This document shows positions 1-64,000 of a DNA stretch of 64,000 bases, in pieces. The notes below the pieces were generated by a model. That model worked only from the letters and a program-made list of their open reading frames with translations. It ran no database searches and was not told where the DNA came from. The position numbers and the translations under genes are program-made. Position 1 is the stretch's first letter; each line of letters begins with the position of its first letter. Origin of the DNA: Synechocystis sp. PCC 6714 (GTDB taxonomy: Bacteria > Cyanobacteriota > Cyanobacteriia > Cyanobacteriales > Microcystaceae); assembly GCF_000478825.2 (NCBI RefSeq), contig NZ_CP007542.1, positions 186,001-250,000 of the forward strand, given 5' to 3'.

Positions 1-59
1 GCTTGTGGTAGGCGTGAACTCCGGGCTTCCGGCTTTTCTGGGGGAAAATAGGCGAGTAT

Positions 60-869
60 ATGGCGAGTGGAAATAAGTTTAAATTGACATTGCCGGTATC
101 CCCCACAGGACAATTCATTTGCCAACGGGATTTAAACCTTTACGACAGCCCCGATCGCCAAGAATTGGCCACTCAGGCCGCCCAGGGGCGTTACCTAAAA
201 TTAACCAGCAACATCGAAGCATCGGTAATTCTGGTGGAACAATCCGAAGATGGTTACCAAGGTTGGTTGGCGTGGGAGGATTTAGGCAGTTTATGCCCGG
301 CCACTGTTCCCTATCAGGCAATAGATGTTACCAGGGAAGAAATTGAACAACGTATTCCCCAGGTAATTGAATATTTATTCAAAGCAAAAGCAACGGAAAA
401 TTATTATCTTTGGGGCGGCAACATTGGCCCCAATTATGATTGCTCTGGTTTAATGCAGGCCGCCTTTGCCAGTCAGGGTATTTGGTTACCGAGGGATTCG
501 TACCAACAGGCCGCCTTTTGCCAGGAAATGTTTGATGCGCGGCCCCAACGGCGATCGGGAAAATTAAGCCCAGCAATGGTAGGGGAAGTCATCCAGGAAT
601 TTTTACCGGGGGATTTAATCTTTTTTGGTAATCAACGGGTGGATCACGTGGGGCTATATCTAGGGGAAGGAAAATATATCCACAGTTCCGGTAAAACCCA
701 TGGGCGCCATGGCATTGGCATTGATTCCCTGACGGATTTAACTGACCCCATTAGCCATAAATATTTTCAAAAATGGTGGTTCTGTGGACGGGTTATGAAA
801 AGTTTCAATCCCGTTGAAGATTCGTTGGCTAACACGGATATTGCAGTTGATACCAAATCACTAAAATAG
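60..869 (+). CDS. NlpC/P60 cell-wall peptidase with N-terminal SH3b-like domain
   Basis: Probable peptidoglycan endopeptidase of the cyanobacterial type that cleaves between D-glutamate and the diamino acid of stem peptides. Residues 1-80 form a small beta-rich region consistent with a bacterial SH3 module, and the NlpC/P60 domain covers about 95-245. The catalytic triad is visible: Cys128 in YDCSGL, His196 in RVDHVGLYLG and His208 in KYIHSSG. There is no signal peptide, as in several characterised cyanobacterial homologues. Its stop lies one base from the stop of the convergent gene 871-1284. Family call is firm; substrate is inferred from the family. Confidence 0.9.
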   Translation: MASGNKFKLTLPVSPTGQFICQRDLNLYDSPDRQELATQAAQGRYLKLTSNIEASVILVEQSEDGYQGWLAWEDLGSLCPATVPYQAIDVTREEIEQRIPQVIEYLFKAKATENYYLWGGNIGPNYDCSGLMQAAFASQGIWLPRDSYQQAAFCQEMFDARPQRRSGKLSPAMVGEVIQEFLPGDLIFFGNQRVDHVGLYLGEGKYIHSSGKTHGRHGIGIDSLTDLTDPISHKYFQKWWFCGRVMKSFNPVEDSLANTDIAVDTKSLK

Positions 870-870
870 C

Positions 871-1284
871 TCACCCCGCAGGCTGTTCTGGATTTTTGAT
901 TCTCTGTTCCAGTTCATCGATGGTTTTCAGTAGCAACCTTTTAGCCTGTAATTTCCAGCCCCACTGTTGAATTTTGACCGCCACAGGTAAGGCGATCGCC
1001 GGGGCAAGAAAATCCAACGGCTGTTGCAAGGAAATACCGAATAGTAAACCTAAACCGGCAATCCCCCAAAAAGGCAGAGCCGCCGTTTGCCGATTGTCTT
1101 CCACTAAACGGGGTAAAAAGCCTTGGGGCATAATGGCCAACAATTCAGCTTTTAACTCCTGTTGTTGTTTGTAGTTGAGAGACAGAGCCATTTTACGGCG
1201 AATTTTCTCAATTTTGCGGGCTTCACTGCTATATTCCGTCAGTTCATCCTCCGCCATCCGTACATAGGTTTTAAGATTGGCCAT
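871..1284 (-). CDS. Hypothetical protein with a double hydrophobic segment
   Basis: I do not recognise a named family. The 137-residue product has a charged helical N-terminus (about 1-65), two hydrophobic stretches (about 70-85 and 90-105) that could form a membrane hairpin, and a basic-acidic helical tail. It looks like a conserved small membrane-associated protein with both termini on the same side. It is convergent with the NlpC/P60 gene, with a single base between the two stops. Confidence 0.75.
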   Translation of the reverse strand: MANLKTYVRMAEDELTEYSSEARKIEKIRRKMALSLNYKQQQELKAELLAIMPQGFLPRLVEDNRQTAALPFWGIAGLGLLFGISLQQPLDFLAPAIALPVAVKIQQWGWKLQAKRLLLKTIDELEQRIKNPEQPAG

Positions 1285-1375
1285 GGGCTTAGTTACTACC
1301 TTTTTTCGTCAGTTGCTCAGAATTTGTCGATGGGGAAGTTGTTCTAACTTTATCCCGATATTTCCTAAATATTCC

Positions 1376-2020
1376 CTAGGAGCCAAAGGGGGTAAATTTC
1401 ACTGGAGCAGTGGGTACTTGCCCTGGTTGACAGGCTTGGAAGCGACCCATTAGAGCGGTGTATTCTAAACGACCGCCATTAATCTGGTACTCATCCCTGG
1501 GGCTGGGCAGATGACCCACCGGGGCGTTGATGGTGAAGTCCAAGTTTTTCTTGAAAATGACCCACTGGTTATCCTGGCGCCATCCAATGCGATCGCCAAA
1601 TTGGTCGTAGGATTCTGGGGACATCAACCGTCCAGGACGATTTCCCGTGGCGATAAAAGCTTCAAACTGGGGGGTAAAGCCAAAGCGGTTGTTGGAATTT
1701 TTTAACCACAACTGGTCAATTTTTTTAAGATCGTCGCAGGGAATTTGCTCAATGGTGTCGGTGGTCAACCAGCCCTGTCGGCTCCGATTGGCGGCGGCCA
1801 ACAAAAGGCGGCGGGTAATTTCATTAGCTTGATCAAATCGCTGGGCCACCAAAGCCGTTTCCAAAGGCTGAAAATCTAGTTCCACCTTGGGTATGGGTTT
1901 TGTACTATTTCCCTGGGGAGCCGGGTTAGCAAACTGGGCCCTAACCAGTGGGGCCGTTGTCACCAAGCTTCCTAATAGAACTGTCGCAGCAAGTTTCAGC
2001 AAATGGGTTGCAGTGGTCAT
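1376..2020 (-). CDS. Exported GUN4-domain protein
   Basis: Residues about 45-150 match the GUN4 fold: an LxxLE opening, an IPCDDLKKIDQLW segment and the RFGFTPQ signature. GUN4 proteins bind porphyrins and the canonical one stimulates Mg-chelatase. This copy differs because the N-terminus is a plausible signal peptide (MTTATHLLKLAATVLL onward, possible cleavage near VRAQ), placing the domain outside the cytoplasm. ATG at 2020 is preferred over an in-frame TTG six bases upstream. It is therefore probably a GUN4 paralogue rather than the chelatase cofactor itself. Ligand and role are unknown. Confidence 0.8.
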   Translation of the reverse strand: MTTATHLLKLAATVLLGSLVTTAPLVRAQFANPAPQGNSTKPIPKVELDFQPLETALVAQRFDQANEITRRLLLAAANRSRQGWLTTDTIEQIPCDDLKKIDQLWLKNSNNRFGFTPQFEAFIATGNRPGRLMSPESYDQFGDRIGWRQDNQWVIFKKNLDFTINAPVGHLPSPRDEYQINGGRLEYTALMGRFQACQPGQVPTAPVKFTPFGS

Positions 2021-2227
2021 ATTCAAGGGCAGTCAGATTAGGTTAGAGCTAAAAAACACCGTCGGCGCATTTCAGGATACCACGGGGTTTTGTTGAAACA
2101 CACGGGGAGCATTACCCTGAGCTACCCCCCAGTTTAGCGGGGAAAAGACTTGCATTAACCGGCGATCGCCGCCAAGATGGATCGCTGGGGAGCACCGCCT
2201 GCCCCATCCCCATTTAAGGCAATGACC

Positions 2228-3220
2228 ATGGTGGCCAGTTGGACTCGAAACCACATCTTAGACCTGACCGATTGGCGGGGCGAAGAATTAGACATTGTGC
2301 TACAGACCGCCACCACTTTCCAGCAGATATTGAGTGGCCAGACTAAAAAAGTGCCCGCCCTCCAGGGCCAAGTGGTTACTAATCTCTTTTTTGAGCCATC
2401 CACCCGCACCCGCAGTAGCTTCGAGTTGGCCGCTAAGCGTCTCTCGGCCGATGTGATGAATTTTGCCCCCGGTAGTTCTTCCCTCACTAAGGGGGAAACT
2501 ATTTTGGACACGGCCAAAACCTACCTCGCCATGGGCTCAGACATTTTTGTGATCCGTCATCAACAGGCGGGGGTGCCCCATTTTATTGCCTCCCAAATGG
2601 ACCGGCTCCAAGCCGGGGTTAAGGTGCTTAATGCCGGGGACGGCCAACATGAACATCCCTCCCAGGGATTATTAGACCTATTTACCATCTGCTCCCAATT
2701 TGCGCCGGATAACCCATCTATCCAATGCCTCCAGGGAAAAAAGATTGCTGTGGTGGGGGATATTTTGCATTCCCGCGTAGCTCGTTCTAACCTTTGGAGC
2801 TTGACCACCGCTGGGGCTGACGTCCATTTGGCCGGGCCTCCCACTTTGTTGCCCAAGGAGTTTGAACAATTAGCCCTAGCTCCCGGGGCTGGTAAACTTC
2901 ATTGCCATTGGCAGTTGGAACCGGCCCTGGCCGGGGCAGATATGGTTATGACCTTGCGCTTACAAAAGGAACGGATGACAGCCCATCTTTTACCCAGTTT
3001 GCGGGAATATCACCATTACTTTGGTATTACCCACGATCGCCTGAAGGTTTGTCAGCCGGGGGTGAAGGTGTTACACCCAGGGCCGGTGAACCGGGGGGTG
3101 GAAATTAGCTCCGAATTGATGGACGACCCGGAAATTAGTTTGATCCAAGACCAGGTAACCAGTGGTGTGGCCATCCGCATGGCCCTACTTTATCTACTGG
3201 GCACAGTTCAGGAAAATTAG
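2228..3220 (+). CDS. pyrB: Aspartate carbamoyltransferase catalytic chain
   Basis: Catalyses carbamoyl phosphate plus L-aspartate to carbamoyl-aspartate, the committed pyrimidine step. The carbamoyl-phosphate motif [15 protein letters not shown] is present near residue 55, with [10 protein letters not shown] and the C-terminal HPGPVNRG element. The ATG at 2228 is chosen because AAGG at 2216-2219 is 8 bases away; ATG 2222 and an upstream ATG at 2177 are in frame but worse placed. The resulting 330 residues fit the family. The stop codon overlaps that of the convergent GTPase gene. Confidence 0.95.
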
Positions 3221-4056
3221 ACCTCCGGGGGGAGTTCCAACGGCAGAGGGCCCAGTAATCCTTTGCGGAAATCGTTCAGTAATTGCACCGCCGCCCTTTC
3301 CCGATCGCCATTATGGCGGGCTTCAGCCAGGGCAATTAAATACAAATCCCCATTCATGGTTGCCGGGGCGACTTGGTAACGTTGCTCTAATGCTGACCCC
3401 AGGGATAAATCAAGTAACAAATCCACCATGGCGATCGCCACCGCCTGATTTTCATAGGCCGCCTCACCAATATCCTCACAAATGGCAAGTTTGAGGGCAT
3501 TGGCCTGATTTTCCAACTTGAGGGGAATCACCCCGGGGGAGTCGAGCAATTCCAAACTGTCGGAAATGCGAATCCACCGTAACTGCCTGGTTACCCCTGC
3601 TCGCCGGGCACTTTCCACCACCTTACGCCCCAACAATCGGTTGATCAATGCCGACTTACCCACATTGGGGAAACCCATTACCACCGCCCGCACTGGCCGA
3701 GGTTGCATACCCCGCCGTTGCCTCCTTTCATTAACTGCTTTCCCTGCTTGCTGGGCCGCTTTGCTAATGGCCTTCACCCCGGTGCCCTGCTTAGCGTTGG
3801 CGTAATACACCGTTTGATTTTGCTGGCGGAACCAGGTTAACCACTGTTCCTGCAACTCCGGTGTGATCATATCCACCCGGTTGAGAATAATTAATTTGGG
3901 CTTTTCCCCCACCCAGAGGGGCACATCGGGATGCTGGGAAGCCAGGGGAATGCGGGCATCAATTACCTCCAGCACCACATCAACCTTATTTAACTGCTCC
4001 CGGAGTTGTCTTTCCGCTTTGGCAATGTGCCCTGGATACCACTGGATTAAGGCCAT
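3217..4056 (-). CDS. Circularly permuted ribosome-biogenesis GTPase, RbgA/YlqF type
   Basis: Likely acts in late 50S subunit maturation. The permuted motif order is visible: G4 (NRVD, about residue 58) precedes G1 ([12 protein letters not shown], about 130) and G3 (DSPG, about 173), which defines the YlqF/YawG class. The start [14 protein letters not shown] matches the family's usual beginning (WYPGHMAKA), so ATG at 4056 is used rather than the longer frame from 4125. The product is 279 residues. It overlaps the convergent pyrB stop by three bases. Confidence 0.92.
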
Positions 4057-4250
4057 GAGTTGTTCACTTTTTTTACTGAGCAAGAGCTTCTTAGGACCAA
4101 GCTCCCACCCATAACAGCTTGCCACATCCCCGGTGGAAGTTACGCCGCCAAAGGCGATCGCCAGACCCCAAATCCCAGCCCAGAGCCATATTCAACCAGA
4201 CTTAATATTTCTTAACACTTTTAGTTGCTATAAATTCTCATTTATGCCCC

Positions 4251-4256
4251 TATAAT
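4251..4256 (+). promoter_or_regulatory. isiA promoter -10 box and long 5' leader
   Basis: TATAAT at 4251-4256 predicts a start near 4263-4265, giving a leader of about 211 bases. This agrees with the long isiA leader I recall for Synechocystis. No good -35 box is visible, and the AT-rich stretch 4231-4246 just upstream is where Fur control would be expected. The 4057-4475 interval otherwise shows no gene. GAGGAGG at 4462-4468 is a strong ribosome-binding site for the GTG start at 4476. Confidence 0.7.
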
Positions 4257-4475
4257 AATTCGGGAGTAAGTGCTAAAGATTCTCAACTATCTGACGATGG
4301 TTTGAGCTTAGCCCTAGGAAATTATTGGCGATCGCCAGTGTGAATGGAGGCAGAATTGTCTCGGGTGGACAGAGAACGCTTTATTGCCCACATCCATGGC
4401 GGTCTGCCAACCTAGGACTTTTGGCATTTATTGCTATTAATTATTAATTATCGTCTAAATTGAGGAGGTAATTCT

Positions 4476-5504
4476 GTGCAAACCTATGGCAAAGACACCG
4501 TTCAATATGAATGGTGGGCCGGCAATGCCCGTTTCGCTGATCAATCGGGGCTATTCATAGCAGCCCATGTGGCCCAGGCGGCCTTAACAGCATTTTGGGC
4601 CGGAGCCTTCACCCTGTTTGAAATTTCCCGCTTTGACCCCACCCAGGCCATGGGGGACCAGGGGTTAATCCTACTGCCCCATTTAGCTACCCTTGGTTGG
4701 GGCGTGGGCGATGGCGGACAAATTGTGGACACCTATCCCTACTTTGTCATCGGCAGTATCCACCTGATCGCCTCGGCCGTACTCGGGGCCGGAGCTTTAT
4801 TTCATACCCTGCGGGCCCCCGCTGACCTAAGTACCCTCCAGGGCCAGGGCAAAAAATTCCATTTCACCTGGGAAAACCCCCAACAACTGGGGATAATTTT
4901 GGGTCATCATCTCCTGTTTCTGGGGGCCGGAGCTCTTCTGTTGGCGGGCAAAGCCATGTATTGGGGTGGCCTGTACGATGCCACCAGCCAAACTGTACGC
5001 CTAGTCAGCTCACCAACATTAGACCCTTTGGTTATCTATGGTTATCAAACCCATTTTGCCAGCATCAGTAGCCTGGAAGATCTGGTGGGGGGACATATTT
5101 TTGTTGGTTTTCTGCTCATTGGTGGAGGTATTTGGCACATTCTGGTGCCACCTCTCGGTTGGGCCAAAAAGGTTTTGCTCTTTTCTGGAGAAGCCATTTT
5201 ATCCTACTCCCTGGGGGGCATTGCCCTAGCGGGATTTGTAGCGGCCTACTTCTGTGCCGTTAACACCCTGGCCTATCCGCCGGAATTTTATGGTCCGCCT
5301 TTGGCAATTAAATTGGGAATTTTTCCCTATTTTGCCGACACAGTGGAACTGCCCATGCATGCCCACACCAGCAGGGCTTGGTTAGCCAATGCTCACTTTT
5401 TCCTGGCCTTTTTCTTCCTCCAAGGTCATCTCTGGCACGCACTACGGGCTTTGGGTTTTGACTTCAAACGGGTCGAACAAGCGTTTGATTCCCTGCAAGC
5501 CTAG
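4476..5504 (+). CDS. isiA: Iron-stress chlorophyll-binding protein CP43' (IsiA)
   Basis: Chlorophyll-a antenna protein of the CP43/Pcb family that forms rings around trimeric PSI and free dissipative aggregates under iron or oxidative stress. The 342-residue product has six hydrophobic segments with paired histidines (for example [28 protein letters not shown]) and lacks the large lumenal loop of CP43. It starts with GTG at 4476 behind a strong GAGGAGG site. It heads a stress cluster with a mini-ORF, isiB, a hydrolase, a DUF2555 gene and coaBC all in the same direction. Confidence 0.97.
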
Positions 5505-5671
5505 TTATTAGCCATTAGCTTTTCCTCTCTTAAGCAAGCATCGGGGTTTACTTTGCCTAGCCATGCCAGCTTTAAATTAAGACTCCATTGCTGGGTAATA
5601 GTAAACCTCTTTTATTCTTAATTCCCTTGCCTAAGTTAGTTAACGTATCTTTTCCCATTGCCTAAAAAATT

Positions 5672-5851
5672 ATGGGTCATCCTCACACTTGTTTGTGCTG
5701 TTCCCACTGTCTTTTGCGGCATTTACATCAAGGAAATTTAGTTTGGTATTGCTGTCAGTGTCGCCAGATGCAGGCGATCGCCAACAATAGCACTAGCCCT
5801 CTTTCTTTCAACACCTCGGAACTGCTAAACCAAGCTCTACTTAACAGTTAA
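5672..5851 (+). CDS. 59-residue CxxC zinc-ribbon-like mini-protein between isiA and isiB
   Basis: A complete ATG-to-TAA frame of 59 residues. The first 33 residues are very rich in Cys and His: TCLCCSHCLLRHLHQG, then a WYCCQCR turn. The pairs Cys7/Cys10 (or 10/13) and Cys27/Cys30 resemble the knuckles of a small zinc ribbon. The rest is polar. No clear Shine-Dalgarno site precedes it, so translation would rely on the isi transcript. It sits 167 bases after isiA and 55 bases before isiB. I do not know a named family; a chance ORF is possible, but the regular CxxC pattern argues against it. Confidence 0.55.
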   Translation: MGHPHTCLCCSHCLLRHLHQGNLVWYCCQCRQMQAIANNSTSPLSFNTSELLNQALLNS

Positions 5852-5906
5852 CAGTTTCTCCGGATTATTTCCACAAACAATTAAGCTGACTAACTCTCCA
5901 GTAACC

Positions 5907-6419
5907 ATGACAAAAATTGGACTTTTTTACGGTACTCAAACCGGCAACACTGAAACCATCGCTGAACTCATTCAAAAAGAAATGGGCGGTGACAGTGTAG
6001 TGGATATGATGGACATTTCCCAAGCTGATGTTGATGATTTTAAACAATATAATTGCCTCATTATTGGCTGTCCCACCTGGAATGTGGGGGAACTCCAGAG
6101 TGATTGGGAAGGCTTTTATGATCAACTAGATGAAATTGATTTTAATGGCAAAAAGGTAGCCTACTTCGGTGCGGGCGATCAGGTTGGTTATGCCGACAAT
6201 TTTCAAGACGCCATGGGCATCTTAGAGAAAAAAATCAGTGGGTTAGGGGCAACTACAGTGGGATTTTGGCCTACCACTGGCTATGATTTTGATGATTCAA
6301 AAGCGATAAAAAATGGGCAATTTGTTGGCTTAGCCCTGGACGAAGACAATCAACCAGAGTTAACCGAAGGCCGGGTGAAGAAATGGGTTAGTGAAATTAA
6401 ACCTATTTTGCAGTCCTAG
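5907..6419 (+). CDS. isiB: Flavodoxin
   Basis: Long-chain FMN flavodoxin of 170 residues that replaces ferredoxin in electron transfer from PSI when iron is scarce. The phosphate-binding loop GTQTGNTET is at residues 9-17, the first isoalloxazine-flanking loop CPTWNVGELQSDW is near 54-66, and the second FGAGDQVGYADNF is near 91-103. It lies downstream of isiA in the same direction, the known iron-responsive isiAB pair, with a mini-ORF between them. Confidence 0.97.
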   Translation: MTKIGLFYGTQTGNTETIAELIQKEMGGDSVVDMMDISQADVDDFKQYNCLIIGCPTWNVGELQSDWEGFYDQLDEIDFNGKKVAYFGAGDQVGYADNFQDAMGILEKKISGLGATTVGFWPTTGYDFDDSKAIKNGQFVGLALDEDNQPELTEGRVKKWVSEIKPILQS

Positions 6420-6629
6420 AAACTTTAAAGTCAATTTATTATGGCCATCAATACCCCAATGTTTTACTGATTCCACCAATAATTAGTGTTGCTTGGACTT
6501 GTCTTAAAAATCTGATCGCTCGTCACAGCCATGTTGAGCTTGAGTCAATTTTAATCAACCAGTAAATAACCCTAAATCGACTAAGTTATTTTTTACTCCT
6601 CACCTCATCTAAATCATTGCCAACCTTTT

Positions 6630-7406
6630 ATGTCTAGCCGGACTCCTACCATGACAAGCCAAAATATTCACCCCCAAAGCCCCATTATTTGGCTCAACTT
6701 TAGCCCTGCATTGAGGCGTTTTGATCGTCCTTTGTTACGTCAATTAAGCAAAAGTCAGGCTATTTTGCAATGGGATTATCATCAAACTTCTGACGAACCC
6801 AATTGTTTAACAGTGGGATTAGATTTAATCGGAGAATACCTAGAAAATTTTCACCAACCTGTCCATTTAATTGGTCATAGCACCAGTGGCTTGTTAGCTT
6901 TATTATACGCTCGACAATGTCCCGAAAAAGTCCGTTCTCTCTCCCTACTTTCTGTAGGAGTGTATCCTGCCCTCGACTGGCAAGCCCATTATTACAATCA
7001 GTTTGATGCCATGCGTTACAGCCGTCATTTGCTCCTTTGCCAAATGGCTCACCATTTATTTAATTGTCGTTCCCTACGCCAAACCCAAACCATTGTTAAT
7101 ATTTTGGAAAATGATCTATTGACTTCCATTTCTCCCCACAGTTTGTACAAACAATTAGTGATTTTACCTAATCATATTTCTGTCCCTCTCTTGGTGGCAG
7201 TAGGGGAAGCAGACGGCATCATCGACACCAGTTTGTTCAATGGTTGGCAACGGTGGAAAAAACCTGGCGATCGCCTTTGGCTATGTCCTGAAGGGAAATA
7301 CTTTTTTCAGTTTGAGCATCCAGAAATAACGGCATTGCAACTGCAACAATTTTGGCGATCAATCCAGGGCCAAGAACTGCCGGCTTCCACCTCTTTGCTA
7401 GCCTAG
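6630..7406 (+). CDS. isiC: Alpha/beta hydrolase of the iron-stress cluster (IsiC-like)
   Basis: A 258-residue alpha/beta-hydrolase. The nucleophile elbow GHSTSG is near residue 88, a candidate acid is in VGEADGIID and a candidate histidine in QFEHPE. The position after isiB matches the gene I recall as isiC in Synechocystis, so the symbol rests on synteny. An in-frame ATG at 6651 could be the true start. The gap of 210 bases after isiB could hold a separate promoter. Substrate is unknown. Confidence 0.75.
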   Translation: MSSRTPTMTSQNIHPQSPIIWLNFSPALRRFDRPLLRQLSKSQAILQWDYHQTSDEPNCLTVGLDLIGEYLENFHQPVHLIGHSTSGLLALLYARQCPEKVRSLSLLSVGVYPALDWQAHYYNQFDAMRYSRHLLLCQMAHHLFNCRSLRQTQTIVNILENDLLTSISPHSLYKQLVILPNHISVPLLVAVGEADGIIDTSLFNGWQRWKKPGDRLWLCPEGKYFFQFEHPEITALQLQQFWRSIQGQELPASTSLLA

Positions 7407-7511
7407 ATTGGAATGATTTACCCTGAGCTCCAATTATTCCCTTGGTTGCAACCAACGCAGAGAATATAAAATGTGAGGTGCCGACGGTTGTCAACTTCAG
7501 GAGTATTGTCT

Positions 7512-7724
7512 ATGTCCGTCCAAAACCTGAGTAAACAAGATGTAGCTGCACTCACTGCCGAGGATGTGGCCCAATTGGCCCAACGGTTGGAAAATGATGA
7601 TTACACCGACGCTTTTGAAGGGCTGAAGGATTGGCATCTCCTGCGGGCGATCGCCTTCCAGCGGGAAGACTTGGCTGAACCGTATCTTTACCTGCTGGAC
7701 AATGAAACCTATGACGAAGCTTAG
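7512..7724 (+). CDS. DUF2555 small acidic protein
   Basis: A 70-residue protein starting MSVQNLSKQDVAALTAEDV, with the conserved cyanobacterial DUF2555 pattern (RLENDDYTDAF, then LKDWHLLRAIAFQR). ATG 7512 is preceded by AGGAG at 7499-7503; the longer frame from 7473 lacks a site. It is 12 bases upstream of coaBC, so the two are probably cotranscribed. I recall small genes here as co-induced with isiAB in Synechocystis stress arrays. Molecular function is unknown. Confidence 0.8.
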   Translation: MSVQNLSKQDVAALTAEDVAQLAQRLENDDYTDAFEGLKDWHLLRAIAFQREDLAEPYLYLLDNETYDEA

Positions 7725-7736
7725 GGTTAGGAACCC

Positions 7737-8954
7737 ATGGTGAAGGGGAAACGCATCCTAATTGGGGTGGGGGGCGGCATTGCCGCCTACAAAATTTGTG
7801 AAGTGGTGTCCCAACTATTCCAGCAAGGGGCGGAGGTGCGGGTAATCCTCACCGCTGAGGGGGAGAGATTTGTTACTCCCTTGACCTTTACCACCCTGGC
7901 TCGCCATCCCGCCTACTGCGACGCCGATTTTTGGCAACCGATACATCACCGTCCCCTCCATATTGATTTGGGGGAATGGGCAGATATTTTCCTGATTGCT
8001 CCCCTCACAGCTCACACACTGGCCAAATTGAGCCAAGGTTTTGCCGACGATTTACTCAGCAATACAGTGTTAGCTTCCCGCTGTCCGGTGCTATTGGCCC
8101 CCGCCATGAATACGGATATGTGGGAACAGGAAGCGGTGCAAAGGAATTTACGACAATTACTAGGCGATCGCCGTTATCATTTGTTGGCCCCCAATGGGGG
8201 ATTGTTGGCCTGTGACCGTCGAGGGATGGGGCGTTTGGCGGAACCGGCGCAAATTATGCATCGACTGCAAGCACTTTTGTTCACCGGAGGCCAGGAAGAT
8301 TTACGGGGTAAAAGGATTTTGATTACCGCCGGAGGCACCCAGGAATATCTAGATGCAGTGCGTTTTATTGGTAATCCTTCCACCGGCAAAATGGGTTTGG
8401 CCCTAGCTCAATCGGCGGTTGATCGGGGGGCAACGGTGACTCTTATCCATGGATCCATAGGGGATTTGCCCATACCCATGGGAGTAACCAGTATTGCGGT
8501 GGTTAACGCTGGGCAAATGCAAAAAGCCCTCCTCGAACAGGCTCCCTCAGCGGATTGGATTGTGATGGCCGCCGCTGTGGCCGATGTTAAACCAGCCCAA
8601 ACGTTGACTGGCAAAATAGCTAAACGGGATTTACCCGAAAGCTTGCCTTTGGCTCCAGTGCCGGATTTGATCGCCCAGGTTGGTGAACAAAAACAGCCTC
8701 ATCAATTACTGGTGGGTTTTGCTGCCCAAGCAGGAGATATTATTACCCCCGCCCAAGAAAAGTTGCAGAGGAAAAATCTAGATGTGATTATTGCCAATCC
8801 CATTGACCAACCCCAGGCAGGCTTTGGCACCGACAGTAATCAGGCTGTAATTATTGACCGCCACGGTTCCCAAACGGCGATCGCCCCCTGTTCTAAGCTG
8901 GCCATGGCCCATTGGATTTGGCAATATCTGTTAGAACATGGATCTGGGGTTTAA
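7737..8954 (+). CDS. coaBC: Bifunctional phosphopantothenoylcysteine decarboxylase/phosphopantothenate-cysteine ligase
   Basis: Two consecutive steps of coenzyme A synthesis. The N-terminal flavoprotein decarboxylase (about 1-185) shows [16 protein letters not shown], the active-site His in [17 protein letters not shown] and a Cys-containing flap ([10 protein letters not shown]). The C-terminal synthetase (about 190-405) begins with [18 protein letters not shown] and STGKMG. Total 405 residues, as expected. It ends 7 bases from the stop of convergent proA. Confidence 0.95.
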
Positions 8955-8961
8955 AGAACAG

Positions 8962-10263
8962 CTAAAGATCAAGGTGGGAAAATGGTTTTGCCCCATGCCC
9001 CGTATAGGTCGCCGCAATTTGTCCCTGGCCCCAGAGTTGGTATTTATAAGTAACTAGACCCTCTAACCCCACAGGGCCTCGGGGGGGCATTTTTTGGGTG
9101 CTGATGCCCACCTCTGCGCCAAAACCATAACGGAAACCGTCGGCAAAGCGGGTACTGCAATTGTGGTAAACCCCCGCTGAATCCACCCGCTGACAAAACT
9201 GTTCTGCAGCGCTCAAATTTTCAGTGATAATGCCATCGGTGTGCTTGGAACCATACTGGTTAATATGCTCGATCGCCGCTTCTAGGGAATCAACAATTTT
9301 GATTGAAAGGATGAGATCACTGTACTCCGTGTGCCAATCCGCTTCGGTGGCCGGTTCACAGTCAATTAATCTTTGGGTTTCACTATCCCCCCGGAGAATA
9401 ACGTCTTTCTGCCTTAGGGCTTGGGCCAAGGGTGGTAAAAATTCAGCGGCGATCGCCCCGTGCACCAACAGAGTTTCAATGGCATTGCAAGCGGCGGGGT
9501 ATTGGGTTTTTGCGTCCACTGTTACGGGAATGGCCTTAGCCAAATCCGCCTGGGCATCTAGGTAAAGGTGACAAATACCGTCGGCGTGGCCCAACACAGG
9601 AATGTGGGTGTTCTGCTGAATATACTGAACAAACTCGTTAGAACCCCGGGGAATAATTAAATCCACATACTGGTTCAGACCCAATAATTCCCGAATTTCC
9701 TCCCTCGTAGTGAGCAAGTTAACAGCTTCGGGACTGACAGCGGTCTTAGCCAAGGCTGTTTGGATCACTGCGGTTAAAACTTGACAGGAACGGGTAGCTT
9801 CCCGACCTCCTTTAAGAATTACGGCATTACCAGACTTGATGGCCAGGCTACTAATTTGGATCAGGGCCTCCGGGCGGGCTTCAAAAATCACCCCCAATAC
9901 CCCCAGGGGACAGCCGACTCTTTTTAAAACCAAACCCTCGTCCAGTTGTCGGTGGAGGGTAACCTGCCCCAAAGGATCCGGCAAATGCTCCACATCCTTT
10001 ACCCCAACAATAGTGCTTTTGAGCTTACTTTCCCCCAGTAGCAGACGATTGTAAAGGGGTTTCGCTATCCCCGCCGCTTCAGCTTCAGCACAATCTTCCC
10101 GGTTAGCAGCTAAAATTTCTGGCATCGCGGCCGTTAGACCATCCGCCATGGCGGCGATCGCCCGATTACGTTCAATGGTGGTTAGGGTGCCCAAGTGCAG
10201 GGCCGCTTGACGGGCGTTGTGGGCAAGGGTGTGGAGGGAAGAAGCACTGGTGGAAAGAACCAT
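8962..10263 (-). CDS. proA: Gamma-glutamyl phosphate reductase
   Basis: NADPH-dependent reduction of gamma-glutamyl phosphate to glutamate semialdehyde in proline synthesis. An aldehyde-dehydrogenase-fold protein of 433 residues. The catalytic cysteine sits in [14 protein letters not shown], and [18 protein letters not shown] and [15 protein letters not shown] form the nucleotide-binding part. The C-terminus carries [16 protein letters not shown], typical of ProA. No proB is adjacent. Confidence 0.96.
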
Positions 10264-10391
10264 AGATTAGCAATGGACAATGGAGTAATGGGAATTATTC
10301 TTCAGAACGGGGCAACCCTAGGGAGCCAAGGACAAAGTGTTATGGGCTTTATTTATCCATGTTGAGACTTAGCTGAGATTTGGCCAGCCAG

Positions 10392-10988
10392 CTAGTGATC
10401 CAGAGCCGATCGCCCTTGACGACCCAGACGAAAAATGAGGAAAGAGAGAAAATAAATCACGTATGCCACCAAGCCAACAATGCCCAAAAAACCAAGAAAA
10501 CCGGTGTTGGAGTTAGCGTGGAACCAAGCTTTGTAGTGCAGAGGCGGTTGCAACCAAACTTGACAGAAACTTTCTGCTCCCCCAGTACCGTTCAACCCAC
10601 AGGAGAGGAAAGGAATATTCACCAAGATGGCAAAGCAGGAAAAAATAGTGATAGCCCAACGCCAAGTAGTAGTGGCTAGTTTTAAGGGAGAAGGGGGCAG
10701 GTCCTTGATTTCATCATTGAGGTCAACCCAGAACCATAAACTGATGGGAATTAAACAGCGGGCGGCAAAGCCAGTGAAGAAAGCCAGCGACCAACCGGGA
10801 ATGAGCAAATAAACCGTCACCATTAACAAACTGGCCACCCGCCAATAGATGATCAATAAACGGTTAATGGCATCCACCCGTTTAAGGGCCGACCAAATAA
10901 TCAGCACCAGGGGAATAAGCACAGAGACAATGACCGCCAAGCGATAATCTAACCAGATCAACCGTAACCAAACACCGTCTACTTCCAT
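10392..10988 (-). CDS. DUF3177 multi-pass membrane protein
   Basis: A 198-residue integral membrane protein with about five hydrophobic segments (roughly 14-33, 44-64, 65-87, 108-128 and 162-188). The sequence pattern, including the LDYRLAV opening and LIFRLGRQGR end, fits the cyanobacterial DUF3177 family. No function is known. It lies in a minus-strand run between the glycosyltransferase gene and proA. Confidence 0.75.
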   Translation of the reverse strand: MEVDGVWLRLIWLDYRLAVIVSVLIPLVLIIWSALKRVDAINRLLIIYWRVASLLMVTVYLLIPGWSLAFFTGFAARCLIPISLWFWVDLNDEIKDLPPSPLKLATTTWRWAITIFSCFAILVNIPFLSCGLNGTGGAESFCQVWLQPPLHYKAWFHANSNTGFLGFLGIVGLVAYVIYFLSFLIFRLGRQGRSALDH

Positions 10989-11081
10989 GGCACCATCGAA
11001 AAATTGGACGAGACAACATTAGGGGAGATACTCACAGGATTGACAATCCCCGGCTTTGCTAGGCTACCAAATTTTCAACCA

Positions 11082-12275
11082 TTAATTTCCTGTGGGGGGC
11101 ACATAAACCCGTCCTTTCCAACCGCCGCCCCGACCCCGCCAATGTTGCCAAGCGGAATCCAAGGTCATGAGGCTATACAACAGAGCAATGAATGGCAGGG
11201 CCAATCCCCACCACTGAGATCTGCCGTAAAGTTTTAGTGTTGGGCCATAGGCGATCGCCATTAAAATCCAGGTGAAGCCGGCCAAGAAAGCTAGGGTTGG
11301 ATTCCCCCCAATGATCGCCAATATTAGGGCAACGGGGGCAGTGAGATAGACCAAGGCCATGCCCAATAGGGTGCCAATTAACAATAGGGGATTGTAAGAA
11401 AGCTGGGTGTAGGCAGTACGACTGACCATCTGCCAAATGGTCTCCAGGCGATCGTAGGGGCGCAGACTCCAATTTTCCCGGGTTAAACCTAGCCAAATGG
11501 GTAGTTCTGCAGCTTTTACCTTTTGAGCTAGGGTGCAGTCGTCAATTAAAGCTTCTTTAAGGGCTGAAATGCCACCAATGGTTTGCAAGGCTGATCGTTG
11601 AATGAGGATACAACCCCCAGCCGCCGCCGCTGTTTTACTTTGGGCATTGTTGACTAAAGGGAAGGGATAGAGTTTTTGGAAAAAGAAAATGAAGGCTGGA
11701 ATAAGTAATTTTTCCCATACACTCTGACAGCGCAACATCACCATGAGGGATACCAGGGCCAATTTTTCCCGGTGGGCTTTTTCCACCAAGATTTTGATTG
11801 TTTGGGGGCCGTGGGCAATGTCCGCATCGGTGAGAAAAATGTAATCCGGCCGGGAATCTGAGCTGAAATTATTAGATTGTACTGTTTGCCAACCCTGTTC
11901 CACCGCCCATAATTTACCTGACCACCCAGAAGGTAACGGTTGCCCTACCACCACCTCTAGGCGATCGCCTTGGCCCAGATCAGTCGCTATACTTTGGGCC
12001 ACAGCGGCAGTGCCATCATCGCTTTGGTCGTCTACCAAAATAATCCTTAATCCCCCTGGGTAATGCTGTTGCAATAGAGTGGGTAGACTTTTCCCCAACA
12101 CCGTTGCTTCATCCCGGGCTGGGACAATAGCGGTCACTGGGGGGTAATCATTTAAGGACAATGAATTATTCAAATCTAGGATCTGATCGCAACGCCAGAA
12201 ATTCCCCCAACCCACCAAAAGAAAGCACCAAATTAGACAAGAGATTGCCGTAGATATCAAAAAAAAGGTGACCAT
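11082..12275 (-). CDS. Family 2 glycosyltransferase, HpnB-like
   Basis: A 397-residue inner-membrane glycosyltransferase. One N-terminal membrane helix (about 1-22) precedes a GT-A domain with AIVPARDEA, the LVDDQSDDGT nucleotide-binding segment, the DXD-type FLTDADIA and a catalytic-acid region near DDCTLAQKVK. The C-terminus has three or four membrane segments. This architecture matches the hopanoid-associated family called HpnB. No hopanoid genes are next to it here, so the acceptor remains open. The upstream IscA-like gene ends 8 bases before its start. Confidence 0.8.
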   Translation of the reverse strand: MVTFFLISTAISCLIWCFLLVGWGNFWRCDQILDLNNSLSLNDYPPVTAIVPARDEATVLGKSLPTLLQQHYPGGLRIILVDDQSDDGTAAVAQSIATDLGQGDRLEVVVGQPLPSGWSGKLWAVEQGWQTVQSNNFSSDSRPDYIFLTDADIAHGPQTIKILVEKAHREKLALVSLMVMLRCQSVWEKLLIPAFIFFFQKLYPFPLVNNAQSKTAAAAGGCILIQRSALQTIGGISALKEALIDDCTLAQKVKAAELPIWLGLTRENWSLRPYDRLETIWQMVSRTAYTQLSYNPLLLIGTLLGMALVYLTAPVALILAIIGGNPTLAFLAGFTWILMAIAYGPTLKLYGRSQWWGLALPFIALLYSLMTLDSAWQHWRGRGGGWKGRVYVPPTGN

Positions 12276-12283
12276 TTGCCAAC

Positions 12284-12625
12284 CTACAGACTCCCTTCCA
12301 AGCTAGGGGCAAAGGATAAACTGCAACTACACACTTGGGCCGCATTGGGATTGGTGAAGCGAAACCCTCCCCCCATGAGGTCCTCGGCATAGTCCAATTT
12401 AAGGTTGTGGAGGTAGCCCGCACTCTGGCTATCTACCAGCACTGTCACCCCGCCACTTTCATACTCCAAATCATCGACGGTTATTTCCGCCACAAAGTCC
12501 AGATGGTATAACCAACCAGCGCAGCCTCCAGGTTTGACGGCCAAACGGAAATGGTGGTGGGTCAGTTGCCGACTTTGTTGTAAACGTTTAATTTCCTGGG
12601 CGGCACTGGGGGTCAGTTGCAGCAT
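12284..12625 (-). CDS. A-type iron-sulfur carrier, IscA/SufA/HesB family
   Basis: A 113-residue member of the HesB/IscA fold that carries Fe-S clusters or iron to apoproteins. The three conserved cysteines are present: one in KPGGCAGWLY (near residue 35) and a C-terminal pair in QVCSCSLSF, where the usual CGC is CSC. The segment LDYAEDLMGGGFRFTNPNA is typical. It is close to the downstream glycosyltransferase gene and probably cotranscribed. Which of the cyanobacterial IscA/SufA paralogues it represents is not clear. Confidence 0.9.
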   Translation of the reverse strand: MLQLTPSAAQEIKRLQQSRQLTHHHFRLAVKPGGCAGWLYHLDFVAEITVDDLEYESGGVTVLVDSQSAGYLHNLKLDYAEDLMGGGFRFTNPNAAQVCSCSLSFAPSLEGSL

Positions 12626-12753
12626 ATGCTAACGGGATGGATCGAAAAATTAAAAATTTAAGTTGAAAAATTAGGCACAAAGCTCCACTTGCCATACTAC
12701 CAGGGCGATCGCCGGTGGATGGTGAATTTGGGATTAATTGGATTTATTGGACG

Positions 12754-15700
12754 TCAATCCGCTTCGCCAATGAGGGTAAAAGCCCCCCAATAATAGGGTT
12801 CAGGATATTCCTGCTTGAGTTTGAGCATGGCCTGACGTAGGGCGGCGGCTTTGCCCAATCCCTGCTGTTGCCATTCCTGGTAAAACTGGGTCATGAGCTT
12901 TTCGGTGGAAGCATCGTCCACGCTCCAGAGGCTAACCAAAATACTGGGTACCCCCGCCGCAATGAGGGAACGGGAAAGGCCGATTACCCCATCCCCGGTA
13001 ATTTCCCCTTGCCCCGTGTCGCAGGCACTAAGAATGGCAATGTTGGCATGGAGAGGATTCGTTTCAAAATGGTGAAAAATTTCCGCCGCTGTGATCCGCC
13101 CCGGGGTATTCAATAGGTCGTTGTTGTTTTGTCCTGCTTCCGCTGTGAGGTAGATGGCGCTTTCCAGACCATTTTGCTCGTCAAAGCTGGCATGGGTGGC
13201 AAAATGCAGAACCTCCGCTTGGGGCATTTGGGCTAATACTGTCTCCTCCCTCGCCTGCTTACCAATGAGGGGTTGCACCCCCAACAATTGACCGATTTGT
13301 TTGGCTTCATTGGCCGCGTTTTCCAGGTTATCAAGGTTGTCGGGATAGGGGTAGGGATTGCCCACCACCAACGCTGGGCTAAGATTAGAGGCCCTTTGCT
13401 GGAGGCGTTGCTTTTGTTGGGCTGTCTGGGCCAACACTTGTATGGAGGGGGCTGTGAGGATGGTGTGTTTGTCAATTAAATATTGACCATCACTGTCTTG
13501 GAGAGCGGGGAAGGGAATCCCAAACAGCGCTCCTTGGGGAATAAAAATAACTGGGGCATTGGCATTTTTGGGCAACAGGTCAGCAATGGGATCGATCAAA
13601 ATTTGATGGAGCTGTTGTAGAGAAGCACTGACTTCCTGGGCGGTGCGGCGGGCAATGATATCGGAGGGCGATCGCCGGGTGACAGACTGTCTGGTGGTTT
13701 GGAGTAGTTCAACAAAATCCACGTCTTTGAGGTCCTGGTTAAAATCCATTTGCCGGAATTCCATGGTGCCGCTGGGGGAAATGACATAGACGTACAGCTT
13801 TAGGGGAGCCGATAAATCCTGGGTTGGAATAAGGGCGTAGGTGACTAGGGTGCTCTGGCGATCGCCAGCAATTTTCTTCAGGGCAGCAATGGTGGGTTTT
13901 TCGCTGGGGATAAAATTAGCGTCCTGGGCAAAACGTTTATTGAGTAATTCCACTAAGGCTCTGGCCCGGCCCCGTTCGGCAATTTCCAAAGCTAAGGCGG
14001 GCTGATTTTGGGCAATTAAACTTTCCTGCAGACGAAAGTAATTGTACAGATAGGTATCGAAGTAGGAAACTTTCAATTCGTCACTCAAATCTTCGCTGTT
14101 GATTGATTCGAATAAATCGATAGCTTGGGTTAAAAATAAAGTGGATTTATCATATTTTCTTTGGTCAAATTCCACATAACCAATATTGCTGAGAATGGTT
14201 GCTTCTAACCCCACATTTTTAACCGCTCGACTGAGGGCAAGGGCTTGTTCATAGTAATTCAACGCCTGGGTATAATCCTGGCGAGCATAGTAGATGGTGC
14301 CAATATTATTTAAAGTTAAACCTTCTCCATCCCGGTCTTTGATCTCCCGTCGGAGTACCAAAGCTTGCTGATAATAATCCATTGCTTGATCCATTTGTCC
14401 CAAGCCGTCGTAAACATAGCCAATGTTGCTTAAAATTGCTCCCTCCACCAGGCGATCGCCGGTTTCCCTAGTTAATTTGAGGGCTTGTTTATAGTAGTCT
14501 AAGGCTTGATCTTTTTCGCCAATGCTGTCGTAAAGTAGGGCAATGTTATTTAACCTTATTCCCTCCCCGGAACGATCCCCCACCAATCGGGCTAGGGCTA
14601 AGGCCTGTTGATAATATTCTAGGGCCTGGGCTTTTTGTCCCAGTCCGTCTAGGACCAAAGCAACATTACTGATGACAGACCCCTGGAGAGATTGATCCCC
14701 CACTGCTTCTGCAATGATTAAAGATTGAATGTAATACTCCAAAGCCTTATCCTTTTCCCCAAAACCATCGTATATCAACGCAATGTTATTTAATCGTACC
14801 GCTTCCCCCTGGCGATCGCCCACAGAACGGGATAGGATTAGGGCCTCTTGGTAATATTCCAATGCTTTGTCCCTTTCTCCCAAATTGTTATAAGCCAAGC
14901 CAATATTACTAAGGCTAGTGCCCATCATCTCCATATCATTTAAGCTTTTTCCTAGGGCAAGAGCTTCGGCGTAATATTGCAAAGCTTTTTCACTTTCTCC
15001 CAAGTTATCGTAGGCCACACCCAAATTATTAATGGTGGTCATTTCCTCGGTTTTGTCGCCAGCTTTACGGACTAAAGCCAGAGCCCGTTGGTAATAATTA
15101 ATGGCAGTTTGTCTATCCCCTAAAGCATTGTAAATACTGCCAATATTATTGAAGGTAGCCCCTTCCAAGGCATTGTCTTGCAACTGTTGGGCAAGGGGGA
15201 CAGCCTGTTCATAATAAGCTAAAGCTTGGGAATTTTCACCAAAGTTAGAATAGATTGTACCTAAACGATTGAGGGCAAATATCGTTTCCCGATTAATAAT
15301 ATTTATTTGCCCATAAAAAGCTAAACCCTGTTTAAATAATTCAATGGCCTGGAGCAAAGATTCTTTTGAACCTTCCTTCATTGTTGCTTCAGCTTGGATC
15401 AGGGATTGATGCCCCTGAATTTCAATTAATTGACTAGCATTAGGTAGAATAATTTGCAGTTTATATTCCCCCGTTACCCCTGGTTTGTTACTGGTAACTA
15501 TCACCCCATAGCCCTGGGGGTCTATTTGATTAATTAAAATACTTGCATCGGTGTCGTATAAATCGTCATTTTCGTCCAGTTTATTACCTTCTGCATCCAT
15601 CAAGATCAAATAGGGATCAAAATCTTGGCTTTCTAGATAAATTAACACGGGCTGATCCGCCGTTAATTCTAGGGGATAGAGGTCAAAAATTACGCCATTG

Positions 15701-15813
15701 TCCGAGCTCAAGTCCCCCGATTCTAATTCCCCAGTGACACTATCAATAATTTCTACTTGTTCTTCCCCGTGGGCAGGACAGGAAAGAAAAAAAAACTGAG
15801 TATTAGTAGCCAA
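12754..15813 (-). CDS. PPC-like, TPR-repeat and CHAT-protease protein, signal peptide out of frame
   Basis: A 1019-residue protein. Residues about 20-125 resemble a prepeptidase C-terminal-like beta domain. Residues about 150-610 hold at least ten TPR units spaced near 40 residues (GDRQTAINYYQRALAL type). The C-terminal CHAT domain has the caspase-like dyad His874 (HFATHA) and Cys931 (LSACDTGQGE). The open frame can start only at TTG 15813 and then lacks an export signal. An ATG at 15824 in another frame encodes a good signal peptide up to a run of nine T (15787-15795). One more T would fuse the two. See the finding on this tract. Confidence 0.9.
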   Translation of the reverse strand: MATNTQFFFLSCPAHGEEQVEIIDSVTGELESGDLSSDNGVIFDLYPLELTADQPVLIYLESQDFDPYLILMDAEGNKLDENDDLYDTDASILINQIDPQGYGVIVTSNKPGVTGEYKLQIILPNASQLIEIQGHQSLIQAEATMKEGSKESLLQAIELFKQGLAFYGQINIINRETIFALNRLGTIYSNFGENSQALAYYEQAVPLAQQLQDNALEGATFNNIGSIYNALGDRQTAINYYQRALALVRKAGDKTEEMTTINNLGVAYDNLGESEKALQYYAEALALGKSLNDMEMMGTSLSNIGLAYNNLGERDKALEYYQEALILSRSVGDRQGEAVRLNNIALIYDGFGEKDKALEYYIQSLIIAEAVGDQSLQGSVISNVALVLDGLGQKAQALEYYQQALALARLVGDRSGEGIRLNNIALLYDSIGEKDQALDYYKQALKLTRETGDRLVEGAILSNIGYVYDGLGQMDQAMDYYQQALVLRREIKDRDGEGLTLNNIGTIYYARQDYTQALNYYEQALALSRAVKNVGLEATILSNIGYVEFDQRKYDKSTLFLTQAIDLFESINSEDLSDELKVSYFDTYLYNYFRLQESLIAQNQPALALEIAERGRARALVELLNKRFAQDANFIPSEKPTIAALKKIAGDRQSTLVTYALIPTQDLSAPLKLYVYVISPSGTMEFRQMDFNQDLKDVDFVELLQTTRQSVTRRSPSDIIARRTAQEVSASLQQLHQILIDPIADLLPKNANAPVIFIPQGALFGIPFPALQDSDGQYLIDKHTILTAPSIQVLAQTAQQKQRLQQRASNLSPALVVGNPYPYPDNLDNLENAANEAKQIGQLLGVQPLIGKQAREETVLAQMPQAEVLHFATHASFDEQNGLESAIYLTAEAGQNNNDLLNTPGRITAAEIFHHFETNPLHANIAILSACDTGQGEITGDGVIGLSRSLIAAGVPSILVSLWSVDDASTEKLMTQFYQEWQQQGLGKAAALRQAMLKLKQEYPEPYYWGAFTLIGEAD

Positions 15814-16040
15814 GTGAAGCGCATGGAGTTTGCTCCCAGCAAAAATTAAAATTTACAGTGGCGGGTGGAGGACAATTACCTAGGGCTAACAACTATTCTT
15901 TATTAATTACTATTAATCAGTAATAATCGATTGTTCCTGCCATTATCTCTCCCCTCCCAAAATTCTAGAACATCACAGCCGCTATGATGATAAACACAAC
16001 CGAGATACCTGGTAATTTCTGTTTGCTTTAGATAATCTAC

Positions 16041-16799
16041 ATGCTCAATCCCAACCCATTAATGACCCTTTCCCCAACCGCCAACGGCGATCGCCAGGAT
16101 TCTTCCCAGACCGATGTGCTACTGCGTCTAGAGGAAGTAGCGAAAATTTATGGGGAGGGGGAAACGGAAGTCAAAGCTTTGGCCAATGTCAGTTTGGCAA
16201 TCAAACGGGGGAGTTATTGCGCCATTATGGGGGCCTCCGGTTCGGGAAAATCTACCATGATGAATATCATTGGCTGCTTGGACCGTCCCAGCCTAGGCCA
16301 TTATTTCCTCGACGGGGAAGACGTATCGGGTTTGAGTGCTGATCAGTTGGCCAAAATTCGTAACCGCAAAATCGGCTTTGTTTTTCAGCAGTTCTATCTG
16401 TTGCCCCAAATGACAGCCTTGGAAAATGTCATGTTGCCGATGATTTATGCAGGCATACCGCCGGAAATGAGAAAAGAAAAAGCCATCGCCGCTTTGGTAA
16501 GAGTGGGTTTAAGCCAAAGGTTACATAACCGCCCCAATCAACTATCCGGGGGGCAACAACAACGGGTGGCGATCGCCAGGGCCATTGTCAACGAACCATT
16601 GCTACTATTGGCGGACGAACCCACCGGGGCTTTAGATTCCCACACCACCGAGGAAGTATTGGCCATTTTTGAGCAGTTACATAGTAGCGGCATTACCATT
16701 GTGGTAGTAACCCACGAAGCAGATGTGGCTAGTCACAGTGAACGAATTATTTCCTTTCAGGATGGCAAAATTGTCCGGGATCATGTCATTAAAAGTTAA
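16041..16799 (+). CDS. ABC transporter ATPase of the MacB/LolD/DevA class, orphan
   Basis: A 252-residue ATP-binding subunit. Walker A GASGSGKST is near residue 78, the signature LSGGQQQR near 168, Walker B LLLADEPTGALD near 190 and the switch histidine in VVVTHEADV. The LolD/MacB hallmark spacing and the DRPSLGHYFLDGEDV segment place it with lipoprotein-release or DevBCA-type exporters. No permease gene is adjacent; the neighbours are a CHAT protein (divergent) and a HAD phosphatase. An internal ATG at 16062 is an alternative start. Confidence 0.9.
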   Translation: MLNPNPLMTLSPTANGDRQDSSQTDVLLRLEEVAKIYGEGETEVKALANVSLAIKRGSYCAIMGASGSGKSTMMNIIGCLDRPSLGHYFLDGEDVSGLSADQLAKIRNRKIGFVFQQFYLLPQMTALENVMLPMIYAGIPPEMRKEKAIAALVRVGLSQRLHNRPNQLSGGQQQRVAIARAIVNEPLLLLADEPTGALDSHTTEEVLAIFEQLHSSGITIVVVTHEADVASHSERIISFQDGKIVRDHVIKS

Positions 16800-16933
16800 T
16801 CAAAAATCCATTGCGGGGAAACGTTCATTACAATACCGACCAACCCATTCTGATTCGAATAATAGCGATCGCCTAATTGCTGAAAAATACCCTTACCTTG
16901 CGGAGATAAAACTATTCTCTTTCTCTTAAATCT

Positions 16934-17722
16934 ATGGAAAAACTACCCCGTTTGCTAATCCTAGATTTTGACGGTGTTATCTGTAACGGCTTGCAGGAAT
17001 ATTTCCAGAGTAGTCGTCAAGTTTGTCGGCAAATTTGGCCGGATTTACCGGGGGAAAAACTAGATTGCCAAAGGGAAAATTTTTATCGCCTCAGACCGGT
17101 GATTGAAACAGGTTGGGAAATGCCCCTATTACTCAAAGCCTTGGCCACAAATGTAGATCCAGGGGCGATCATAGCAGACTGGCCGAATATTGCTCAGACT
17201 TTACAGAACCAAGAACAAATTAGCAAAGCCCAACTAGCTCCAGCGTTGGATAAAGTGCGAGACAATTACATTAATAATGATTTGGAATATTGGCTAGGAC
17301 TGCACAGTTTTTATCCGGGCGTAATTGAGCAATTAAATCAGTGGCTACACTCTTCTTGTCCCCAATCGCTCTACATTGTCACCACCAAGGAAGGCCGGTT
17401 TGTGCAACATTTACTCCAAAATCAGACAGTAGATTTTCCCCTAGGACAAATTATTGGCAAGGAAATTAAGCAACCCAAATTTAAAACCCTGGAACAGTTA
17501 TTAGTTAAACATCAATGCGCTGGCGATCAACTTTGGTTTGTGGAGGATATGCTAGCCACCCTAAAGACTGTTGCTAAACAACCTTCCCTAGAACAAACCA
17601 GTTTATTTCTAGCAGATTGGGGTTACAACACAACAACCGACAGAGAGCTAGCTAAACAACAAAACAATTTTCATTTACTCTCCCTAAAGCAATTTTCTAG
17701 TCCTTTTTCCCAATGGTTTTAG
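16934..17722 (+). CDS. HAD-superfamily hydrolase
   Basis: A 262-residue haloacid-dehalogenase-fold protein, probably a phosphatase. Motif I is LLILDFDGVICNGL (nucleophile Asp12, acid Asp14), motif II is IVTTKEGRF and motif III the WFVEDMLATLK region, with an alpha-helical cap between. It follows the orphan ABC ATPase gene by 134 bases in the same direction. Substrate not predictable. Confidence 0.85.
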   Translation: MEKLPRLLILDFDGVICNGLQEYFQSSRQVCRQIWPDLPGEKLDCQRENFYRLRPVIETGWEMPLLLKALATNVDPGAIIADWPNIAQTLQNQEQISKAQLAPALDKVRDNYINNDLEYWLGLHSFYPGVIEQLNQWLHSSCPQSLYIVTTKEGRFVQHLLQNQTVDFPLGQIIGKEIKQPKFKTLEQLLVKHQCAGDQLWFVEDMLATLKTVAKQPSLEQTSLFLADWGYNTTTDRELAKQQNNFHLLSLKQFSSPFSQWF

Positions 17723-17738
17723 ATAAAGCAAAGAAGAC

Positions 17739-17768
17739 ACCCCAGCATTACCTGAGCTTTACTGGGGT
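17739..17768 (+). terminator. Hairpin after the HAD hydrolase gene
   Basis: ACCCCAG at 17739-17745 pairs perfectly with CTGGGGT at 17762-17768, shortly after the stop. There is no T-run, so termination is only possible, not strongly indicated. Confidence 0.3.
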
Positions 17769-17858
17769 TAACTCAAGGGAAAAAGTAAAGTTTGGCCAAC
17801 GGGCTTTTAAACAAAGGGAGAATCAGTCGCTCTTATTCTTATAAAAAGCTTTGCAACC

Positions 17859-18113
17859 CTACTGCTCCACTTCGATAATTTCCGTATATTCGTTGCCTTC
17901 CTCATCTTCCACAATGGTTACTTGATTGCCTTCTTCATCCGTAACACTGACGGCGGTATTACCATCATCATCAACGCAAACCGCAACCCCCATGCCATCT
18001 TCTTCATAGGCTTCACATTCCACTTCCTGGGCAATACCTGGCATAGCCCCACCAAAAAGAGCAAAAGAACTAACTATCAAGCTACCACCAACCATTGCGG
18101 GGAAGTTTTTCAT
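17859..18113 (-). CDS. Small exported acidic protein
   Basis: An 84-residue product. Residues 1-28 are a signal peptide ending MPGIAQ, and the mature part is strongly acidic with repeated DDDGN and DEEGN turns alternating with beta-like VSV, VTI and TEI segments. Such spacing could bind divalent cations, but no EF-hand consensus is met. I do not recognise a family. It is the first of three consecutive small exported proteins on this strand. Confidence 0.7.
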   Translation of the reverse strand: MKNFPAMVGGSLIVSSFALFGGAMPGIAQEVECEAYEEDGMGVAVCVDDDGNTAVSVTDEEGNQVTIVEDEEGNEYTEIIEVEQ

Positions 18114-18403
18114 AGGTTTAGGTTTGTTGTGAAGGGGTCCAAAAAATTTGGAAAACTTGCTGAAAACGCTTAACTAATCTCCGCCCAGCTTAACACAAAC
18201 TTGATTGAATGAGTGCAAACGCAAAAGCGCCATAGATAAGAAAAATAAGAGTAGGCAATGCTCTTGACAGTCAGTTATATTTTCTTTGCATATGAGAATT
18301 CTCAATATAGTTCGAAGGTACGTATTGCCGAGACTGGCAAAACCTAACTGTACTAAGCTGGAAACAGTCGAGTTTTAAAATTTTTCCATACAATTAATGG
18401 ATT

Positions 18404-18751
18404 CTAGTCTTCTTTGACAGTGCAAATACCATTGGCACCTCTTTTACCTGTATAACTAACAATTACCGTATCATCCTCATTGATAGCCACCGAAATTACA
18501 ACGTCAGAATTAGCACCTTGGGCTAATTTAGCCTCATAGTATTTAGGGTTTTTAACGATTAATTGAGCTTTTTTACCATTGATAAAAATAGGTCCGCCCT
18601 GATCAGCATGAACCTCAATTTTTCCGGGGCAAGTGGCATTAAATAGGGGAATAGCGGCAAAACCTGGTAGACCCCAGGCGATCGCCCCTGATACGGATAG
18701 GATAAGTACAGAAAAAGTTTTAGAAATAAAAGTTTTAGAAAATTTTTTCAT
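18404..18751 (-). CDS. Small exported protein of unknown function
   Basis: A 115-residue product with a signal peptide (MKKFSKTFISKTFSVLIL onward, cleavage near GFAA) and a mature region containing two cysteines, one in ATCPGKIEVH and one in NGICTVKED, which may form a disulfide. The pattern is beta-rich. No family recognised. It lies between two other small exported proteins. Confidence 0.7.
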   Translation of the reverse strand: MKKFSKTFISKTFSVLILSVSGAIAWGLPGFAAIPLFNATCPGKIEVHADQGGPIFINGKKAQLIVKNPKYYEAKLAQGANSDVVISVAINEDDTVIVSYTGKRGANGICTVKED

Positions 18752-18815
18752 TGTTGTTTTACAACATAGAACTTTGTGAATTATGGAAAATGTTTAAGGT
18801 ATATTTTCGGTGACG

Positions 18816-19148
18816 CTATTCGCCCCCGTCGGCAAAAATAATAAAGTCACTGCGTATCCAACCGACAGCTTTCGATTTAACGAATTTAACTTCACACCAA
18901 TTCAAATCACTATTTTTAGTGTCCTTATCCTGAACACATTTGATCACCTCAACTTTGTCACCGGGTAGCCCATACTGGGGAGCACTGGACTTGATAGTGG
19001 GCTGAGTTCTTACATTAATACGAGTATTGGGATCCGCTGCTTTGAGGGTAGAAATACCCCGGGCAAAGACGGGAGTGCCCAAGCTTGCCAAAGCAGCCAA
19101 AGCAAAAGTACTTAGCAAAAAGGCTGATCTAAGCTTGTCCAAAGTCAT
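18816..19148 (-). CDS. Exported SH3b-domain protein
   Basis: A 110-residue product with a signal peptide (about 1-29, ending FARG) followed by a bacterial SH3 domain: NVRTQPTIKSSAPQYGLPGDKVEV, then GWIRSDFI. SH3b domains of this kind usually bind cell-wall or extracellular ligands. Two cysteines (KCVQ and WCEV) could pair. No enzymatic domain is attached. Confidence 0.8.
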   Translation of the reverse strand: MTLDKLRSAFLLSTFALAALASLGTPVFARGISTLKAADPNTRINVRTQPTIKSSAPQYGLPGDKVEVIKCVQDKDTKNSDLNWCEVKFVKSKAVGWIRSDFIIFADGGE

Positions 19149-19326
19149 TGGATATAGGTTGATGGTTAATGACTTTTCAAAGATAACAGTATTTATTTTT
19201 ACGACGAGTTATCTTAATAAAATCTTAATTAGCCCCAATGGGAGACAAATTCAATTAGAAGAGGGTAGATAAATACCAACAATTAAGTGAGTTAACTGTG
19301 TTTAACTACCCTTTTTCCTGGTCGAC

Positions 19327-20904
19327 CTAAAAACCAATGGTGGGAGCTCGTAAAGCGGTCACTTCTAGGGGGGAAATACCGGCTTGTTGGGCCAAACTGG
19401 GCACCGATCGCCGGGCGGTTTGTACTAGTTGATCGATGGTGGGGTCATAAATCTGGGTAATCAGCTTGGGATAGAAACCAATGCCAATAATGGGCACGAG
19501 CAGACAACCAATAATGAAAACTTCCCGAGGCTCCACATCCACCAGATTGGTATGGCTGACTAACTCTTCATTCTCGGGGCCGTAGAGCATTTCCCGGAGC
19601 ATGGAGAGCAGATAAATGGGGGTCAAAATTACCCCAACTCCCATGAGAATGACCACAATGGTGCGAAAGACTAAGTTATAGGCATCGCTGGTGGCAAAAC
19701 CCACAAATATCATTAATTCCGCTACAAATCCACTCATACCTGGTAGGGCTAGGGAAGCAAGGGAACAGGCTGTCCACATGGCAAAACCCTTTTTCATTTT
19801 TTGCCCAATGCCTCCCATTTCGTCCAACATCAACGTGTGGGTCCGGTCATAGGTGGCTCCCACCATGAAGAACAAACTGGCCCCGATCAAACCGTGGGAA
19901 ATCATTTGCAGCATGGCCCCACTCATGCCCAGGTCCGTGAAGGAAGCCAAACCAATCAGGACAAAACCCATGTGGGAAATAGAAGAATAGGCAATTTTTC
20001 GTTTCAGATTTCGTTGGGCAAAGGAGGTAAAGGCGGCATAGATGATATTCACCACCCCCAGAATCACCAATACCGGAGCAAACACCGCATGGGCATCGGG
20101 CAACATGCCCACATTCATCCGCAGCAGAGCGTAACCTCCCATTTTCAACAGAATTCCCGCCAGCAACATGTGGGCCGGCGCAGTGGCTTCCCCGTGGGCA
20201 TCGGGCAACCAAGTATGGAGGGGAAAGATGGGCAACTTAACGCCGTAGGCAATTAAAAAACCAGCGTATAGCAACAATTGCAGGTTGACGGGAATGTCTT
20301 TAGCGGCGATCGCCGACATATCAAAGGTATTGACATCGCCGTAGAAAGCTAGGGTCAGTCCTGCTAACAGAATAAATAAAGACCCCCCCGCAGTGTAGAG
20401 AATAAACTTCGTTGCGGCGTAGAGGCGTTTTTTGCCGCCCCAAATGGAAAGAATTAGGTAAACCGGCACCAACTCCAATTCCCAGACTAGGAAAAAGAGC
20501 AAAATGTCCTGGACCGCAAACACGGCAATTTGCCCACCGTACATGAGCAACATCAGGAAATAGAACAGCTTTGGCTTCAGGGTCACCGGCCAGGCGGCCA
20601 TGGTGGCTAGGGTGGTGATAAAACCCGTGAGGATAATCAACGGCATGGATAGGCCATCGGCCCCCACTGACCACTTGAGATCAATCTGGGGTAGCCAGGT
20701 GTAGCTTTCCACCAATTGCAGTCCCGGTTCGCTTAGGTCAAAACCGCTGTAGAAGGCATAAACGATTAGGGCGAAATCAACCAGCCCCACCGCTAGGGAA
20801 TACCATCTAACGGTTTTACCGTCCTTGTCGGGGATGATGGGAATGAATAGGGCCGCCACAATCGGCAAAAGGATAATTGTGGTCAGCCAGGGAAAAGTGC
20901 TCAT
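19327..20904 (-). CDS. ndhD1: NDH-1 subunit NdhD1
   Basis: Proton-pumping antiporter-like subunit (NuoM family) of thylakoid NAD(P)H dehydrogenase-like complex 1. It has 525 residues with about 14 membrane helices. The conserved [10 protein letters not shown] glutamate motif and the [25 protein letters not shown] segment around the functional lysines are present. The assignment to NdhD1 (respiratory and cyclic NDH-1L) rests on its length and on its place next to psaC. A second paralogue, ndhD2, is at 61005. Confidence 0.93.
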
Positions 20905-21529
<625 letters not shown>

Positions 21530-21601
21530 ATCAACTAGATCCAGTGGCTAGCCCCGCCCTTATTCCGATTTTTGATCCACTTTTGACAGCTTCTACGCTG
21601 G

Positions 21602-21626
21602 GAAGGCCCCTGGGGTCTTCTTTTTT
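21602..21626 (+). terminator. Rho-independent terminator of psaC
   Basis: An eight-pair stem (one G-T) between 21602-21609 and 21613-21620, followed by TTTTTT at 21621-21626. It lies 73 bases after the psaC stop. Confidence 0.85.
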
Positions 21627-21795
21627 ATTTGTTTGTTTACCAAAATTCAATCCAAATCTGTTCACCCGCACGGAACAATCCGAAAGTTAATATTTTTACC
21701 GGAGCGGTGATTTTCGGCTAAAGCTAGGCTTGACGGAGGGATTACCATAGAATGTAGTCTACCAACTGAGTAAATATACCTGAGGATAATCACCC

Positions 21796-22065
21796 ATGCT
21801 GGCTGGGAACTATCAACCCCCTGCGTCCCTATCGGATCGTGAACTGGAAATTTTAGATCTAGTGGCGATCGGCCTGACCAACCAGGAAGTGTCAGAGCGT
21901 TTGGAGATCAGTAAAAGAACGGTGGATAATCACGTCAGTAATATTCTGACCAAAACCAATACAGAAAATCGAGTAGAGTTGGTGCGCTGGGCCCTGCAAT
22001 GGGGCAAGGTTTGTCTCAATGATGTTAACTGCTGTGTGTTGCCGAGCAACGCAACCGAGTCCTAG
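21796..22065 (+). CDS. pedR: LuxR-type redox-responsive regulator PedR
   Basis: An 89-residue protein that is almost only a GerE/LuxR helix-turn-helix (LSDRELEILDLVAIGLTNQE, then KRTVDNHVSNI). It carries Cys73, Cys79 and Cys80 in the C-terminal tail. In Synechocystis, PedR is a photosynthetic-electron-transport-dependent regulator inactivated by thioredoxin acting on its cysteine-linked dimer. The length, cysteines and location next to psaC all agree. Confidence 0.88.
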   Translation: MLAGNYQPPASLSDRELEILDLVAIGLTNQEVSERLEISKRTVDNHVSNILTKTNTENRVELVRWALQWGKVCLNDVNCCVLPSNATES

Positions 22066-22093
22066 GTCGGAATTCTCAGCTTTTTGCCGCACT

Positions 22094-22486
22094 ATGGCTG
22101 AAATTACAGAAAACAGTCTTCCCCCCCTGAATAAAGCTACGCTCTGGGGTATTATCCGACAGGAAATCAGTGATGAGGTGGTCAACGCCCTAATAGCTTA
22201 CTATCTCGGTTATCGATGCAATGGCGATCGCCAAGGATGGGATCTGAGCTCAGTGGAGCCGAGTTGGGCCCAGGAGTATCCAGAGCCGCCCAATTTCATT
22301 GAAAACCGTCCCCCCACAGTTAAGCTGACTCGGTCCATTCCGGCAGAAAATAAACAATTACTCAAAGAACAGTTAGGCTTTACTGGTTATAGGATTGGCG
22401 AGTTTACCCCCCGTCATACCCGCAGAGCCACAGCGGTTAACTGGTTGCTCAGTTATATGGTCATCCATGGCATTCCATTGACTTAG
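22094..22486 (+). CDS. Conserved hypothetical protein
   Basis: A 130-residue soluble protein beginning MAEITENSLPPLNKATLW. The longer frame from 22019 would overlap pedR, so ATG 22094 is preferred. Visible features are a helical N-terminus, a proline-rich middle (YPEPPNFIENRPPTVKL) and a basic FTPRHTRRAT segment. I do not recognise a family. It is 28 bases downstream of pedR and may be cotranscribed. Confidence 0.7.
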   Translation: MAEITENSLPPLNKATLWGIIRQEISDEVVNALIAYYLGYRCNGDRQGWDLSSVEPSWAQEYPEPPNFIENRPPTVKLTRSIPAENKQLLKEQLGFTGYRIGEFTPRHTRRATAVNWLLSYMVIHGIPLT

Positions 22487-22532
22487 CTTCAGCTTTGAAC
22501 AGCATTGGAGCTTTAGCGGGAATCTGCCCCCA

Positions 22533-23669
22533 TCACATTTTTGCTAAATTTTCTAAAAGACAATTGGTCAGGTTTTGATAGCCCAAATCGTTAAAGTGAG
22601 CGTCGTGCTTATGGTACATTTGCCTGCTCCAGTTGCATACCTCCAACAAAGGAACATATTCCAATCCTATTTGCTTGATATCATCCCCAATTTCCAGGGA
22701 GTACTTATTATTAAACGTTTCTCCTTTTTCAGGAATGTGGACGACACGAATAACTGCGTTGGGAAAGCTATTTTTAATCTTTCTTAAAGTAGCTAATCCA
22801 TTTTGATATAGCTCATTTTTGTCATACTTATTAGCCTGATTAAATTTAAGATGAGGACAAAAATTGATGAGTGGAGCTTGATTTTTACCTAAGCTATAGA
22901 GGTCACAGAGCAAATTATATAGTCTCAGCCTTTGCAGTAAATTAAGCTTAGTTTGATCTGTGCTATTTTTTGCTTGATATAATTGATTAGCCCGGTCAAT
23001 CAATTCTTTTTGACTGGCATTCTGGTCGGCAATGTAAATAACTGGGGGATAATTTTCTACACAGTCCTTAGTATTTTCTTGCTGGCAAAACCAGAGAGCT
23101 TGGTCTTGAATGAACGGATACCATAAAGAACGAAAGAAATCATTGCCAATGACCATGATGTTGATTTCATCGAAATGGGCCATGTCCTTAACACTTTCTA
23201 GTAAAAGCTGAAAATGTTGGATGCCAGTGCCCGTTACGCCAAAATTGTACAACTCTGTGTTTGATTGCCCCAACTCTTGCCGCAGTTGACTAACCCAGGG
23301 CTGTTCACCCCCATCCCCCGCAGTGAAAGAATCGCCAACGAACACAACTTTTTTTGTTGTTGCAGCACTAAAGTCATAATCTACGTTATCAACAAAGCCT
23401 AGGTTATTGGTGCCATAAACAATGTCATAATCTACTTCATCTCCATAGATGGCAATACTTCTGATCTTGGTTTTGGGCTCATATTTAACCGTTTGATTTT
23501 TCCCCTGGACCAGGGAGGGCTTGGTGAAAAACAAAATTCGATTATAGAGACTATATTTGCCTATATTTGTTAATCTTAAAGCAACTTCAGCTATCACCAA
23601 GCTAAATGTAATTGAAGCAAGAATTAGAACTGTATTTTGACCGATTTTAATAATTTTTTCTGAAGGCAT
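22533..23669 (-). CDS. Membrane-anchored SGNH/GDSL-type hydrolase
   Basis: A 378-residue protein with one N-terminal membrane segment (about 12-32) and a large external domain. The block I nucleophile is in VFVGDSFTAGDGG. Further SGNH blocks are suggested by the GVTGTG turn and NDFF (Asn). The closing Asp-His pair is in HDAHFNDLGYQ. Such proteins often act as esterases on polysaccharide acyl groups, but the substrate here is unknown. Confidence 0.82.
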   Translation of the reverse strand: MPSEKIIKIGQNTVLILASITFSLVIAEVALRLTNIGKYSLYNRILFFTKPSLVQGKNQTVKYEPKTKIRSIAIYGDEVDYDIVYGTNNLGFVDNVDYDFSAATTKKVVFVGDSFTAGDGGEQPWVSQLRQELGQSNTELYNFGVTGTGIQHFQLLLESVKDMAHFDEINIMVIGNDFFRSLWYPFIQDQALWFCQQENTKDCVENYPPVIYIADQNASQKELIDRANQLYQAKNSTDQTKLNLLQRLRLYNLLCDLYSLGKNQAPLINFCPHLKFNQANKYDKNELYQNGLATLRKIKNSFPNAVIRVVHIPEKGETFNNKYSLEIGDDIKQIGLEYVPLLEVCNWSRQMYHKHDAHFNDLGYQNLTNCLLENLAKM

Positions 23670-23917
23670 TGTTTTGTTTAAACGATGGGAGTAATAGGAC
23701 CTTCACAAAAATAGTTTATTTTGCTGCTTTTCCAACGGACGACATAGCAATGGCAAGAAAACAGCTTTCATTTGTATCCCCTATTCTAGTCGTTTTCGCA
23801 ATGATTTAATTGTGGCAGACCACGGGACTCGGCCATTGGGTTTCGTGCCCACAGTTAATGCCTAGCAAGAAGCCGAAAATCTTCTTTGCTCCAATGGTGA
23901 AGCCGTGATCGACAGGG

Positions 23918-23969
23918 TTGACATATCAAGTTTTTTTGATGTACAGTCATCTCATCAAGTTTTTTTGAT
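23918..23969 (+). promoter_or_regulatory. ars operon promoter with twin ArsR operators
   Basis: ATCAAGTTTTTTTGAT occurs twice, at 23925-23940 and 23954-23969, with starts 29 bases apart. Each half is a partial dyad (ATCAA/TTGAT), the published form of the Synechocystis ArsR site. A TTGACA -35 box at 23918-23923 and a TACAGT -10 at 23942-23947 straddle the first copy, so binding would block polymerase. The rest of 23670-23977 shows no gene. Confidence 0.88.
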
Positions 23970-23977
23970 GGGTTACC

Positions 23978-25132
23978 ATGGTCAATCGCATTAACCCCAA
24001 AGCCATCAAGGCCGGGGGAACGCTCAATTTATTTGAAAAATACCTCACCCTCTGGGTTGCCCTCTGTATTTTCGTCGGCATTGTCCTGGGTAAGTTATTG
24101 CCTACGGTGGCCCAAACGTTGGATTCCTGGAGTATTTACAACGTTTCCATTCCCATTGCCATCTGCCTATTTTTCATGATGTACCCCATCATGGTGAAAA
24201 TTGATTTTTCCCAAGCCCAGCAAGCGTTTAAAGCTCCTAAGCCGGTGATGTTGACCCTGGTGGTGAATTGGCTCATCAAGCCCTTTACCATGGTAGTTTT
24301 TGCCCAATTCTTTTTGGGTTATCTATTTGCCCCATTGTTAACGGCAACAGAAATAATCCGAGGGCAGGAAGTCACCTTGGCCAATTCCTACATTGCCGGT
24401 TGCATTTTGCTTGGTATTGCCCCCTGTACCGCCATGGTGTTGATGTGGGGCTATCTTTCCTATAGCAATCAGGGTTTGACATTGGTAATGGTGGCAGTTA
24501 ATTCCCTGGCCATGCTTTTTCTCTACGCTCCTTTGGGTAAATGGCTGTTATCGGCCAGTAATTTGACGGTGCCTTGGCAAACCATTGTTTTATCGGTGTT
24601 AATCTACGTGGGTTTGCCCCTCGCCGCCGGTATTTACAGTCGTTACTGGATTTTGAAACATAAAGGACGGCAATGGTTTGAGAGTCAGTTTTTGCAGTAC
24701 CTCAGCCCGATCGCCATTGTGGCTTTGTTGTTAACGTTAATTTTGCTCTTTGCTTTTAAGGGGGAATTAATTGTTAATAATCCTCTGCACATTTTGCTGA
24801 TTGCAGTACCCTTATTTATCCAAACCAATTTCATTTTTGTAATTACCTACGTTCTGGGATTAAAACTCAAACTGAGTTACGAAGATGCCGCCCCCGCCGC
24901 CCTGATTGGTGCCAGTAATCATTTTGAAGTGGCGATCGCCACCGCTGTGATGTTGTTTGGTCTTAATTCTGGTGCTGCTTTGGCCACCGTGGTGGGGGTA
25001 TTAATCGAAGTGCCGGTGATGCTAATGCTGGTGGAAGTCTGTAAAAAAACCGCCTTTTGGTTCCCCAGGGATCCGGAAAAAGCCACTTTGCTAGACCCCC
25101 GTTGTATTAATTCCCAATTAGGTTGCAACTGA
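23978..25132 (+). CDS. arsB: Arsenite efflux permease, ACR3 type
   Basis: A 384-residue, ten-helix arsenite/antimonite exporter of the ACR3 branch (called arsB in Synechocystis). The helix-4 cysteine considered essential in ACR3 is seen in [13 protein letters not shown], and the helix-9 glutamate region in [14 protein letters not shown]. First gene of arsBHC, directly behind the twin ArsR operators. Confidence 0.95.
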
Positions 25133-25151
25133 TTATTCAAATATCCCCCCA

Positions 25152-25772
25152 ATGACAAATTTTGACCATCCTCCCCGCATCCTCTTTCTCTATGGTTCCC
25201 TCCGGGAGCGTTCCTATAGCCGTTTACTAGCCGAGGAAGCCGCCCGCATCATTACGGCCATGGGGGCCGAAACCAAATTTTTTGACCCGAGGGAATTACC
25301 CCTACGGGGCCAAGTTCCGGACAGCCACCCCAAGGTTCAAGAATTACTGGAACTAAGCCAATGGTCCGAAGGACAGGTCTGGTCTTCCCCGGAAATGCAC
25401 GGCAACATCACCGGCATCCTCAAAAACCAACTTGATTGGATTCCCCTAGAAGTTGGTTCCATCCGACCCACCCAGGGGCGAACCCTCGCCCTTATGCAGG
25501 TTAGTGGCGGCTCCCAATCCTTCAACGCCGTCAACACCATGCGGATTCTTGGTCGTTGGATGCGGATGTTTACCATTCCCAACCAGTCGTCCGTGGCCAA
25601 GGCGTATCAGGAATTCCATGAAGACGGCACCATGAAAGATTCCCCCTATCGGGACCGGGTGGTGGACGTGATGGAAGAACTGTACAAATTCACCCTACTT
25701 TTGCGGGACAAGGTGGATGATTTGACCGATCGCCATAGTGAAAGAAAAGCCCGGGCCAACGCCAATGGTTGA
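25152..25772 (+). CDS. arsH: ArsH NADPH-dependent FMN reductase
   Basis: A 206-residue flavodoxin-fold FMN protein. The phosphate loop is [11 protein letters not shown] near residue 15, followed by [18 protein letters not shown] and [15 protein letters not shown]. ArsH homologues reduce quinones and oxidise trivalent organoarsenicals. It follows arsB by 19 bases. Confidence 0.95.
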
Positions 25773-25863
25773 TGGGCCCGACTCTCCACTGCCACTAACT
25801 CTGACTCACTCTAACTGTCCAACTAATTTAATCAATTACCCCATTCAAATGGAGGCCTGAACT

Positions 25864-26259
25864 GTGAAAAAAGTCATGTTCGTTTGTAAGCGTAATTCCT
25901 GTCGCTCCCAGATGGCAGAGGGCTTTGCTAAAACCCTAGGGGCGGGCAAAATATCCGTCACCAGTTGTGGGTTGGAATCTTCCCGAGTTCATCCCACCGC
26001 CATTGCAATGATGGAAGAAGTGGGCATAGACATCACCGATCAGACCTCCGATCCCATCGGAAACTTTAACGCTGACGATTACGACGTGGTAATTTCCCTC
26101 TGTGGCTGTGGAGTTAATCTGCCGCCGGAGTGGGTCAGCCAAGAAATTTTTGAGGACTGGCAACTGGAAGACCCCGATGGTCAATCGTTGGAAGTTTTTC
26201 GCACAGTGCGGGGGCAAGTCAAAGAACGGGTGGAAGAACTGATCGCTAAAATTGGCTGA
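25864..26259 (+). CDS. arsC: Arsenate reductase, thioredoxin-family/LMW-phosphatase hybrid
   Basis: Reduces arsenate to arsenite for export by ArsB. The 131-residue protein has the LMW-PTPase loop C8-x5-R14 (VCKRNSCRS) and the redox pair Cys80/Cys82 (SLCGCGV). These are the residues described for the glutaredoxin-dependent Synechocystis ArsC. Translation starts with GTG at 25864. Confidence 0.95.
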   Translation: MKKVMFVCKRNSCRSQMAEGFAKTLGAGKISVTSCGLESSRVHPTAIAMMEEVGIDITDQTSDPIGNFNADDYDVVISLCGCGVNLPPEWVSQEIFEDWQLEDPDGQSLEVFRTVRGQVKERVEELIAKIG

Positions 26260-26386
26260 TCTGTCCGATCCCCATGGATACCAACGATACCAAACCCTCA
26301 ATTTGGCTATATGCTTAGGGAAATGGCTTTTTGCCACGAAACTTCACTAATCGTTATACAAGTTAACCAAAGGAGGGTTGTGGATC

Positions 26387-27118
26387 TTGGAAACCAATAA
26401 AGAAAGAATATTGGTGGTCGATGACGAGGCCAGCATCCGACGCATATTAGAAACCCGTTTATCCATGATTGGCTATGAAGTGGTGACGGCGGCCGACGGT
26501 GAAGAGGCGATCGCCACTTTCCATGAGAGCGACCCCGATTTGGTGGTGTTGGATGTGATGATGCCCAAGCTGGACGGCTACGGCGTTTGTCAGGAATTAC
26601 GCAAGGAATCGGATATTCCCATTATTATGCTCACGGCCCTGGGGGATGTGGCGGACCGCATTACCGGGCTGGAACTGGGGGCCGATGACTATGTGGTCAA
26701 ACCCTTTTCCCCCAAGGAATTGGAAGCTAGAATTCGTTCTGTGCTGCGGCGGGTGGATAAAAACGGTATGCCCGGCATTCCCAGTTCGGGGGTGTTACAG
26801 ATTGCCACCATTCGCATTGATACCAACAAGCGGCAAGTCTATAAAGGGGATGAGCGCATCCGGTTGACGGGGATGGAATTTAGCCTGTTGGAACTATTGG
26901 TGAGCCGCTCCGGTGAACCCTTTTCCCGTTCGGAAATTTTGCAGGAAGTGTGGGGTTATACCCCCGAACGCCATGTGGACACCAGGGTGGTGGATGTGCA
27001 TATTTCCCGCCTGCGGGCCAAGCTGGAGGAAGACCCCAGCAATCCCGAATTAATTCTCACTGCCCGGGGCACCGGTTATCTTTTCCAACGCATTCTGGAA
27101 CCGGGGGAAGAGCCGTAA
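26387..27118 (+). CDS. rpaB: OmpR-family response regulator RpaB (Ycf27)
   Basis: Receiver domain about 5-120 with the acidic pair DDE, phospho-Asp in VVLDVMMPK, Thr in MLTA and Lys in VVKPF. The winged-helix DNA-binding domain is about 140-235 (LTGMEFSLLELL, then VVDVHISRLRAKLE). RpaB binds HLR1 elements and governs high-light and PSI genes. Two in-frame TTG codons follow AGGAGGG at 26371-26377; 26387 has a nine-base spacing and is preferred over 26378. Following arsBHC matches Synechocystis gene order as I recall it. Confidence 0.93.
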   Translation: METNKERILVVDDEASIRRILETRLSMIGYEVVTAADGEEAIATFHESDPDLVVLDVMMPKLDGYGVCQELRKESDIPIIMLTALGDVADRITGLELGADDYVVKPFSPKELEARIRSVLRRVDKNGMPGIPSSGVLQIATIRIDTNKRQVYKGDERIRLTGMEFSLLELLVSRSGEPFSRSEILQEVWGYTPERHVDTRVVDVHISRLRAKLEEDPSNPELILTARGTGYLFQRILEPGEEP

Positions 27119-27170
27119 TTCCTAGGGGTTCACCGAGGAATTTTTAGCCCATTGCCAGTTGATTGCCGTC

Positions 27171-27818
27171 ATGAGTGCAGATCCTAATCGTATTCTTCGT
27201 TTATTACCTCTGGGGGCAGGCAGTCTCGGGGGAATATTGTTGCTGATTAACCGCCTTTCCACCCCCGTATTAAACCCTTCCCAGGCCCGTTCCGATGTGG
27301 TGGGGGTAATTCTAGCAGGGATGCTGGTGTGTGTCTGGCTAATTTGGCAACGAATTCAGCCCAAATCACCGGAAGCGGTGGTGCTAGAAGGCAAAGAAGG
27401 CTTTGATTTATTAGAAAGTCTGCCCCAGGACTTGCAAACAGAGTTAGCCTGGGCTTCCCATTTGCTCTTGACCAATACTGTTACCCAAACCATGGTGGTC
27501 TATTACGATCGCCAGGTGTTGTTGCGGCGGGGCATTTTGAGTGGACAAAAAGAAGTGAAACCGGGGCCCATTGTAGAACGGGTGATGCAGACCCAAAAAC
27601 CAGTCTATTTAGTTAATCTCCCCCTTTACCCCGGTCGGGTAGAGTTTGATTATTTACCAGCCAACACCCAGGGGTTAATTTGTCAGCCCCTCGGCGATCG
27701 GGGCGTGATGATTTTGGGAGCCAATATTCCCCGCAGTTACACCAAGCAGGATGAAAATTGGGTAACGGGCATTGCCGATAAAATTGCCCATAGTTTAGGC
27801 ACAGTTATCAATGTTTAA
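27171..27818 (+). CDS. Probable cytochrome b6f heme-ci assembly factor, CCB2/CCB4-like
   Basis: A 215-residue protein with two N-terminal membrane helices (about 10-27 and 44-62) and a soluble GAF-like domain. I associate this sequence with the 'cofactor assembly of complex C subunit B' family, which helps attach heme ci to cytochrome b6. That call is from memory of the family and not from an active-site motif. ATG 27171 is preferred to the TTG 12 bases upstream. Confidence 0.6.
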   Translation: MSADPNRILRLLPLGAGSLGGILLLINRLSTPVLNPSQARSDVVGVILAGMLVCVWLIWQRIQPKSPEAVVLEGKEGFDLLESLPQDLQTELAWASHLLLTNTVTQTMVVYYDRQVLLRRGILSGQKEVKPGPIVERVMQTQKPVYLVNLPLYPGRVEFDYLPANTQGLICQPLGDRGVMILGANIPRSYTKQDENWVTGIADKIAHSLGTVINV

Positions 27819-27875
27819 CGAAGTTTAACGGGCATTAAGCCAGGCAAAAATTTCCGCCGTGGTTAAGTTCAGATT

Positions 27876-27970
27876 TATAGTCAATCAAAGTAAGATTGAG
27901 ACGGCTAAGCTCTTTACCAAAGACGGTTTTGGCTCTGGTCAGTGTCTTACTCTCAATTAAATCAACTATA
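27876..27970. repeat. 95-bp inverted-repeat element, copy 1
   Basis: Begins TATAGTCAATCAAAGTAAGA and ends TCTTACTCTCAATTAAATCA followed by ACTATA; the ends are imperfect inverted repeats with TA at both termini. The core contains CTTTACCAAAG. It lies between the convergent ends of the CCB-like gene and the ABC-F gene. See the finding on this family. Confidence 0.85.
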
Positions 27971-28041
27971 AGTCAGTGAGCAACTGTAGAGACTTTTGAT
28001 CATTGTTCATTTCTAGGGTTTGAACACTAGAAAAAATTACT

Positions 28042-29952
28042 TCAAATTCTCTCAGCTAGACTCAACCACCGTTCTGTTTTTTGGTCAATACTTTCACTTA
28101 AATTAGCTAGGCGTTCCGTCAGGTTTTGCAACTCGGAAAAGTTCCCATTGGGACTCTGGTAAAGTTGCGCTTCTAATTGGGCCTTTTCCGCCTCCAATTG
28201 GGGAATTTGTTGTTCTAGTTGTTCGTATTCCCGCTTTTCCTTATAGGAAAGTTTTTTCGCCCCGCTATCTTGGCTAACCTTAGTCGTAATAGAAGCAATC
28301 GGCTGAGATTTTTTTAACTCAGTTTCTTCTTGGTTAGCTCTAACCTGTTCTGCTTTTTTATACTCTAAATACAAACTATAATTACCGGGATATTGACGCA
28401 ACTTTCCTTCTTCTTCAAAGGCAAAAATTGTTTCCACTGTCCGGTCAAGGAAATAGCGGTCGTGGGAAACCACAATTACACAGCCGTTAAAGTCTTCTAA
28501 ATAATCTTCCAACACCGCCAAAGTTTGGACATCTAAATCGTTGGTGGGCTCATCCAAAATTAAAACGTTGGGGGCTTGCATCAATACCCGGAGCAAAAAT
28601 AAACGACGTTTTTCCCCCCCAGATAATTTGGCAATCGGGGCAAACTGCTGATTAGGGGGAAACAAAAATCTTTCTAGCATTTGTCCCGCCGTAATTACTT
28701 CCCCATCGGTGGTTTTCACCAATTCTGCCACACTTTTAAGGTAATCGATCACCCGTTGGTTAGGGTTCAAACTAAGATCATCGGAATGTTGATCAAAGTA
28801 ACCAAAATGAATGGTACTACCAATATCCACCTTGCCCTGATCCGGTTCCAGTCTACCCGTAATCATATTCATTAAAGTGGATTTACCTACACCATTTTTG
28901 CCCACAATGCCCACTCGATCAACGGGGGTAAAAATATAGGAAAAATCCTTAATTAATTGGCGATCGCCAAAGCCTTTGCTAACATTTTCCAGCTCTACTA
29001 CTTTTTTACCAATGCGCCGCCCCGCCGTAGCAATATCCACTTTGCCAGGCCCAGTTTTAAAGCTGGTTTCCTGCATATCCCGAATACGATCAATGCGGGC
29101 TTTTTGCTTGGTGCTCCGGGCTTTAGGACCACGCTTTAACCATTCCAATTCCCGCCGCAATACCCCTTGGTGTTTTCTTTGACTGCTTTGTTCTGAGTCC
29201 TCTGCTTCCGCTTTTTTGGTCAGATAATAACCATAGTTGCCGTTGTAGCTGTACAGTTCCCCCTGATCAATTTCCAAAATACGGTTCGTCACCCGGTCCA
29301 AGAAATAACGGTCGTGGGTAATAAGTAACAATGCGCCCCGGAACCTTTGTAGGTAACTTTGTAGCCATTCCACCGAAAAAGCATCCAAATGGTTAGTGGG
29401 CTCGTCCATCAGCAACACATCCGGTTGGGACAATAATGCAGCGGCGATCGCCACCCGTTTGCGGTAACCGCCGGAGAGGTCGCCTATTTTGGCATCCAGC
29501 CGATCAACCCCCAACTGGGTCAGGATAATTTTTGCTTGGGTTTCCAGTTCCCAAGCGCCACTGGTTTCCATCTGGGCCGATAGGGCTGAGAGTTGATTGA
29601 GCAATTGCTCGTTACTACCCTGGTGGGCCAACTTGTCCGACAGCAGTTCATATTGTTTGACCAATTCCCACTGCTCCCCACTGTCCACAAATACCTGCTC
29701 CAATACGGTGCGATCGCCGTCCATCTCTGGTTGTTGGGGCAAATAAACCACTTTGGCACTGCTGTTACACCAATATTCACCACCGTCAAAGGTTTCTAAC
29801 CCCGCAATCATTTTCAATAGGGTGGATTTCCCAGAACCGTTGACCCCAATCAGCCCTACTCGATCGCCCGGTTCAATGTTGAAAGTAGCGTCCCGCAGAA
29901 TTTCCTTAATACCAAAATCTTTACGGAGGGACTGAACGGTGATGAGGGCCAT
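28042..29952 (-). CDS. ABC-F ATPase, Uup-like
   Basis: A 636-residue soluble protein with two ABC cassettes: Walker A GVNGSGKST (about 36) and GKNGVGKST (about 350), signatures LSGGYRKR and LSGGEKRR, Walker B LLMDEPTNHLD and LILDEPTNDLD. The PtIM-type linker and a C-terminal coiled coil (about 570-636) make it Uup-like. ABC-F proteins act on the ribosome; Uup also relates to DNA element excision. Confidence 0.92.
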   Translation of the reverse strand: MALITVQSLRKDFGIKEILRDATFNIEPGDRVGLIGVNGSGKSTLLKMIAGLETFDGGEYWCNSSAKVVYLPQQPEMDGDRTVLEQVFVDSGEQWELVKQYELLSDKLAHQGSNEQLLNQLSALSAQMETSGAWELETQAKIILTQLGVDRLDAKIGDLSGGYRKRVAIAAALLSQPDVLLMDEPTNHLDAFSVEWLQSYLQRFRGALLLITHDRYFLDRVTNRILEIDQGELYSYNGNYGYYLTKKAEAEDSEQSSQRKHQGVLRRELEWLKRGPKARSTKQKARIDRIRDMQETSFKTGPGKVDIATAGRRIGKKVVELENVSKGFGDRQLIKDFSYIFTPVDRVGIVGKNGVGKSTLMNMITGRLEPDQGKVDIGSTIHFGYFDQHSDDLSLNPNQRVIDYLKSVAELVKTTDGEVITAGQMLERFLFPPNQQFAPIAKLSGGEKRRLFLLRVLMQAPNVLILDEPTNDLDVQTLAVLEDYLEDFNGCVIVVSHDRYFLDRTVETIFAFEEEGKLRQYPGNYSLYLEYKKAEQVRANQEETELKKSQPIASITTKVSQDSGAKKLSYKEKREYEQLEQQIPQLEAEKAQLEAQLYQSPNGNFSELQNLTERLANLSESIDQKTERWLSLAERI

Positions 29953-30637
29953 ACGGGGGAATTTATCAGGGGAAGGAAATCAGCAGGCATTGTTTGGCAC
30001 CCATTTTATCTGAATACTGGTTGGGGAAGACTGACAAACTGCTTAAGAGCTATGCTCTGGCAATATGGAGTACTTTGTCTGGTCTCCAGCCAAACCTGGG
30101 AACCGATAGGTTAACCTTTTCTTAGTCTTAACTTTAAGTAATCTTTAAATATTCTTTAAAAAGTCTTTAAATTTGTCATCACAAGGGAGGCTGCACTGTC
30201 GCTGTCCGATTAATACCAGCCATTCCCTTAACTTAACTTTGGGCCAATAACGCAGTACGTTTAGGTTTAATTGTTGACCCAATCTATCCCCCATCGGGGC
30301 ATCCACTATTCGGCATAATCTCCTTTCCGACAAGGGTCTCAGCTACTTACCCTGATATGTTTTTTGCCAATATGCTATTATCCCAGCTCCATTTGGGTAA
30401 GTTACATTTGTGACTTATCGTAGTGGTTATGGGGCTGTGATCCAGATCACATACATGGGTCAACTGGGACAATAAAATATATTCTAGCAAAGCAAAATTT
30501 GATGCAGGAAATTTGGCTCAACACCGGGAAAATAATCTAAATCCAGTCATTTTGATCTGATTTCCTTGTCCGTCTTCTGTCACTGATTTATTTCCTATTT
30601 AGACTGTTTTATTTTTATTTACGGCTGAAGGTTCATT
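29953..30637. other. Long gene-poor interval upstream of the pilin-like gene
   Basis: A 685-base interval between divergent genes. The left part is AT-rich with several TCTTTAAA-like repeats (30131-30170). A 62-codon minus-strand frame near 30145-30333 lacks a good start and I do not accept it as a gene. The right part holds a CRP-type site and promoter, listed separately. Confidence 0.6.
30436..30478 (+). promoter_or_regulatory. CRP (SyCRP1-type) binding site and class-II-spaced promoter
   Basis: TGTGATCCAGATCACA at 30436-30451 is a full match to TGTGA-N6-TCACA. A TAAAAT -10 box at 30473-30478 predicts a start near 30485, which puts the site centre at about -41.5, the classic activator position. 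This implies cAMP-SyCRP1 activation of the downstream pilin-like gene. Confidence 0.85.
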
Positions 30638-32479
30638 ATGAATACCCGTTTTTTCCTCAATTTGCTCACTGCTTCCAAACGTAACGCCGGTTTTGCTATG
30701 CCCATGGTGATTATGGGTGGTTTAGTGATTACGGTGGCAGCGGCGGCGATCGCCATGAAGGGGATGAATGATCAAAATCAGGTCACAGCTAAGGCTCAGT
30801 CCCAGCAAGCAGAAGCTCTAGCGGAAGCTGGTGCGGCCCAGTATATAGATTTTCTTAATACACATCCCAAGCTTTTAACTCCGGGTTTAGGTAATCCACA
30901 CTCAGGACTTTGGACTGAGGCCAACTGGCAAACAGCTTGGAATGGCTCCTATGCTAGCAGTAGTAGCAGTAGCAGTAGTAGTGCCGGAACACCGCCTCCC
31001 CAGTCGGGAACCACCTGTCAGACCACCACGTATAACAGTGCTGGGAATCCTACCAATCCTAATGCTGGGGGAACGTCATCTATTCCATCAAATCAAGTTT
31101 CTAATTGGATTACTCCTCAAACAGAGAGACCTATTAACAATGGCAATGGTAAAGTTAAGTTGGTGGGCTACTCCTACGACAGTATTAGGAATGTGGGAGC
31201 GATCTCCGTGCAGGGTATAGTTGACGATAATCAAGCCGCATCCCAAATTCAGTATGCTTTCAGAGTTCGACCTGAAATGCCAACCTTTAATAACACCCCT
31301 ATTGTGCCCCAAATAGGTAGTGGGGGCGGAGGTGCAGGACTTTGGGCAAGGAATTTTCAGGGCAGGGCTGACGAAGCTACAGTCTACGGCAATATACTAG
31401 ATAGCTCTGGGTGTGAAAATGGAACAACGCCAAGTGACGGAAATACAGACGAATTGCCTGCCGGAATCTTTACACTTGGAAATGGCAGTTCCTGGGAACC
31501 TCCACTTAGTGGCATACAGGGAACCTACACTAACCAGGATATTCCTTTTCCTCCTTTACCTAATTATCCCACATCTTCAGAATTCACAGCTTTAATAAGC
31601 AACAATCGTTTAAATTCAACAACTTGCAGCGCTTCTGGCCGTACTCAATTTCCTCAGACAAATGACTATGCAACTGACGGGACACAGTATAATGCAAGTT
31701 CACCGCCAACAACACCTAAAGTCTACAGATATAGAATCACCTCTGCTTGTAATAAGGAGAACATGACGTTTGGAGATACTGGTGGTGGAACTGTAATGAT
31801 GTATGTTGATGGGGATGCGAACATTGGAGGTAATACAACCATTGGAGGCACTTCAGCAACTAAGGTCATTTGGTTGATTAATGGAGACCTTACTCTAGGT
31901 GGTGGTGCATCGTTTGGTGGAGCAAATACAATTAAAAATTGGGCATTCTTTGTCTATGGTGATGATCTTCGTCAGCGAGGTAACGCAGACACTTATGGCT
32001 TCTTATTTGCTCCAAATGCAACTTTAGATGTGAATGGTACTGGTAAATTTGCCGGTGCTGTTTGGGTGGATACAATTACTCAAGGAAATGCTCAGTCAAA
32101 AATATTCCAGGCTCTAAATCAAAGTGAAATTAACGAGATCTTCACTACGGCTTACACTGCTTCTGGCAACAGTACAGATGCTACCTATGCAAGTTCTTCT
32201 GGTCCGCCAACACCTGCCAAAATTGAATTAATTGGTAATTACACGACTCAATCGACAGATACTACATCCGTCTCTATCCCCTCTGGTTTAGATTACTCCG
32301 CAGCCTACGCTTCCAGTTCTAGTTCTCAGACTTCCAGTGCAAGTTCTCAGGCTTCTAGTGCAAGTTCTCAGGCTTCTAGTTCTAGTAGTTCTACTCCTCT
32401 TCTTAGTTCAATTACTAATCGCCTTGCTTGTATTGCCGCTGGTGGTCGTTGGAATAACGGACAGGGAACTTGTCGCTAG
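30638..32479 (+). CDS. Type IV pilin/PilX-like exported protein with Ser-rich tracts
   Basis: A 613-residue protein. The N-terminus is prepilin-like: a basic leader, then GFAMPMVIMGGLVITVAAAA, then polar helix (EALAEAGAAQY), although the usual Glu5 is absent, as in some minor pilins. Two serine runs occur, near residues 106-114 and around 565-590 (SASSQASSASSQ type). The C-terminus ends with a Cys-bounded LACIAAGG...GQGTCR motif. It has a CRP site upstream and a terminator downstream, so it is probably monocistronic. I recall a SyCRP1-dependent gene of this type in PCC 6803. Confidence 0.75.
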   Translation: MNTRFFLNLLTASKRNAGFAMPMVIMGGLVITVAAAAIAMKGMNDQNQVTAKAQSQQAEALAEAGAAQYIDFLNTHPKLLTPGLGNPHSGLWTEANWQTAWNGSYASSSSSSSSSAGTPPPQSGTTCQTTTYNSAGNPTNPNAGGTSSIPSNQVSNWITPQTERPINNGNGKVKLVGYSYDSIRNVGAISVQGIVDDNQAASQIQYAFRVRPEMPTFNNTPIVPQIGSGGGGAGLWARNFQGRADEATVYGNILDSSGCENGTTPSDGNTDELPAGIFTLGNGSSWEPPLSGIQGTYTNQDIPFPPLPNYPTSSEFTALISNNRLNSTTCSASGRTQFPQTNDYATDGTQYNASSPPTTPKVYRYRITSACNKENMTFGDTGGGTVMMYVDGDANIGGNTTIGGTSATKVIWLINGDLTLGGGASFGGANTIKNWAFFVYGDDLRQRGNADTYGFLFAPNATLDVNGTGKFAGAVWVDTITQGNAQSKIFQALNQSEINEIFTTAYTASGNSTDATYASSSGPPTPAKIELIGNYTTQSTDTTSVSIPSGLDYSAAYASSSSSQTSSASSQASSASSQASSSSSSTPLLSSITNRLACIAAGGRWNNGQGTCR

Positions 32480-32536
32480 AATTTAGCAATGATTTTCTCG
32501 AATAAAACCATATAGCAACAGTATAAAAATATTTTT

Positions 32537-32563
32537 GGCACATCCGCGCGGTGTGCCTTTTTT
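32537..32563 (+). terminator. Rho-independent terminator of the pilin-like gene
   Basis: GGCACA at 32537-32542 pairs with TGTGCC at 32552-32557 around a GC-rich inner stem, followed by TTTTTT at 32558-32563. It ends next to the stop of the convergent glycosyltransferase gene. Confidence 0.85.
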
Positions 32564-32564
32564 A

Positions 32565-34064
32565 TTATTTATAAAATCCTTTTCTTTCACAATTAACACA
32601 CCGTAAATCCCACAAAGGAAAAATCATGCGTTGGCGGAACTGTTCATCATTTAAAGGTTGGTAATAGGTTAATGGACCGTAAAAACGATAAGAGACCAAA
32701 ATCGCCGCTGATAATACAGCTAGAATTAGAATTTTATATCTAGTAGTTAATAGCAAATTTCCTATTTGCCTTGCTTCTTCTACCAAAATAGCAAACAAGC
32801 AAAAACTAAATAGCAGTGCCGGGAAGTAGTGATATAAATACATAACCCTTCCCAATTGGCTAATGATAACCATATAACTCCAGTAAAGAAGCAAAAAAGT
32901 AGCAACTAGGAATCTATTTTTAAGCGGCTCCCGTAAAGGAAAAAAGATATAAACAAAAATTAATGCCGTTGTTCCCAACACTCCACTGAGTCCCAAAAAC
33001 CAGATCACTGGATTAGCTTGTAGGTATAGGTATTTGTAGAAAATACCATCAGCGGTTTCCCAGCGATAATTAATTGCTCTAGCTCCCAGCGGCCAAAACA
33101 AACTTGGACTACCATTTTCATCCGGCTTACTTAAATCTAATTTAGGCACCCCTTTTTGATAATTTTTTACATGATTAAAATGCTCCTGAATTCTGAGGGG
33201 AAATGACCAAATTTCACTTTGTCTATTACCATCAATCAATTCCGCGTACTCTGTAGAAATATTAAAATAACCGCCATTATCTAAACTTGGATTAACATTT
33301 TTAGTAATGGAAAAATGAATCTGCCAAACCATGATAAACGTCAGGATAAAACCAATTAAAAACAGTCCCAATGATAAAGTTATTTTAGGCCAATCAGGAA
33401 ATAACTTGGAAAATAAAAGTGGAATTAATAATAAAATAATTAGACCAGTTACCTTTGTGGTCGCCACCAAACCAACACTAATTCCTAAGCCAATTGAAGC
33501 AATAGCTAAGCGCTCACTATGTTTTTTGTTTTTTAAAGCCAGCAGAAAAAAGAGGATTGAAAGGCCAATAAATAACATCAATGGAGCATCTAGCATTGCC
33601 GCCCGAAAATGGACAATCATTGCATTGTCAAATAAAATTAGAAAGCTCAGCAAAAAAGCAATGATATTATTACCCACCAAGTTCAGGGCAATATAAAAGA
33701 ATATTATCGGCAATAACCAAGCACAAATTGTTGGTACCAAACGATAACCAGCAAAGGAAAAATCAGCGGGAAAATCCTTCGCATAATAAACATCATTAAA
33801 TTGATTAAATAAATTATTAGGATGAACCAATGATTCTCCTAATGCAATCAACATTGGCCCCAGTGGAGGATGCTCATACATAAAAAAAGTATGATTTAGA
33901 TATTTCTGAGCCGCAGGAATATGATAATTTTCGTCCCAAAAAACTGCCTGAGGATTATTATACTTATGAAAGTAAGTATAATAAGAAATAATCAATATAG
34001 TAATAGCAAGTAAAATATTTTGAACCCTTCGTCCACCTAATTTTTCATAAATTTGTACTTTCAT
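32565..34064 (-). CDS. PMT-type (GT39/GT83-like) lipid-linked glycosyltransferase
   Basis: A 499-residue membrane protein with about ten to twelve hydrophobic segments. The catalytic loop of the GT-C fold is visible near residues 38-66: FWDENYHIPAAQKYLN, then EHPPLGPM. It should transfer a sugar from a polyprenyl-phosphate donor to protein or lipid on the periplasmic side. It is convergent with the exported pilin-like protein, which raises the possibility that the latter is a substrate; that is inference only. Confidence 0.8.
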   Translation of the reverse strand: MKVQIYEKLGGRRVQNILLAITILIISYYTYFHKYNNPQAVFWDENYHIPAAQKYLNHTFFMYEHPPLGPMLIALGESLVHPNNLFNQFNDVYYAKDFPADFSFAGYRLVPTICAWLLPIIFFYIALNLVGNNIIAFLLSFLILFDNAMIVHFRAAMLDAPLMLFIGLSILFFLLALKNKKHSERLAIASIGLGISVGLVATTKVTGLIILLLIPLLFSKLFPDWPKITLSLGLFLIGFILTFIMVWQIHFSITKNVNPSLDNGGYFNISTEYAELIDGNRQSEIWSFPLRIQEHFNHVKNYQKGVPKLDLSKPDENGSPSLFWPLGARAINYRWETADGIFYKYLYLQANPVIWFLGLSGVLGTTALIFVYIFFPLREPLKNRFLVATFLLLYWSYMVIISQLGRVMYLYHYFPALLFSFCLFAILVEEARQIGNLLLTTRYKILILAVLSAAILVSYRFYGPLTYYQPLNDEQFRQRMIFPLWDLRCVNCERKGFYK

Positions 34065-34330
34065 AATTTAGTAACCTATAAAGATTCTTAATTAGATTTA
34101 TGGCCATTATCTCAGAACTATATCCAAGCAATTTGCCTTTTTTCTTGCCCATCTTTTCTGAACTATTTCAGTTCTACCATTTATGACTATTACTATTTTT
34201 TGCGACCTGAATTGAGATAATATATGGTAATTTAGATTTGATTAGGGTAATCAAATTGACAATGGCGATTAAATTTAAGTTTGGTTGTTTAGAATAGTCA
34301 TAGAGTGATTAAGTAATGAGGAGGTAATTC

Positions 34331-34477
34331 ATGATTCAATCCATTGAAGCAATCATTGATTCGGAAGGCAATGTCTACTTACTAGAGCCAGTTAAACTTG
34401 CTAACTCAAAAAAGGCGATCGTCACTATTCTTGAAGAGAATGTAATGGACTCTATTCTGGAAACAGCGCTGAGCTGA
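34331..34477 (+). CDS. Orphan antitoxin-like short protein
   Basis: A 48-residue frame starting MIQSIEAIIDSEGNVYLLEP with GAGGAGG about 8 bases upstream. The sequence resembles short cyanobacterial AbrB-like or AF2212-type antitoxins (a beta strand, EGNVYLLEPV, then KKAIVTILEE) that normally precede a PIN toxin. No intact toxin follows. The partner appears lost in this decayed patch. Confidence 0.5.
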   Translation: MIQSIEAIIDSEGNVYLLEPVKLANSKKAIVTILEENVMDSILETALS

Positions 34478-34811
34478 GGAGGAGCAAACAAGAATTAGGT
34501 CAGCAGAACAAGAAGCTCGCCAAACTCCAATGGGAACTCGATACCGCATTGTACTCCACTAAATATCAACTCGAACCCAACGATTTCCACCACCAACAAT
34601 TAAGGGATATCCTTGCCTCGCCCCAATAATACTAAAATACTCCTTAATATTCTTAATATGCCCCAGCGTTTTACCTTTGGACGTACCTCTGATTCTAGGT
34701 AGAAATTCCAAAACGCTAATTTTACCAATTGTTTACCGTATCTCCAAACTTCTTAAACACGCTTTAACACTGTACTTTCTGGCGAAGGACAATCAATAAA
34801 GAGTAATTATG
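34478..34811. other. Decayed accessory sequence
   Basis: A 334-base stretch with no intact gene. A frame read from 34480 encodes a charged helical tail (KLAKLQWELDTAL and onward, stop near 34629) that could be the end of a lost partner gene, but I cannot name it. It is bordered by an orphan antitoxin-like ORF and a TnpB remnant. Confidence 0.4.
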
Positions 34812-35046
34812 TCACTGTAGTTCAAATAATGATTCGATTGAACAAATTATTTGTCTGTCTTGCTTGGGAGGAACATTGAACAGAATAGATAAACATTCAC
34901 TCCAACCAACATCTGGGATTGATTTACTGGCCCTACTTTTAGCCAAACTTTTTACATTCAAATCCTCAAAACCAATCAAATTATACTTATTGACCAATTT
35001 AATTACAGTTTTATGGTGGGAGTTTTTGCAACTCTTCTCGGCGACT
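34812..35046 (-). pseudogene. IS200/IS605-family TnpB remnant
   Basis: Read on the minus strand, the segment gives KNSHHKTVIKLVNKYNLIGF, then EDLNVK and SLAKSRASKSIPDVGW. This is the conserved middle of TnpB (HHK, EDLN and the downstream SI-DAGW region). The frame degenerates after about 60 more residues and lacks the zinc-finger and final catalytic parts, and no TnpA is nearby. Non-functional. Confidence 0.75.
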
Positions 35047-35193
35047 ATAGACTAAACCAAAACTACTTCTAAGATTGATAGCATCTGAGACACTGAGATT
35101 TTGAACAATGCCAATTAAGTCGCCATCCACCAAAATACCCAAGACATTCGGTAGTCCTTGAGAACTTTTTATCTCTTGTAATTTTAGTTCCAT
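35011..35193 (-). CDS. Short ORF coupled to the beta-propeller gene, possibly truncated
   Basis: A 60-residue frame starting MELKLQEIKSSQGLPNVLG. Its ATG overlaps the stop of the upstream beta-propeller gene by ten bases (ATGGAACTAA), a classic translational-coupling arrangement. Its last residues run into the TnpB remnant, so the original gene may have been longer. I do not recognise the family. Confidence 0.4.
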   Translation of the reverse strand: MELKLQEIKSSQGLPNVLGILVDGDLIGIVQNLSVSDAINLRSSFGLVYSRREELQKLPP

Positions 35194-36608
35194 TTCAACT
35201 GATAAATGGAATTGGTATCGCGATCTGAAATATATAGTTCGCGAGATTTATTGGGATTAAATGCCAGCCCTGAAATACTTTTAAGCTTTGACTGATATTT
35301 CCATTGCAATTTTGCAGTTTTCAAATCGAAAGCAGCAATCCACCCAGAGTTGTAGTCGGCAACGAAAAGAGATTTGCCATCGCTAGCAAGTCCCGAAGGC
35401 TTGTCCAGCCAACTTTCTGAAATAAAAGTTTCTTGCGGGACATCGTAAACGTAAGAATATTCTGCAAGAACTTCCATAGGGGCAATCCAAGCTTGGCCAA
35501 GTTCCGCTATCTTAGCAAGGTCTCCATGGGTTTTTATCCAGTTACTAATAGCCCCTGGTTCATCTCCATCCATTGAGACACCTTTAACATCTTCCCAGCT
35601 AATTACTCCGGTGCCAACTTGTCCTTTATCGTATTGATCTGACCAGCTTTTGACAACGATTTGGATATTTCCTGCTGTAGTGGCTATTCTCTGAACTTTA
35701 CCCATACCAGTATTGGAAAAGTAGAGCCAGCCATCTAGCACCAACATTCCGCTAGGTATATCTTTGTCACGCTTGAAATCAATTTCTGGGTAACGCCAAA
35801 CAATGCCATCCCCATGAAAACCATTACCCTCCTGGTGATCCCGGTTAAAGTCGTAGCGCATTAGATGTCCATTACCCAAGCACTGCCCATTGCTATCTCG
35901 ACTACCACAGCCATCTAGCAGGAAATAGGCATTATCCTTGTCATGGGCAATTCCCATGGCTAGCGGACTTTCGTGCAACATATCTAAGTGGCTCCCTTCA
36001 CGTGGCCAGTGACATTGCTGAACGCTAGAATTCCAATAAGTTAGGGGACATCCTTGGGACAGGGTCAAATCGCGGTCTGGATCGTGTCCGTTCCCGGGTT
36101 GAGGCCAATCTTCTAGATATTTCTTACTTTGTCCGGCTAAAGCATAGGTGGTTGCCGAGAACAAAGTAGGCCCCATGAAATGGTTGTTAACAAAATTTTT
36201 ATTTCGCTCAGGATTTTTGATGAAATTCATCCCCCGTAATTCGTTGATCGAGTCATTTGAGACTGCGAACGTGTCATCATAACCAAATGCAATACCAGTT
36301 GGTTTGGCTAGAAAATGCTCGGCGTAGGCATCAGTTTTAACCGATACTTCTAGGTTAGACTCTCCAACATTTGTTAAAGTTGCGATTGAGTCATTGCCAT
36401 GATTGACCACCCACAGTTGGTTGGATTGATTAGGTCTAAATGCCATTCCTGCAGGCTCAGATAATTTGTCTTCTAGAGGAATCTTTGAAAGCGTCATCTT
36501 CGGCTGTGCAGACAATTGCTGTAGTCCGCTCACCATTCCCAAAAGTAGGAATAGTGACACTATAAGAATTTGGACAAAACGAAGTTGCTTCATGAATATC
36601 TTGTGCAT
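35184..36608 (-). CDS. Exported beta-propeller (NHL-like) protein
   Basis: A 474-residue protein with an N-terminal signal peptide or anchor (about 6-33, ending QQLSAQ). The body has repeated blade-like segments such as EPAGMAFRPNQSNQLWVVNH, KPTGIAFGYDDTFAVSN, KPSGLASDGKSLFVADY and SGLAFNPNKSRELYISDRD, consistent with a six-bladed NHL/SMP-30-like propeller. Ligand and function unknown. It sits between two transposase remnants. The second Met (36593) is an alternative start. Confidence 0.75.
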   Translation of the reverse strand: MHKIFMKQLRFVQILIVSLFLLLGMVSGLQQLSAQPKMTLSKIPLEDKLSEPAGMAFRPNQSNQLWVVNHGNDSIATLTNVGESNLEVSVKTDAYAEHFLAKPTGIAFGYDDTFAVSNDSINELRGMNFIKNPERNKNFVNNHFMGPTLFSATTYALAGQSKKYLEDWPQPGNGHDPDRDLTLSQGCPLTYWNSSVQQCHWPREGSHLDMLHESPLAMGIAHDKDNAYFLLDGCGSRDSNGQCLGNGHLMRYDFNRDHQEGNGFHGDGIVWRYPEIDFKRDKDIPSGMLVLDGWLYFSNTGMGKVQRIATTAGNIQIVVKSWSDQYDKGQVGTGVISWEDVKGVSMDGDEPGAISNWIKTHGDLAKIAELGQAWIAPMEVLAEYSYVYDVPQETFISESWLDKPSGLASDGKSLFVADYNSGWIAAFDLKTAKLQWKYQSKLKSISGLAFNPNKSRELYISDRDTNSIYQLKWN

Positions 36609-36696
36609 AAGAATATATGTAACTACTCAGGTCAAACAGAACTAAACAAAAAAAGATCTACCAGAGAGTGCTCTAGATTTTGTGTAAAGAGAAAAA

Positions 36697-37390
36697 TTAA
36701 AGTGAAAAGCGTTCAGGAAAAGGAATAGCAAAATGGGAAGCGGCGGCTCGCCAATCCCGGATGGGACGTTGCCATTTCTTAGGGATACACTTCATTGCTA
36801 AATACAATAGCTTAAAAACGTAATCTTCATCCGGAAAAACAGCTTTTGTTTTAATAATTTTGCAAAAAGAGTGATTTAAGGACTCAATCGCATTGGTAGT
36901 GTAGATAACGCGACGAATCTCCATGGGATAGCCAAAAATCGGGATGAAATGCTCCCAATGAGGTAACCATATTTGGCTAATGGTGGGGTAAAGCTCATCC
37001 GATTTCTGAGAAAAAGCATCCAGAGCGGTTGCGGCTTCCTCCATAGTGGCAGCCTGATAAATCGGCTTTAAATCCGCTGCCACAGCCTTTTTATTCTGAT
37101 TTATTCTGACCGAGCACATGATCAAAGTAATTACACACTAAATGGACAATGGATAGTTGGACTCGGGTCTTAGGACAAATTACCCTAATTGCCTGGAGAA
37201 AGCCGGTCAAGCTATCGCAACAGGGAATAAGGATATCCTTAAGTTTTTAATTCTTCATTTTTGTTAGGATACGCAGCCTGAATTTAGCACCCTCGGCTTC
37301 CCCAATCCAAAAACCCGGTAATTGTTTGTCTCTCTCCTGGTTAACGTTTAATAGAATAACTGTGGGATAGATCTGATGGAAATTCATTTT
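36697..37390 (-). pseudogene. IS256-family (mutator-type) transposase remnant
   Basis: The intact part, 36697-37125, encodes the C-terminal portion (KKAVAADLKPIYQAAT, then RRVIYTTNAIESLNHSF), with the IYTTNAIE signature. Upstream, in the preceding frame, GFWIGEAEGAKFRLRILTKM and KDILIPCCDSLTGFLQAI continue the same protein. They are interrupted by a TAA at 37247-37249 and a frameshift near 37100. The N-terminal third is missing. Inactive. Confidence 0.85.
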
Positions 37391-37512
37391 CACAGCAGAG
37401 TTAGTAAGCGGCTAACCAACAGGAAATCTTTGGGGTGTCCCAACGAATCTCACTGCATACCTTTTAAGATTGCTGGGAGAGGACGTTAATCAGATTGGCA
37501 TTGATAAGCTTT

Positions 37513-38097
37513 ATGAATTCATCAAATCCTATTTCCCTTACGTCCCGTTTTGGTGATGCCCTCGTCCTGGCTAACCAATTGCATGCCCATCAATTTCGTA
37601 AAGGCTCCCCAGTTCCCTACATCAGCCATTTACTAGGGGTAACGGCCTTGGTGCTAGAGATGGGAGGTAATGAAGACGAGGCGATCGCCGCTCTGCTCCA
37701 TGATGCAGTGGAGGATCAAGGCGGGATGGAGACTTTGGCCATAATTGAGAGTAAGTTTGGTCAGACAGTGGCCGCCCTGGTTATGGCCTGTTCCGATAGC
37801 ACTACGATGCCCAAACCCCCTTGGGAACAGCGCAAACAAAAACATCTCCAAAAAATGCGTCAGGTCTGTCTCTCGGTGCTGAAAATTTCCCTAGCGGATA
37901 CTCTCCATAATGCCCGCACCATTGAGATAGATTTGCGTCGCCATGGGGAGGAAATTTGGCAAAAATTCAATCGGGGTAAATCTGGCATTGTCTGGTATTA
38001 CCAATCTCTCTGGGACATTTACCAAGACCGTAATCCCAATGCCTGGTCTAATGAATTGATTGAGATCATCGACGATTGGCGTTATGGCAAGCTTTGA
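37513..38097 (+). CDS. HD-domain phosphohydrolase, RelA/SpoT-hydrolase-like
   Basis: A 194-residue single-domain protein. The HD motif is in AIAALLHDAVEDQGG, with the first metal-ligand histidine region in HQFRKGSPVPYISHLLGV and a later Asp in KISLADTLHNAR. This matches the stand-alone (p)ppGpp-hydrolase-like (Mesh1/SAH-type) HD family. ATG 37513 is preferred to the in-frame TTG at 37495. The IS256 remnant ends about 120 bases upstream. Confidence 0.85.
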   Translation: MNSSNPISLTSRFGDALVLANQLHAHQFRKGSPVPYISHLLGVTALVLEMGGNEDEAIAALLHDAVEDQGGMETLAIIESKFGQTVAALVMACSDSTTMPKPPWEQRKQKHLQKMRQVCLSVLKISLADTLHNARTIEIDLRRHGEEIWQKFNRGKSGIVWYYQSLWDIYQDRNPNAWSNELIEIIDDWRYGKL

Positions 38098-38229
38098 AAA
38101 TCTTGGGCGAACAGCCATAGTCCACGTACTCTTGCGTTTTGCTTTGCACCATTGGGCCAAGCTTAAGTCCATAGTTGATTAATACTAATTATCCCGATTG
38201 TTTCCGATCAAGATGGCGATCGCCAAAAT

Positions 38230-39018
38230 TTAAGCTCCCATGCCGGAATATTGTTTTAAACCCTGACGCCAAAGCCAACGGTTGAGCAGGGCAAATATAC
38301 CAGTCCAAACACCGATAATTAATAAACTCTTGAAAAAAGGTAAAGGTAAACCCACCAAAGCGGCGGCGGGAAAATAAACCCCGTAGGGAAAAGGGGTTAG
38401 TAAAACAATTTGCCTTACTGTTTCGGGAAAGGTCTCTAGGGGAGCAATAACACCGGAGAGAAAAATATAGAACAAAAACCAAAGATCCTGGAGAGCGCTG
38501 GCCCGTTCCGTCCAAAAGGCACAGAGGGCGAAGGTGTACTGGATTAAAAAATAGAGGGTAAAGGAACAGACAATGCCAATTAGCCCTTGGAGAAAATGCC
38601 AGGGCTCTGGTAGCCAAAAGGCTTCAGGATAGAGGGAGAAAAAGAGAATGGTCAAAATAGCCACAATAGGCAGGCGGGTCATTTTTTCGGCCCAGTGGCG
38701 GGCAATGTGATGCCACACCGGATCTAGGGGTTGCAGTAAACGGAAGGATAAAACCCCTTCCAACACTTCCTTTTCAAATTCCCAAATTACCCAGATGGTG
38801 GTCAACTGACGTACTACGAACACAGCAAAAAAGTACCTGGCTACCTGGATAGCGTCAAGGGTAAAGTCTCCACTCTCCGCCGCTTTCACCCAGACCCCCA
38901 TCAATATTAGAGGCAAGGAACCGGACAAAATCCAAAAGAAAATTTCTGCCCGGTACTCCACCATTTGAGCAAAGTAAACGCTCAACAGTACCCGCAGTTT
39001 GTGGGGAAAATGACCCAT
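38230..39018 (-). CDS. ABC-2 type permease (DUF990-like)
   Basis: A 262-residue integral membrane protein with six predicted helices and the EFEKEVLEGVLSFRLLQPLD loop typical of the ABC-2/DUF990 export permeases. No ATPase gene is adjacent, so its partner must be encoded elsewhere. It lies downstream of a small ORF and the DUF2330 gene on the same strand. Confidence 0.82.
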   Translation of the reverse strand: MGHFPHKLRVLLSVYFAQMVEYRAEIFFWILSGSLPLILMGVWVKAAESGDFTLDAIQVARYFFAVFVVRQLTTIWVIWEFEKEVLEGVLSFRLLQPLDPVWHHIARHWAEKMTRLPIVAILTILFFSLYPEAFWLPEPWHFLQGLIGIVCSFTLYFLIQYTFALCAFWTERASALQDLWFLFYIFLSGVIAPLETFPETVRQIVLLTPFPYGVYFPAAALVGLPLPFFKSLLIIGVWTGIFALLNRWLWRQGLKQYSGMGA

Positions 39019-39081
39019 AAAGTTTTAGTCAAATACAACTCGTCCATCATTCCCAGCAAAGGTTTGAGGCGAGTTTTCACT

Positions 39082-39258
39082 TTAACCTGCTTCTTCTTCG
39101 ACGGGAAAGGGTAACACCGGCAGGCGATCGCCTCGGAACACCTCTTCGGAAAGTTTACCCAGGGCCTCACTGCGTTGACCAAGGCAACGGGCCAAACCTA
39201 GAGCTGAAAGAACGGGCAAGATGGTGGCACTTAAAATGACACTGGTCAAGGAATCCAT
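39082..39258 (-). CDS. Small cyanobacterial protein with one membrane segment
   Basis: A 58-residue product beginning MDSLTSVILSATILPVLSAL. A single hydrophobic helix (about 5-28) is followed by a polar tail with an EEVFRGDRLPVL motif that I recall in short hypothetical proteins of many cyanobacteria. It lies 30 bases after the DUF2330 gene. No function known. Confidence 0.65.
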   Translation of the reverse strand: MDSLTSVILSATILPVLSALGLARCLGQRSEALGKLSEEVFRGDRLPVLPFPVEEEAG

Positions 39259-39288
39259 GGTGATCAAGATGTAGAAATTATTTCAACT

Positions 39289-40659
39289 TTAGCGGGGCCA
39301 GAGTTTGCGCCACCAGGGAATAGAATCCCGGGGGCCTTCCAGATAGCTAATTTTGTCCTCAATTTCCCCCAGGGGCCAACCGGTCAAGTTGGCGAGGGTT
39401 TTCGCTTCTTCCCGTTGGCGTTTTTGCACCGTTTGACGATAGGTGTTGGCGGCGGTGCAATTCATTTCCCCCCGATAGGGACGCCGCAGGACATAACGCC
39501 CTTGGAACAATTCCTGGTTAGCGGTGTTTTGAAAACGTAAATCCTCCGGGAATTTGTCAGGAGTGTAGCGCAAATGTAAACGGGTGATGAACACATTGCT
39601 ATTGCCAGGGAAAGGCATACCCCGGAAGGAAGGATTGGGGCTCGCACTGGGTTGGTCTAACCAAAATACTCCGGCTTCTTGCAGTTCTTGGGGGGAAAGG
39701 GGGTCCGCCGAACAGGGATCACAACTGCCCATGTCCCAGGCATATTCCAGAAAAGCAACATTTTTACCGGAACGTTGGTAGGCGGTGTCGAACATCGCGC
39801 CATAGAACTGGCCAAATTTCCCCTGGACAAATTCGGGTAACTCCAGATTGGAGGGAATTTTTTCGGTGCGATAGTTAGTAACTTCTACTGCTCCCCGGGG
39901 AGATAACAGATAAACAATTAATTCCTGGGGACCATCTGCATTGACCATGCCTAAACGGATGGGGAGCATAAACCGCGGGGATTCATAAGCCATCATCAGC
40001 GGCCTCAAGGCTTGAAATCCTTGGCGATCGAATTCTTTCAGGTTAACCTTAGCGACAAAAAACTTTAGCCCTTGTTTGATATATGCTCCTAGCACATCGG
40101 TGGCCCCAGGGGGAATGCGGTAATTATTTTGGTTTAACCAAGTTTCTAGGCCATTGGACTCCTTGGCACTGAGGATGAGAATGTCATATTCCCCCACGGA
40201 AAACTGATTTTCGATGGTTACCCCCAGCGCTTCATTGCTCATTTTTTCTTGCAATCCCCGGGTCATGCTGGGGGCCGCTGGCATTGCATCCATAAATTGA
40301 CGGCCACCGTAGGTTTCACAGGGATTATCGTCAAAATATTCCACCAAACGGGGAGCACTAAAATTATCTAAACGCTCAATTATTTTTCTTTCTGCCACAT
40401 TGACCTGGTCTTCCTGTAAGACCACCGGCACCGGCACTACGAGGGCAAAATCCTGCACGTCCCCTTGGTAATCGTTGGCCATGGTCAGCACAGTTCGATC
40501 GCCATCTTTGGCGATAATCACCTGGGATGCATGGTTATAAAGACTGGTGTCCGCCTGGGCGACGTAAAAGCCACAGAATGCTAGGGCCGGGGGAGTGGAT
40601 AACAGTAAACCGAGGAAAAAACAGACCAGAATGGGTACCGGACGGAAGTAGGCAAACAT
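39289..40659 (-). CDS. DUF2330 exported protein
   Basis: A 456-residue protein with an N-terminal signal (MFAYFRPVPILVCFFLGLLL, cleavage near ALAF) followed by the DUF2330 start CGFYVAQADTSLYNHASQV and the ALVVPVP segment. Several cysteines (for example GSCDPCSADP) suggest disulfides. The C-terminal 60 residues are charged and helical. ATG 40659 starts the signal peptide directly; an in-frame GTG at 40680 is an alternative. Role unknown. Confidence 0.82.
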   Translation of the reverse strand: MFAYFRPVPILVCFFLGLLLSTPPALAFCGFYVAQADTSLYNHASQVIIAKDGDRTVLTMANDYQGDVQDFALVVPVPVVLQEDQVNVAERKIIERLDNFSAPRLVEYFDDNPCETYGGRQFMDAMPAAPSMTRGLQEKMSNEALGVTIENQFSVGEYDILILSAKESNGLETWLNQNNYRIPPGATDVLGAYIKQGLKFFVAKVNLKEFDRQGFQALRPLMMAYESPRFMLPIRLGMVNADGPQELIVYLLSPRGAVEVTNYRTEKIPSNLELPEFVQGKFGQFYGAMFDTAYQRSGKNVAFLEYAWDMGSCDPCSADPLSPQELQEAGVFWLDQPSASPNPSFRGMPFPGNSNVFITRLHLRYTPDKFPEDLRFQNTANQELFQGRYVLRRPYRGEMNCTAANTYRQTVQKRQREEAKTLANLTGWPLGEIEDKISYLEGPRDSIPWWRKLWPR

Positions 40660-40857
40660 TTTCCGGATGGCTTCGTGCACTAGTTTGGCCCCACTAAATC
40701 AAACCTGAATAAATCAGCAAACACAAGCTATTGCCTGCAATATAGTCTGCATTATCGGCGATCGCCATCGGCAAATTAATAAAACTTTGTTAATTTTTGG
40801 ATCATCATGCCATTGGGGGAAGTTCAGTCTTTGGATAGATTGTTAAGTTAGATAGGA

Positions 40858-41367
40858 ATGGCTGAGCCATTCACCTACTCCTCCCACCTATCCAAAATTA
40901 TGTTACTTTTCCTACTTCCAGGCAGCGGCGATCGCCTGGCAAAATTTTCCGCCGCAGCTTTAAGTTTCCTCTTTTTAGGATTGGGCAATTTAATAACACC
41001 ATTGGCTGTGGCTGCCCAGAATAGTCCCCTACGGCAAGGTATTCATTTCTACGGCGAGTCTGCCCAACCAGGGGTAGTGGGACAGGAATATTTTATTTTT
41101 CAGGTGCGGGGTGACCAGATTAGGGGAGCTTTCTTTGCCTACCATTCTGAGTTTGCTTGCACCCATGGCACCATCTCTGCCCAAGCGTTGGATTTGGTGG
41201 TGGAAGATCCCTATGGCGAACAACCCCCCAGCCGTTTTGCCCTGAACCTAGTCCCCCAATCACCGGTGGCCCGCAGCGGCAACAACATTGACCTAACGTT
41301 GCAGGGACTAGAGGAAATTAAAACCATTGGCGCAACGGAACAGGACATTTTGGCGGCATGTTTGTAG
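40858..41367 (+). CDS. Exported hypothetical protein
   Basis: A 169-residue product with a signal-like hydrophobic region ending AVAAQ (about residues 30-53) and a beta-rich mature part (GEYFIFQVRGDQ-like, then FACTHGTISA). Two cysteines. Translation may instead begin at the ATG at 40900, which gives a more normal signal peptide. No family recognised. Confidence 0.7.
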   Translation: MAEPFTYSSHLSKIMLLFLLPGSGDRLAKFSAAALSFLFLGLGNLITPLAVAAQNSPLRQGIHFYGESAQPGVVGQEYFIFQVRGDQIRGAFFAYHSEFACTHGTISAQALDLVVEDPYGEQPPSRFALNLVPQSPVARSGNNIDLTLQGLEEIKTIGATEQDILAACL

Positions 41368-41514
41368 CTAAAACCAATTAAACTCCCTCCTCTTGCCGAA
41401 AAAGACAAACTTTTTTGCCTCCCTTCCCTGTGGTTGGGATCAATCTGACGGTGCTCTACGTCCCAAAACCTGTAGGGTGGAATATTGCCACATTGCCAAG
41501 GAGTTTGATTTTTC

Positions 41515-43056
41515 ATGGCTATGATTGACTGGGCCATTGTGCTGGCCTATTCGGCGATCGTTATTGTCATTGGGGCGATCGCCAGTCGAAAACAGGATAA
41601 CACTGATGAATATTTCCGGGGTGCTAAACAAATTCCCTGGTGGGCCCTAGGTTTTTCCATCATTGCCACCTCTTTTTCCGCCGCTTCCCTGTTGGGGGGC
41701 CCTGGGGAGGGTTATGGCCACGGCTTCTTATATTTGCAATTGCAATTGGGGGATCTGATTGGCTATGGCCTGGTAATTGTCGTCTTTTTGCCATTTTTTG
41801 TCCGGCTCAACCTCACCACGGCCTACGAATATCTGGAAAAACGTTTCGATGCCAAAACCCGTTCCCTGGGTTCCCTCTGTTTCCTCCTCTTCGTCATTGC
41901 CCGCTTAGGGGGGTTATTGTACGCTGCGGCCCTGGTGTTATCGATTCTCACCGGCATTAGTACGAATACCGCTATTTTGATGGTGGGGGTGGTTTCCATC
42001 ATTTACACCGTTGCCGGGGGCATCACCGCGGTAGTTTGGACAGACGTGTTGCAATTTGGCATGATTTTTGTCGGCTTGGGGGCCGGCATTTGGGCCGCTG
42101 TCACCGCTGTGCCAGGGGGATTTGGGGAACTGTGGCGCATTGCTGGGGAAAACGGCAAGTTGGTGGTGTTTAATTTCGACTGGGATCCCGCTTCCATTCG
42201 TTCTCTGCCCACAGCTTTGATTGCCTATGGCATTTTGGCTTTTGCGGTGGCGGGGACTAACCAGCAGTCTGTCCAGCGCTATGTCTCCTGTGCCGATGAG
42301 CCATCTGCCCGCAAAGCTATTTTTTTGGGTTGGTTTTCCGGGGTTTTGGGGGTAGGAGCCACTCTGCTGCTGGGGATTTTATTATTCAGCTTTTACCAGT
42401 TGCAGGGGGGTCTACCGGAGGAGATTAAGCCCGATGAAATTCTTTCCTATTTCATTGTCAACCAAGTACCCCCAGGGGCATCGGGTTTTCTGGTGGCGGC
42501 TATTTTTGCGGCGGCCATGTCTTCCATTGATTCGGCTTTGCACTCTTTGGCCACTTGCATGACGGTGGATTTTTACGACCGTTACATCAATGTCCAAGCC
42601 AGTGAAATGCGCTCAGTCCGGGTGGCCCAGGGGTTAATTATTGTCTGGGGCGTAGTAGCAATCTTTTCTGCCATTTACGCCGCTTCCACCGGGCAGGATC
42701 TACTAGAATTTTTGGTGTCCTATACCACTATGTTTTTGGGCCCCCTCTTGGGAATTTTTCTGATGGGGGTATTGTTTCCGCGCATTAATGCCCTGGGCGC
42801 TTTTTACGGCACCGTGGCGGCGGTTTTACTGGTAATTGTAGCTTCCAATGCAGGTTGGCTTACTTTCCCTGGCATTTGGCGATCGGCGGTCACTGCTCCC
42901 CTAGCTGTTCTCCTAGGCTTGGTTATTTCTCTGTTTGCCAGTGCTCCAAACCCTAAGCATTTATTTGGTTTAACCATTTGGCATCCGGTGATGGACGCTC
43001 CGGTAACCAGTACCACAACCAAGCCAGGATCCGAAGACCAGGATTTAGAGGTTTAA
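41515..43056 (+). CDS. Sodium:solute symporter (SSS family)
   Basis: A 513-residue transporter with about 13 membrane helices. The SSS signature region is seen in the early segment (WWALGFSIIATSFSAASLLG) and in QFGMIFVGLGAGIWAA. The middle NQQSVQRYVSC segment is typical of sodium/glucose- and multivitamin-like members. Substrate cannot be told from sequence by eye. Confidence 0.9.
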   Translation: MAMIDWAIVLAYSAIVIVIGAIASRKQDNTDEYFRGAKQIPWWALGFSIIATSFSAASLLGGPGEGYGHGFLYLQLQLGDLIGYGLVIVVFLPFFVRLNLTTAYEYLEKRFDAKTRSLGSLCFLLFVIARLGGLLYAAALVLSILTGISTNTAILMVGVVSIIYTVAGGITAVVWTDVLQFGMIFVGLGAGIWAAVTAVPGGFGELWRIAGENGKLVVFNFDWDPASIRSLPTALIAYGILAFAVAGTNQQSVQRYVSCADEPSARKAIFLGWFSGVLGVGATLLLGILLFSFYQLQGGLPEEIKPDEILSYFIVNQVPPGASGFLVAAIFAAAMSSIDSALHSLATCMTVDFYDRYINVQASEMRSVRVAQGLIIVWGVVAIFSAIYAASTGQDLLEFLVSYTTMFLGPLLGIFLMGVLFPRINALGAFYGTVAAVLLVIVASNAGWLTFPGIWRSAVTAPLAVLLGLVISLFASAPNPKHLFGLTIWHPVMDAPVTSTTTKPGSEDQDLEV

Positions 43057-43095
43057 ACTAACTGTTTAAGTTTTGTTAAATTGAAAGGCTTTTCT

Positions 43096-43743
43096 ATGAA
43101 ATACTTACCATTTGTTGCCACGGTGATCACGGCTGTTGTCGGGGAAGTCATCCTGTTTCCATCCCAGGTTATGGCCCAATCCCCCAACCAAAATTTGCGG
43201 AGTTTTTTTGAAACGGGCCGCCCCCAATCCCAGGACACTCTTCGGTTCCAACGTCCCCCCAGCGGTGTGCCCCCTATCCGCAGCAATGCTAACAATTGGC
43301 AGTTAATTGTTTTCAGTCAGGGCAATGTTTCTTTTTGGATGCCCCCAGGAATTTTGGCCCAGGATAACGTTACCATTCCAACTGCGGCGGGGAATTTAAA
43401 TTTTCAAACCCTAACTAGCACCGATGATCAGTACCGTTATGTGGCAGCCTACGCCACCGGCTTAACTCCCCAACAAATCAGTGATCCTATGGTTTTGTTT
43501 ACGGCGATGCGAGCCAGGGTAGCCCCCGAGGAAACTTTTTCCCTAATGAATGAGCGTCCGGTTAGTTTAGGTAACTATCAAGGCTCGGAATTTACCTTTG
43601 AAAGTGATGTGGAAAGGGTAACTTTTCGTACCTATTTAGTGGGAGATAAAATCTATGCCATGGGGGTTATACAGCCACTGAACAGTACTAGAGATAACGC
43701 CAGCCGTGCTTTTCTCAATGCATTGCAGCTCATTGATGGTTAG
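43096..43743 (+). CDS. Exported hypothetical protein
   Basis: A 215-residue product with a clear signal peptide (MKYLPFVATVITAVVG onward, cleavage near VMAQS) and a soluble periplasmic domain without cysteines. ATG 43096 is used; the frame extends to a TTG at 43081. It is 35 bases upstream of cobQ, but a functional link is not evident. Confidence 0.75.
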   Translation: MKYLPFVATVITAVVGEVILFPSQVMAQSPNQNLRSFFETGRPQSQDTLRFQRPPSGVPPIRSNANNWQLIVFSQGNVSFWMPPGILAQDNVTIPTAAGNLNFQTLTSTDDQYRYVAAYATGLTPQQISDPMVLFTAMRARVAPEETFSLMNERPVSLGNYQGSEFTFESDVERVTFRTYLVGDKIYAMGVIQPLNSTRDNASRAFLNALQLIDG

Positions 43744-43778
43744 AGAATGTGTATGACCCACACAGGGGCCACAGACCG

Positions 43779-45260
43779 ATGAAAGCAATTATGGTGGTGG
43801 GTACCACATCCCACGCAGGTAAATCATTTTTGACCACCGCTTTGTGTCGCCTGCTCCACCGTCGAGGCCATCGGGTAACGCCTTTCAAAGGTCAGAATAT
43901 GGCCCTTAATGCCTTTGTTACTGTGGATGGATGGGAAATGGGCCATGCCCAAGCAGTGCAGGCCTGGGCCGCCCAAACGGTTCCCCAAGTGACAATGAAT
44001 CCCATTCTGCTCAAGCCCCAGGGGGATATGACTTCCCAGGTAATCATGTTGGGCCAAGTGGTAGGCATAACCCGGGCCCAGGAATATTATCAGCACTACT
44101 TTAACCGGGGTTGGCAGGCGATCGCCGACTCGTTGGAGACCCTAGGGCAGCAATTTGATGTAGTGGTGTGCGAAGGGGCCGGCAGTCCAGCGGAAATTAA
44201 CCTCAAACACCGGGATCTAACTAATATGCGGGTGGCCAAGCATCTCCAAGCGGCCACCATTCTGATTGCCGACATCGACCGGGGTGGCGTCTTTGCCCAT
44301 GTCGTGGGCACGTTGCAACTATTGGAACCCGAAGAAAGGGCTTTGATTAAAGGCATTGTCATCAACAAATTTCGGGGCCAGCGTTCCCTGTTGGACAGCG
44401 GTGTTAGTTGGCTGGAGGAATATACGGGCATTCCCGTATTGGGAGTGATTCCCTATGGGCAAAATCTTTTCTCTGCGGAAGATTCCCTTGATTTACTAGA
44501 AAGAAGTCGTCGTCCCAGCCAAGGGGATATTCGCATAGTGGTGCTCCGCTTGCCCCGCATTGCCAACTTCACTGATTTTGAACCCTTGGAAGTAGAAACC
44601 GGTGTTTATGTCGATTATCTCCCCCTGGAAAAAAATCTTGGTCAGCCCGATGTAGTTATCATTCCCGGCACCAAAACTACGATCGCCGATCTGCAAGCCT
44701 TACAACACAGTGGCATGGGGGCGCAAATTAAGGCCTACGCCCAAGCCGGGGGCATGGTAATGGGCATTTGTGGCGGTTACCAAATTTTGGGGCACACCAT
44801 TAGCGATCCGGAGGCAGTGGAAGGCGATATCGGCAGTTACCCTGGTTTGGGACTCTTACCCATAGAAACTTTAATTACCTCCCCAAAAATTACCCGTCAA
44901 TGTGTGACAACAGCCCATTTTCCCCAATGGGGTTTACCCATTACAGGTTATGAAATACACCAAGGCCGCAGTCAATGGTTAGGCCCAAGCCAAGATTTCC
45001 TGGCCATGTTTGACCAAGAAGATTTGGGCATGGTCAATCAAGCACAAAACCTTTGGGGATGCTACCTCCACGGCTTATTTGATAACGGTGCCTGGCGGCG
45101 GAGTTGGCTAAATAATGTACGCCAGAGAAAGGGTTTAGAGCCATTAACAACTCACATTGGCAACTATCAGCAACAACGGGAAGAGATGTTAGATTCATTG
45201 GCGGATTTTGTCGAAACCCATGTCAACCTCGATCCCATTTTTGGGCTTCTTCGGACATGA
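43779..45260 (+). CDS. cobQ: Cobyric acid synthase (glutamine-hydrolysing)
   Basis: Amidates four side chains of adenosyl-cobyrinic a,c-diamide in (pseudo)cobalamin synthesis. The dethiobiotin-synthetase-like ATP domain begins MVVGTTSHAGKSFLTTALCR. The class-I amidotransferase domain has the nucleophile Cys in GICGGYQILG and the His in GCYLHGLFDN. The start at ATG 43779 removes ten residues from the longer GTG frame at 43749. 493 residues, as expected. Confidence 0.94.
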   Translation: MKAIMVVGTTSHAGKSFLTTALCRLLHRRGHRVTPFKGQNMALNAFVTVDGWEMGHAQAVQAWAAQTVPQVTMNPILLKPQGDMTSQVIMLGQVVGITRAQEYYQHYFNRGWQAIADSLETLGQQFDVVVCEGAGSPAEINLKHRDLTNMRVAKHLQAATILIADIDRGGVFAHVVGTLQLLEPEERALIKGIVINKFRGQRSLLDSGVSWLEEYTGIPVLGVIPYGQNLFSAEDSLDLLERSRRPSQGDIRIVVLRLPRIANFTDFEPLEVETGVYVDYLPLEKNLGQPDVVIIPGTKTTIADLQALQHSGMGAQIKAYAQAGGMVMGICGGYQILGHTISDPEAVEGDIGSYPGLGLLPIETLITSPKITRQCVTTAHFPQWGLPITGYEIHQGRSQWLGPSQDFLAMFDQEDLGMVNQAQNLWGCYLHGLFDNGAWRRSWLNNVRQRKGLEPLTTHIGNYQQQREEMLDSLADFVETHVNLDPIFGLLRT

Positions 45261-45392
45261 TTTTGCTAGAAAAAATCTGCTCCCATTATCCCCATTGAAA
45301 TACAGCAAATTATATTATCTTGGCAATTGAATGCCGGCGGGATTGCTTTTCTCCGTTAAAATTGGGGCTAGTGAAATTTTGTCTAGTAATCT

Positions 45393-45647
45393 ATGCCCCC
45401 CCGTTGGCCCCGTAAACCCGACCGTAATGATCCCTCCTTTCGTCGTTTGGACGACCGCATGAACTTCGCTGTCCACGTGGCCATTTTCTTAGCTATCAAT
45501 TCCGGTTTGTGGTTTTTCCACAATTTAAACCGGGCCGAATGGCCTTGGTTAACCCCCCTTTCCGCCATTTGGTTAGGGGTTTTGCTTATGCATCTGTTGT
45601 ATATTGCCTTCATTGCCGATTATTCCCCTTCCACCAGTAAGAGTTAG
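45393..45647 (+). CDS. 2TM-domain protein
   Basis: An 84-residue protein with a basic N-terminus ([11 protein letters not shown]), two membrane helices (about 24-42 and 52-74) and a short polar tail. This is the bacterial 2TM domain pattern, sometimes fused to histidine kinases but here alone. It precedes ureC by 41 bases; no link to urease is known. Confidence 0.72.
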
Positions 45648-45688
45648 ACAATTTAACCCCCTCAGCATTAACAAAGGAAATTATTGCC

Positions 45689-47398
45689 ATGAGCTATCGG
45701 ATGGACCGCCACAGCTACGCCCACACCTTTGGCCCGACGGTGGGGGATAAAGTCCGGTTAGCCGATACAGAATTATTTATCGAGGTGGAACAGGACTATA
45801 CCACCTATGGTGATGAGGTCAAGTTTGGCGGCGGTAAGGTGGTGCGGGATGGCATGGGACAATCTCCCTTAAGCCGGGCGGAGGGGGCGGTGGATGTGGT
45901 AATTACCAACGCCCTAATTCTCGATTGGTGGGGCATCGTCAAAGCCGATGTGGGCATTAAAGATGGGCGCATCTGTGCCATTGGCAAAGCGGGAAATCCC
46001 CATATTCAAGACAAGGTTTCCATCATCATTGGCCCCAGCACCGAGGCGATCGCTGGAGAGGGCATGATCCTAACAGCGGGAGGCATTGACGCCCATGTGC
46101 ATTTTATTTGCCCCCAGCAAATTGAAACGGCCATAGCTTCGGGGATTACCACCCTAGTGGGGGGGGGCACTGGGCCAACGACGGGCACCAATGCCACCAC
46201 TTGTACTCCCGGGGCATGGAATATTCACCGTATGTTACAGGCGGCCGATGCTTTCCCCGTTAACCTCGGTTTTTTGGGTAAAGGCAATGGCAGTCAGCCA
46301 GCGGCCTTAGCAGAACAAATCAGGGCCGGGGCGATCGGTCTCAAACTCCATGAGGATTGGGGCACCACCCCGGCAACCATCGATACCTGTTTGAGCGTAG
46401 CGGAAGATTATGACGTTCAAGTGGCGATCCACACCGACACCCTCAATGAAGCAGGGTTTGTGGAAACCACCATTGCCGCCCTGAAAAATCGTGTCATTCA
46501 CACCTACCACACCGAAGGGGCCGGTGGTGGCCACGCGCCGGACATCATCAAAATTTGTGGAGAGTTGAACGTCCTTCCCTCCTCCACCAATCCCACCCGG
46601 CCCTACACGGTCAATACCCTGGAAGAACACCTAGACATGTTGATGCATTGTCACCACCTCGATCCCGATATTGCAGAAGATGTGGCCTTTGCTGAATCCC
46701 GTATCCGGAGGGAAACCATTGCGGCGGAAGATATTTTGCACGATTTGGGAGCTTTCAGCATTATTTCCTCCGATTCCCAAGCCATGGGGCGGGTGGGGGA
46801 AGTGGTCTGTCGCACCTGGCAAACGGCCCACAAAATGAAGGTGCAACGGGGCTCTCTAATTGGTGAAAGGGGAAATAACGATAATCTCCGGGCTAAGCGG
46901 TACGTGGCCAAGTACACCATCAACCCTGCCATTACCCACGGCATTGCTGAGGAAATTGGTTCGGTGGAAGTGGGCAAATTGGCAGACCTGTGCCTTTGGA
47001 ATCCAGCCTTTTTTGGAGTTAAACCGGAATTAGTCATTAAGGGGGGCATGGTGGCCTACGCCCAGATGGGGGATGCCAATGCTAGTATTCCCTCCCCTCA
47101 GCCGGTGCATATGCAACCCATGTTTGCCAGTTATGGCGGGGCGATCGCCGCTACGAGTGTCACCTTTGTGTCCCAGAAAGCGGCCAAAAAAGATATTGGG
47201 GAAAGGTTGGGACTGCAAAAACCAGTGGTGGCGGTGAAAAATATTCGTCAGTTAACGAAACGGGATTTAAAACTAAACGATTATTTGCCCCACATTGAGG
47301 TGGATCCGGAAACCTACGAGGTGCGGGCCGATGGGGAATTACTCACCTGTGAACCGGCCATAGTGCTACCCATGGCCCAACGCTATTTTCTGTTTTAG
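45689..47398 (+). CDS. ureC: Urease alpha subunit
   Basis: Catalytic subunit hydrolysing urea to ammonia and carbamate at a dinickel site. The carbamylated lysine is in [12 protein letters not shown], metal histidines are in [11 protein letters not shown] and [10 protein letters not shown] and [12 protein letters not shown], the flap cysteine is in [11 protein letters not shown], and the aspartate is in [11 protein letters not shown]. 569 residues, normal. No other ure gene is adjacent, as in Synechocystis, where urease genes are scattered. Confidence 0.97.
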
Positions 47399-47511
47399 CC
47401 AAACTTTCAAACTTATCTTTTGGCGATCGGGCAATCTGCTAGGATGGCTGTGAATTGCCCACCTTTGCCCAATGTTGCCTCAACGTTTGTAAACTAAAGT
47501 GTCCTGAAGCC

Positions 47512-47847
47512 ATGGCCGTTGAACCCATTCCCCCCATCACCTTGCCCCCAATCCAAGATCCCGCTCAAGAAGGAACTTGGTTGAAGGAGGGACTACAACA
47601 GTGGTTGAACCAGGAGTTTATCCCGGAAAGGATTAACGACACCATTGCAGAACGGGCGGCCCAAATTTTTGTACGCCAAAGGTTGGAAGGGGAAAATGAT
47701 CTTGGTTCCCTGGTGATTGCCATTGTGACAGAAATGCAGGCTTTTGATTTTCGGGAAAGTTTTTTTAGCGAATTTGCCGTGGCCAACGCCGTCAGTGATC
47801 TAATTTTGGCGAGTTTGGGTTACGAAACCTGTTGTGGCCAGTCTTAA
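47512..47847 (+). CDS. Conserved hypothetical protein
   Basis: A 111-residue soluble acidic protein beginning MAVEPIPPITLPPIQDPAQE. Helical middle (RINDTIAERAAQIFVRQRL) and a C-terminal GYETCCGQS. ATG 47512 is chosen; the longer TTG frame at 47455 overlaps the HIP1-rich leader. I do not recognise a family. Confidence 0.7.
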   Translation: MAVEPIPPITLPPIQDPAQEGTWLKEGLQQWLNQEFIPERINDTIAERAAQIFVRQRLEGENDLGSLVIAIVTEMQAFDFRESFFSEFAVANAVSDLILASLGYETCCGQS

Positions 47848-47892
47848 AGTAGTACAAGCTTAGGTGATCGCTACTTGTTTGTAGGAGTTAAT

Positions 47893-48669
47893 TTGGTCAG
47901 CATCACCGTTCAAGGCAAAACCTTTACCCATATCCAAGCCCTCATTTTCGATAAGGACGGTACCCTAGAGAATTCCAAAGTGTATCTGGAAAAACTCACC
48001 GTGGCTCGGTTAGCGTTATTGGAGCAAGAAATACCAAAACCCAATTTTGGCGATCGCCTGGCGGGGGCCTTTGGTTTTGACCGTAGCAATGAACAATTGG
48101 ATCCGGGGGGATTGATGGCGGTGGGCAGTCGCCGGGATAACATTATTGCCGCCGCTAGCTACATTGCCGAACAGGGCTATGGCTGGTTTGAAAGTTTAGA
48201 TATGGCCAATAGTTGTTTTGATGAGGCCGACCGCCAAATTATTGCCAATGGCGACACCTGTCCCATGTTCCCCGGGGTGGAAAAAAGTCTTCAATTTTGG
48301 CAAAGCCAAGGGGTCAAAGTTGCTATCCTTTCCGCTGCCCGCCAATGGAGTGTGGAACGATTTATTCGTGATCATAAATTGGAAAGTCTGGTGGATGTGG
48401 CCAAGGGTTCTGACCAGGGATTAAGTAAGCCCGATCCAGCTCTGTACCTTTTAACTTGCCAGGAATTGAACGTTACACCAGAGCAAACCCTAATGATTGG
48501 GGATGCCCAGGGGGATATCACCATGGCCAAGGGGGCCGGGGCCCAGGGGGCGATCGCCATTCATTGGCCCGGCTACGCCATGGGGAACCTGTTAGGGGCC
48601 GATGCCACTATCACCAATTTGCAAGAAATTCGGCCCCAAGTCTTGATTAGCTCAATTCCTTCCCCCTAG
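47893..48669 (+). CDS. HAD-family phosphatase, phosphoglycolate-phosphatase-like
   Basis: A 258-residue HAD hydrolase. Motif I LIFDKDGTLENS, motif II VAILSAAR, Lys in GLSKPDPALYLLTC and motif III MIGDAQGDITMAKGAGA are all present. The start is probably TTG at 47893, five bases after AGGAG (47883-47887); another TTG lies at 47875. Substrate is likely a small phosphate ester. Confidence 0.87.
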   Translation: MVSITVQGKTFTHIQALIFDKDGTLENSKVYLEKLTVARLALLEQEIPKPNFGDRLAGAFGFDRSNEQLDPGGLMAVGSRRDNIIAAASYIAEQGYGWFESLDMANSCFDEADRQIIANGDTCPMFPGVEKSLQFWQSQGVKVAILSAARQWSVERFIRDHKLESLVDVAKGSDQGLSKPDPALYLLTCQELNVTPEQTLMIGDAQGDITMAKGAGAQGAIAIHWPGYAMGNLLGADATITNLQEIRPQVLISSIPSP

Positions 48670-48747
48670 CTTGAGCCAAAACGACAAACGTGGGAAGATA
48701 GCCCTGTCTTGCCCATAGACCTGGTTTTTATTTTTTGGTTAGCCCCT

Positions 48748-49950
48748 ATGCAGTGCCGTGTTTGCGATTCTACCCGTCTGGATTTGGCGATCGATTTGGG
48801 AGAACAACCCTGGTGCAACCATTTTCTCACCCCGGCGGAAGTAGGCCAGGAACCCTACTATCCCCTGAGAGTGTTATATTGCCAGGACTGCGGCACCGTG
48901 CAGTTGGACTATACCGTTAAAAAAGAAATTATGTTCGGGGACCACACCTATCTATCCGGTGTGACCAAATCCCTCAGTGATCACTTTGCCAAAGTGGCCC
49001 AGGAGGTGGACGAACGCTTTTTTGCCGATACCCCTGGAAAATCAGTGCTGGACATTGGTTCCAACGACGGTACCCAGTTAAAGCATTTCCAAGCCCTGGG
49101 CTATGACGTGTTGGGGGTAGAGTCCTCCAAAACCACCGCCAAAATTGCCAATGATGCCGGCGTTCCCACCCTCAATGATTTTTTCAATCTTGATGTGGTA
49201 GAAAAGTTGGGGCGTAAGTTTTCTGCCATTAATGCGGCGGGGGTATTTTTCCATCTGGAAGAACTCCATTCCGTCACGGAAGGAATCCGGGAAGCGTTGG
49301 CGGAAGACGGAGTGTTTGTGGTGCAGTTTCTTTATATGAAACGCATTGTGGAAAACCTGGCTTTTGACCAGATTTACCATGAGCATTTGTTGTACTATAA
49401 TCTCCAAACCATTGAAGTGCTGCTCAATCGCCATGGGCTATCCATGTTCGACGCTTACTTGGCCCCCATTCACGGTGGTTCCATTGTCGGTTTTGTCACC
49501 CACCAGGGCAAACGGCAACCTACGGAACGTTTACAGGCAATGCGTCAAGCGGAGATCGATGAAAAAAGTAATGATTACCAAACCTATCTTGATTTTGCCC
49601 AACGCATTGAAACTATGAAGGCGGAAAACCTTGCCTATTTGGACCAAGCCAAGCAGGCGGGTAAAACCATTTGGGGCTTTGGCGCTCCGGTGAAAGGGAA
49701 TACATTGCTCAATTATTTTGGCATTGGTACTCAATATTTAGACTATTTGGTGGAAAAAAATGAGTTACGGCGGGGATTAGTTTCCCCGGGCATGCACATT
49801 CCCCTACTAATTGAAAAAGAGCTGACCAGTTTACCGGACATCTACTACGTCCTAGCATGGAACTTCAAAAGGGAAATTTTGGCCAATAACCAACATTTAA
49901 TCGACCAAGGAGTGGAATTTTTCTTCCCCGTTAACCCCTCTGATGCGTAA
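48748..49950 (+). CDS. Zinc-containing C-methyltransferase (Methyltransf_13/14 type)
   Basis: A 400-residue SAM-dependent methyltransferase. The N-terminal zinc-binding domain uses CRVCDST and YCQDCGTVQL; the Rossmann domain begins with VLDIGSNDGTQL; the C-terminal domain has IWGFGAPVKGNTLLNY. This three-part build is that of sugar C-methyltransferases and related enzymes. ATG 48748 starts directly at the zinc domain. No sugar-biosynthesis neighbours. Confidence 0.87.
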   Translation: MQCRVCDSTRLDLAIDLGEQPWCNHFLTPAEVGQEPYYPLRVLYCQDCGTVQLDYTVKKEIMFGDHTYLSGVTKSLSDHFAKVAQEVDERFFADTPGKSVLDIGSNDGTQLKHFQALGYDVLGVESSKTTAKIANDAGVPTLNDFFNLDVVEKLGRKFSAINAAGVFFHLEELHSVTEGIREALAEDGVFVVQFLYMKRIVENLAFDQIYHEHLLYYNLQTIEVLLNRHGLSMFDAYLAPIHGGSIVGFVTHQGKRQPTERLQAMRQAEIDEKSNDYQTYLDFAQRIETMKAENLAYLDQAKQAGKTIWGFGAPVKGNTLLNYFGIGTQYLDYLVEKNELRRGLVSPGMHIPLLIEKELTSLPDIYYVLAWNFKREILANNQHLIDQGVEFFFPVNPSDA

Positions 49951-50056
49951 TTTTATGCCATGGGTTGAGATATTGGGCGGGACTGTCGGATCTCAACTGC
50001 CCCAGGAAGATTCAGGGCAATTTCTTCAGCCTATGGCGCACACCTACCCCGATTAT

Positions 50057-50151
50057 TATAGTCATTTCAAATAATTTCGAGACTGCTTAAGTCTTTATTG
50101 ATAAGCTTTTCGATGAATTTGACTGCCTCAGTCTTACTAGAAACGACTATA
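50057..50151. repeat. 95-bp inverted-repeat element, copy 4 (diverged)
   Basis: Begins TATAGTCATTTCAAATAA and ends GAAACGACTATA; same length as the other copies, with the left half clearly alignable (AAGTCTTTA core) and the right half diverged. It lies between the convergent methyltransferase and helicase genes and ends ten bases from the helicase stop. Confidence 0.7.
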
Positions 50152-50161
50152 TCAAGCATAT

Positions 50162-52546
50162 TTAAGGACGCTGGAGGGGAGCAAAACTAGGGTCAATGAT
50201 TTTTACTCCGATGCCGGGGAATTTGATCCCTAAATTGCCTTTGTGGCCCTTGCCTAAGATGTGGGTCACCACCCCTTCACCAAAATTTTTGTGTATTACC
50301 CGATCGCCAACGTTCCAGACCAGACTTGAAGCGGGCGGGGGTGCCTTAGTCGACTGGGAACCAGCCTTGTTCCGGGCTTGTTTTTGGGCAATGGAAGGTC
50401 CCCTAGGGTCAGACTGGAATTTACTGGAGGAAGTTTTGCGACCCATGGAGCCATCGGCAAGTAAGTCCGGCGGTAATTCCTGTAGGAATTGGGAGGGGAT
50501 TTTAGTTTCCAAAGACCCCCAGACATAACGCATGCGGGCATAGGTTAAAAAGAGATTTTCCTGGGCCCGGGTAATGCCCACGTAACATAAACGGCGTTCC
50601 TCCTCCAGATCTAAAGGATCATTTAAACTGCGGGCGTGGGGACAAGTGCCCTGTTCTAAACCCACCAAAAATACCACCGGAAATTCCAAACCTTTGGCGG
50701 AGTGGAGGGTCATGAGGGAAACTTCATCCCCGGATTCCTCGAGATCATCAAGGTCAGAGGTGAGGGATGCTGAAGCCAAAAATTCCACTAGGCTGGGGTC
50801 CTCACTTTCCGCTTCAAACTGTCGTACCGCATTGTCCAATTCCCCCAGATTCGCTAGACGGTTATCCGCTTCTTCGGTACCTTTTTGTTTCAAATCTTCC
50901 ACATAGTTAGACTTTTCCAACACCAAATTGAGGGCTTCCGATGCGGAAAGGTCGCCAATCTGACCTTGGATCTCCTGGAGCATGCGGGCAAATTGGAGGG
51001 TTTTCTTGGCCGATCGCCCGGCTAGGGTATTCACAGAGGTTTCATCGGTGATAATTTCCCACAGGGGAATGTCTAACTCCTTGGAGGCATTAACAAAACC
51101 TTCAATGGTGGATTTGCCGATGCCCCGCCGGGGAGTATTGATAATACGTAAAAGACTAACGGTATCCGCGGGATTAACCAACACCCGGAGGTAAGCAATG
51201 GCATCCTTAATTTCCTGGCGATCGTAAAAGCGAAAACCACCGACAATGTTGTAGCGAATATTATTATTTAATAACTGTTCCTCAAAGGCACGGGATTGGG
51301 CATTGGTGCGATACAAAATGGCAAAATCACCAAAACTTAATTCGGGATTATTTTTCTTTAGGGTCAGAATTTTATTAATCACAAAACGAGACTCATCCCT
51401 TTCGTCATCCGCTTGGTAAAGAATAATGTCATCCCCGCCGCTCCGGGTTGGTTTTAGGACCTTGTCGATCCGTTGGCTATTATGCTCAATTAAATGGTTC
51501 GCTGCCTCTAGGATATTTTCCCGGGAACGGTAATTTTCCTCCAGTTTGACCATGGTGGCCGTTTCCCCATCCCCCAGGCGATCGCCAAAATCCTCTTGGA
51601 AATTGAGCAAAATGGTAAAGTCTGCCATCCGGAAGCTGTAAATGGACTGGTCCGCATCCCCTACAACAAAAGTGGAACGCCCCCGCCAATCCCACTCCGA
51701 CCGTCGGTCTTCTCCGTTGGTGCTGAGCAAACGAATTAGATCATACTGGATACGGTTGGTATCTTGATATTCATCCACCAAAATATGATTAAATTTTCGG
51801 TGCCAGTAGCCTAAAATGCTCTCATTTTGTTGAAATAAACGGGTCGGCACAAGGATTAAATCATCAAAATCTAGGGCATTATTGGCCGCCAATTGATTTT
51901 GGTAAGCCTGGTAAACTTCGGCAATAACTCTACCTTTATAACTGTGATTTTCCCGTAGATAGTCACTCGGAGACTGGCCAAGGTTTTTGGCATTGCTCAC
52001 CTGGTAACGGATACTTTTAGGGTTGAATTGCTTTTCGTCCAAATCCATATCCTTAGTAACAATGGTCTTGAACAAACTTTGCACGTCATTTTCATCAAAA
52101 ATAGAAAATTTTTTCGTCCAAGTACGACCACTTTCGTCCCGATATTTATCAATGTCATAGCGGAGAATGCGGGAACAGAGACTGTGGAAAGTGCCGATCC
52201 ACAAAGGTTTAGTAACTTTTTTATATACTTTGGAAAGCAATTGTTTTTGTTCGTATTCCCCCAGTAATTCCCACCGTTGGTTAAACTCCTGTTGGGCCCA
52301 AGCCTGGGCAAAAATTTTCTCCAAGCGTTCTTTCATTTCTTTGGCGGCCTTATTGGTGAAGGTTACCGCCAAAATATTTTCTGGATTGATATGATGCTGG
52401 CGAATTAGATGGGCAATGCGGTAGGTTAAGGCCCTAGTTTTCCCTGACCCGGCCCCGGCCACCACTAAAAGGGGGCCACAAAAGTGCTCCACTGCCCGCC
52501 GTTGGGAAGGGTTGAGGTGGGCGAGGTAGTCAGGGACAACAGTCAT
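50162..52546 (-). CDS. pcrA: ATP-dependent DNA helicase UvrD/PcrA
   Basis: A superfamily-1 3'-5' helicase for repair and replication-fork maintenance. Motif I GAGSGKTRALTYR, Ia TFTNKAAKEM, II DEYQDTN, III GDADQSIYSFR, IV ENYRS, V TLHSAKGLEF and VI YVGITRAQ are all intact. The C-terminal KKxF-like RNA-polymerase-contact tail (VIHKNFGEGVVTHILGKG) is that of PcrA. ATG 52546 is preferred over TTG 52558. 794 residues. Confidence 0.95.
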   Translation of the reverse strand: MTVVPDYLAHLNPSQRRAVEHFCGPLLVVAGAGSGKTRALTYRIAHLIRQHHINPENILAVTFTNKAAKEMKERLEKIFAQAWAQQEFNQRWELLGEYEQKQLLSKVYKKVTKPLWIGTFHSLCSRILRYDIDKYRDESGRTWTKKFSIFDENDVQSLFKTIVTKDMDLDEKQFNPKSIRYQVSNAKNLGQSPSDYLRENHSYKGRVIAEVYQAYQNQLAANNALDFDDLILVPTRLFQQNESILGYWHRKFNHILVDEYQDTNRIQYDLIRLLSTNGEDRRSEWDWRGRSTFVVGDADQSIYSFRMADFTILLNFQEDFGDRLGDGETATMVKLEENYRSRENILEAANHLIEHNSQRIDKVLKPTRSGGDDIILYQADDERDESRFVINKILTLKKNNPELSFGDFAILYRTNAQSRAFEEQLLNNNIRYNIVGGFRFYDRQEIKDAIAYLRVLVNPADTVSLLRIINTPRRGIGKSTIEGFVNASKELDIPLWEIITDETSVNTLAGRSAKKTLQFARMLQEIQGQIGDLSASEALNLVLEKSNYVEDLKQKGTEEADNRLANLGELDNAVRQFEAESEDPSLVEFLASASLTSDLDDLEESGDEVSLMTLHSAKGLEFPVVFLVGLEQGTCPHARSLNDPLDLEEERRLCYVGITRAQENLFLTYARMRYVWGSLETKIPSQFLQELPPDLLADGSMGRKTSSSKFQSDPRGPSIAQKQARNKAGSQSTKAPPPASSLVWNVGDRVIHKNFGEGVVTHILGKGHKGNLGIKFPGIGVKIIDPSFAPLQRP

Positions 52547-52701
52547 GGGCAAACACAAGCTAAATTTCTAGTCAACAATTAAGTTTAACAATCAACCTAG
52601 AAAAATTATTTCTTTACTACCCCTGGTTTCCATTGCTTCCTGTTGTTAGAGCCAAGTAACAACTTGCCTAACGGAAATATCACTCAAAAGTACTAACGAG
52701 T

Positions 52702-53223
52702 TTAACTATCGGATTCTGCTTCAAAGCTGTCGGAACTGAGGCGAGCCTGCTTAATTAAAGTCTCTGGACTAACATTGTCAAGAAAATCACGGAAAGCTTG
52801 TCTTTCCTCCTCGTCCGCATCCCGGTCCACCGGAATGGAAGCATCGGCCAACACTTCTTCCATCACCCAAATGGGACTGTCCATCCTCAAGGCGAGGGAA
52901 ATGGCATCACTGGGACGACAATCAATTTCTTTAACTTGATCCCCCTGGGCACAGGACAACACAGCATAAAAGGTATTGTCTTGCAGGGAATGGATGATAA
53001 TTTTTTTTAGTTCCACTTCCCAGGCGGTGAGCAAATTCACCATTAAATCGTGGGTAAGGGGACGGCTCGGTTTTTGATTTTCTATGGCCGCAATGATTGA
53101 CCGGGCTTGGTCTTGGCTGATGTAGATGGGCAAGGCCCGCCGTTCAGATCCATCCTTGAGCAATACGATGGGACTGCGACTCACCGCATCGAGGGCAATG
53201 CCAGCTACTCTCATCTCAATCAT
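52702..53223 (-). CDS. Bifunctional nuclease family protein (BFN/DUF151)
   Basis: A 173-residue protein. The BFN domain covers about 1-135, with LPIYISQDQARSI, RPLTHDLM and the DCRPSDAISLALR signature. Members of this family in plants have DNase and RNase activity. An acidic tail (about 130-173) is extra. The upstream epimerase gene is divergent. Confidence 0.88.
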   Translation of the reverse strand: MIEMRVAGIALDAVSRSPIVLLKDGSERRALPIYISQDQARSIIAAIENQKPSRPLTHDLMVNLLTAWEVELKKIIIHSLQDNTFYAVLSCAQGDQVKEIDCRPSDAISLALRMDSPIWVMEEVLADASIPVDRDADEEERQAFRDFLDNVSPETLIKQARLSSDSFEAESDS

Positions 53224-53391
53224 TGGGTAGATCCTCTGGGGAACATTGACAATACAATGCAGGCTTTCATTTTAACCCACTCCTTCTCCCCCCAGGATTT
53301 TGACGCTGGGTTGGTCAGTGCGGGCAGTTCCCCCTAAGATGGGAAAGATTGGCGGTGGCCCATTACCCCTGGTGTTAGGAGGTGTACATTA

Positions 53392-54315
53392 ATGAAAATT
53401 ATTTTGACTGGAGCGACGGGTTTTGTGGGGCGTGCTTTGGTGCCCATGCTACATCAACAGGGCCATGGGCTAACTTTATTGGTGCGGAGTGTGGCCAAGG
53501 CCCAACGGCTATTTCCCCCCTCAAGCTTTCCCAACCTAACGGCGATCGCCTATGAAGCGACTAAAACCGGAGACTGGCAAAAGGCCGTTGATGGCCAAGA
53601 TGCGGTGATTAATTTAGCGGGGGAACCCATTTCGGAACGGTGGACGGAGAGTTATAAAACAGCGATTTTTGACAGTAGAAAACTGGGTACGGAAAAGTTG
53701 GTGGAGGCGATCGCCAAAGCGGAACGGAAGCCCCAGGTAATGATTTCCGGGTCAGCCATTGGTTACTACGGCACCAGCGAGACAGAGACTTTTGCTGAAA
53801 ATAGTACTGCCGGGGATGATTTTCTGGCGGAGGTTTGTCAGGCGTGGGAAAATGCTGCCCAGCAAGTAGAGAAATTGGGGATTAGGTTAGTAATTTTTCG
53901 CATTGGTATTGTGCTGGGGGCCGATGGGGGAGCATTGGGCAAAATGTTGCCACCATTCAAACTCTTTGCCGGCGGGCCTTTGGGCAGTGGAGAGCAGTGG
54001 TTTTCCTGGATTGATCGCCGGGACTTAATTGCTTTGATAGATAAGGCTTTAACGGACTCAACTTTACGAGGAGCATACAATGCCACTGCGCCTAATCCAG
54101 TCAAAATGAAGGATTTTTGCCACACCTTGGGCAAAGTGTTAGCCCGTCCTTCCTGGTTGCCGGTGCCGGATATTGCGTTGGAATTATTGCTGGGGGAAGG
54201 GGCTAAATTAGTACTGGAAGGTCAACGGGTTCTGCCGGAGGCGATCGCCAAAACCAGGTTTCAATTCCAGGCTCCAGATTTAGAAACCAGTTTGCGGCAA
54301 ACTTTGGGGAGTTAA
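53392..54315 (+). CDS. TIGR01777-type epimerase (SDR39U1-like)
   Basis: A 307-residue extended short-chain-dehydrogenase fold protein with [14 protein letters not shown] as the nucleotide-binding loop, the family-specific [16 protein letters not shown] segment and a C-terminal VLLEGQR-like DUF1731 region ([12 protein letters not shown]). AGGAGGTG just upstream supports the ATG at 53392. Substrate unknown. Confidence 0.9.
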
Positions 54316-54545
54316 ATTCAAGTCTATTTTGGGAACTTCGGTTTTTTGTCCCCCACCCCCGAAACTTGGGGAAAGTTTTCAGCCTATTAAAGTTCAAAGT
54401 CCTCCAGAATTGGGGGATTTAAAGGGCAATGCTCAAAACTGTGGGTTTCGAGTTACACGGAGTTTAGCAGATCAATTTTAATCCCAAGAATAGCCCCGGT
54501 GAAGATGCTAGGATGCCTTGATGTACATTGATTTCGGTTTCCGCT

Positions 54546-55772
54546 GTGGCCCAGGTAATTGTCGAAAATCTCTACAAAAGTTTCCCCACCCAAGGCAAAA
54601 ATAAAGCTAAAGACGGCGGAACAGTGAATGTGCTTAAGGCCATTAACCTGGAAGTTGCCGACGGGGAGTTTATGGTTCTGGTGGGGCCGTCCGGTTGTGG
54701 CAAAAGTACTCTCCTCCGGTTAATTGCGGGGCTGGAAACCGTTACGGGGGGACAGATTTACATTGGCGATCGCCGGGTGAACGATTTACCGCCCAAGGCC
54801 CGGGACATTGCCATGGTGTTCCAGAACTATGCCCTCTATCCCCACCTAAGTGTTTACGACAACATTGCCTTTGGTTTACGGCGCATGCCCGATCGGGAAA
54901 ATAGTCAAACTGAGGATAAATTACCCCGTTGGGTAGGGGACAGTTTGCGGGGAATCACCAAACCCTTACCAAAATCTTTGCACTACCTTTCTACCCAGGA
55001 AAAACTTCTGGGACAACGGGTCAACCAAGTGGCCCAACAATTGCAAATTGACCATTTGCTAGACCGACTGCCCAAACAATTATCCGGTGGCCAAAAGCAA
55101 CGGGTGGCCCTCGGTCGGGCGATCGCCAGGAATCCCCAGGTTTTTTTAATGGATGAACCCCTGTCCAACCTGGATGCGAAGCTAAGGGCGGAAACCCGCA
55201 GTCAGATTGTGCAAATTCAGCGACAACTGGGCATTACCACCATTTACGTCACCCACGACCAAACCGAAGCCATGACCATGGGCGATCGCATCGCGGTGCT
55301 CAACCAAGGGGTAATACAACAAATTGCTTCCCCGTTAACCCTGTATAACCAACCGGCGAACCGTTTTGTGGCCGAATTTATTGGTTCCCCGCCGATGAAC
55401 TTTTTTACCCTCAAAGTAGTTTCCGCTAACCTGTTGCAACATCCGGCCTTTGCCCTCAATTTGCCAGAATCCTGGCAGGGTTTAGTGGCCCCCTACGTCG
55501 GTCGTTCCTTAATTTTAGGAGTACGGCCAGAAAGTTTTACCCCCAGCACCGAAGGCTCCGAAGCATTTCCCATCAAGGTAAATTTGGTAGAAGCCCTTGG
55601 GAACGATACTTTCATCTATGCCCATTTAGTTACCGAACCGGAACTGACCCTCCAGGCCCGCATTGCCCCCGATCATCCACTCCAGGTTGGAGAACAACTC
55701 TGGTTGGCGATCAACCCCCACAAAATCCATCTTTTTGACGCTAAAACCGAGCAGGCAATCAATCAACGTTGA
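54546..55772 (+). CDS. Sugar ABC transporter ATPase, MalK/UgpC/MsmX type, with insertion
   Basis: A 408-residue CUT1-class ATPase. Walker A GPSGCGKST, signature LSGGQKQR, Walker B FLMDEPLSNLDAKLR, switch His in YVTHDQTEAM, and a C-terminal regulatory TOBE-type domain (GVRPESF). Between FGLRR and the helix before the signature there are about 35 extra residues (RWVGDSLRGITKPLPKS region). GTG 54546 fits the family start better than TTG 54528. No permease genes are adjacent. Confidence 0.88.
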   Translation: MAQVIVENLYKSFPTQGKNKAKDGGTVNVLKAINLEVADGEFMVLVGPSGCGKSTLLRLIAGLETVTGGQIYIGDRRVNDLPPKARDIAMVFQNYALYPHLSVYDNIAFGLRRMPDRENSQTEDKLPRWVGDSLRGITKPLPKSLHYLSTQEKLLGQRVNQVAQQLQIDHLLDRLPKQLSGGQKQRVALGRAIARNPQVFLMDEPLSNLDAKLRAETRSQIVQIQRQLGITTIYVTHDQTEAMTMGDRIAVLNQGVIQQIASPLTLYNQPANRFVAEFIGSPPMNFFTLKVVSANLLQHPAFALNLPESWQGLVAPYVGRSLILGVRPESFTPSTEGSEAFPIKVNLVEALGNDTFIYAHLVTEPELTLQARIAPDHPLQVGEQLWLAINPHKIHLFDAKTEQAINQR

Positions 55773-55885
55773 CCAAGAAAAAAGAAATACAAGTCCCGTC
55801 ATTTCTGGCGGTTGGAGCCTGTCAATGAGCTGGAGGATGGGCAAGGGCAATAACTTTCAATTACTTGTATTCTCGCATTATTTAA

Positions 55886-55980
55886 TATAGTCAATTCAAA
55901 TAAGATTGAGATGATAAAAGTCTTTACCAAAGACGCTTTTAGCTCTAGTCGGTGTCTTACTTTCAATTAAATCAACTATA
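55886..55980. repeat. 95-bp inverted-repeat element, copy 2
   Basis: Begins TATAGTCAATTCAAATAAGA and ends ATTAAATCAACTATA. The core is GTCTTTACCAAAGAC, a perfect hairpin. It lies in the 587-base gap between the convergent ABC ATPase gene and the membrane protein gene; the rest of that gap shows no gene. Confidence 0.87.
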
Positions 55981-56091
55981 TTTTAGATTGAGCAGTTGAT
56001 GTTATTGACGGCCGATCAAAACTCAAAACATTGTGGGCATGTAGTGCCTTACCGTTGCAGAGACACACAATGGAAATACGCGATGCCGGAG

Positions 56092-56186
56092 TATAGTCGA
56101 TCAAAGTAAGATTAAGACGACTAAAGCCTTTACCAAAGAGCCTTTTAGCTCCGGTCAGTGTCTTACTTTCAATTAAATCAACTATA
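56092..56186. repeat. 95-bp inverted-repeat element, copy 3
   Basis: Begins TATAGTCGATCAAAGTAAGA and ends with the same ATTAAATCAACTATA as copy 2. It is in direct orientation to copy 2, with 111 bases of unrelated sequence between them. Confidence 0.87.
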
Positions 56187-56359
56187 ATTGGCAAAAAAGT
56201 TTTCCGCCAAGGTACCCGAAATTTTCAAGGCCATATCTCGGTCAGGGGTGAGCATCTCAATCTTGATATTTGAATTAGGTATCGGAAACGGAAGGCTGCC
56301 CATTGGATGTCTGCATAATGCACCACAATAGATTCTCGTCATCGCCGGCTTCCTCAATA

Positions 56360-57850
56360 CTAACTAGCTGTGTTTCCTAAAATGAGTTCAATATCAGCCT
56401 CAGAAAGTTTTTGCAGATAATTAATTTTAAACTCTTCAAGAAAATCAATTAATAATTCCTCGATGTCCTCTAGATAATGTTGTTGATTAAGTTCTAAATT
56501 GAGTTCAGTTGTAAGCTTAGTCAACAAATTTTCCCACAGTCGATCAAATTCCGTATCCTTTTCCAAGAAGCTCTGTAAAATAATCAGTGTACGTTGGTAA
56601 AAAATTGCGATCATATTAGCCATCATTTCCCGTTGCATATTCTTAACCCCAGGCAAATTTTGCAATTGACTGTAGCCATAAATTTGATCTAGGGAAGACT
56701 GCATGTTATACAGCATAAAATCCTGAACTTCTGGCTCCACTTCCGGCAACACTTTCTGCAACAAGACCTGGGAAATAATTCTAATAATTTCCACTAATTC
56801 GTTACGATTATTAATGTTAATATATTGGGTAGTTTTCGCTCGGTCTAAAAGTTTTCGCAGAGCTCCCTCCCTGACTAATTGCTGCATTTGCTCCACTAGC
56901 CGCACTACGATCACTTCTGTCATATCTTCGGCAATAATAGCCACAAAGCCCTGGGTAGCTTGTCCCTTGACTTTATTTAAATCCATTAATTTGGCTTTAT
57001 CTAGCCTTACGGTTAGGGGAATAATACGCAACCAACGGAAAAATGGTAAAAACAAAAAGAAATCATACCAACGCCATAGCATGGCATCAACCCAACTGAC
57101 CCCCCGGTAACGCAGACTAATTAAGCGGGTGCGGCCCAAAAAATCTACCAGAAAAATAACAAAGAAAGGAAAGTCAATTAAACCAAAATTATCAATGGGC
57201 TGGCCATTTTCGCCGATTTCACGAAAATAATTGGTGGCCATCAGCGGTCTAATCTCCCGGTCAAAAAAGAGCAGTTGGCTAGTTAAACCATTTTTTAAGA
57301 GATACTCCTTAGACCAAAAAGTCTCAAACGATTGGGTGGCAGAGGCATCGGTGGAACCAAAAACATGAACCCGCATACGATTTTTAATCCGCTCAAATGT
57401 GCCGGTTTTGTTGGCAATCTGAAAGGGATTTTCCACAATCATTTGGGCACTTTCTTGACGTAGTTCGTCTAAAATATTGTCGATTTCTTCTGCCTGTTGT
57501 ATGTTGCCGGAGCCATCGAGGGCTTGCTCATCTAGTTTATTGTTTAGCTTATCTACTAATTCTAAATAGGCAGTGGTGGAACGGTAGGGTTCAATGCCCT
57601 TAACCCAATCGTAATAAGGAGTAATGTCGAACGGAAAAATCCGCACTGGTTGCTTGGGGAATGCCCGCTGGAAGGGGCCAACCTTGATAGATAGCTGCAT
57701 CGTCCCCTGTAACCAAAAATCCCTAAGGGGAATATAGGTCAAGTCAAATAGGACTAGGCCATAGTTAGCCAGCAAAATTAAAGCTAGTATACGTTCATAC
57801 CAAAGGGGTACTGCGAGGCGTTTTTTTGATCGATCAAAGGGACGGGGCAT
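56360..57850 (-). CDS. Membrane protein with ion-channel-like features
   Basis: A 496-residue protein. An N-terminal membrane helix (about 16-38), a long soluble loop, then two or three further helices near 215-295 that include an arginine-spaced FRWLRIIPLTVRL segment reminiscent of an S4 sensor, and a long helical cytoplasmic tail. I do not recognise a precise family, and no selectivity filter is visible. ATG 57850 is preferred over TTG 57856. Confidence 0.72.
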   Translation of the reverse strand: MPRPFDRSKKRLAVPLWYERILALILLANYGLVLFDLTYIPLRDFWLQGTMQLSIKVGPFQRAFPKQPVRIFPFDITPYYDWVKGIEPYRSTTAYLELVDKLNNKLDEQALDGSGNIQQAEEIDNILDELRQESAQMIVENPFQIANKTGTFERIKNRMRVHVFGSTDASATQSFETFWSKEYLLKNGLTSQLLFFDREIRPLMATNYFREIGENGQPIDNFGLIDFPFFVIFLVDFLGRTRLISLRYRGVSWVDAMLWRWYDFFLFLPFFRWLRIIPLTVRLDKAKLMDLNKVKGQATQGFVAIIAEDMTEVIVVRLVEQMQQLVREGALRKLLDRAKTTQYININNRNELVEIIRIISQVLLQKVLPEVEPEVQDFMLYNMQSSLDQIYGYSQLQNLPGVKNMQREMMANMIAIFYQRTLIILQSFLEKDTEFDRLWENLLTKLTTELNLELNQQHYLEDIEELLIDFLEEFKINYLQKLSEADIELILGNTAS

Positions 57851-58013
57851 GGGCAAAAATGACTGAATGCTTCAACAAAGACCGTTAACCAGGATTTAAC
57901 TGCCGGGAAAACAGTTGGGGAACTGTTCCGCCCCAATTCTAGGCAAAAATTGTCAATGGTAAAATTAGGGTATGTAGATATGTTCTTTTCCAGTTAATTG
58001 CAAAACTGTCATC

Positions 58014-59174
58014 ATGCGCTTGAACTTTTCTCGGACTTTGTTTTTTGCTGCCATTATGGGCGGATTGGCATTGGCCCCTGTGGGTAAGACCCAACTTTTT
58101 TTCCCCATCAATTCTGTTCAGGCCATGGAAACAGCTACGCCCCAACAACTCCAGGATACTACTTGGTATATTAGCGACTGGCCTAGCTCTCCAGTGCCGG
58201 GCAGTGCTCCCATTACGTTGCAATTCATCGGCGATCGCCTGAGTGGGACGGGGGGCTGTAACAATTTTAACGGTAGCTACACCGGTGATGGCGGCAGTTT
58301 AACCATTGGCCCAGCTTTGGCCACAACTAGAAAAGCCTGCGCGGAAGAGGTTATGGCCCAAGAACAAAAGTTTTTACAACTGCTCAGCCAGGTTACAGCC
58401 TACAACATTGGCAACAATGGACAACTGACACTAACTTACCTTGGGGATGGCAAAGAGGGCACTATTACTTTTATTCCCGCCAGTCAGTACAGCGTTCTCC
58501 ACAACACCCAATGGCAACTGGTGACCATGGCCGGTGTGGAACCTCTTACCAACGAAGCCACAGCAAGAATGCCCCAGCTTGAGTTCCTTGGCGATCGCCT
58601 GGCGGGCACAGGGGGCTGTAATCGGTTGATGGGGCAATTCACCATTGATGGAGAAATTTTGACCGTAGATGACCGCATGGCTTCCACCATGATGGCCTGC
58701 TCCGAACCTTTAATGGAACAGGAACAGCAATTTATCCAAGCCTTAGTTAATGCCCAGAAATATGAAATTTTGACTAGCGGAGAATTGGTCATTGAGTATC
58801 TCAATGATGGAGAAACGAAGCAGTTAGTTTTTAAAGCTCTAACGGTGGACGGGTCAACCCAGGAAAACAAGAACGATCAAGATGTTTCTTCCTACGGGCA
58901 ATCTGGACAAACGGACGGGGTGGAAAAAATTATTTTTGTTGCCCCTGCCAAAGTTGCTTGTACCGGCGTTGCCCCGATGGAATGCTTACAGATCAAAGAA
59001 GGGAACCCTGACCAGAGTTGGAAATTCCATTATGGTTCCATCGTTGGTTTTGAGTATGAACCAGGCTATTACTATCAACTTCGGGTTCTAGAAACTACAG
59101 TGCCCAATCCCCCCGCAGACGCCAGTGCTAAAACCTGGACTTTGGTAGCGGTGGAGAGCAAAAATCCCCAGTAA
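58014..59174 (+). CDS. Exported double-META plus DUF4377 protein
   Basis: A 386-residue protein with a signal peptide (about 1-37, ending SVQAME). Two META/HslJ domains follow (about 45-150 and 160-275), each with the RLSGTGGCNNFNG-like core and a conserved Cys (ATTRKAC and STMMAC). The C-terminal 90 residues match the DUF4377 pattern (FVAPAKVACTGVAPMECLQI). HslJ-type domains relate to heat and novobiocin resistance; the function here is unknown. Confidence 0.83.
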   Translation: MRLNFSRTLFFAAIMGGLALAPVGKTQLFFPINSVQAMETATPQQLQDTTWYISDWPSSPVPGSAPITLQFIGDRLSGTGGCNNFNGSYTGDGGSLTIGPALATTRKACAEEVMAQEQKFLQLLSQVTAYNIGNNGQLTLTYLGDGKEGTITFIPASQYSVLHNTQWQLVTMAGVEPLTNEATARMPQLEFLGDRLAGTGGCNRLMGQFTIDGEILTVDDRMASTMMACSEPLMEQEQQFIQALVNAQKYEILTSGELVIEYLNDGETKQLVFKALTVDGSTQENKNDQDVSSYGQSGQTDGVEKIIFVAPAKVACTGVAPMECLQIKEGNPDQSWKFHYGSIVGFEYEPGYYYQLRVLETTVPNPPADASAKTWTLVAVESKNPQ

Positions 59175-59215
59175 TTTAAGAATTAAGCAAATAGTTTATG
59201 GGGATGGCAACCAAG

Positions 59216-59326
59216 TCAGTCCATGTGGAAGGCAAACCACACTGACCAAACGAGGATTCCGACAAAGAGAACTGTTCCCAACACAAAGGCGGCATTATGG
59301 AGGCTGTTGGTGTCGATGAGCGTCAT
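59216..59326 (-). CDS. 36-residue single-membrane-helix mini-protein
   Basis: A complete ATG-to-TGA frame. A short polar start (MTLIDTNSLHNAA) is followed by one hydrophobic helix ending in aromatic residues and HMD. The shape is that of small photosystem, cytochrome b6f or NDH-1 subunits. No Shine-Dalgarno site precedes it. I cannot name it. The surrounding 59175-59555 interval has no other gene. Confidence 0.5.
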   Translation of the reverse strand: MTLIDTNSLHNAAFVLGTVLFVGILVWSVWFAFHMD

Positions 59327-59555
59327 ACAATCAAGGAGGTGTTAGGGTTTAGGGCCTTTGGCGCCGATTAAATCCGTTAACCTTTAACCATGGAGGCAAA
59401 GCAACAAGCCCTCCAAGTTTAGCCTCTGTTTGCCCAGGAATATTAACTGGAGAGAGGAACAGTCACAATTTTTGACAATTGCACCGTCGGAAGGCGTTAA
59501 TTTAGCTTGATTGCTGATTAATCCCACCATTTCATCGCAAAATCCCATCACCGCC

Positions 59556-60770
59556 ATGAATCCCTCCAATGCCCAACTTACTGCTCGTCATTACCGGGCT
59601 GGTGATCCCATTTTCAGTGAAGGAGATCAGGGTAATTTTGCCTATATCGTCGAAGAAGGGCAGGTGGAAATTTGGACAGAACTCCATGGCGATCGCCGGG
59701 TGCTGAATGTATTGCCACCGGGTAGTTTATTTGGGGAATTGGCACTGGTGGATGCCAAACCCCGTTCTGCTTCAGCTTCCGCCCTAACGGATTGCATTCT
59801 TTCTCTGGTCACCCCAGATCAAGTTAACCAACGCATCGACACGGCCGACCCCATTTTACGCCTGCTATTGTTGGTGGTGATAGGACATTTTCGTTCTGAA
59901 AGCAATAATTTTCGTGGTACCAGTGAGCCGACTTTAGCCTTGGATGCAGCCCTGACTAAAGCTAAACTTTCCCTCAAAGAACGCATCACTGATGCAGTGG
60001 ATATGATCCGTTTAGAAGGGGAAATGAAAGAGGCGATCGCCAAGGAACAATTCCATCTGGTATACCAGCCCATTGTTTTCATGGATGACCTACGCATCGA
60101 AGGGTTTGAAGCTCTAATCCGTTGGCAAAGTCCTAAACGGGGCTTCGTACGCCCTGATCGTTTTATCCAGGTGGCGGAGGCAACAGACTTAATTATTCCC
60201 ATTGGTCAATGGGTAATTGAACAAGGATTGAAAGATTTAAAAACTTTACAGACAAAATTTAACCCGGATCTGTTGATGAGTTTCAATATTGTTGGTCGGC
60301 AAACCAACAGTGAAGATTTTATTCCCTGGCTACTAGAAAAGGTAGACCACTATGGGCTAACCCCCGATAAGGTAAAGCTAGAGATCATCGAACGCACCCT
60401 TTTTAGCGGCGAAAGCTCTGCTCCCTGGATTGAAAATTGCCGTTCCCAAGGTTTTGCGTTAGTGTTGGACGATTTTGGTACAGGTTATTCCAGCTTACAA
60501 TACCTGAATGAGTACAAAATTGATCGGGTAAAAATTGATAAATCCTTTGTGGATGGCTTGGGCACCAATCAAAACAGTGAAAGTATTTGCTCTGCCATTT
60601 TGCAACTCTCCCACGCCTTGGGCATGACAGTAGTAGCCGAAGGCATTGAAACCCAAGCACAACTAGAGATTTTGCAATCCCTTGGTTGCGACTACGGCCA
60701 GGGTTATTTATTTTCTCGACCCCTACCTTTTGGTCAAGTAATGGCCCTGGCTCAAGATACTTTCCGTTAG
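59556..60770 (+). CDS. Cyclic-nucleotide-binding plus EAL-domain protein
   Basis: A 404-residue cytoplasmic protein. The cNMP-binding domain covers about 5-115, with the PGSLFGELALVDAKPRSASA phosphate cassette. The EAL domain covers about 160-400 and keeps catalytic residues: EALIRW, the Asn of SFNIVGRQ, EIIERTL, DDFGTGYSS, KIDKSF and AEGIET. It is therefore a likely c-di-GMP phosphodiesterase controlled by cAMP or cGMP. ATG 59556 starts right before the cNMP domain. Confidence 0.9.
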   Translation: MNPSNAQLTARHYRAGDPIFSEGDQGNFAYIVEEGQVEIWTELHGDRRVLNVLPPGSLFGELALVDAKPRSASASALTDCILSLVTPDQVNQRIDTADPILRLLLLVVIGHFRSESNNFRGTSEPTLALDAALTKAKLSLKERITDAVDMIRLEGEMKEAIAKEQFHLVYQPIVFMDDLRIEGFEALIRWQSPKRGFVRPDRFIQVAEATDLIIPIGQWVIEQGLKDLKTLQTKFNPDLLMSFNIVGRQTNSEDFIPWLLEKVDHYGLTPDKVKLEIIERTLFSGESSAPWIENCRSQGFALVLDDFGTGYSSLQYLNEYKIDRVKIDKSFVDGLGTNQNSESICSAILQLSHALGMTVVAEGIETQAQLEILQSLGCDYGQGYLFSRPLPFGQVMALAQDTFR

Positions 60771-60939
60771 AGAGAAATTTTTAACCCTGACAAAAAAGTC
60801 CGTTACTCCATTCCCACAATGATGGTAGAGGGATAGCAGGAGTTTAATAAAGTTGGGCTGGGAAAAGCTTAAGTTAAAAACTTGTTCAATATTGATAGAG
60901 CTCAGTCTCTGACTGTTATAGGGAAAATCTCAAAAAAAG

Positions 60940-60969
60940 TTCTCAAAAGTTTACAAAGTTTAATATAAT
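60940..60969 (+). promoter_or_regulatory. ndhD2 promoter with HLR1-like RpaB site
   Basis: TATAAT at 60964-60969 predicts a start near 60976. TTTACAAA at 60950-60957 matches the HLR1 half-site (G/T)TTACA(T/A)(T/A) fully, and TTCTCAAA ten bases upstream at 60940-60947 matches six of eight. The pair overlaps the -35 position, the place from which RpaB represses high-light genes in low light. Confidence 0.65.
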
Positions 60970-61004
60970 CGGAGGAAGATCACTAGGTATTTATTCTCAT
61001 CACC

Positions 61005-62684
61005 ATGTTGGAACACTTCCCCTGGCTGACAACGATCATTGCCCTGCCGTTAGTCGCCGCCCTCTTCATTCCGTTAATTCCCGACAAAGATGGCAAACAA
61101 GTCCGCTGGTATGCCCTAGGTGTAGGTCTAGCGGATTTTGTTTTGATGAGCTACGTTTTTTGGACTAACTACGACATCAGCAATAACGGTTTTCAGCTCC
61201 AGGAAAAATTTAGCTGGATTCCCCAATTTGGGCTCAGCTGGAGTGTTTCCGTGGATGGCATCTCCATGCCCCTAGTGTTATTGGCCGGATTGGTTACCAC
61301 CCTTTCAATTTTTGCCGCCTGGCAAGTGAACCATAAGCCCCGCCTGTTCTACTTTTTAATGCTGGTGCTCTATGCAGCCCAGATAGGCGTTTTTGTCGCC
61401 CAGGATATGCTCCTACTATTCATCATGTGGGAACTGGAATTGGTGCCAGTTTACCTTCTCGTTTGTATCTGGGGTGGCCAAAGACGGCAGTATGCAGCCA
61501 TGAAATTTTTGCTCTACACCGCTGCCGCTTCCATCTTCATTCTTGTTGCCGCCCTGGGCTTAGCCTTCTATGGTGATGTGACCACCTTTGACATTGCCGA
61601 ACTTGGTCTAAAAAATTATCCGATCGCCTTGGAAATCTTTTTATACGCCGGCCTACTGATTGCCTTTGGCGTTAAATTAGCCATTTTCCCCTTCCATACC
61701 TGGTTGCCCGATGCCCACGGAGAAGCCTCTGCCCCTGTCTCCATGATTCTGGCCGGAGTACTGCTAAAAATGGGTGGTTATGGCCTAATCCGTTTGAACC
61801 TTGGCCTATTGGAAGATGCCCACGTTTACTTTGCGCCCATCCTAGTCATCCTTGGGGTAGTTAACATCATCTACGGTGGTTTTTCCTCCTTTGCCCAGGA
61901 CAACATGAAGCGCCGCTTGGCCTACTCCTCCGTTTCCCACATGGGCTTTGTGCTACTGGGCATTGCTTCATTTACTGACTTGGGTATCAGTGGGGCCATG
62001 TTGCAGATGCTCTCCCACGGTTTAATTGCCGCCGTACTCTTTTTCCTTGCCGGTGTCACCTATGACCGGACCCACACCCTTTCCTTGGCCCAGATGGGGA
62101 ACATTGGCAAAGTAATGCCCACGGTTTTTGCCCTGTTCACCATGGGAGCTATGGCATCCCTAGCCCTCCCCGGCATGAGCGGTTTTGTCAGTGAATTAGC
62201 TGTATTCGTTGGGGTCAGCTCCAGTGATATTTACAGCACCCCCTTTAAAACGGTGACCGTGTTCCTCGCTGCGGTGGGTCTAGTGCTGACTCCTATTTAC
62301 CTACTATCGATGTTGCGCCAACTCTTCTACGGTAACAACATCCCCCCTTCTTGTAACCTAGAGCAGGATAGTCTCTCCCCCAATTCTGACCAAGAAGCTG
62401 TTTGCTTTGGCACCAATTGTGTACTGCCCGGCAATGCCATCTATGACGATGCCCGGCCCCGGGAAATTTTCATTGCGGCTTGCTTCCTGCTACCGATTAT
62501 CGGGGTGGGTCTTTATCCTAAAATAGCTACCCAAGTTTACGATGCGACCACAGTAGCCGTGAACAATCAAGTCCGCCAATCCTACGTACAGATTGCGGAA
62601 ACCAATCCCCGGGTCTATGCGGAAGCTTTAACTGCTCCCCACATTCCCACCACGGACTTTGCCACTGTCAAAGTTCAACCCTAG
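61005..62684 (+). CDS. ndhD2: NDH-1 subunit NdhD2
   Basis: The second NuoM-type antiporter subunit in the window, 559 residues. It keeps [11 protein letters not shown] and [25 protein letters not shown]. It differs from NdhD1 by an extra Cys-containing loop near residues 445-480 ([15 protein letters not shown], then CFGTNC) before the last helices. In Synechocystis, ndhD2 is a stress- and light-inducible paralogue used in a variant NDH-1L complex. Confidence 0.93.
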
Positions 62685-62702
62685 TGGTCTAGTCTTTTGA
62701 GC

Positions 62703-62726
62703 AAACCTCCTGTCTATCAGAGGTTT
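62703..62726 (+). other. Hairpin after ndhD2
   Basis: AAACCTC (62703-62709) pairs with GAGGTTT (62720-62726), 18 bases after the ndhD2 stop, with no T-run. It also supplies the AGAGG that would have been the ribosome-binding region of the 85-residue gene before insertion of the following element. Confidence 0.4.
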
Positions 62727-62942
62727 ATGAACCCCTTCGTTTGCGGAAGGGAGGATGTCAAAAAGGGGAGCCTTAAGGACGAGCAGAGCGTTAAAATGGG
62801 GATAGCTAGGTACGGCACCATTGCATAGCCTTCCTAGAGCTGGCTTTTAAGGTGCGATGACAGCTCCCCGGCTTTCGCACCCTCTGCTCCCATCCTGACC
62901 CCAAGCCGTCCTAAAGGACGGGGCTTAAGCCCCGTTTTTACC
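62727..62942 (+). ncRNA. Insertion-like structured RNA element flanked by ATGAAC repeats
   Basis: A 216-base segment bounded by ATGAAC at 62727-62732 and again at 62943-62948. Predicted pairs: a 5' hairpin 62733-62738/62746-62751; P1 62781-62788/62882-62889 (8 of 8); P2 62791-62796/62845-62850 (6 of 6); P3 62807-62810/62833-62836 extended by 62804-62806/62839-62841 across a bulge; P4 62851-62857/62875-62881 (7 of 7). The P4 loop TCCCC (62865-62869) pairs with GGGGA (62798-62802) as a pseudoknot. P2, P4 and P1 abut. It resembles a HEARO/IscB- or IS605-type guide-RNA element without its protein. Class unproven. Confidence 0.6.
62919..62939 (+). terminator. Intrinsic terminator directly before a start codon
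   Basis: CGGGGCTTAAGCCCCG (62919-62934) is a perfect palindrome followed by TTTTT (62935-62939), three bases before the ATG at 62943. An alternative hairpin, CCGTCC (62906-62911) with GGACGG (62916-62921), overlaps its 5' arm and is mutually exclusive with it. Confidence 0.8.
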
Positions 62943-63200
62943 ATGAACGTAGAACTTCCTAATCCGCAGCAATTGACCCCAGAAGAAACCCAAGAGTTGG
63001 ACTACCTGCGTACTTTAATAGAACAGGCGGTGGCCAATGGTGTAGTTACCAAGGAAGAAGAATCCAACATCAAGTCCTGGGCGCTACATTGCAAGCCTCG
63101 TTATGAACTGCTTTCCCAGGAACTGGCCATGTACCGGGAATTGGTCACCAATAAAATCAATGCTGGTTTACTCAAGGGAGAGAGCTTTTCTGACCTCTAA
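62943..63200 (+). CDS. Small helical conserved protein
   Basis: An 85-residue protein, mainly helical and charged (TPEETQELDYLRTLIEQAV, then NIKSWALHCKPRYELL). No membrane segment. Its ATG lies three bases after an intrinsic terminator and has no ribosome-binding site of its own, probably because an element was inserted just upstream. Its stop overlaps that of the convergent kinase-like gene. Function unknown. Confidence 0.7.
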   Translation: MNVELPNPQQLTPEETQELDYLRTLIEQAVANGVVTKEEESNIKSWALHCKPRYELLSQELAMYRELVTNKINAGLLKGESFSDL

Positions 63201-64000
63201 ATAGGCAAGGGTGTGGAGGGCGAAAATTTTTCTCTACCATGGTTTGTACTTATTTGAGATGATATGGCGGGCCATTGTACCAAGTAGTAATAACCAGTGG
63301 TGTCGCTGCCCTGCAGAAAAATTTTTCCTTGATGACTTTTGATGAAATAAAAACTGAGGATTAGGGCTAAAATCCGTTGGCAATGGTGGCCCTGATTTTC
63401 CTGACTATGGCCCTGTAGTTTGAGGGCTAAGTGTTCCAAAGTTAATGGTACAATCACTTCTCCCTGATTTTCTTCTGGGTGTTCTTGCAGGGGCCCACCA
63501 TGGGATGTGCCCGGGATTAGTAGATCCTGTAGAGCTATCTGGGGATAGTCGGCCCAGACAGAGAAATGCAAGTATTCTCGGTCCGAAGAAGCCTGGATGC
63601 GTAATGTGCCATTGGTTATCCCCTCCCCCAATAAACTGAGGAGAAGATAGTATATTCCTTGCCTAACTTTGACCCTGTCCAGGGGCCAATATTTCAAGCC
63701 TGACTCTAAGGAAAGGTTAAAGTTCAATTGATTTTGGCTAAGTATGGTTGCCATTTTATCGCGCCAATATTCCCCCAATAATTCTAAATTGACATTGCTG
63801 ATCCTTAGACCCTGGCGATCGGGCCTGATTCGCTCCATTTCTAGGATTTCTTCGATAGCTTGACCGATCCTTTGTCCACTCTGGTGAATAATTTCTAGAT
63901 ATTGTTTTTGCTTCTCATTTAATTCCCCAAAAACTCCACTGTTGACCACACTGGCCATGCCAATTATTGACGTTAAATCCCGTTGAATACGGCTGAGGTG
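63197..64000 (-). CDS. Degenerate sensor histidine kinase, partial at window edge
   Basis: The frame is open through 64000, so the N-terminus lies outside. The visible part includes a dimerisation helix (RDLTSIIGMASVV, then LNEKQKQYLEIIHQSGQRI) and a C-terminal ATPase-like region (LDRVKVRQGIYYLLLSLL). The usual SHELRTP phospho-histidine box is replaced by IQRDLTSI and the N-box asparagine is not seen, so catalytic activity is doubtful. It could be a non-catalytic sensor or a pseudokinase. ATG 63958 is only an internal methionine. Confidence 0.72.
   Translation of the reverse strand, partial: HLSRIQRDLTSIIGMASVVNSGVFGELNEKQKQYLEIIHQSGQRIGQAIEEILEMERIRPDRQGLRISNVNLELLGEYWRDKMATILSQNQLNFNLSLESGLKYWPLDRVKVRQGIYYLLLSLLGEGITNGTLRIQASSDREYLHFSVWADYPQIALQDLLIPGTSHGGPLQEHPEENQGEVIVPLTLEHLALKLQGHSQENQGHHCQRILALILSFYFIKSHQGKIFLQGSDTTGYYYLVQWPAISSQISTNHGREKFSPSTPLPI

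Follow-up and report, generated by a model that had tools for sequence, protein, structure and literature searches.

A probable decayed composite of IS200/IS605-family ends in front of a start codon in Synechocystis sp. PCC 6714

What is the 216-base block that lies between two copies of ATGAAC, at positions 62727 and 62943, directly in front of the gene for an 85-residue protein in Synechocystis sp. PCC 6714? The initial annotation of the window, the whole stretch of 64,000 nucleotides analysed here, had described the block (62727-62942) as a structured RNA element inserted exactly at a start codon, either a solo guide-RNA element mobilised in trans or an unrelated riboregulator. The two ATGAAC copies are indeed present, and an insertion element is involved, IS200/IS605-type end sequences having been identified in the block; however, the block limits do not hold as insertion boundaries, with homology to a transposon right end (RE) already starting at 62720. 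We consider the block very probably a decayed composite: ends of IS200/IS605-family elements, left where a chromosomal rearrangement has joined two regions.

The region begins with a gene for NAD(P)H-quinone oxidoreductase subunit 4 (61005-62684, plus strand; NCBIfam NF009212, E 4.7e-278), of the ndhD2 type, ndhD2 being the name used in the initial annotation. Its native 3' flank (62685-62701, plus strand) is common to two relatives up to about 62701, as seen in alignments with loci L042 and L043, and the following 18 nt (62702-62719) lie outside the matches and can pair with 62720-62726 in the fold. Then come a plus-strand RE piece (62720-62761), a segment of 71 nt without significant match (62762-62832), a minus-strand left end (LE) with adjoining body (62833-62946) and the 85-aa gene (62943-63200, plus strand). 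No ORF of at least 60 aa starts and ends inside the block, and neither tnpA nor tnpB is present within it.

The perfect helices reported inside the block were recovered, both the one of 8 bp, GAGCAGAG (62781-62788/62882-62889), and those of 7 bp, GGGGAGC (62765-62771/62863-62869), GGTGCGA (62851-62857/62875-62881) and ACGGGGC (62918-62924/62929-62935). Helices of at least 6 bp number 16 in the block, against a shuffle mean of 5.7 (0/200 shuffles reach 16), while 14/200 shuffles reach its four helices of at least 7 bp and 72/200 its single helix of at least 8 bp. The fold of 62727-62942 has -83.9 kcal/mol (z -2.77), and none of 200 shuffles is equally stable. Folded alone, the segment 62905-62942 gives z -3.05 (0/300 shuffles), 62703-62759 gives z -1.95 (11/300) and the middle, 62760-62904, z -1.72 (21/300 as stable). 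The self-complementarity of the block exceeds chance, and a large share of it falls in transposon-end hairpins: at 62906-62939, the helix list and folds show CCGTCC/GGACGG as the LE hairpin and, in competition with it, ACGGGGC/GCCCCGT, which runs into TTTTT on the plus strand. The 8-bp helix pairs LE-side sequence with the stretch between the RE and LE pieces, and no homologue of this pairing was found. The folding above chance and the hairpin with a U-tract immediately 5' of the start codon would suit a host riboregulator, either a small RNA or a leader of the 85-aa gene that is expressed and under selection. This reading seems unlikely to us, as an Rfam scan of the block gave nothing at gathering score and otherwise chance-level scores, the block as a whole has neither a further copy nor a homologue in the five genus genomes searched (PCC 6714 included), and the leader differs in the relatives read.

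The left piece points to a tnpB-type element. The CGGAAGGGAGGATGTCA segment had been likened to an IS605 right end, and its alignment to the REs of tnpB loci confirms this. Alignments of 62720-62761 to the region immediately 3' of tnpB, 42-44 nt long, were obtained for L002 and L003 of the same genome and for L006 of the genome G003, with local scores of 56, 52 and 60, respectively, against a shuffle maximum of 35.5 (0/500 each). The RE matches of the genus search reached E 5.9e-6 in G003 and 7.1e-5 in PCC 6714, and tnpB directly precedes all five of them (L002 and L003 in PCC 6714; L006, L008 and L010 in G003). Since tnpB lies just upstream in 5/5 matches and the proteins of L002 and L003 are TnpB according to both Pfam and NCBIfam, we interpret 62720-62761 as an IS200/IS605 right end, truncated upstream, from a tnpB-bearing element. 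The same segment was not reported on its own by a profile of 16 tnpB-less elements, described below. Of three LEs compared with the overlapping plus-strand stretch 62717-62751, one can also be aligned to it (5/500 shuffles as good; 46/500 and 197/500 for the other two), so that LE sequence may be present there in addition to RE sequence. As the RE homology begins at 62720, it takes in the first ATGAAC. IS200/IS605 elements are not known to duplicate their target on insertion, and the ATGAAC pair is therefore best read as chance. Some tnpB elements appear to be decaying in this genome, where the tnpB of L002 has an in-frame stop close to its 5' end and L123 retains just a 34-aa tnpB match, together with an RE.

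The right piece belongs to a different type of element. The profile, built from 16 related elements without tnpB (four incomplete ones of 20 were left out), matches 62946-62833 on the minus strand over model positions 4-129 of 401, with E 6e-7 in an nhmmer search of the whole 64-kb window. The match comprises an LE (about 62904-62942) and about 70 nt of adjoining body. When the two parts are scored separately, 9.1 bits fall to the LE and 1.6-2.3 bits to the adjoining body; 0/500 shuffles reach either value, nhmmer reporting hardly any shuffle. BLAST of 62760-62903, which excludes the LE, found besides itself nothing below E 0.089 in 50 genomes of the taxonomic family, and only itself in PCC 6714 at E up to 1, a full tnpB-less element of that genome (L013) not being matched either. 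The body match therefore rests on the profile, BLAST without the LE having given no clear relative. A comparison of 62760-62942 with 291 genomes of the order gave matches with E no higher than 0.01 in 113 of them, PCC 6714 among these. Up to two candidates were scored per genome, and of the matches listed, all but the window's own fall in query positions 3-52, which correspond to the LE. Among 28 loci with a similar LE that were fetched, 17 have a tnpB match; five of the 11 without are shorter than 2 kb. An LE of the same kind is also carried by L129, a tnpA- and tnpB-bearing element of PCC 6714.

The position of the LE accounts for the apparent precision of the insertion. The target preceding the LE is TCATC in L002 and L003, CAATC in L013 and mostly TTACC-like or TTATC in others, and family copies with an intact left side mostly have TCATC. 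In the window, the LE follows TCATG on the minus strand, against the TCATC of related elements. The minus-strand TCAT in the second ATGAAC, which is the ATGA of the start of the 85-aa gene, thus resembles the LE-side target TCATC, a resemblance that explains the impression of an insertion at ATGA. Start-codon placement is in this way explained by the target preference of IS200/IS605-type elements. HEARO elements prefer ATGA, and the block, with its compact fold and adjoining ATGA, had been likened to a solo element of this type (IscB omega-RNA). We judge a HEARO origin extremely improbable: the covariance model RF02033 is unmatched at E up to 10 both in 62400-63250 and in the genome (control genomes gave a signal in 2/14 cases, below cut-off), the RRXRR domain of IscB (PF14239) is not found in PCC 6714 and is present in one of the five genus genomes, and the block ends match TnpB elements instead. 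The genus relative G002 has two IscB-type RRXRR domains (L127 and L128), one with an internal stop.

Judging from these alignments, the RE piece lies on the plus strand and the LE piece on the minus strand, in opposite orientation, which argues against one intact insertion between the ATGAAC copies. The block has RE and LE sequences homologous to tnpB-bearing elements, as a remnant derived from IS200/IS605 does, and does not have the LE and RE hairpins in direct order that mark an intact element. It resembles IS200/IS605 elements with tnpB in its RE sequence and hairpin, its LE sequence and hairpin and its target-side motif, and differs from them in consisting of end pieces only, in opposite orientation, with neither tnpA nor tnpB. 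Alternatively, the block might be a single mobile unit, intact though unusual, whose two sides are an RE and an inverted LE. Both pieces do lie within 240 nt and the complementarity inside the block is above that of shuffles; nevertheless we hold such a unit to be very unlikely, since the combination is duplicated neither in the five genus genomes (PCC 6714 included) nor in 72,556 plasmid records, where the block had no match, and the LE-to-RE order is direct in the elements read (L003, L013 and L122). The inverted-repeat relation of the block halves is weak (36/1000 shuffles as good). The expectation of further copies in the genome was borne out for both ends, and not for the block as a whole.

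The neighbourhood in relatives points to a rearrangement. The ndhD2 genes of G001 and G003 are 90% identical to that of the window over 1680/1680 bases, and an MFS-type gene comes next after ndhD2 in L042 and L043. L015 and L016 have an SRPBCC-like gene ahead of the 85-aa gene, and the same SRPBCC-like gene lies upstream in L082 (Synechocystis salina LEGE 00031); the names SRPBCC, MFS, cbiD and glnA are presumed from the translations alone. In PCC 6714, a cbiD-like gene comes after the SRPBCC-like gene (C1:2664569) and the 85-aa gene is absent there, the window copy being the only one found; a 72%-identical MFS-type gene is located elsewhere. An empty site between ndhD2 and the 85-aa gene had been anticipated in related genomes; in the two close relatives examined the genes are not neighbours, which places the block at a synteny breakpoint and leaves no empty site there. 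In reading these loci of PCC 6714, no transposon end was noticed beside the SRPBCC-like and cbiD-like genes or the MFS-type gene, and the reciprocal junction of the rearrangement was not found in this genome. It had also been proposed that removal of the block would join AGAGGTTT to ATGAACG and restore a normal gene start. This does not agree with the relatives, in which the 85-aa gene starts GTGAAAGT after TAGGAGGTTG: its orthologues in L015 and L016 have a GTG start after AGGAGG, a leader replaced by the block in the window. Both the leader of the relatives and the window contain GAGGTT, which is not clearly beyond chance (shuffles as good: 29/500 for L015, 91/500 for L016 and 117/500 for L082).

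A decayed composite could have arisen as follows. A minus-strand element from a small family lacking tnpB would have inserted 3' of a TCAT or TCAC target, corresponding to the ATGA or GTGA start of the 85-aa gene on the other strand, which would set its LE against the start codon. The truncated plus-strand RE now beside the ndhD2 3' flank would derive from a tnpB-type element. A deletion or inversion involving such copies may then have joined the ndhD2 neighbourhood to the 85-aa gene with loss of the other ends, leaving the RE, 71 nt and the inverted LE in place. With these parts missing, the block has presumably lost the capacity both to transpose as a unit and to produce the RNA of the parent element, and its present effects are likely limited to the hairpin with its U-tract and the replaced leader before the 85-aa gene. 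The hairpin (62918-62939, plus strand) is terminator-like, leading into TTTTT just ahead of the start codon, and might reduce expression of the 85-aa gene. Reading the block as a scar averts a false claim of a new riboregulator in the window.

The right piece is related to a family of ORF-less elements, about 335-400 nt long, in which IS200/IS605-type ends enclose a covarying RNA core. PCC 6714 has two full copies, L013 (1495-1850), a full element from LE to RE without tnpB, and L122 (1029-1370), which is 79% identical to L013 over 342 nt. Other loci assigned to the family are L093-L110, L113-L126 (except L123 and L124) and L072. At a limit of E 0.001, L013 has matches, some of them RE-only, in 36 of 50 genomes of the taxonomic family, and in nine of these there are at least 14. 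The core-to-RE stretch was obtained from 26/27 loci, 22 of which were aligned (alignment A1; L097, L098, L101 and L107 were left out) and have many invariant columns in common. RNAalifold predicted 50 pairs in A1, 26 of them changed on both sides; without the outer three pairs, 97.7% of cells pair and both-side changes occur in 26/47 pairs. Cells with both-side changes number 156, against a shuffle mean of 43.9 (0/500 shuffles reach this), and pairing falls to 33-45% when the structure is slid by 1-3 columns. As the structure was derived from A1 itself and the sequences are related, these two controls lean toward it.

A model of the core (R1) finds L072, a locus without a tnpB match from another genome of the order, with 149.6 bits. 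In 22 other sources at E up to 1 it finds only L058 (20.1 bits, model positions 120-143 only) and L062 (19 bits), with no match in L005, L007, L009 and L011 or in the tnpB loci L002, L003 and L006. The elements L005, L007 and L009 (all in G001) and L011 (in PCC 6714) are tnpB-less, of similar size and with the same kind of ends, and have different interiors. The window gave no match in the same search at E up to 1, and its best R1 score (8.3 bits, E 0.025 over 701 bases) covers the first 29 positions with 133 model positions skipped. According to the profile, the window copy has the LE and adjoining 5' body of the family, the body alone being weak, and it lacks the covarying core of its relatives, which argues against an intact RNA element. 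The proposal of a solo, trans-mobilised element consequently fits the ORF-less parent family and not the window copy. TnpA Y1 has three matches in PCC 6714, one partial and with stops, and the presence of tnpA suggests that related ORF-less elements could be moved in trans. The 3' third of the profile matches the tnpB end and RE in L124, and about 64 nt of a family member match four plasmid records: in three the match lies under a gene annotated as IS891/IS1136/IS1341 transposase, TnpB or IS605 OrfB, and the fourth has no annotation. By sequence, the 3' part is TnpB-like, and in the conserved RNA it may resemble a TnpB guide-RNA scaffold. We tentatively suggest that the scar could be a relic of an undescribed cyanobacterial ORF-less family of solo guide RNAs that depend on TnpA for movement and on TnpB as a partner, both supplied in trans, although we hold this to be rather less probable than its opposite; the guide-RNA function would be a property of the parent family. 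A conserved structured RNA in tnpB-less elements of many cyanobacterial genomes would offer a natural test of whether guide RNAs spread separately from their nuclease.

Several described systems are comparable. PATE-like elements of Halanaerobium are ends-only IS605 elements without ORF, for which frequent mobilisation by a transposase acting in trans is reported (PMC7290912). The block similarly consists of ends only and has no ORF, whereas PATE are described with LE and RE in normal order, unlike the block, and the parent family differs from them in its conserved RNA-like core. IStrons combine a group I intron with IS605 (PMC4227781) and thus carry a structured RNA within IS-type ends, as does the parent family, whose scanned loci differ in having no Rfam intron match and, more generally, no Rfam match inside the elements. 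A 187-nt MITE with ISL3-like ends (PMC11448079) is distinct from the element studied here. IS200/IS605 is among the highest-copy IS groups in PCC 6714, with five against one in PCC 6803 (PMC4060947). IS200 or IS605 was not found in the main text of a review of prokaryotic MITEs (PMC10969869), and no cyanobacterial ORF-less RNA elements of IS605 type were recognised in the literature searched, whose partial coverage is no proof of absence. Elsewhere in the window, IsrR and 5_ureB_sRNA have Rfam matches above gathering scores at 4869-5046 and 45845-46130, respectively, both on the minus strand.
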